From a virus, in IMG/VR virus record IMGVR_UViG_3300021185_000320, positions 1 through 25,061 of that record: DNA of 25,061 nt. The stretch is one strand, 5' to 3'. The position numbers and the translations under genes were made by a program. Below, one piece after another: positions 1 through 25,061 of the stretch (within the stretch, counting starts at the first letter, position 1; each line of letters starts with the position of its first letter). Below the pieces are notes generated by a model. That model did no database searches and had not been told where the DNA came from. It saw only the letters and a list, made by a program, of their open reading frames with translations.

Positions 1-3000
1 CCTCCAATCTAAAATTACTCCACTTACCGGTCTATCATATACATAGCCATCAAAGTCTGTATAATTTTCAAATATTATAAGATCCGTACTTGATACGAAT
101 TCATTAAACTGGAACGGTTTATCAGGAACTAAGTCGCCATCAGAATCTACTGGTGCAACTTTTACTTTTCTATTATCTGTATATCCATCTGAGTATTTAA
201 ATACGTCTGAAATTTCATAAACAATATCAGTATCTAATCTGTCTTTGGCTGATTTGTATTCTACTAAAATTTTATCCCTACTTATAGCACCTGTTGTATC
301 TGATGCAAACAAGTGGAAATTATCATCTAACTCATCATATGTTAAGGTACCTGTTCCTGCTGTAGCATTTGCATTTGATAGGAACATTCTTCCTACTTCA
401 CTTGTGTTGCCAGTAGTTCCGTCTATACCGTATGTGTATATTGAACTGTTACCATGATAAATTTCTGTTAGGCCAGTATTATGATTGTACTGTTTATATG
501 TAATATCACCATTGTCATCTAAAATATTGTAGCCAAAAGTTGTATTATCAAAAGTAAAATTTAAATTATTTGGTAATTTAGAAATACGGCCATCGTTATT
601 AGACAATGTTACATTATTAGTTGATATGTTACCATCATCAAAATATGGATTTAAAGATACATTCGCCGCATTTACAAATCTATTTAAAGCATATATATTT
701 GCTGGAGTATGATTATCAGTTACTGCATCGTTTCTCAATAATCCAAATGTACTTTGCCATGTTACATTAACATCAAACCATTTTATGTCTCGTGTTCTTA
801 ATGCAATATTTGTTCTTAAACCATTAGGGTCGTAGTATGCTGAATTATCTAAACTTTGCCAGGCTTCTGCAACACCATCATCATTTGAATCTGACCATAC
901 AAATGTTTCTGTTACACCAGGTTTGTAATTTAATGTATTAAACGTAATTGTATCACTAACTGCTTGAGTTGTACCATCTGTAACTTTTACAGATTTAACA
1001 TTATAAAATTTTAAGTCGTTAGCACTTTGTACAACATAAGATAAACCTCGTATACTAACATTGTATTTGTAACTAGTAGTATCTACAGGTGTGTATTCAA
1101 ATAGCATGATCCAACTATTATCTTTTCCTGATAATGTGGTATCTTTTGCATTCTCTATACCTAAATTTCCTGTTTTAAGTAGGTTTGCATTTGATATTAC
1201 ATAATAAGATTGATCAGTTAAATCAAAACCTATACCAAATGTACTTTTATTTTTTAAAGCATCTTCTATAAGTGTTTGTTCTGAATTAGTAAATGTTTTT
1301 CTTAAACTTGCAATAACTTCGTCTGCTCTCCAATTAGAATTTACATTATCACTTAGTGTCCAAGGACCTATGCTTGTACTTAATCCACTGGATAAAGCAC
1401 CATTATTCTGTACACCTGTAACTCTAACCCATTTATAATTTGCAATGTTTGTTGTATCTACAAATTTTATAAATGTATTTTCTTGGAAAACTTTAGTAGA
1501 CTCTGTATTGTTTACCATTACTACAGTATCAGCACTACTAAATGTTTCTGTCATATAACCGGTTGTGCTATCTGTTGCTACAGGAAGAGGATTCCATCTT
1601 ATATTAAGAGTATCAGTCTGGAACTTGGTTGGAATAAAGTTACTCCATTTTTCTCTTAATGTGTCATATATTACATTGTTTAATTTTTGTTCTTTTAAGA
1701 AATTTACAATAGTATTATCTACAACTTCAGCAGGTGTATTATTATCACTGACTATAATTTCTTTTGCTATAGGGTCATCGTCTTTATAAAGAAATCCATC
1801 TTCAGTATATGTTTCAACACTTTGGAAAGTTCCTGTTGGATCATTAATATCTATATATCTGCTGTGACCTGCATGTGTTCTATTTGTTGCTTTAAGTTTT
1901 AATATATTTGATGTCTGACTTAAAGGAAATATATTATAATCTTGTGCTGACACCATTCTATTCTGTGTATAGAATGTTTGAGGTGCTCTATTTTTTATAT
2001 TTTGTAGACTCTCTGCAGGCAAACTATTGCTAACAGTATTTTCTAAACCAAATGTAAATGTTAATGTAAATGATTCGCCGTCTGCATTTACATAAGGTAC
2101 ATTAACTGATGTGTTTCTAGTATCATCAGGATGTATAGTAAATCTTTCTCCATCACTAACTCTATGCCATACTCTAAATATACCAGAAGGAACATTACCA
2201 AAATTACCGTCTGGGAATTTAATTCTTATTCCGTCATTATTAAGATTTTCTATAGAATACAAATTTCTTGTATTAAGTGCCTTACTATTATAATTTAAAG
2301 TTTGTCCTACTGTATTTGGGATTTTAGTCCACTGATTTTGTACAATACCTTGCGTGTTTACTTCTTGTATATAAACATCTGTTTCGTTAATATTATTTTT
2401 TATAATATCTTGTAATCTATTTTGTAACGGAGTCTCGTAATTAAAATCTTCAAATGCTAATTGCCCTTGTTTAAATAACAAAAAGAACCCTGTACTATTA
2501 CTTGATAATCCTAATCCATCATTTCTATAAAAGAACCCTAAATTGTTTGTTGGGTCAGGTTGCTTTTCATAAAAATATTCTCCATCAAAGAAATCAGCAT
2601 TAACGATTTCAAAACTTCTTGCAACACCATTTACATTAAGATTAAAACTGTGTGCAATTGGAGATGTAATAGGGGTACTTATTGTATACTGATCAGTATT
2701 AATACCGCCTACTTTACCTGATTTTACAGGTGATGAGAATCTATTTGTTGTTCCCATTGCGGCGTTTAATACTGTAATGAACTGCTCGTAACTGTCTGGA
2801 TTATTTGCATCGTCCCAGAATATATTTTGATTTGATATATCATTTCCTTGACTGTCTTGTAAAGGCTCGTTTGTCTTTACAGCAGTAACTTTCATTAATC
2901 CACTTGCAGGAATATTTCTCTTAGGATTGTATCCTAACATTCTTGCTAATTTAAATACTGAGTCTCGTCTTTCTGCTGTTTCTAAAAAGTTTTCCCTGGT

Positions 3001-3246
3001 ATTAACATCCATTCTGAATGCTAAACTTGTACTTAAAAATGCCAATAATTCTATAATTGCTATGAACTCTGAACTTTCTATATAGTCATTAAAGTTTTCA
3101 GGAAAATTTGTTCTTACATATTCAACTAAACTAGTACGCATTGTGTCGAAGTCATATGCTTGGAAGTTTACTTCGCTGAAAGCCTTATATGCAACTTTCC
3201 AGTCCTCTGCCGCAAATAAATTATTCTGTCTATCAACTAATGCCAT
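1..3246 (-). CDS. gp6: Baseplate wedge protein, gp6-like (partial, C-terminus beyond window)
   Basis: The frame is open from the ATG at 3246 to the left edge of the window, 1082 codons without a stop (checked triplet by triplet over nearly all of its length), so the C-terminus lies outside. The N-terminus starts MALVDRQNNLFAAEDW and continues into a helical stretch with FNDYIESSEFIAIIELLAFL and ENFLETAERRDSVFKLARMLGY. This is the typical start of gp6-type baseplate wedge proteins of T4-like phages (gp6/J-like family), which dimerise around the hub and trigger sheath contraction. The rest is Asn/Thr-rich and beta-like. T4 gp6 is about 660 residues, so this homologue is much longer. The start ATG overlaps the gp25 stop by one base (TAATG), so translation is probably coupled. 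Gene identity is well supported; the role of the long extension is unknown. Confidence 0.85.
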   Translation of the reverse strand, partial: MALVDRQNNLFAAEDWKVAYKAFSEVNFQAYDFDTMRTSLVEYVRTNFPENFNDYIESSEFIAIIELLAFLSTSLAFRMDVNTRENFLETAERRDSVFKLARMLGYNPKRNIPASGLMKVTAVKTNEPLQDSQGNDISNQNIFWDDANNPDSYEQFITVLNAAMGTTNRFSSPVKSGKVGGINTDQYTISTPITSPIAHSFNLNVNGVARSFEIVNADFFDGEYFYEKQPDPTNNLGFFYRNDGLGLSSNSTGFFLLFKQGQLAFEDFNYETPLQNRLQDIIKNNINETDVYIQEVNTQGIVQNQWTKIPNTVGQTLNYNSKALNTRNLYSIENLNNDGIRIKFPDGNFGNVPSGIFRVWHRVSDGERFTIHPDDTRNTSVNVPYVNADGESFTLTFTFGLENTVSNSLPAESLQNIKNRAPQTFYTQNRMVSAQDYNIFPLSQTSNILKLKATNRTHAGHSRYIDINDPTGTFQSVETYTEDGFLYKDDDPIAKEIIVSDNNTPAEVVDNTIVNFLKEQKLNNVIYDTLREKWSNFIPTKFQTDTLNIRWNPLPVATDSTTGYMTETFSSADTVVMVNNTESTKVFQENTFIKFVDTTNIANYKWVRVTGVQNNGALSSGLSTSIGPWTLSDNVNSNWRADEVIASLRKTFTNSEQTLIEDALKNKSTFGIGFDLTDQSYYVISNANLLKTGNLGIENAKDTTLSGKDNSWIMLFEYTPVDTTSYKYNVSIRGLSYVVQSANDLKFYNVKSVKVTDGTTQAVSDTITFNTLNYKPGVTETFVWSDSNDDGVAEAWQSLDNSAYYDPNGLRTNIALRTRDIKWFDVNVTWQSTFGLLRNDAVTDNHTPANIYALNRFVNAANVSLNPYFDDGNISTNNVTLSNNDGRISKLPNNLNFTFDNTTFGYNILDDNGDITYKQYNHNTGLTEIYHGNSSIYTYGIDGTTGNTSEVGRMFLSNANATAGTGTLTYDELDDNFHLFASDTTGAISRDKILVEYKSAKDRLDTDIVYEISDVFKYSDGYTDNRKVKVAPVDSDGDLVPDKPFQFNEFVSSTDLIIFENYTDFDGYVYDRPVSGVILDWR

Positions 3247-3620
3247 TATTCTGCCTCTGCATTTCTTTTATTAAATTCTAAATATAAAGTATCTGCTTGA
3301 TCTAAATTGTAATATTTTAACACTACTTCAGCTCTTATAGTTTGATCATTTATATATAAAATTGTATTTTCTAAAGTTACTCTAGGATCTAACTCAACAA
3401 TACGTTCTATATCTTCTCTTATCTCTTCTTGTAAAGCCGGCGAGTCTTGTTCCATTAACATATCCCAAATAATACAACCAAAATTAGGTCGCATAATTCG
3501 TTCTCCCTTTTTAGTATAGAAATGATTTAACAAATCTCGTTTGATAAGATCAGTGTCCGTAAGGGTAAAGGGTGCCCTTTTTTTATCTATTGTACTGAAT
3601 CCTTTAAACAATGTCGCCAT
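3246..3620 (-). CDS. gp25: Baseplate wedge protein gp25
   Basis: A 124-residue protein starting MATLFKGFSTIDKK, with TDTDLIKRDLLNHFYTKKGE and RPNFGCIIWDMLME. This is the standard pattern of the gp25/GPW family, the small wedge protein that begins sheath polymerisation. Length matches T4 gp25 (132 residues). The frame can be extended upstream to a TTG at 3635, but family members begin at the ATG used here. No Shine-Dalgarno is visible. A GATAAATA late-promoter box lies at 3633-3626, so close that the transcript would begin almost at the ATG. Downstream, gp6 follows with a TAATG overlap. Upstream on this strand the baseplate operon is interrupted by an opposing two-gene island, which fits gp25 having its own promoter. 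Confidence 0.92.
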   Translation of the reverse strand: MATLFKGFSTIDKKRAPFTLTDTDLIKRDLLNHFYTKKGERIMRPNFGCIIWDMLMEQDSPALQEEIREDIERIVELDPRVTLENTILYINDQTIRAEVVLKYYNLDQADTLYLEFNKRNAEAE

Positions 3621-3625
3621 GTAAG

Positions 3626-3633
3626 TATTTATC
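3626..3633 (-). promoter_or_regulatory. T4-type late promoter box before gp25
   Basis: GATAAATA on the minus strand, one base off the T4 late consensus TATAAATA and followed by CTTAC. It ends 5 bases before the gp25 ATG. A late transcript normally starts about 5-7 bases after the box, so the mRNA would have almost no leader. Confidence 0.6.
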
Positions 3634-3663
3634 AAAATATTTAAATATAGTTTTAATTATTGC

Positions 3664-3691
3664 TTGACATCTTTAATATAGGTGTTATAAT
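3664..3691 (+). promoter_or_regulatory. Sigma70-like promoter for the hydrolase island
   Basis: TTGACA at 3664-3669 and TATAAT at 3686-3691, spacing 16. Both hexamers match the bacterial consensus exactly. The expected start is about 3698, which is the A of the hydrolase ATG, so a leaderless mRNA is predicted. It lies back to back with the late box of gp25. Confidence 0.75.
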
Positions 3692-3697
3692 AATGAT

Positions 3698-4306
3698 ATG
3701 AAAAATGTGATCTATTTACATGGTGCGAATGCAGACCCTGATAACTTTAATTATTATACATTAAAGATGCCAGAACATCCATTCTTTGCACCTGCATACG
3801 ACATGGAGCAAGATCCTTACGATTTAGTTGAGCATGTAAGAATGCAAAAAGAAAGAGAATGGGGTAAGCAAAAGGTAGTAATAGTTGGACATAGTTTTGG
3901 CGGATTACTAGCAAGTTGGTATGCAAGTGTGTATCCTAGAAAAGTAGATCACCTTATTACAATAGCAACTCCTTGGGAAGGTACTCCAGTAGCAAGAATA
4001 TTATCTATGATTTTTAGAAATAGAAAAGTATTTGAAAATACTAAACCAGGTGCAGATGTTTTAAGACTTTTACAAGAAAAGTCTTTTACAGGAAAACACA
4101 CTAATATAGTATGTACAGGAGGTTCTAATCCATTAGCAGGGTTAGGTGGACATGCAAACGATGGAATGATATCGGTTGCTAGTCAATCTACCACACCGCC
4201 TAAATTCAAAAACACTGAAAATGTTTACATAGAAGCAGGCCACAGCGGAGTTTTGTTAAATAATGATGTAACAGATATGTTACAACAAATTATCTTTGAG
4301 GAATAA
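3698..4306 (+). CDS. Alpha/beta hydrolase (lipase/esterase-like)
   Basis: 202 residues with a complete alpha/beta-hydrolase layout. VIYLHGA near the N-terminus supplies the oxyanion-hole HG. The nucleophile elbow GHSFGG has Ser66. The acid is probably Asp155 (HANDGMIS) and the general base His182 (EAGHSGVL). ITIATPWEGTP follows the elbow as in lipase-like hydrolases. There is no signal peptide or membrane segment, so it is cytosolic or carried in the particle; the substrate cannot be told. It stands on the plus strand inside a minus-strand baseplate operon, with its own sigma70-like promoter whose predicted start falls on the ATG. A GGTG lies 13 bases upstream, too far for a good ribosome site. 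It probably forms one unit with the small gene behind it. The context looks like a 'moron' insertion expressed independently of late genes (inference). Confidence 0.85.
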   Translation: MKNVIYLHGANADPDNFNYYTLKMPEHPFFAPAYDMEQDPYDLVEHVRMQKEREWGKQKVVIVGHSFGGLLASWYASVYPRKVDHLITIATPWEGTPVARILSMIFRNRKVFENTKPGADVLRLLQEKSFTGKHTNIVCTGGSNPLAGLGGHANDGMISVASQSTTPPKFKNTENVYIEAGHSGVLLNNDVTDMLQQIIFEE

Positions 4307-4307
4307 T

Positions 4308-4505
4308 ATGTCAGATATAAACACACTAAACGATACCTTAGAAGAGGAATTACGAGTTATGCTCGTTGATAAAAATAATGAGAATCATGGTTTGAGAGCT
4401 CATATAAAATTATTAGAAAAAGCAGTTGCAGATGAACAAGAACAAAAATATAGATTGTTAGTCGAAAATGCTGATCTTAAAAAGGCTTTAAGACAGACTG
4501 CTTAA
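4308..4505 (+). CDS. Small charged coiled-coil protein, unknown function
   Basis: 65 residues, MSDINTLNDTLEEELRVMLV to the end, mostly charged, with leucines in heptad-like spacing in the second half (IKLLEKAV, YRLLVENADLKKAL). This suggests a single helix forming a coiled coil. An upstream ATG at 4296 exists in frame, but the ATG at 4308 has a GAGG six bases before it and starts one base after the hydrolase stop, so I chose it. It probably shares the hydrolase transcript. Its stop overlaps the stop of the opposing lysozyme-like gene within the palindrome TTAA, leaving no room for a terminator. I do not recognise a family. Confidence 0.65.
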   Translation: MSDINTLNDTLEEELRVMLVDKNNENHGLRAHIKLLEKAVADEQEQKYRLLVENADLKKALRQTA

Positions 4506-5092
4506 AAGAAAATTCCTAATTTATTATATGCTCTTCTTTTTGCAAGTTTGAGTACCGCTCTTAATTCTTCAAAACTAAGATTTCTTTGTGCTGGGTATAA
4601 CGTTTCCTCAACATCATCTAATTCTACTTGCCAATTGAGATGTCCTGGTGTAGAAAATAATTCTGCTTCGTATCTTCTTCTAGCAATATAGTCCTGTCTA
4701 ACTTTAGGCCTAGTATGTTTTTTACCCATTCTTCCTACCCTATAGTTCTGCATAAGTTTTGGTACTGCTTCATATTTTTTTTCGTTTAATGCTTTTAAAA
4801 CTTTACTTTTTGCAAAATTATCTATACCTATGTGTTGTATGAAACTTGCCATTGCGCCTAATTGATTATCGTTTAAAGGTACTTGTATAAATCTTTGTGC
4901 ATCTTTAAGTGCCTTTTTAAGATCGGCTTCTAAGGCAAGTCTTTCTGAAGCAGGCCCTAGTCCGTCTATAAATTCTACTAATTTATATCCTGTCTTTTTA
5001 TGTAAATAAATTATACTAGGTCCGTCTATATAGACATCTATCCCTTTTTTTGCTAATCTTTCTACAACATCATCAAATACATTATCCGCCAC
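4502..5092 (-). CDS. Lysozyme-like (GH24 C-lobe-like) baseplate protein, catalytic lobe not evident
   Basis: 196 residues from the GTG at 5092. Residues about 75-145 resemble the C-terminal lobe of phage lysozymes of the GH24 type: LNDNQLGAMASFIQHIG, NFAKSKVLKALNEKKYEA, then a basic stretch and ARRRYEAELF, equivalent to the 'RR..E..LF' ending of that family. The usual N-terminal catalytic part (Glu before a YxDxxGxxTIGxGH-like segment) is not visible; the first 70 residues are unlike it. In T4 the lysozyme domain sits inside gp5; here gp5 has none and this gene follows directly. Start choice: an AGGAGG inside the end of gp5 lies 8 bases before this GTG. The longer ATG start at 5116 has no ribosome site. 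The protein may bind peptidoglycan or have a diverged active site. Confidence 0.7.
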   Translation of the reverse strand: MADNVFDDVVERLAKKGIDVYIDGPSIIYLHKKTGYKLVEFIDGLGPASERLALEADLKKALKDAQRFIQVPLNDNQLGAMASFIQHIGIDNFAKSKVLKALNEKKYEAVPKLMQNYRVGRMGKKHTRPKVRQDYIARRRYEAELFSTPGHLNWQVELDDVEETLYPAQRNLSFEELRAVLKLAKRRAYNKLGIFF

Positions 5093-7181
5093 TGCCACTA
5101 CCTCCTGTTGCTCCATTTACTTTGTCTTTAGCCGCATTTTTAAAGTCTTCTACTTTTCCGCCTGTTGCATCGTTAATGGCACCACTTATATCACCTTTCA
5201 TACCTTTAACAACTGCATCTTGTAAATCAACTGGCAGTCCCAATCCGTCTAAAGAAAACTGATTAAGTCTTGCTTCTAGGTCAGTTAGTATTTTAGACTG
5301 TCCTATAATTTTCTGTTGTATAGTTGTTACCGTTGGAATTCTAAACGGCGGGATAGCAATTCCTAATTTATCTGCAATTCCCATTAGACCCTGTATACTA
5401 GCAAAGTTTAAATCTTGAAGGGCATAAAAATCACTTAGTACTGCGTTATAATCTTCATAGATTGATTTGACACCAGATGTAGCCTCATCAAAATCGTCTT
5501 TTAAATCACCAAATTTATCTTTTGCATCTGAAAATCCTTTACCTATCTTTGTACCTTCAGGCGTATCAGCATCTGCTGGTGTTTCATCTGTAGGATCTAT
5601 TTGATTTTCCAACGTTTCTGATTCTGCAGAAATATCTTCTTCCATGCTTTCTTTATCATCTGAACTAGGATCGTATTGCCCGTGTCCTATGTAAGGTTCT
5701 GCTGTAACTAGTTTACCTACAATAGTATTAATACTAGGGCCTTTTTCAGGTCTTTGTCCACCGTTTTGTATAGGATTACCTTCCGACTCTCTATCGTATT
5801 CAGGTTGAGATGAGGATTGATCTGGTTTTTCTGCACCGCCTAATTGTGGCGCCGGAATAGCAGGAATAAGATCTGGTGTTGGTGGTACTCCAGGATTGTT
5901 TAATCCTATTGTAGCACCAAATAAATTTAAAACACCACCTGCAGAAACTGTTGCAACTCCTCCTGATAATACATCTAATTTACCTGTTGCTTGAACAGTT
6001 GTATAACCCTGTGACTGTACTGCTACACCCAATGTACTTGTTGCTGTTAATCTTCCTGCAGAACTTAATTGTAGTTCACCTGCGTTTGCTGTAATCTGAG
6101 AGTTCAAGTTTGCATGTATAGAAACATCTTCCGTTCCATGTATTCTTACAGAACCGCCTACACCCAATGGTGGTATTCCTAATGCACCTAATTTACTTGC
6201 AATGCCTTTATATCCGCCGGCATCATTATCACCTGCGGCTTTTATATTTACATCATTACCTGCTTCAATATTAACATTTTTATCTGCTCTTAAGTTAAAG
6301 TCTCCTTTACTTCTCAAACTCATTGAGCCTTCGCCAAAAACATTTATGTTACCATTTTTATCTAATTCAAACCATGCTGTACCGTTTTTATTAATAACAT
6401 AAATCGAACCTGTTGAGTCGTCTAGTAAAATTTGATTTCCGCCACCTGTTCTTAATCTTATATTAGAATTACTTTCACTGTCATCCATAATAAATTGATG
6501 ACCGGGTCCTAAAGGTTTACCGTCAGGGTCTCTAGGTCCTTTTGTTAAAATACCTAAAACTTGACTTGGGGATTCTCTTCTAGCACTACTAGATGTCGCA
6601 CCTCTTATTGGGTCGTTAATAAGACCTTGCTTTGTTATTGTTTCTGCAAAGTCATGAAATATAGGTCTTAGTTTACCATTATGTTTATCGTCTGGATCGA
6701 AATTATTTTTTTCTACTGTAGGTGTATTAAATGGTCCACCTTGAAAACTTGGGCCACCAGGGATACCCGGTATCATCTGGTTATATGGCGTAGGCATTGT
6801 GTGGCCTATTATAAAAGGATTTGATAAAAGGCCGTCACCAAATGCAACTAAAACAACATTGCCTACATCAGGGGGTGGTGTCCAAAAACCATATGAACGC
6901 CTAGATTTTTCTTCCTGTGTTACATCATCTGATTTTACAAAAGATGTGCTAGAACCTCCATAAAAGGGAGACGTATACATACACTCAAATAAAGTTCTTT
7001 CACTAGGGTCTCTATTTAATTCTGCAATGTAAACCGATACTTTACCTGTTCTTGTAGCATCTGTATTAAAGTCTACTATACCTATATAGATACCAAAGTA
7101 TTTTTTACTAGTATTCTTTTTATCAATTGGATTACCATGAGTTACTGCGGAATCACTGCTTACATAAAAATTCTTAGGCAT
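5082..7181 (-). CDS. gp5: Baseplate hub spike protein, gp5-like (no internal lysozyme)
   Basis: 699 residues beginning MPKNFYVSSDS. This ATG follows GGAGGAGG closely and overlaps the previous stop as TAATG, so the in-frame ATG 27 bases upstream is rejected. Residues about 28-130 form the gp5/VgrG OB fold (YFGIYIGIVDF, GKVSVYIAELN, FWTPPPDVGNVVLVAF, NPFIIGHT). A linker follows. From about 230 to 440 come repeated short beta strands (IRLRTGGGNQILLDD, NINVFGEGSMSLRSK, FNLRADKNVNIEAGNDVNIK), the triple-stranded beta-helix needle. A Pro/Gln-rich linker and a helical tail ending GGSGSGG close the protein. The T4 lysozyme domain between OB fold and needle is absent. The protein should trimerise to form the membrane-puncturing spike under the hub. 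Confidence 0.85.
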   Translation of the reverse strand: MPKNFYVSSDSAVTHGNPIDKKNTSKKYFGIYIGIVDFNTDATRTGKVSVYIAELNRDPSERTLFECMYTSPFYGGSSTSFVKSDDVTQEEKSRRSYGFWTPPPDVGNVVLVAFGDGLLSNPFIIGHTMPTPYNQMIPGIPGGPSFQGGPFNTPTVEKNNFDPDDKHNGKLRPIFHDFAETITKQGLINDPIRGATSSSARRESPSQVLGILTKGPRDPDGKPLGPGHQFIMDDSESNSNIRLRTGGGNQILLDDSTGSIYVINKNGTAWFELDKNGNINVFGEGSMSLRSKGDFNLRADKNVNIEAGNDVNIKAAGDNDAGGYKGIASKLGALGIPPLGVGGSVRIHGTEDVSIHANLNSQITANAGELQLSSAGRLTATSTLGVAVQSQGYTTVQATGKLDVLSGGVATVSAGGVLNLFGATIGLNNPGVPPTPDLIPAIPAPQLGGAEKPDQSSSQPEYDRESEGNPIQNGGQRPEKGPSINTIVGKLVTAEPYIGHGQYDPSSDDKESMEEDISAESETLENQIDPTDETPADADTPEGTKIGKGFSDAKDKFGDLKDDFDEATSGVKSIYEDYNAVLSDFYALQDLNFASIQGLMGIADKLGIAIPPFRIPTVTTIQQKIIGQSKILTDLEARLNQFSLDGLGLPVDLQDAVVKGMKGDISGAINDATGGKVEDFKNAAKDKVNGATGGSGSGG

Positions 7182-9829
7182 TATCCTCCTCCGTATTTGT
7201 CTTTCCAAGCATCATATTGTTCACTGCTAATAAGTCCATTATCTCTTAACGACTCTGCCGTTGAGCCTAAGCCTAAATTATTTGATGTATCTAATGCACC
7301 TTGTATAAAGTCAGGTGTGTAAGATGATCTATCTCCAGATTCTGTTAGATCTATTGATTTTGCATCTCTAAGTCTCTGAGCCTCAACTGCTGTATCCTGT
7401 AAATCACTAACTCTTAAACTATCTATATCTAATTTAGACAAGTCTAAAGTAAATTCTTTAGCACATCGAGCATTTACCGTAAACCTACCGTTATCAAAAC
7501 TATTTTCGACTTCTAATATCCTATATACACCCGTAACCATATAACTTTGCTTACCAGGAGGATACATACCTGTATTTAAATCTTCATCATTAATAAATGG
7601 GTCAAAGTGTTGCGGTTGCCTCAATTCAAATAAAATAAAATTATCTGATCCGAAATCATCTAATCCTTCCTCTGTAGATTTAGATGTTTTGGCATCTGGT
7701 ATATTATCAAAACTCACATAACCTTTCCTGTCCGCTTCTCCTAAATACCAAGGATCTCCTCTTAATGTCATGTCTAAATTAAACATAATATCTGCGGTGT
7801 CTTTCTGCCCATACATATACCCAAATAAAGTATTACTATATGATGGAGGACCACTTGAGGACGTTTCGCTTTCTACCATAGTTTCAACAACATTAGGTTT
7901 TAAACTATTTAAATCTATACCGGCGTCTTCAGCCGTTTTGACATCTGCATCAGATAAAAATGGTTCTATATCTATATCTAATCCTATGCCACTTAAAAGA
8001 TCGTTTCCGTAAATATACCCACTTGGCTCCGGATCGTAAGTTTCGCCTATACTATTATCTATTTGTATTTGCCTGTCGCTTTCTGTAAAACTACCTGCAG
8101 AATTAGAAGAACCTTTAGGTAAAATTGCATTTGCTACGGCCTGTCCAATTTGTTTATTAGACAATGCATCTACTAATGCTGTTGCGGCCTTACCTGTACG
8201 TTCTGATATGACCTCTTTGATCTTTGCGTCATCTAATCCGGCCGCTTTGGCAAGATCTCGTATACTTCCTTCTTTTGCGGCTTTAAATAAATTTAGTAAC
8301 TTTTTAGCATCTTGTAAAATAGAACCTAACGAAGCAAGGTCTTTACCGGATAGGGAACCGTCATCACTACGTTGTGGTTCAGTGGAAAAATTTGCAATTT
8401 CATTTAAAACAGCATTACCAAATCTTCCTCCGTGTGGAGGTATTAGCAGATTAAACCCAAAATTATATTTCCAATCTACACTTAATATTTGATCGTTACG
8501 CCCAGTAAAAATATATTCATAGGCCCTCTTTATATCCATAGCCTGTATTCTGGCTTTTATTTCATCTTCTTCAATATTTAATTCTTTGGGGTCTGCTATC
8601 TGAGCTTCTGTAGGAGTTTTGTATACTGTTGGGATATAGATAATTTCTTTTGCATACCCTCCTCTAGTTTCATCAAATTTTGTTTGCTTAACAAGGCCAT
8701 TTATTTTATACCAATTTACATTAGTAGTTTTAGTCTTTTCTCTTTCTGTTGTATTAGTACCTTGAGCGTTCTTTTCTTTGCTCCTTACAATGCCGTTCAT
8801 AAAATCTCTATTTCGATTTAATACCATACCGATAAATTTATCTATACTGGTACCTGCCGGTACTTCTATTTTAATTTTTTCTGTTTTAATATTTGTACCG
8901 CCTTCTACAACTTTAGCCTTTTCAACTATGTCTGATCTTGTTTCACCTGAATCGTCTAACAATGTATTTACATGAGCATCTATCTGTTGTTCATTTACTA
9001 AAGTCTCATCCTTAATGATATCCTGTCCTTCTTTTACTAAATTATGTAAATTAAATTCTATAAGATCAGGTAAATCTGTAGTTTTACCGGAATTAAGTTT
9101 TTTCAAAGCATTATAACTATCCTTAAAAGAGGTTATCATTTCTGTTATAGTGCTTCCTGTAGCAGTAATTGTTGATTCTGTTTTAAAATTTCTATCTGAG
9201 AAAGCAACATCATTTGTAACAGCAAAACTTAAATCGTAAGTTGTACCTGTACTATCTAATGAAAAATTTGCATCTTTTAATAGGCACCTATATCTGTAAG
9301 GACCTGCAATATGCCTAACTTGTCCACCGTCATCAGATTCAAATCCATCACCTGATTCTCTATATCCTTGAAAATTTATTTCAAAGAAGAAAGGAGAAGA
9401 AGCCTCTCCTGAAGGAAGGCGATCTTTTATTCCTAAACGTCTTCTTGCTAGGACAATCATATCGAAAAAATTAGCGGCACCCGGTTGTTTAATTGTGCAG
9501 GAAAGTTCTTTTGCTAAAGAAAATCCTTTTCCTGATGGTACCTGTGTAATTACTAAATTATCTATTAGTGTCCCTGTGACACCGGTTTGTGCTAATACCA
9601 CTGTGTTTTCTGGCTTTGCAACAAAGGCGCCATTAAGAAATCCTCCTCTAGGAGCAGTTTGTCCTCCTTGATCTGATTTTGGATTTATATCTTCTAAAGG
9701 TGCGGAGCCTATATCTTCGTCAGGTGGTATTAAATATAATTTAATATTATATGTAACATTATCAAATTGATCTAAAGGATTAGTTGGTATTTCACCTAAA
9801 AAGTTATTATTTGTTGTTACACCGTCCAT
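7181..9829 (-). CDS. Large baseplate hub protein (gp27 position)
   Basis: 882 residues, cytosolic in character, with no signal or membrane segments. Visible blocks include FDNVTYNIKLYLIP near the N-terminus, LVITQVPSGKGFSLAKELSCTI, FFFEINFQGYRESGDG, and near the C-terminus DMTLRGDPWYLG and SYMVTGVYRILEVENSF. The last blocks read like the terminal tube-like domain of hub proteins (gp27/gpD type) that present a platform for the spike trimer. It sits directly before gp5, where T4-like phages need gp27, and it is much longer than T4 gp27 (about 390 residues). Ala/Lys-rich helical segments at about 505-560 are insertions. The start has AGGGA 8 bases upstream. The structural role is confident from context; equivalence to gp27 is inferred and not shown by a unique motif. 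Confidence 0.7.
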   Translation of the reverse strand: MDGVTTNNNFLGEIPTNPLDQFDNVTYNIKLYLIPPDEDIGSAPLEDINPKSDQGGQTAPRGGFLNGAFVAKPENTVVLAQTGVTGTLIDNLVITQVPSGKGFSLAKELSCTIKQPGAANFFDMIVLARRRLGIKDRLPSGEASSPFFFEINFQGYRESGDGFESDDGGQVRHIAGPYRYRCLLKDANFSLDSTGTTYDLSFAVTNDVAFSDRNFKTESTITATGSTITEMITSFKDSYNALKKLNSGKTTDLPDLIEFNLHNLVKEGQDIIKDETLVNEQQIDAHVNTLLDDSGETRSDIVEKAKVVEGGTNIKTEKIKIEVPAGTSIDKFIGMVLNRNRDFMNGIVRSKEKNAQGTNTTEREKTKTTNVNWYKINGLVKQTKFDETRGGYAKEIIYIPTVYKTPTEAQIADPKELNIEEDEIKARIQAMDIKRAYEYIFTGRNDQILSVDWKYNFGFNLLIPPHGGRFGNAVLNEIANFSTEPQRSDDGSLSGKDLASLGSILQDAKKLLNLFKAAKEGSIRDLAKAAGLDDAKIKEVISERTGKAATALVDALSNKQIGQAVANAILPKGSSNSAGSFTESDRQIQIDNSIGETYDPEPSGYIYGNDLLSGIGLDIDIEPFLSDADVKTAEDAGIDLNSLKPNVVETMVESETSSSGPPSYSNTLFGYMYGQKDTADIMFNLDMTLRGDPWYLGEADRKGYVSFDNIPDAKTSKSTEEGLDDFGSDNFILFELRQPQHFDPFINDEDLNTGMYPPGKQSYMVTGVYRILEVENSFDNGRFTVNARCAKEFTLDLSKLDIDSLRVSDLQDTAVEAQRLRDAKSIDLTESGDRSSYTPDFIQGALDTSNNLGLGSTAESLRDNGLISSEQYDAWKDKYGGG

Positions 9830-9833
9830 TGTA

Positions 9834-10133
9834 TTATCCCTGTAACTTTTTGACTGTTTCCGGTGACGGTATCTTTATCATAACTCCTGCTTTAAAATCA
9901 TTTAAGGGATCTTTAATGACATCAGGATTTTTTAAAGCAAATACCCACCAAAGTCTAGGTGTACCGTATAAATTTGTTGCTAGTATATCTGGCCTTCCTG
10001 CTTCTGCATCTTTTATTTTATAATCAAGTTCAAAAGGATCTTCAGGAATTTTAGGTAAAGAGTTTACATCCAAAAAGCCATCAAAGGATTGTGCTCCTCT
10101 TAAAAAACTATCTTGTCTATGAAAATCTGCCAT
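9834..10133 (-). CDS. gp53: Baseplate wedge protein, gp53-like
   Basis: 99 residues. After an N-terminal MADFHRQDSF the core DILATNLYGTPRLWWVFALK, then NPDVIKDPLNDFKAG and MIKIPSPETV, is the gp53 pattern (folded tyrosine/tryptophan core followed by a LysM-like 'G..I.IP' ending). In T4, gp53 clamps neighbouring wedges together in the baseplate. T4 gp53 is about 196 residues, so this one is a short version covering the core. The start ATG overlaps the stop of the tube-cap gene by one base (TAATG), and the large hub gene follows 4 bases after its stop. Confidence 0.75.
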   Translation of the reverse strand: MADFHRQDSFLRGAQSFDGFLDVNSLPKIPEDPFELDYKIKDAEAGRPDILATNLYGTPRLWWVFALKNPDVIKDPLNDFKAGVMIKIPSPETVKKLQG

Positions 10134-11062
10134 TAAATGTATCCGTCTTTATATGCTTGTCCACTTCTCAATGTATTAAGATTAAAATTCTTACGCAATT
10201 TATGTGGTGTGTATGTAGGTAATAAATCAAAAGTAACAGTAGATTCTGTTGGAACATAGGTTGTTGTTGGCTTTTCTCCCACTTTAATTTCTACTGGTAC
10301 ATAATCAACTTCGGGCGGTAATTCTATAGAGTAAGATAATACAACAACAGGAACTTTATTAAAACCATGATCACCTAAATATTCAAATAACATTACAGGC
10401 GGTGGTGTTCCAAATGTGCCTTCTGCTACTGAACTATCACCGTAAAAAGATTTTGTAACTATTCTGGCAAACTGCATCATTGCTACAAAATATCTACCTT
10501 CATCTATATTGTTTACTGTGAATGTAGATGTTAATGTAAGTCTAGGAGGTGTTGACATTTGATATGTATTAATAGGGTAATTCATTCCTTGCATTTGTGC
10601 CTGATCGTATTCAGCAGATGCTGATACATAAATTTGCGGCGTATATTGCCATACTAAACCACCTGAAGATTTGATAGGCTCTAAAATACTATTATCTTCG
10701 CTACCGTAAAAACGTTTGGCGCCGCCACCCTTTGGTCTTAATCTTGCTCTCCAGTCATAATGATCTACAAATCCTTTACCTTCACTAGGATTAATTGCAG
10801 TAGAACTTGCGGCCTGATTACTTTGCTGACCTAATTGTTGTTTTAATTGCTGTTCACTGAGCTGTCTAGCACCAAATAATAAATTACTTCCTGGGTTTCT
10901 ACTAGGGCCTGCATTGCCATCATAAAAGAAAGAATAGAAATCTGCATCAGATAAACCGCCTAATAATGCTCCAGTAACAGTTGTTCCACCGCCTATTTTG
11001 CCTATTAGGTTGTTTCCGACTCCGCCTATTAATCCTTTTAAATAATCACTACCGCTTGGCAT
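10133..11062 (-). CDS. Baseplate tail-tube cap protein, gp48/gp54-like
   Basis: 309 residues. The first 90 are Gly/Gln/Ser-rich and probably extended. The core has DWRARLRPK, LVWQYTPQIYVSASAEYD, TSTFTVNNIDEGRYFVAMMQFARIVTKSFYG, GTPPPVMLFEYLG, FNKVPVVVLSYSIELPPEVDYVPV. This is the tube-like beta-barrel pattern of the gp48/gp54 family, which caps the baseplate hub and starts the tail tube. I cannot decide between gp48 and gp54, and no second copy is in this window. The start has AAGGAG a few bases upstream and a late-promoter box at 11090-11083, making it the first gene of the leftward baseplate operon. Confidence 0.75.
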   Translation of the reverse strand: MPSGSDYLKGLIGGVGNNLIGKIGGGTTVTGALLGGLSDADFYSFFYDGNAGPSRNPGSNLLFGARQLSEQQLKQQLGQQSNQAASSTAINPSEGKGFVDHYDWRARLRPKGGGAKRFYGSEDNSILEPIKSSGGLVWQYTPQIYVSASAEYDQAQMQGMNYPINTYQMSTPPRLTLTSTFTVNNIDEGRYFVAMMQFARIVTKSFYGDSSVAEGTFGTPPPVMLFEYLGDHGFNKVPVVVLSYSIELPPEVDYVPVEIKVGEKPTTTYVPTESTVTFDLLPTYTPHKLRKNFNLNTLRSGQAYKDGYI

Positions 11063-11082
11063 TTAATCTCCTTGTATGTAAC

Positions 11083-11090
11083 TATTTATC
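11083..11090 (-). promoter_or_regulatory. T4-type late promoter box for the baseplate operon
   Basis: GATAAATA on the minus strand, 21 bases ahead of the tube-cap start codon, with an AAGGAG ribosome site between. It stands back to back with the late box of gp55. Confidence 0.7.
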
Positions 11091-11125
11091 GTATTCATTA
11101 AAACTAGTTTTAAATTGCCAGTTCT

Positions 11126-11133
11126 TATAAATA
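11126..11133 (+). promoter_or_regulatory. T4-type late promoter box before gp55
   Basis: TATAAATA, identical to the T4 late consensus, 73 bases before the gp55 start. It implies that gp55 can also be made from a late transcript, which it would itself drive. Confidence 0.65.
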
Positions 11134-11137
11134 CTTA

Positions 11138-11165
11138 TTGACAATGCACAAGAACTGTGTATAAT
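11138..11165 (+). promoter_or_regulatory. Sigma70-like promoter for gp55-gp47-gp46
   Basis: TTGACA at 11138-11143 and TATAAT at 11160-11165, spacing 16, both perfect hexamers. This would give early or middle expression by host polymerase before any gp55 exists. Confidence 0.75.
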
Positions 11166-11206
11166 AACACAATATAAATGAACGATAATTTTGAGGAGAG
11201 TTATGT

Positions 11207-12067
11207 ATGGCACAGCCAAAGAAGGTTAATTACCTTAACAACAAAGACATTCTAAAAGAAATACACAAAAGTAAGATGACTTACTGCTATGTAGCAGACG
11301 ACAAATATGCAAATTTTGATGTAATTTTAGAAGACGTTAAAAAAATCAACAGAAACAGTATAAAGGTTGCTAGAGAAAACAGAGCATCACAAATACAATC
11401 AGCAGGATATCAAGCCGCAATGGCATTACATGATCCTAAAGATTATAAAAATAAACCCAAGCAAAAAGAATTTGCAATAGATCCTAAAAGCATAGACCAA
11501 GAAGATTTAGTTTTTAGAGTTATGGATATGGAACATATTCCATTAGAGCCAGGTAGAAAAAAGAATCCTAGGAACGAAGCAGAAACAAGAGCAAAAGTAA
11601 ACTTTCCTCCCTTCAAACATTATGCTTACATAGGCGGTGAAATAAAAGAAGTTGCAAGAAGCCATTGGCAGGGCAGTTTAAGTAACGGTGAGTTTTGTGT
11701 AGATCATGGAAGAATTACAAACAAGTTAGGAACTATGTTCTTAAAACTAGTTGAAAGATATTCACACAGATCAAACTGGAGAGGTTACACTTACGTAGAT
11801 GAAATGCGTGGTCAAGCATTAGTGCAATTATCTCAAATAGGATTACAATTTAATGAAGCAAAATCAGATAATCCATTTGCATATTATACTGCCGCAGTTA
11901 ATAATAGTTTTACAAGAATTTTAAATTTAGAGAAAAGAAATCAGATGATTAGAGATGATATCTTAATCGACAGTGGACATTTACCAAGTTATGGTAGACA
12001 AATCCAACATGAAGAAGAAATGCGTGTACTTAGAGAGGCCGCACAATCTGAAAATTCACAAGACTAA
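11207..12067 (+). CDS. gp55: Late-transcription sigma factor gp55
   Basis: 286 residues. The segment at about 186-245 (SHRSNWRGYTYVDEMRGQAL, DNPFAYYTAAVNNSFTRILN, LEKR) is the sigma region-2-like core of T4 gp55, which lets host RNA polymerase recognise TATAAATA late promoters together with the sliding clamp. YLNNKDILKEIHKSK at residues 9-23 resembles the start of marine gp55 proteins (V/LNNKD). Between these lies roughly 150 residues of Lys-rich sequence not expected from T4 gp55 (185 residues in total), so the N-terminal half is an expansion. Start: ATG at 11207 with GAGGAG 8 bases before; another ATG at 11203 is out of frame. gp47 follows after 3 bases. The recurrence of late boxes in this window supports the assignment. 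Confidence 0.87.
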   Translation: MAQPKKVNYLNNKDILKEIHKSKMTYCYVADDKYANFDVILEDVKKINRNSIKVARENRASQIQSAGYQAAMALHDPKDYKNKPKQKEFAIDPKSIDQEDLVFRVMDMEHIPLEPGRKKNPRNEAETRAKVNFPPFKHYAYIGGEIKEVARSHWQGSLSNGEFCVDHGRITNKLGTMFLKLVERYSHRSNWRGYTYVDEMRGQALVQLSQIGLQFNEAKSDNPFAYYTAAVNNSFTRILNLEKRNQMIRDDILIDSGHLPSYGRQIQHEEEMRVLREAAQSENSQD

Positions 12068-12070
12068 TTT

Positions 12071-13087
12071 ATGGCACAACTGTTTAAGACAGCGGCCTGC
12101 TTTACGGACATACATTACGGACTAAAGCAAAATAGCCGTTTACATATAGAAGACTGTCACAGGTACGTGGACTGGTTTATTGCAGAAGCAAAAGCCAGAA
12201 ATGCAGAAACCTGTATTTTCCTCGGTGACTGGAATCACCATAGAGCAAGTATTAGTGTTGCAACTATGAATGCATCTATTAAAGATTTTAAAAAATTAAA
12301 TGATGCCTTTGAAACTGTTTATTTTATAACAGGTAATCACGATTTATATTATAAAGATAAAAGAGAATTAAACAGTATTGAATATGCTAGGGACTTGTCT
12401 AACTTTGTAATGGTAGATGAACATTTTTTACAGGACGATGTTGCAATCATACCTTGGTTAGTAGGCGACGAATTCAAACAAGTGCAAAAAATGAAATGCA
12501 AATATATGTTTGGTCATTTTGAATTACCTTATTTTAAAATGAATGCAATGGTAGAGATGCCAGATCACGGAGGCATTAATGATAAAATGCTGAGTGGTCC
12601 TGAGTATGTGTTCAGTGGTCATTTTCATAAAAGACAGTTTAAAAATAATATACATTATATAGGCAATGCTTTCCCACATAATTACGCAGATGTAGATGAT
12701 AATGAAAGAGGTGCCATGTTCCTAACATGGGGAGAAGAACCTCTATATGTTAATTGGGCAGAATGTCCTAAGTATAAAGTGTTTACATTAAAACAATTAC
12801 TAGATGACCATGCTACTCTGCTAGATGCATACACTTATGCAAGAGTAAAACTTGACATCAGCATATCATATGAAGAAGCAAACTTTATAAGAGAAAAAAT
12901 GGCTGAGCAATATAAAGTAAGAGAATTGCAACTTATTCCTATTAAAGAAGAAGAGGAGTATGAAGGTGGCGAAATTAGTTTTGAAAGTGTTGACCAAATA
13001 GTTATACAGCAATTAGAAACTATAGAAAGTAATACAGTACAAAAAGATGTTTTAATAGATATCTATAACAGCATAGAAACCCAATAA
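12071..13087 (+). CDS. gp47: Recombination nuclease subunit gp47 (Mre11/SbcD-like)
   Basis: 338 residues with all metallophosphoesterase motifs in order: FTDIHYG (Asp13, His15), FLGDWNH (Asp53, and a His in place of the usual one), ITGNHD (Asn89-His90-Asp91), MFGHFE (His149) and SGHFHKRQ (His184, His186). These bind two Mn ions and cleave DNA. With gp46 it forms the end-processing nuclease needed for recombination-dependent replication and host DNA degradation in T4-like phages. Length matches T4 gp47 (339). There is no obvious ribosome site, and the start lies 3 bases after the gp55 stop. The stop overlaps the gp46 start as TAATG, consistent with coupled synthesis of the two subunits. Confidence 0.95.
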   Translation: MAQLFKTAACFTDIHYGLKQNSRLHIEDCHRYVDWFIAEAKARNAETCIFLGDWNHHRASISVATMNASIKDFKKLNDAFETVYFITGNHDLYYKDKRELNSIEYARDLSNFVMVDEHFLQDDVAIIPWLVGDEFKQVQKMKCKYMFGHFELPYFKMNAMVEMPDHGGINDKMLSGPEYVFSGHFHKRQFKNNIHYIGNAFPHNYADVDDNERGAMFLTWGEEPLYVNWAECPKYKVFTLKQLLDDHATLLDAYTYARVKLDISISYEEANFIREKMAEQYKVRELQLIPIKEEEEYEGGEISFESVDQIVIQQLETIESNTVQKDVLIDIYNSIETQ

Positions 13088-14853
13088 TGTTAAAAATTAA
13101 AAACGTATCAGCAAAGAACTTTATGAGTGTTGGCAACAACACACAGGCAGTTAATTTTGATAACTGTCAACTTACACTTGTACTAGGCCACAACTTAGAC
13201 ATGGGCGGAGATGGTAGTAGAAACGGTACAGGTAAAACTACTATAATTAATGCATTAAGTTATGCATTGTATGGAGATGCCTTAACTAATATCCGTAAAG
13301 ACAATCTCATAAACAAAACAAACGGTAAAGGTATGATTGTTACTGTGGAGTTTGAAATAGAAGGCAAATCTTATCGTATAGAAAGAGGCAGACGTCCTAA
13401 TGTATTAAAATTTTACATAGATGGCGAAGATGCAATTAATGAAGAACAACAAGGCGATAGCAGGGAAACACAAAAAGAAATAGAAAAGATCATTGGCTTT
13501 CCTCATAATATGTTCAAGCATTTAATTGCCTTAAACACATATACAGAACCTTTCCTTGCTATGAAAAACAACGATCAACGAGATATGATTGAACAGTTGT
13601 TGGGTATAACAGAACTTTCTCAAAAAGCAGAAGTATTAAAAGAAAGACAAAAACATACTAGAGATAGCATTAAAGAAGAAGAAATTAGAATAAATGCTGT
13701 TGAAGAAAGTAATAAACGTATAGATAAAAATATAAAAGAAATAGAAAGTCGCAGTAGAGCATGGGAAAAGAATAAAGAAGATAAACTTATAGAGTTAGGC
13801 GAAAAAATAATTCGCATGGAAAGAATAGATATTGATACAGAATTGGCAAATCATAAATTGTTATCAACTATAAAAGATCAAGTTTCTCAAAAAACTACTT
13901 TAGAAGCAGATCAGAAAAGATTAACTAATAGTGCAGACCGTAGTAAAAATAAACTGGAAGAACTAAAAAGTAATTTATTAAGTGCCAAAGAAGGTGTATG
14001 TCCTGCATGTGGCCAAGATACAGCACACTTAGAAACACACGAAGAATACACTGAAGAATTACAGGAAAAAATTACAGCAGAAAAAGAATACTATGATGAT
14101 CTAGAGTTGCAACTGTTAAAAACATGTGGGGCGATAGATGAATTAGGTGATATTCCTACAGTTCCAGAAGTATATTATACTACTTTAGAAGAAGCATTAG
14201 AACATAAACATAATGTAGAAACAATGCAAACAAATTTAGAAACAATGGCATTAGATGTAAATCCTTATATAGAACAAATAGAAGGATTAAAGTCTACAGG
14301 CATACAGGAAATTAGTTTTGAGTTAATGAATGAACTTACACATTTACAGGAACATCAGGATTTCTTATATAAATTGCTTACCAGTAAAGATAGTTTTATC
14401 CGTAAAAGAATTATAGATCAAAACATAGCATACTTAAATCACAGATTAGCACATTACTTAGACAAATTAGGACTACCACATGATGTTAAATTTGCAAGTG
14501 ATCTAGGAGTAGAGATTACTGAGTATGGCAGAGACTTAGACTTTGATAATTTAAGTAGAGGAGAACGTAATAGGCTTATACTTGGACTAAGTTGGAGTTT
14601 CAGAGATATCTACGAGAGTCTTAACAGGCCTATGAACTTGATGTGTATAGATGAACTTATTGATAGTGGTATGGACAGCATGGGTGTAGAGAATGCTCTA
14701 GGTATCTTAAAGAAAATGCATAGAGAATCCAGCAAAAATATTATGTTAATATCACATAAGGAAGAACTTGTAGGTCGTGTAAATAATGTATTAACCGTTG
14801 TAAAAGAAGGCGGCTTTACAAGTTATAACACGGATACTGAGTATGTTAATTAA
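13087..14853 (+). CDS. gp46: Recombination nuclease subunit gp46 (Rad50/SbcC-like ATPase)
   Basis: 588 residues, about the size of T4 gp46 (560). The Walker A motif is at 43-52 (GSRNGTGKTT). The Q-loop region contains ALNTYTEPF. Two long charged coiled-coil arms flank a zinc hook CPAC at 305-308. The ABC signature LSRGER is at 489-494, and Walker B LMCIDE at 518-523 ends in the catalytic Glu523. The D-loop (SGMD) and H-loop (LISHKEE) follow. The protein hydrolyses ATP to open and close the gp47 nuclease on DNA ends. It overlaps gp47 by one base and the next gene by 11 bases. Confidence 0.96.
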   Translation: MLKIKNVSAKNFMSVGNNTQAVNFDNCQLTLVLGHNLDMGGDGSRNGTGKTTIINALSYALYGDALTNIRKDNLINKTNGKGMIVTVEFEIEGKSYRIERGRRPNVLKFYIDGEDAINEEQQGDSRETQKEIEKIIGFPHNMFKHLIALNTYTEPFLAMKNNDQRDMIEQLLGITELSQKAEVLKERQKHTRDSIKEEEIRINAVEESNKRIDKNIKEIESRSRAWEKNKEDKLIELGEKIIRMERIDIDTELANHKLLSTIKDQVSQKTTLEADQKRLTNSADRSKNKLEELKSNLLSAKEGVCPACGQDTAHLETHEEYTEELQEKITAEKEYYDDLELQLLKTCGAIDELGDIPTVPEVYYTTLEEALEHKHNVETMQTNLETMALDVNPYIEQIEGLKSTGIQEISFELMNELTHLQEHQDFLYKLLTSKDSFIRKRIIDQNIAYLNHRLAHYLDKLGLPHDVKFASDLGVEITEYGRDLDFDNLSRGERNRLILGLSWSFRDIYESLNRPMNLMCIDELIDSGMDSMGVENALGILKKMHRESSKNIMLISHKEELVGRVNNVLTVVKEGGFTSYNTDTEYVN

Positions 14854-15631
14854 TGTCAATCTCGGAAAAGATAATATAAATTATACACTCGTTTACGAGT
14901 TATTTGACCACAGAGTAGCCAAACGTATATGGCAAAGATTTCAAGAACAGGAATATAAACTATTAAGTCACGATAGATTCTATGGCTTTGGTGAAACCAA
15001 ACAAGAAATAGAAATTAAACTACAAGAAGATATAGAAAATTTACAAAGACTTAAACCTGACTTGTACTTACCCGAAGATGATTTAAACTATCTACATGAG
15101 AATTTTGTAGAAGTACATCGTAGTTTATCTCCCGAAGAAGATGAAGCAAGATACTGGTTAAGTAAATTTAATTATGATATACACCATTTAGAAACATTTG
15201 ATATAGGTCTGCCAACTCGATTTATTACAACCACCGAAGATGAGGGCGAACCACTAGAGATTAGTGATTACAATTTATTTGATAAAAATATATTGCAGAA
15301 TCATTTATATATGAACTACCCACATGTAGGAAAAGAAATTATGGGCATTTATCAAAACAACGATGTTGATATACCCGCAGAACAGATAATGCCTACAAGT
15401 GTTCTTAAAAATGATTTATTCGGTTGGTTTAATCCTGACAGAATTTGGACTGATCGACTAGACATCATGCAGAAAAGATTCTTAGCAAAAATACATAATA
15501 AACTTCCTTATCCCTTGGAAGACAAAAGATTGGCAATAGGTAAATTACCATTAGGAAAATTAACACACGAGCCTAATAAAGAACTTATTAAACAAAATAG
15601 ATATATTCATTCTATAACAGCAACACAGTAA
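14843..15631 (+). CDS. Conserved-looking hypothetical protein downstream of gp46
   Basis: 262 residues, unrecognised. It is acidic and aromatic-rich, without signal peptide, membrane segment, cysteine cluster or nucleotide motif. Visible blocks: VAKRIWQRFQEQEYKLLSHD, FYGFGETKQEIEIKLQEDIE, LSPEEDEARYWLSKFNYDIH, LETFDIGLPTRFITTTEDEG, LFGWFNPDRIWTDRLD. It starts 11 bases inside the end of gp46 and is followed by a strong terminator, so it is the last gene of the gp55-47-46 operon. That placement suggests a role tied to recombination or DNA processing, but nothing in the sequence proves it. The start has no clear ribosome site, as expected for a coupled gene. Confidence 0.75.
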   Translation: MLINVNLGKDNINYTLVYELFDHRVAKRIWQRFQEQEYKLLSHDRFYGFGETKQEIEIKLQEDIENLQRLKPDLYLPEDDLNYLHENFVEVHRSLSPEEDEARYWLSKFNYDIHHLETFDIGLPTRFITTTEDEGEPLEISDYNLFDKNILQNHLYMNYPHVGKEIMGIYQNNDVDIPAEQIMPTSVLKNDLFGWFNPDRIWTDRLDIMQKRFLAKIHNKLPYPLEDKRLAIGKLPLGKLTHEPNKELIKQNRYIHSITATQ

Positions 15632-15633
15632 AT

Positions 15634-15652
15634 AGGTCCTACGGACCTTTTC
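15634..15652 (+). terminator. Intrinsic terminator after the gp55-gp47-gp46 operon
   Basis: Perfect inverted repeat AGGTCC-TAC-GGACCT followed by TTT, beginning 2 bases after the stop codon of the last gene. Read on the minus strand, the same stem is followed by ATTT, so it may stop transcripts from both sides. Confidence 0.8.
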
Positions 15653-16120
15653 AAACTACATTCAATCGTTTCGTTTCACTCAACTCTTTCATTTGTTTGA
15701 AAGTTTTTTAAAGTAGACCGTTATCATGTATGTTGGAGCCATAACTCACCTATACAAGGTGAGAAAGGTGTCATCATGTGATGCCATCGCCTTCTTAACT
15801 TCGGGTGCTATTAGGAACCGGTGAGCCTTCTGTCCCCATACACTACCGTCACGAATCTCACGGAAGCCATATAACCTTTGTAAGTTCAGTCATATGACTT
15901 GTAGGTTGCTTTTTCTCATTGCCTACATCTTTTTAATACTGTTTAACGTGTGTTTGTATCTTTGCCGTCATACATCTCCAGAATCCCGCACCAGGTTTAC
16001 TGGATTGTCAAGGAGCCCGATTTAATATGCCTCGGTTGGGGCCGGTGTATGATCCTATGTGTGCCTTGTTTGACTTAACGTCTTTGATGTGCCATGATGT
16101 GAGTTGTTATCAGCAAATAG
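15653..16120. other. GC-elevated, hairpin-rich gene-free region; candidate structured RNA
   Basis: About 470 bases without a convincing gene on either strand. Several 60-base blocks reach 43-52% G+C, against about one third in the flanking genes. Possible stems include CTCACC/GGTGAG at 15746-15764, the palindrome AGTCATATGACT at 15888-15899, TGTAGG/CCTACA followed by TCTTTTT around 15900-15935, and a 10-pair helix joining 15967-15976 to 16044-16053. That helix encloses smaller stems (TCC-AATCC with GGATT-GGA at 15977-16014, and CCGA/TCGG). Its two G-U pairs work only in plus-strand RNA. I find no tRNA or tmRNA features, no group I intron core, and no strong promoter. Several tiny minus-strand frames chain through ATGA overlaps but have no family signal. 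Confidence 0.4.
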
Positions 16121-16135
16121 TTATCAGTCTGATAA
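16106..16135. repeat. Direct and inverted repeat at the end of the GIY-YIG gene
   Basis: GTTATCAG occurs at 16106-16113 and again at 16120-16127. The second copy forms, with CTGATAA at 16129-16135, a near-perfect palindrome TTATCAG-T-CTGATAA that spans the stop codon of the GIY-YIG gene. There is no T run, so it is unlikely to be a terminator; it could be a protein-binding site or RNA 3' end stem. Confidence 0.4.
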
Positions 16136-16540
16136 TGCTTCTTTCAGGATTTTTGAACCACCTACTCTAACGTTAATAATTCCGTTATAATAGTCGTCCG
16201 TAAGTAGTACCTCTCGATCGAATTGTTCCTTGGCTTCTAAGTAACTTGCTATGCCTCTACTTGTACAAAAGTATAAAATCTCTCTTGTGAATTTATCTTC
16301 CCCAAGATCTACTACGTCTGCTTTTAAATGATCGTTGCTACCCCAATAAGTACGCCAGTCACTTTCTTTAGTACCACGTCTTTTATTCTTTTTGCCTTTT
16401 AAGGGAGGTTTGGTTGTTTTAAATTTAGCAAGTTTCTTACCCACATACTTCATACCATTTTCATTATTGGTAATCAGATATACAAATGCTTCGCAGTCTT
16501 CTGGTAATTCAGTAACTTCTTTATTTTTATATTGCCACAT
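16124..16540 (-). CDS. GIY-YIG family endonuclease
   Basis: 138 residues. The GIY-YIG pair appears as FVYLIT (Tyr21) and KYVGKK (Tyr32-Val-Gly) with about ten residues between. A basic loop follows (KGKKNKRRGTKESDWRTYWG). KFTREIL carries the probable catalytic Arg86, SYLEAKEQF the metal-binding Glu102, and YYNGIINVR the Asn119, in the order known for this nuclease fold. It lacks an obvious C-terminal DNA-binding module, so it is a minimal nuclease of the type scattered through T4-like phages (homing or Seg-like, or host DNA degradation). Its ATG overlaps the stop of the gp26 frameshift extension (TAATG), so its translation may depend on ribosomes that have read that -1 frame. The GC-rich gene-free region lies just behind it. 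Confidence 0.75.
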   Translation of the reverse strand: MWQYKNKEVTELPEDCEAFVYLITNNENGMKYVGKKLAKFKTTKPPLKGKKNKRRGTKESDWRTYWGSNDHLKADVVDLGEDKFTREILYFCTSRGIASYLEAKEQFDREVLLTDDYYNGIINVRVGGSKILKEALSD

Positions 16541-16782
16541 TATAAGTATTCGTTATCTTCGGCATCGCTACCATTTTTTGCTTTATTAAATTGCGTTAAA
16601 ACATCTATAAAAAGTTTTCTTTCTTCGTAAGATAGATTCCATGCTTCTGAATAAGATAAGGTACCCTCACCATAAACAACCATTTCCATAATGTTTTTAT
16701 AAAGTGCCGATCTGTCTGTTTTTAACTTCTCTAGATACTGAATGATTTCTTCAGATTCGGCGTTTGCTAGGAAGCCGTGAAA
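16540..16782 (-). CDS. gp26 C-terminal extension reached by -1 frameshift (tail-chaperone-like)
   Basis: An 80-codon frame from the slippery site to TAA. It is closed upstream by a TGA and has no usable start before the ATG at 16689, which lacks a ribosome site and would give only 49 residues. Its composition is protein-like: NAESEEIIQYLEKLKTDRSA, then MEMVVYGEGTLSYSEAWNLS, YEERKLFIDVLTQFNKAK. The 'LSYSEAWNLSYEER' part resembles the small C-terminal T-type part of tail-assembly chaperones. Joined to gp26 by a -1 shift at AAT-TTT, the product would be about 359 residues. The stop overlaps the GIY-YIG start. The lambda G/GT pair is the known precedent for such a frameshift next to the tape measure gene; the tape measure gene is indeed the neighbour here, on the opposite strand. 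Expression by frameshift is inferred. Confidence 0.65.
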   Translation of the reverse strand, partial: FHGFLANAESEEIIQYLEKLKTDRSALYKNIMEMVVYGEGTLSYSEAWNLSYEERKLFIDVLTQFNKAKNGSDAEDNEYL

Positions 16783-17618
16783 AAATTTACAGGGTCTAAC
16801 GTAACTCTTTGTTCAGTGACATTATCACATTCTTCGCAATGAAATTTTACATCTCTATTAATGCCTCTAGAAGAAATCTTAGAACTTTGCTCTTCAATCT
16901 GTGTGCCTATAGATGCTTCACAATTATTTAAAAATTCTAAAATCTGATCTCTGTCACTTACTTCTAAAACTTCATCTTCATCTACTGCAATAATTTTTTC
17001 AATACTGTCTGCTATTAAATTAAAATTTAGCAATGCAATTTTATTAAAGTTATCATTAAAAATTTTAAGTTTATCTAAATCGTCTGGTAAGTCTGCTATA
17101 CCTTGTAAACTTCTAGTAGTTTGAAAATTAATTAATCCTGCCTCTATAGTTGCTTTATAAGGTACGGGCCTTAGAACAACTTTTAGACCTTCCCATTCTA
17201 AAGTACTAGATTCCTTTAAAGGTTCTATTTGATCTAATGCATCTTGTATGCTAGTAGTTCCTGTTAGCTCTTGATCTTCGCAAGTAGTACATTTAGTACT
17301 TACTTCCATTTCATCACCGTAGGTAGCAGATTGTATACCCATTAATATAGCATCTACATCTATATTCATTAATTCACCTGGTTCTAATACACTAGGTACG
17401 CAACTTTTAATAACCTGTAATACTGCTTCTCCGTTTAATAAAGCATCTGGATTCTTCATTAATATCTCATCCTTTGCAGTCATAGGAAAAATAGCGATTT
17501 CGTTGGAATCTGGCATGTCCAAATTCTCCTTGGTATTGAACAAACCTCCACTAGGTAATTTCATATACAACTTTGGTTGCCTGAAATGTGCGGCTAATGG
17601 ATTTGTTTTATTCGTCAT
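16767..17618 (-). CDS. gp26: Baseplate hub/tail assembly protein, gp26-like
   Basis: 283 residues, starting MTNKTNPLAAHFRQPKLYMK followed by LPSGG. The blocks NEIAIFPMTAKDEILMKNPD, LLNGEAVLQVIKSC and DAILMGIQSATYGDEM are the T4_baseplate (gp26-type) pattern seen in marine T4-like phages. Two CxxC pairs (Cys110/113 and Cys261/264) form a probable zinc ribbon. In T4, gp26 belongs to the hub assembly genes; its position next to the tape measure suggests it acts as the tail assembly chaperone (inference). AGGAG lies 8 bases before the ATG, with a late box further upstream. The last codons carry a double slippery site that can move ribosomes into a second frame. Confidence 0.8.
   Translation of the reverse strand: MTNKTNPLAAHFRQPKLYMKLPSGGLFNTKENLDMPDSNEIAIFPMTAKDEILMKNPDALLNGEAVLQVIKSCVPSVLEPGELMNIDVDAILMGIQSATYGDEMEVSTKCTTCEDQELTGTTSIQDALDQIEPLKESSTLEWEGLKVVLRPVPYKATIEAGLINFQTTRSLQGIADLPDDLDKLKIFNDNFNKIALLNFNLIADSIEKIIAVDEDEVLEVSDRDQILEFLNNCEASIGTQIEEQSSKISSRGINRDVKFHCEECDNVTEQRVTLDPVNFFTAS
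16779..16788 (-). promoter_or_regulatory. Probable -1 programmed frameshift site
   Basis: On the minus strand the run AAATTTTTTC is read by gp26 as (GT)A-AAT-TTT-TTC. It holds two canonical X-XXY-YYZ heptamers in the gp26 frame, A-AAT-TTT (16788-16782) and T-TTT-TTC (16785-16779). A weak stem CGGC/GCCG (16777-16774 with 16761-16758) begins 4 bases after the first. The gp26 stop follows at 16769-16767, and the -1 frame stays open for 80 codons. Confidence 0.65.
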
Positions 17619-17643
17619 AATTAAAACTCCTGTTAATTCTTTT

Positions 17644-17651
17644 GATAAATA
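17644..17651 (+). promoter_or_regulatory. T4-type late promoter box for the tape measure gene
   Basis: GATAAATA followed by CTACT, 66 bases ahead of the tape measure ATG. It points toward the gp26 late box 24 bases away on the other strand. Confidence 0.65.
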
Positions 17652-17675
17652 CTACTATGAGTTTATCTTATGATA

Positions 17676-17683
17676 TATTTATC
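17676..17683 (-). promoter_or_regulatory. T4-type late promoter box for gp26
   Basis: GATAAATA on the minus strand, 57 bases ahead of the gp26 ATG. It faces the tape measure late box, so the two transcripts would overlap at their 5' ends. Confidence 0.65.
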
Positions 17684-17717
17684 ATAGTTAAAACAGCATA
17701 TAATGGAATTTTAGTAG

Positions 17718-20024
17718 ATGGATGTAATTAATTTAGACAACGGACAAACGGTATTACCAGATTGGGCTAAGGAAACTACCATGAAAAAAATGGCTAGTGA
17801 TATGTCTAAGTTGTCAGGTACTATAAAATCAGAAAACGAAAAATTAATTAAAGCCATCACAGGTGGTAAAGGTTCTAACTCTCAGGCCAATCAGGCATCT
17901 AGTAATACAAAAGATGCCGAAGATTCACAAAAGAAGCAAACTCAAGAAATTAAAAAGACAACTAAAGAGTATTCTAAAATTAGAGGTGTTAGTGTTGGAA
18001 TGGGTGCGGCTATAGGCGGTGCTGTTGGGGGTCTAGTAAAAGGTGCAGGTGCATTAACAGGTGCTTTGGTGGCCTTATCTGCAGGTACTATGTTTAATTT
18101 TGTAAGTTCTTTGAATAGGCTAACAGACGTAGGATTAAATCAAGCAGACGAATTTTTGAAAACAAATTATCAATTAAGAGCATTAGGCATGAGTCTAGAT
18201 GAGGCTACTAGTTTTGCCCTTACTTCTGCAGGTGCTATGCAAAATTTAGGCGGAGAGGCAGTAAATGATTTACTATTGCAATTCGATAAATTATCAGCAT
18301 CAGGTTCAAAATTAGGTTTAACCTTAGAGGATAATATAGGTATATTTCAAGAACAATTAAACCTCAGAACTAGATTAGGTAATTTAGGACGGTTAGAAGA
18401 ATCACAAAGAGAAAAACTAGTAAAACAAACACAAAGTCTAGTGGAAACACAAATAAAATATACTGGTGCTCTAGGTGAAAGTTTTGAAGTTATAAGAACA
18501 TTTGCTATTAGTTTAATACAACAGTCAGGTGACTTCCAGTCCAGATTGCTATTAACAAGCGAATCAACCAGGCAGGAGATGATTAACGGTGCTCAGGAAT
18601 TTGTTAGTATATTGAGAGCAACAGGAGGCTCATTAGGTGGTGAACTTGCAGGTGCGGCCTTAGAAGCGGCATCGTTTGGGGCAATAGGGTTCAGTGAATC
18701 TGCAAAAAGATTTATCACAGTACTTCCTAGTTTGTCAGGAAGTTTTAATAGTTTGATCTCAGACTTTAATAATGGTTTAATTGATGGTGAAGATGTTGCA
18801 AATCAGTTTACAACTACTATGGCTAACCTCACAGACATGGAAAAACGAAGAGTATTTGCTATTGCTAGAACAGGTGATCAACAAGCAATGGTCATAGCAA
18901 AGGGTATAATGCAATTTGAAAAGGCGTTTGATAAAATAACACAAGCCGGATTTTCTGATTCAGAAGCCGCCGAAATGCAACAAACACTTAATATACTTCG
19001 TGCTTCAGGTAATCAACTAGTACAAACTGTTATAGCAGTTAAAGATAAATTTGTAATGGGATTTTTAAATAGTTTATCAAAAAATATGGATGCATTTAAT
19101 GATTCTTTTGCTGATTTCAAAGGTGGTATAACAACCTTAGCAAATACATTATTTGGTATAGATAAAGATGGTGAAGACACAAACGAATTTTTAGCAAAGA
19201 AATTACCACAGGCACTTTTAATAGCAACAGACAGAATTTATGCCTTTAATGCTAGGGTGCAAAAATTTTTAGAAGACAATGAAGGGAGTTCATTTACTGA
19301 AGTATTCCAAAAAATGCTTATGCCAGGTCTTACTATGATGTTCCAGACAGTTACGGATCATTTTATTGTATTCTTTAATCAATTGATGCACCGAGTTAAA
19401 AATTCTGTTAATCCATTTGGATACTACGACGAGGACAAATTCGAAAAATTCTTAGAAGAAGAAAAACAAAAAGATCTAGAAAGGCTTCACAACAAACGAA
19501 TTTCAAGGGATCAAACAAATGTTCTAGGTGCACAGAATCAAGAAGTACAAAAATACTTAAATGAGAAAGACACATATTTTGCACAGAATAGTCAAAATGC
19601 TATCCCGTCAGATATGACACCTAGCGATTTAGCCAACACAGCTCTTTATCAAAATATGCCTAAGACTCCAGACGGATTTTTTACTTTTGCTACTACAGGA
19701 CAAACTTACAATTTAGGTTCCAAAGATATTTCTAAAGAAGAAGAAAACCTATTGAGAAGTTTAAAATTATCCGGAAATCCTTTAAGATCATTAAACAATA
19801 GTCTTGATCCTAGAATGCAAGATCCTAGGCTCCAAGCACATATACCACAGCGAAATAAAGATATTAGCGACATGTATAAACAGATGTTGGACTCAGGTGC
19901 TAATATGCAATTCGATGCCGATAAAAGTGGAACACTTGAAGGCGAAGAAGTAAATGAACTTTTAAAGACACTTATTTTCCTAACAAGAAAGCAAAGTAAA
20001 CTAATAGAAAAATCCGCTGAATAA
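17718..20024 (+). CDS. Tail tape measure protein (gp29-like role)
   Basis: 768 residues. Residues about 22-88 are charged, helical and Gln/Ser-rich. Residues 91-130 form a Gly/Ala-rich hydrophobic segment (VSVGMGAAIGGAVGG, ALTGALVALSAG), as in tape measure proteins that enter the host membrane at injection. Long helices follow, mostly free of Pro and Cys. A second hydrophobic stretch lies near 520-550. The C-terminus carries a single canonical EF-hand loop DADKSGTLEGEE (733-744) flanked by helices. The protein is placed head to head with gp26 and before the portal gene. T4's tape measure gp29 is 590 residues; this one would set a longer tail. The ATG at 17718 has only a weak GGA upstream. Role from architecture and context; sequence kinship to gp29 is not certain. 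Confidence 0.75.
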   Translation: MDVINLDNGQTVLPDWAKETTMKKMASDMSKLSGTIKSENEKLIKAITGGKGSNSQANQASSNTKDAEDSQKKQTQEIKKTTKEYSKIRGVSVGMGAAIGGAVGGLVKGAGALTGALVALSAGTMFNFVSSLNRLTDVGLNQADEFLKTNYQLRALGMSLDEATSFALTSAGAMQNLGGEAVNDLLLQFDKLSASGSKLGLTLEDNIGIFQEQLNLRTRLGNLGRLEESQREKLVKQTQSLVETQIKYTGALGESFEVIRTFAISLIQQSGDFQSRLLLTSESTRQEMINGAQEFVSILRATGGSLGGELAGAALEAASFGAIGFSESAKRFITVLPSLSGSFNSLISDFNNGLIDGEDVANQFTTTMANLTDMEKRRVFAIARTGDQQAMVIAKGIMQFEKAFDKITQAGFSDSEAAEMQQTLNILRASGNQLVQTVIAVKDKFVMGFLNSLSKNMDAFNDSFADFKGGITTLANTLFGIDKDGEDTNEFLAKKLPQALLIATDRIYAFNARVQKFLEDNEGSSFTEVFQKMLMPGLTMMFQTVTDHFIVFFNQLMHRVKNSVNPFGYYDEDKFEKFLEEEKQKDLERLHNKRISRDQTNVLGAQNQEVQKYLNEKDTYFAQNSQNAIPSDMTPSDLANTALYQNMPKTPDGFFTFATTGQTYNLGSKDISKEEENLLRSLKLSGNPLRSLNNSLDPRMQDPRLQAHIPQRNKDISDMYKQMLDSGANMQFDADKSGTLEGEEVNELLKTLIFLTRKQSKLIEKSAE

Positions 20025-20055
20025 TAATATTCCTACCAATAAGTCACAAATCTAG

Positions 20056-20084
20056 TTGACAACTTCAGATAAATAGTGTAATAT
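20056..20084 (+). promoter_or_regulatory. Sigma70-like promoter before gp20
   Basis: TTGACA at 20056-20061 and TAATAT at 20079-20084, spacing 17. The gp20 start is 18 bases beyond the -10, with AAGG 8 bases before the ATG. A late box lies within the spacer, so host and late polymerase could not occupy it together. Confidence 0.5.
20068..20075 (+). promoter_or_regulatory. T4-type late promoter box before gp20
   Basis: GATAAATA, followed by GTGT; the expected start is near 20081, giving a leader of about 22 bases to the gp20 ATG. Confidence 0.65.
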
Positions 20085-20102
20085 AACTAAAAGGATTCTT
20101 AT

Positions 20103-21830
20103 ATGAGTTGGAAAAAGTATTTTACATCAGTCGACAACAGCGGTTTACCACTGAATGTGACAGGCAACCAGTCTGAAACAGGTCCTGGTGCGGCTTCCAG
20201 CAGATACGCAAGTTGGTTACCTGAAGTATACGCAGGTTCCCCTAACAGATTAATGAGATATATGCAGTATGACCAAATGGATAACGATTTGGAAATAAAT
20301 GCCGCTTTAGATACAGTTGCAGAATTCGGAACACAAGAAGATGAATATTCTGGTTTACCTTTTGAAATACAATATCATACAGATCCTACAGATACAGAAA
20401 GTGCTATTATAGGTAAAACTATAAAGCAATGGAGTAAACTAAACGATCTACATAAAAGAGTATTTGGTATATTTAGAAGTACTATTAAATACGGTGACCA
20501 ATTCTTTATCAGAGATCCAGAAACATTTAAACTATATTGGTGTGATCCAGCAAACATAGAAAAAGTAATTGTAAATGAAAGTGAAGGAAAGAAAATTGAA
20601 ACTTACTTTATAAAAAATTTAGAACCCTTATTTGAAGAATTAACAGCAACAAGTGTAGCAGGATTACATGCAAGACCATACGGAAGTGGACAAGGTCTTA
20701 CTGGTGTAATGGCAGGCGTAAACAGTACAGCAAATGCATATGGTACTGGTGCAATAGACGGTGCAGACCAAGGTACTCCTGTAGATTCCAAACACATTGT
20801 TCACGTAAGTTTAACACAAGGTATGGACCATGCATGGCCATTTGGTGTTAGTATTTTAGAACCCATATTTAAGGTTTTCAAGCAAAAGGAATTGCTTGAA
20901 GACTCTATTATTATATACAGGGTACACAGAGCACCTGAAAGACGTGTGTTTATGATTGATGTTGGTAATATGCCACCTCACAAAGCAAGACAGTATTTAG
21001 AACAAGTAAAATATGAAGTACAGCAAAAACGTGTACCTAATAAGAAAGCAGACGGCAGTGGTGTTGTAGATGCGGCTTATAACCCAATGAGTATGTTGGA
21101 AGATTATTTCTTTGCTCAAACGGCAGACGGTAGAGGTAGTAAAGTAGACACATTACCAGGCGGTGAGAATTTAGGGCAAATAGATGACTTAAGATATTTT
21201 AATAACAAACTATTACGTGGTTTAAGAATACCTAGTTCTTACTTACCTACAGGGCCTGATGATGGTTCAGCGGTATACAATGACGGTAAAGTAGGTGTTG
21301 CTTATATACAGGAATATAGGTTTGCAAAATATGTAGAAAGGCTTCAAAGACAGATACAAGAAGACTTAGATAAAGAATTTAAGATGTTTTTAAAGCATCG
21401 TGGCATTGATATAGATAGTGCATTATTCAATATAGAATTCAATAAACCACTTAATTTTAGTACTTATAAAGACTTACAATTAGATACAGAACGTGCCCAA
21501 TTATATAATGCAGTAGCAGGAGTTCCACACTTATCCAACCAATTTAAACTTAAAAAATATTTAGGATTAACAGAACAGGAAATGAAAGAAAACGAAGAAC
21601 TCTGGAGATCTGAAAATGCTTATGTCAAATACGATACACAGGATGGTAAGTCTGCAGAATTAAGGAACTTAGGAATAAGACCTAATGACCCAATGGCAGT
21701 TGATCCTAATTTTGAGATTCCACAAGGAGATATTCCATTGGAAGATCCAATGGCCGGTGAAGAAGGCATAAATACTGATACAGGAGAACCAACACCACCA
21801 ATAACACCAGGCGGAGCAGGTAGTTTATAA
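20103..21830 (+). CDS. gp20: Portal protein gp20
   Basis: 575 residues, close to T4 gp20 (524). Typical marker blocks are present: MSWKKYFTSVD, RYASWLPEVYAGSPNRLMRY, YDQMDNDLEINAALDTVAEF, RVFGIFRSTIKYGDQFFIRD, VHVSLTQGMDHAWPFGVSIL, ILEPIFKVFKQKELLEDSII, RVHRAPERRVFMIDVGNMPP and LPGGENLGQIDDLRYFNNKL. The protein forms the dodecameric ring through which DNA is packaged and to which the neck attaches; it also starts prohead assembly. A Gly/Ala-rich stretch near residues 195-220 is an insertion-like loop. The C-terminus is Pro/Gly-rich. The stop overlaps the next start as TAATG. It heads the head-gene operon that runs to gp23. Confidence 0.95.
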   Translation: MSWKKYFTSVDNSGLPLNVTGNQSETGPGAASSRYASWLPEVYAGSPNRLMRYMQYDQMDNDLEINAALDTVAEFGTQEDEYSGLPFEIQYHTDPTDTESAIIGKTIKQWSKLNDLHKRVFGIFRSTIKYGDQFFIRDPETFKLYWCDPANIEKVIVNESEGKKIETYFIKNLEPLFEELTATSVAGLHARPYGSGQGLTGVMAGVNSTANAYGTGAIDGADQGTPVDSKHIVHVSLTQGMDHAWPFGVSILEPIFKVFKQKELLEDSIIIYRVHRAPERRVFMIDVGNMPPHKARQYLEQVKYEVQQKRVPNKKADGSGVVDAAYNPMSMLEDYFFAQTADGRGSKVDTLPGGENLGQIDDLRYFNNKLLRGLRIPSSYLPTGPDDGSAVYNDGKVGVAYIQEYRFAKYVERLQRQIQEDLDKEFKMFLKHRGIDIDSALFNIEFNKPLNFSTYKDLQLDTERAQLYNAVAGVPHLSNQFKLKKYLGLTEQEMKENEELWRSENAYVKYDTQDGKSAELRNLGIRPNDPMAVDPNFEIPQGDIPLEDPMAGEEGINTDTGEPTPPITPGGAGSL

Positions 21831-22039
21831 TGAGATTAATAGAATTTTACAATCCAGAACTTGACGAATTTGTTAAAAGAAGTAAAGAGGACACAAGAAA
21901 GTCTAAACTTACTTTAGAAGAATTAGGCAAATTAAGAAAAGTAAGAGATCTTAAAAATAAAGAAAAAGACGAGCATGACAAGTTTGTTAAGGTTATGTAT
22001 GCGGCTCCTTCAGGTGATGCAGGCGGTGGGCTAGTTTAA
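21830..22039 (+). CDS. Small conserved protein between portal and core genes
   Basis: 69 residues, MRLIEFYNPELDEFVKRSKE, then a highly charged Lys/Asp helix and an ending VMYAAPSGDAGGGLV. Small proteins with this kind of start and ending occur right after the portal gene in marine T4-like phages. In T4 the same slot holds gene 67, a prohead core protein, but I see no clear sequence likeness to it. The start overlaps the gp20 stop by one base. The stop codon lies inside a palindrome that may act as a weak terminator. A role in the prohead core is inferred from position alone. Confidence 0.7.
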   Translation: MRLIEFYNPELDEFVKRSKEDTRKSKLTLEELGKLRKVRDLKNKEKDEHDKFVKVMYAAPSGDAGGGLV

Positions 22040-22066
22040 ACTAGTTTTTAAGTAAATCACTTAAAA
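22031..22066 (+). terminator. Two adjacent hairpins after the portal genes, possible weak terminator
   Basis: CTAGTTTAAACTAG (22031-22044) is a perfect palindrome spanning the stop codon and is followed by TTTTT. Directly after comes TTTTAAGT-AAATC-ACTTAAAA (22046-22066), an 8-pair stem. Both are AT-rich, so termination may be partial, leaving some read-through into the core genes. Confidence 0.45.
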
Positions 22067-22100
22067 CATTAAATATAAAGACATAAACTAGCGAATAGAC

Positions 22101-22141
22101 CATTTTCGCATCAAAAACATCATTTTCACACCGTTTTCATA
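22101..22141. other. Phased A/T tracts, possible bent DNA upstream of the core operon
   Basis: TTTT, AAAAA, TTTT and TTTT tracts centred near 22104.5, 22115, 22124.5 and 22135.5, that is 9.5-11 bases apart, close to one helical turn. Three copies have the wording (A/G)TTTTC(G/A)(C/T)A. Such phasing gives curved DNA and often lies upstream of strong promoters. Confidence 0.4.
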
Positions 22142-22158
22142 CAAATAAACATACATCT

Positions 22159-22166
22159 TATAAGTA
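22159..22166 (+). promoter_or_regulatory. Late-promoter-like box before the acidic core gene
   Basis: TATAAGTA followed by CTTA, one mismatch from TATAAATA and sharing the CTTA tail with the gp55 box. It lies 64 bases before the next start codon. A TTGACT follows at 22181 but has no good -10 partner. Confidence 0.4.
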
Positions 22167-22230
22167 CTTAACAGGGTAGATTGACTTTTATGTCATATCT
22201 ATCATAAAAAATTTAATCGGAGAGACCACA

Positions 22231-23043
22231 ATGTCAGAATCAAGAACACAATTAGAGAACATTCTTGAACTATTATTAGCCGAAGAAAACGATAAAGCGG
22301 AAGAAATGCTTCATGAGTATGTTGTTGCTAAAGCAAGAGCAGAATATGAAAAAGTTCTAGACGAAGACGTTTCCGAGGAAGAAACAGTTGAAGAATCTGA
22401 AGAATCAGAAGAAGAAGCAGTAGAAGAATCAGAGGAATCTGAGGAAGAGGCTGTTGAAGAAGCAGAAGAGTCAGAAGAAGAAGCAGTCGAAGAAGAAATT
22501 GAAGTTGATGAAGTAATTGATCAATCAAATGACTTTGCAGATGATATTTCAGCAGACGAAACAGGTACATTTGAAGACGAAGCAGAAGACGAGTTAGAGT
22601 TAGACGCTGAAGAAGAAGGTGAAGAACAAGACCTAGAAGATAAAGTTGATAACATCGAAGACGAGCTAGAAGACCTCAAAGCAGAATTTGAAAAATTATT
22701 AGCAGACGACGAAGAAGGCGACATGGAAGATGGCGAAGAAGCAGAATTAGATGCTATGCCAGATGAAATGGACCTAGAATCAGTTGAATATGACTTAGAC
22801 GAAGAAGTTGCAGAAGAAGACGAAGTTGTTGAAGAAGCAACTAAGTTATCTGACAACGTTGCAGAACCTAAAGGCGGAAATGCAGATAACGAACATGGTA
22901 TGAAAATGCCTGCTCCATCTAAAATCGCAGACGGTAAAACTAAAGCAGTAGTCCTAAAAGACGGCGGCGAAGGCAACAAAGGTGAGTCAGCGAAAGATCA
23001 CACACCTACAGACAACATTAAAGTTGAACCTAAAAAGGCATAA
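22231..23043 (+). CDS. Extremely acidic prohead core protein candidate
   Basis: 270 residues. An N-terminal helix (MSESRTQLENILELLLAEEN, MLHEYVVAKARAEYEKVLDE) is followed by about 150 residues made largely of Glu and Asp. These include three tandem 11-residue repeats of the form (T/A)VEE(S/A)EESEEE. The last 70 residues are Lys/Gly/Pro-rich and basic, so the protein is strongly bipolar in charge. In T4 this position holds gene 68, a core protein cleaved by gp21; acidic core peptides remain in the head. By position and charge I infer a scaffold core role. The ribosome site CGGAGAG lies about 8 bases before the ATG. The polypurine coding strand (22370-22500) is a direct result of the Glu codons. 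Confidence 0.75.
   Translation: MSESRTQLENILELLLAEENDKAEEMLHEYVVAKARAEYEKVLDEDVSEEETVEESEESEEEAVEESEESEEEAVEEAEESEEEAVEEEIEVDEVIDQSNDFADDISADETGTFEDEAEDELELDAEEEGEEQDLEDKVDNIEDELEDLKAEFEKLLADDEEGDMEDGEEAELDAMPDEMDLESVEYDLDEEVAEEDEVVEEATKLSDNVAEPKGGNADNEHGMKMPAPSKIADGKTKAVVLKDGGEGNKGESAKDHTPTDNIKVEPKKA
22384..22482 (+). repeat. Three tandem 33-base repeats coding an 11-residue acidic unit
   Basis: Units at 22384-22416, 22417-22449 and 22450-22482 encode TVEESEESEEE, AVEESEESEEE and AVEEAEESEEE; a partial fourth (AVEEE) follows. Codon choice differs between copies (GAA/GAG, TCT/TCA), so the protein unit is kept better than the DNA. Confidence 0.8.
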
Positions 23044-23070
23044 GTCTTTTTAATTAGTAGGAGTTAAACA

Positions 23071-23694
23071 ATGGCCAATAAACTATATGAATATCTAAGC
23101 CCAGAAGCATCTAATGTCCAGATAATGGAATCAAAAGATGGTAAAGACTTATATATGCAAGGTTTATTCATACAAGGCGATGTAAAAAACCAAAACGGTA
23201 GAGTATATCCCAAAGATGAAATTAAAAAGGCTGTTGATAGTGTAAAGGAACGTCTTGGAAAAGGCGAGACTGTGATGGGTGAGTTAGATCATCCTGAAGA
23301 ACTACAAATAAATTTAGACCGTGTGAGCCACATAATTCAAGATATGACTTATGATGATTCAAACGGTTTGGGCAAACTTAAAATTATAGAAACACCGATG
23401 GGTAATATTGCAAGAGCATTATTAAAAGCAGGTGCTAAACTTGGTGTAAGCAGTAGAGGTAGTGGAAATGTCGACGGAAGTGGACAAGTAAGCGACTTTG
23501 ATATTGTAACAGTGGACATTGTGGCACAGCCAAGTGCTCCTGATGCCTATCCTAAATCTATATATGAGAGTTTATTTAATATGCGAGGCGGCGCTCAAAT
23601 GTTTGAGACTGCTGATGCATTAACACACGATAAAAGTGCAGAAAAACACTTGATGAAAGCAATCACTGGTTTCATCAACGATTTAAAATTATAA
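23071..23694 (+). CDS. gp21: Prohead core protease gp21
   Basis: 207 residues, about the size of T4 gp21 (212). It has the herpesvirus-assemblin-like (S78/U9-type) fold markers: LFIQGDVKNQNGRVYPKDEI, then GELDHPEE with catalytic His74, LGVSSRGSG with the nucleophile at Ser127 or Ser128, and a DIVTVDIVAQPSAPDAY block near Asp149. The enzyme sits in the prohead core, matures by self-cleavage and cuts core and shell proteins after (L/I)xE-type sites before DNA packaging. TAGGAG lies just upstream of the ATG. gp22 follows 13 bases after its stop with another TAGGAG, as expected for an operon. Confidence 0.93.
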   Translation: MANKLYEYLSPEASNVQIMESKDGKDLYMQGLFIQGDVKNQNGRVYPKDEIKKAVDSVKERLGKGETVMGELDHPEELQINLDRVSHIIQDMTYDDSNGLGKLKIIETPMGNIARALLKAGAKLGVSSRGSGNVDGSGQVSDFDIVTVDIVAQPSAPDAYPKSIYESLFNMRGGAQMFETADALTHDKSAEKHLMKAITGFINDLKL

Positions 23695-23707
23695 GTAGGA
23701 GACTACT

Positions 23708-24823
23708 ATGGCAGTGAATTTTACAGAACTACTTGAGAACGCGGAATTAACAGAAGATGTTAAGTCTGCTCTTCAAGAAGCATGGGAAGGTAAAATTTCT
23801 GAAGCAAGAGAAGAACTTACTGCGGAACTTAGAGAAGAGTTTGCACAGCGATACGAACATGACAAAGGTCAAATCGTAGAAGCAGTTGACAACTTTATCT
23901 CAGAAAAAGTAGAAGCAGAAATTTCTGAAATTGTTGCAGAAAAAACAGCCCTTGCAAATGATCGAGTGAAGTACACGAAAGCCATTAGTGAGCATGCCAA
24001 AGTACTTGACAAATTTGTAACTGAAATGGTTGCAAAAGAAGTTAAGGAACTTAGAGCTGATAGATCAAGAACAAGTGAGCATGTTGCAAAATTAGATAAT
24101 TTTGTAGCAGAGCAACTTGCTAGTGAACTATCTGAGTTCCATGAAGACAAAAAAGGTCTAGTGGAGCAAAAAGTCAAAATGGTAAGAGAAGGCAAGAAGC
24201 AATTAGCAGAAGCCAAGAAAGATTTCATTAAGAAAGCGGCAGACAAAGTCGAAGGCGTTGTTAACGGCGTAATTACTAATGAAGTCCAATCTTTCCGTGA
24301 AGATATTACTAAGGCACGTGAAAACGATTTCGGTCGTAGGATTTTTGAAGCATTTGCAAATGAGTATGGCGTAAGTTATCTCAACGAAGCAAAGGAAATC
24401 AAGAAAATACAAAAACAGGTAGCTCAGTTGGAAAATCAACTTAACGAATCTAAGCAAGAAATTGTTCAGAAAGAAGAAGCAACTAAATTAGTTGAATCTA
24501 AGTTAAGAGTTTCAGAAGATCGTTTCGAAAGAAAGGAAAAACTAAACGAATTGATGGCCCCATTGGGTAAAGAAAAGAAAGAAATTATGTCAGATTTACT
24601 TGAAAGTGTTAAAACTGAAAAACTGGAAGAGTCCTTTAATAAGTACTTACCTTCAGTTATTGATGGAGAAACACCAAGAGCGAAGAAGACATTGTCAGAA
24701 TCAGTTACTAGTGAACACACTGGTAATAAGGCAACTGTAATAACAGAAGCCGATGACAAAAGTGCGGATGATGTTGTAGAAATTGACATGATTCGTAAAT
24801 TAGCCGGACTTTCAATAAATTAA
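23708..24823 (+). CDS. gp22: Prohead scaffold (core) protein gp22
   Basis: 371 residues, starting MAVNFTELLENAELTEDVKS. It is almost wholly helical and rich in Glu, Lys and Ala, without Cys or Pro in its main part, with long coiled-coil segments (about 30-180 and 230-300). It ends VVEIDMIRKLAGLSIN, typical of gp22 scaffolds of T4-like phages. It builds the inner core around which gp23 assembles and is destroyed by gp21; possible (L/I)xE cleavage sites are plentiful (LTE, LQE, ISE near the N-terminus). It is longer than T4 gp22 (269). It lies between gp21 and gp23 exactly as in T4, with AGGAG before its ATG. Confidence 0.92.
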   Translation: MAVNFTELLENAELTEDVKSALQEAWEGKISEAREELTAELREEFAQRYEHDKGQIVEAVDNFISEKVEAEISEIVAEKTALANDRVKYTKAISEHAKVLDKFVTEMVAKEVKELRADRSRTSEHVAKLDNFVAEQLASELSEFHEDKKGLVEQKVKMVREGKKQLAEAKKDFIKKAADKVEGVVNGVITNEVQSFREDITKARENDFGRRIFEAFANEYGVSYLNEAKEIKKIQKQVAQLENQLNESKQEIVQKEEATKLVESKLRVSEDRFERKEKLNELMAPLGKEKKEIMSDLLESVKTEKLEESFNKYLPSVIDGETPRAKKTLSESVTSEHTGNKATVITEADDKSADDVVEIDMIRKLAGLSIN

Positions 24824-24835
24824 TAGGAGTTAGAA

Positions 24836-25061
24836 ATGGCAGACTTATTTGAAAGCAACTGGTCAGCAACTAAAGACGCTTTACTAGAAGGTCTTTCTGG
24901 AAACAGAAAATCTTCTTTAGATGTTGTCCTCGAGAATACAAAGAGACATTTGTCAGAGGCCGCAACAGCAGGTGCCACAGGTGCAGGTTCAGTCGCAACT
25001 TTAAACAAAGTAATGTTACCGTTAATTAGAAGGGTTATGCCTTCTGTTATCGCTAACGAAC
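24836..25061 (+). CDS. gp23: Major capsid protein gp23 (partial, 5' end only)
   Basis: The first 75 codons are present and the frame runs off the window. The start MADLFESNWSATKDALLEGL has AGGAG 6 bases upstream and follows gp22 after 12 bases. ATLNKVMLPLIRRVMPSVIA matches the conserved beginning of the mature gp23 shell protein. The preceding 41 residues form a helical propeptide. LSE at 39-41 followed by AATAG fits the gp21 cleavage rule (L/I)xE and would release the mature protein at Ala42 (inferred). Confidence 0.93.
   Translation, partial: MADLFESNWSATKDALLEGLSGNRKSSLDVVLENTKRHLSEAATAGATGAGSVATLNKVMLPLIRRVMPSVIANE

Follow-up and report, generated by a model that had tools for sequence, protein, structure and literature searches.

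Gene layout at the gp25 slot

The window, by which we mean the whole stretch of DNA analyzed, is a 25,061-base virus record. It carries a leftward baseplate cluster of the T4 type, with genes for gp6, gp25, a lysozyme, a gp5-like protein, a hub protein, a gp53-like protein and a virion protein, and a rightward gp55-gp47-gp46 set that starts at position 11207. The gp55 homologue has 286 aa (PHROG match 1.5e–95). By gp55, the nearest named relatives of the window are jumbo T4-type phages, PA5oct-like ones at about 46% identity, followed by Phosso and GAP32-type phages. A SegE-type GIY-YIG endonuclease-like gene is found at 16124-16540 on the minus strand (PF19835, 4.3e–32).

A first-pass annotation, made from the sequence, had reported two plus-strand genes inside the leftward baseplate operon, between gp25 and the lysozyme gene. 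The open reading frames and the Pfam matches of the flanking genes confirm this layout (Table 1). The first gene, HYD, encodes an alpha/beta hydrolase; the second, orfX, is convergent with the lysozyme gene and overlaps it by 4 bp. The start codon of gp25 is the ATG at 3620-3618, a small correction to the earlier annotation. The orfX product is predicted to be charged and probably forms a coiled coil. Profile searches with orfX gave no significant match to a characterized family, and the gene is found also in slots that lack HYD.

Table 1. Features of the gp25 slot and its control elements in the window
Feature	Coordinates	Strand	Evidence and remarks
gp25 baseplate wedge gene	3246..3620	-	Pfam GPW_gp25 1e–10, PHROG baseplate wedge; left border of slot
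Divergent late-type promoter of gp25, TTAAAAC-N16-GATAAATA	3626..3656	-	exact match
Early sigma70-type promoter TTGACA-16-TATAAT	3664..3691	+	exact match; TGn extended –10
HYD, 202-aa alpha/beta hydrolase	3698..4306	+	Pfam, invariant triad, model, Foldseek; predicted without signal peptide
orfX, 65-aa ORF	4308..4505 (start ATG 4308)	+	follows HYD in 67/67 HYD slots surveyed
Phage-lysozyme-like gene	4502..5116	-	Pfam Phage_lysozyme 4.7e–12; right border of slot
Second perfect early-type promoter	11138..11165	+	exact match; upstream of gp55-gp47-gp46

HYD is a conserved predicted serine hydrolase

HYD matches the Pfam families Abhydrolase_1 (6.4e–11) and PGAP1 (5.9e–9), both above curated cut-offs. 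We compared it with 28 distinct homologues from metagenomic viral contigs, with identity down to 62%. The triad S66, D155 and H182, described as intact in the first-pass annotation, is invariant in all 28, and the loss of catalytic residues that had been named as evidence against the proposal was seen in none. Altogether 70 residues are invariant across the homologues, including H8-G9-A10-N11-A12 (the HGANA oxyanion segment), S66 in GHSFGG, D155 in NDG and H182 in AGHS. The AlphaFold2 model of HYD is an alpha/beta hydrolase (pLDDT 80.1, pTM 0.83), its weak part being the loop 143-150 just before D155. A structure-based search for the closest esterase had also been proposed; Foldseek with the model returned more than 1000 matches at E <= 0.001, with Candida antarctica lipase B on top (TMq 0.64), while a profile search of the PDB placed bacterial lipases on top, aligned over residues 54-105. 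We infer that HYD is a catalytically competent serine hydrolase, which would act on an ester or acyl substrate. The alpha/beta-hydrolase fold has non-catalytic members, and HYD could be one of them, a binding or regulatory protein whose triad is unused, but its Ser, Asp and His residues and the HGANA segment do not vary even among the most distant homologues, and we regard this as the least probable of the readings weighed here.

Assignment of HYD to a known enzyme subfamily (BioH, MetX, YqiA, lipases and others) was rejected on missed curated cut-offs: no NCBIfam enzyme cut-off was reached, and all scores lay far below (for example, 21.7 versus 206.95 bits for BioH). PHROGs, tried as a route to a specific subfamily, gave only weak generic esterase/lipase matches. 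The enzyme had been said to lie outside the T4 core genes, which is supported by its absence from named phages (tblastn of 50,697 phage records, nothing at 1e–3). A genome scan with alignment A1 found no close cellular relative, the best match being 45% over 47 aa; matches were mostly short or weak and located around the nucleophile elbow, and therefore no donor of HYD can be named. A literature search found nothing on a HYD-type enzyme or on the gp25 port.

HYD opens straight with its first beta strand, which makes a signal peptide improbable and residence in the cytoplasm likely. This bears on the targets proposed earlier, namely host lipids, signaling esters or the envelope: host lipids or esters are possible substrates, but a protein with no room for a signal peptide is unlikely to attack the envelope from outside.

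In 19 loci whose gp6 is at least 60% identical to that of the window, HYD is the most conserved protein of the neighborhood, with a mean identity of 89.9%, versus 84.5% for gp6, 80.2% for vsp309, 80.0% for gp25, 74.6% for gp53, 74.1% for orfX, 69.4% for gp5, 68.2% for the lysozyme and 48.6% for the hub protein. Its median dN/dS is also the lowest of the five genes tested (HYD 0.046, gp25 0.069, gp53 0.133, lysozyme 0.147, orfX 0.154). By these estimates purifying selection acts more strongly on HYD than on the tested neighbors, and the combination of high identity and low dN/dS points to a retained, working gene.

Divergent early-type and late-type promoters meet at the slot

The perfect TTGACA-16-TATAAT promoter reported ahead of the hydrolase is indeed exact. 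Exact 12/12 matches to this pattern occur twice in the window (Table 1) versus 0.02 expected in shuffles. A looser promoter scan of the window showed no excess (56 found versus 54.9 expected), and therefore the exactness and the conservation of the HYD promoter carry the weight. TTGAC is retained in all 44 distinct upstream regions in which HYD is the first gene. In a 250,519-bp relative (G001; L324-L336), all 21 exact TTGAC-N16..18-TATAAT sites lie on HYD's strand and none lies on the opposite one, and reversed-pattern controls gave 1. One of the 21 lies upstream of HYD itself. Other genes that follow these promoters encode, as named from sequence, a B-family polymerase (893 aa; gp43), a clamp-like protein (gp45), ribonucleotide reductase, a ferredoxin and gp55, and, by Pfam, ClpP, a DnaE fragment, DnaJ, a Toprim protein and a gp32-like protein. 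Given this 21:0 strand bias, the HYD promoter belongs to the early set of the phage and is not private to HYD. The earlier proposal of a non-late, sigma70-type promoter in an orientation opposite to the baseplate genes is borne out, and the promoter type suggests that HYD is expressed early. In G001, an exact early-type promoter also lies upstream of a phage-encoded, outer-membrane receptor-like protein of 676 aa (reverse complement 195808-197838) with a TonB-dependent-receptor plug domain (PF07715, 1.2e–9).

The –10 element ends at 3691, and the predicted +1 at 3698 is the A of the HYD ATG, so that no 5' UTR is expected. Of the 44 distinct HYD-first regions, 43 have a gap of 6 nt between the –10 element and the ATG and one has 7 nt; in a second automated pass, which took the best-scoring promoter anywhere in the region, the gap was 6 nt in 47/59. 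In G001, an ATG stands exactly 6 nt after 5 of the 21 exact early promoters versus about 0.7 expected per offset. Leaders in HYD-less cassette slots are mostly about 25-80 nt long. Promoter geometry thus predicts a leaderless HYD mRNA; by the same arithmetic (GATAAATA, 5 nt, ATG) the gp25 mRNA would likewise be leaderless, and so, by prediction, are several early genes of the HYD phage lineage.

By contrast, GATAAATA sites stand upstream of gp25 (3633-3626) and of the baseplate operon (11090-11083), with three more near structural genes. The late TATTTATC motif (GATAAATA) faces gp25 in 92/93 cassette slots and in 7/31 slots that are empty or hold other genes; through rounding of the categories, two of the 93 entries lack one class. 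GTTTTAA lies 16 nt away (giving TTAAAAC-N16-GATAAATA for gp25) in most cassette slots and in 0/31 of the others, and the 16-nt spacing holds in nearly all slots where both parts of the motif were found. In the window, the two-part motif is exact at three divergent promoter regions, the one at gp25 and those at 11083-11113 (minus strand) and 17621-17651 (plus strand); 0.41 copies are expected at up to 2 mismatches. It also stands at equivalent places in relatives, and no exact copy was found at other spacers or in controls. A role for the two-part motif as a general late promoter was rejected: exact copies are few and mainly at divergent junctions, and in G001, at 2 mismatches, spacer 16 does no better than other spacers. 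The gp55 model, checked for a TTAAAAC-binding domain, was too poor to show one (pLDDT 60.8, pTM 0.40). Judged from its motifs, the site upstream of gp25 is a conserved divergent early/late switch, in which a late-type promoter faces gp25 and a sigma70 promoter faces the cargo.

The slot holds different cargo in related phages

We surveyed 124 distinct slots upstream of gp25. HYD+orfX is present in 59, U84+HYD+orfX in 8, U84+orfX in 10, orfX alone in 4, U84 without HYD and orfX in 12, part of which hold additional genes, and none of the three in 31. HYD served as query in two of the searches, and the counts therefore do not give population frequencies. In PA5oct the same slot contains a gene of the U84 family and in Phosso other plus-strand genes, and the slot of GAP32 is devoid of genes, with gp25 abutting the lysozyme gene. 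In one locus (L101), which is among the 12 with U84 but neither HYD nor orfX, a SprT-like metalloprotease-like gene stands in place of HYD behind the same divergent control region (PF10263 0.0028, below cut-off; PHROG 6.8e–21, no assigned function).

A comparison of synteny in relatives without the island had been suggested, with its presence in all of them named as evidence against the proposal. Several relatives lack HYD at the same place (L091-L099, L273-L288 and others). A search for HYD elsewhere in HYD-less genomes, covering ten contigs of 41-92 kb (all fragments) and the complete records of PA5oct, GAP32 and Phosso, found no copy. On the gp25+gp6 tree, 5 changes are needed for HYD, 2 for U84 and 6 for orfX, gains and losses not being distinguishable in these counts.

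The first-pass annotation had called the island moron-like. Morons are described as insertions that deviate in GC and lie between a promoter and a terminator, a definition that reportedly leaves out most novel ORFs of T4-like phages (PMC1524935). A recent, self-contained and dispensable insertion would agree with the own promoter of HYD, its reversed orientation and its absence from some close relatives at the same site. An own terminator and a deviating GC are missing: no plus-strand terminator-like site was found after orfX, the GC of HYD is 0.351 and that of orfX 0.308 (other genes, mean 0.344, sd 0.025), and GC3 is also like that of the phage. Moreover, the promoter is common to a genome-wide, one-directional set and is retained in HYD-less relatives, HYD is more conserved than any protein around it, and its presence is clustered on the phage tree (about 5 changes). 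The view of HYD as a private insertion thus did not hold, the recent-moron reading is largely contradicted already, and we consider a true moron highly improbable. Rather than a strict moron, the HYD island is an early-type gene that occupies a conserved port for early genes.

The same observations bear on two other roles for HYD. If HYD were a lipase or esterase that works late on the envelope, in aid of lysis or of the baseplate lysozyme, its place beside a phage-lysozyme gene would suit it, as would the bacterial lipases that are its nearest PDB sequence matches; but it lies on the opposite strand behind an early-type promoter, has no room for a signal peptide, and is replaced by other cargo at the same site in relatives, which makes such a role very unlikely. 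Alternatively, HYD might be an anti-defence or detoxifying enzyme that destroys a host signal or inhibitor early, such as an alarm molecule modified by acylation or esterification. An early-type promoter and exchange of cargo among relatives fit a host-interaction gene, but PADLOC gave weak matches (best 0.029) and no link to a known defence or anti-defence family, and arms-race genes tend to diverge, whereas HYD is unusually conserved by its dN/dS. We judge this unlikely, and yet it is the best rival explanation of HYD's purpose.

A proposed early function for HYD

Overall, we suggest that HYD-orfX is probably early-gene cargo in an ancient, conserved baseplate-cluster port of an uncultured group of PA5oct-related jumbo T4-type phages, and that HYD probably works early in the cytoplasm as an active hydrolase. 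The suggestion is built on gene order, conservation of the promoter and its spacing, the triad, the predicted fold, purifying selection and cargo variation. At the port, leftward transcription into gp25 would start from a late-type promoter, and rightward transcription of the cargo from a strong early promoter of the host sigma70 type. The host RNA polymerase would transcribe HYD into a leaderless mRNA shortly after the DNA has entered the cell. The protein would be a small, catalytically competent serine hydrolase of the carboxylesterase, thioesterase or lysolipase type; working in the cytoplasm, it may cut an ester or acyl compound of the host and so ready the cell for replication of the phage. 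Counting against this reading, HYD is dispensable in several related lineages, its family is generic, and the model is weak ahead of D155. A bolder version, in which the gp25 port is dedicated and long-lived, has a two-part late side and exchanges takeover genes, translation in HYD phages is leaderless and tied firmly to the promoter, and HYD represents a new type of early enzyme that cuts a host acyl or ester metabolite, is possible but doubtful.

Little is known of what the early genes of jumbo phages do. HYD stands for an early-type enzyme family that is strongly conserved, retains its triad and can be readily assayed, and the fixed port occurs in nature both without HYD and with other cargo, so that these states can be compared. 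The constant 6-nt spacing from promoter to start makes leaderless early translation in the HYD phage lineage directly testable. Our results also suggest that other early takeover genes might be found by promoter and port.

Comparison with known systems

With known alpha/beta hydrolases (Abhydrolase_1, PGAP1, Burkholderia/Chromobacterium-type lipases, Candida antarctica lipase B) HYD shares the triad, the predicted fold, the GHSxGG nucleophile elbow followed by TPxxGTPVA, and the NDGM acid motif. Unlike them, it has 202 aa only, a small cap and no secretion signal, and its similarity to solved structures lies mainly at residues ~54-105.

T4 early promoters are near-consensus sigma70 promoters, and the promoters described here have the same near-consensus –35/TGn/–10 elements and are likewise one-directional and placed before replication and takeover genes (PMC2988021). 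Unlike T4 early genes, the HYD cassette sits inside a late baseplate cluster on the opposite strand; several early genes here are predicted to be leaderless, and HYD drew no match among named phages. In T4, the consensus of late promoters reads TATAAATA and spans –13 to –6 (PMC1524935). The GATAAATA of the window resembles TATAAATA and stands just upstream of gp25 and of the baseplate operon, and a gp55 homologue is present. T4 late promoters are described as the short –10 motif alone, whereas at three places in the window TTAAAAC lies exactly 16 nt upstream.

Like phage morons, the HYD cassette is an addition under a promoter of its own, is set among genes that serve other functions, and is missing in some relatives. 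Unlike them, it shows neither a detectable terminator nor a deviating GC, draws its promoter from the early set, and contains an old, strongly conserved gene. A parallel in layout is the slot of PA5oct: although this phage lacks HYD anywhere, its gp25 and baseplate lysozyme genes likewise enclose two genes on the plus strand, one of which belongs to the U84 family that adjoins HYD in relatives.
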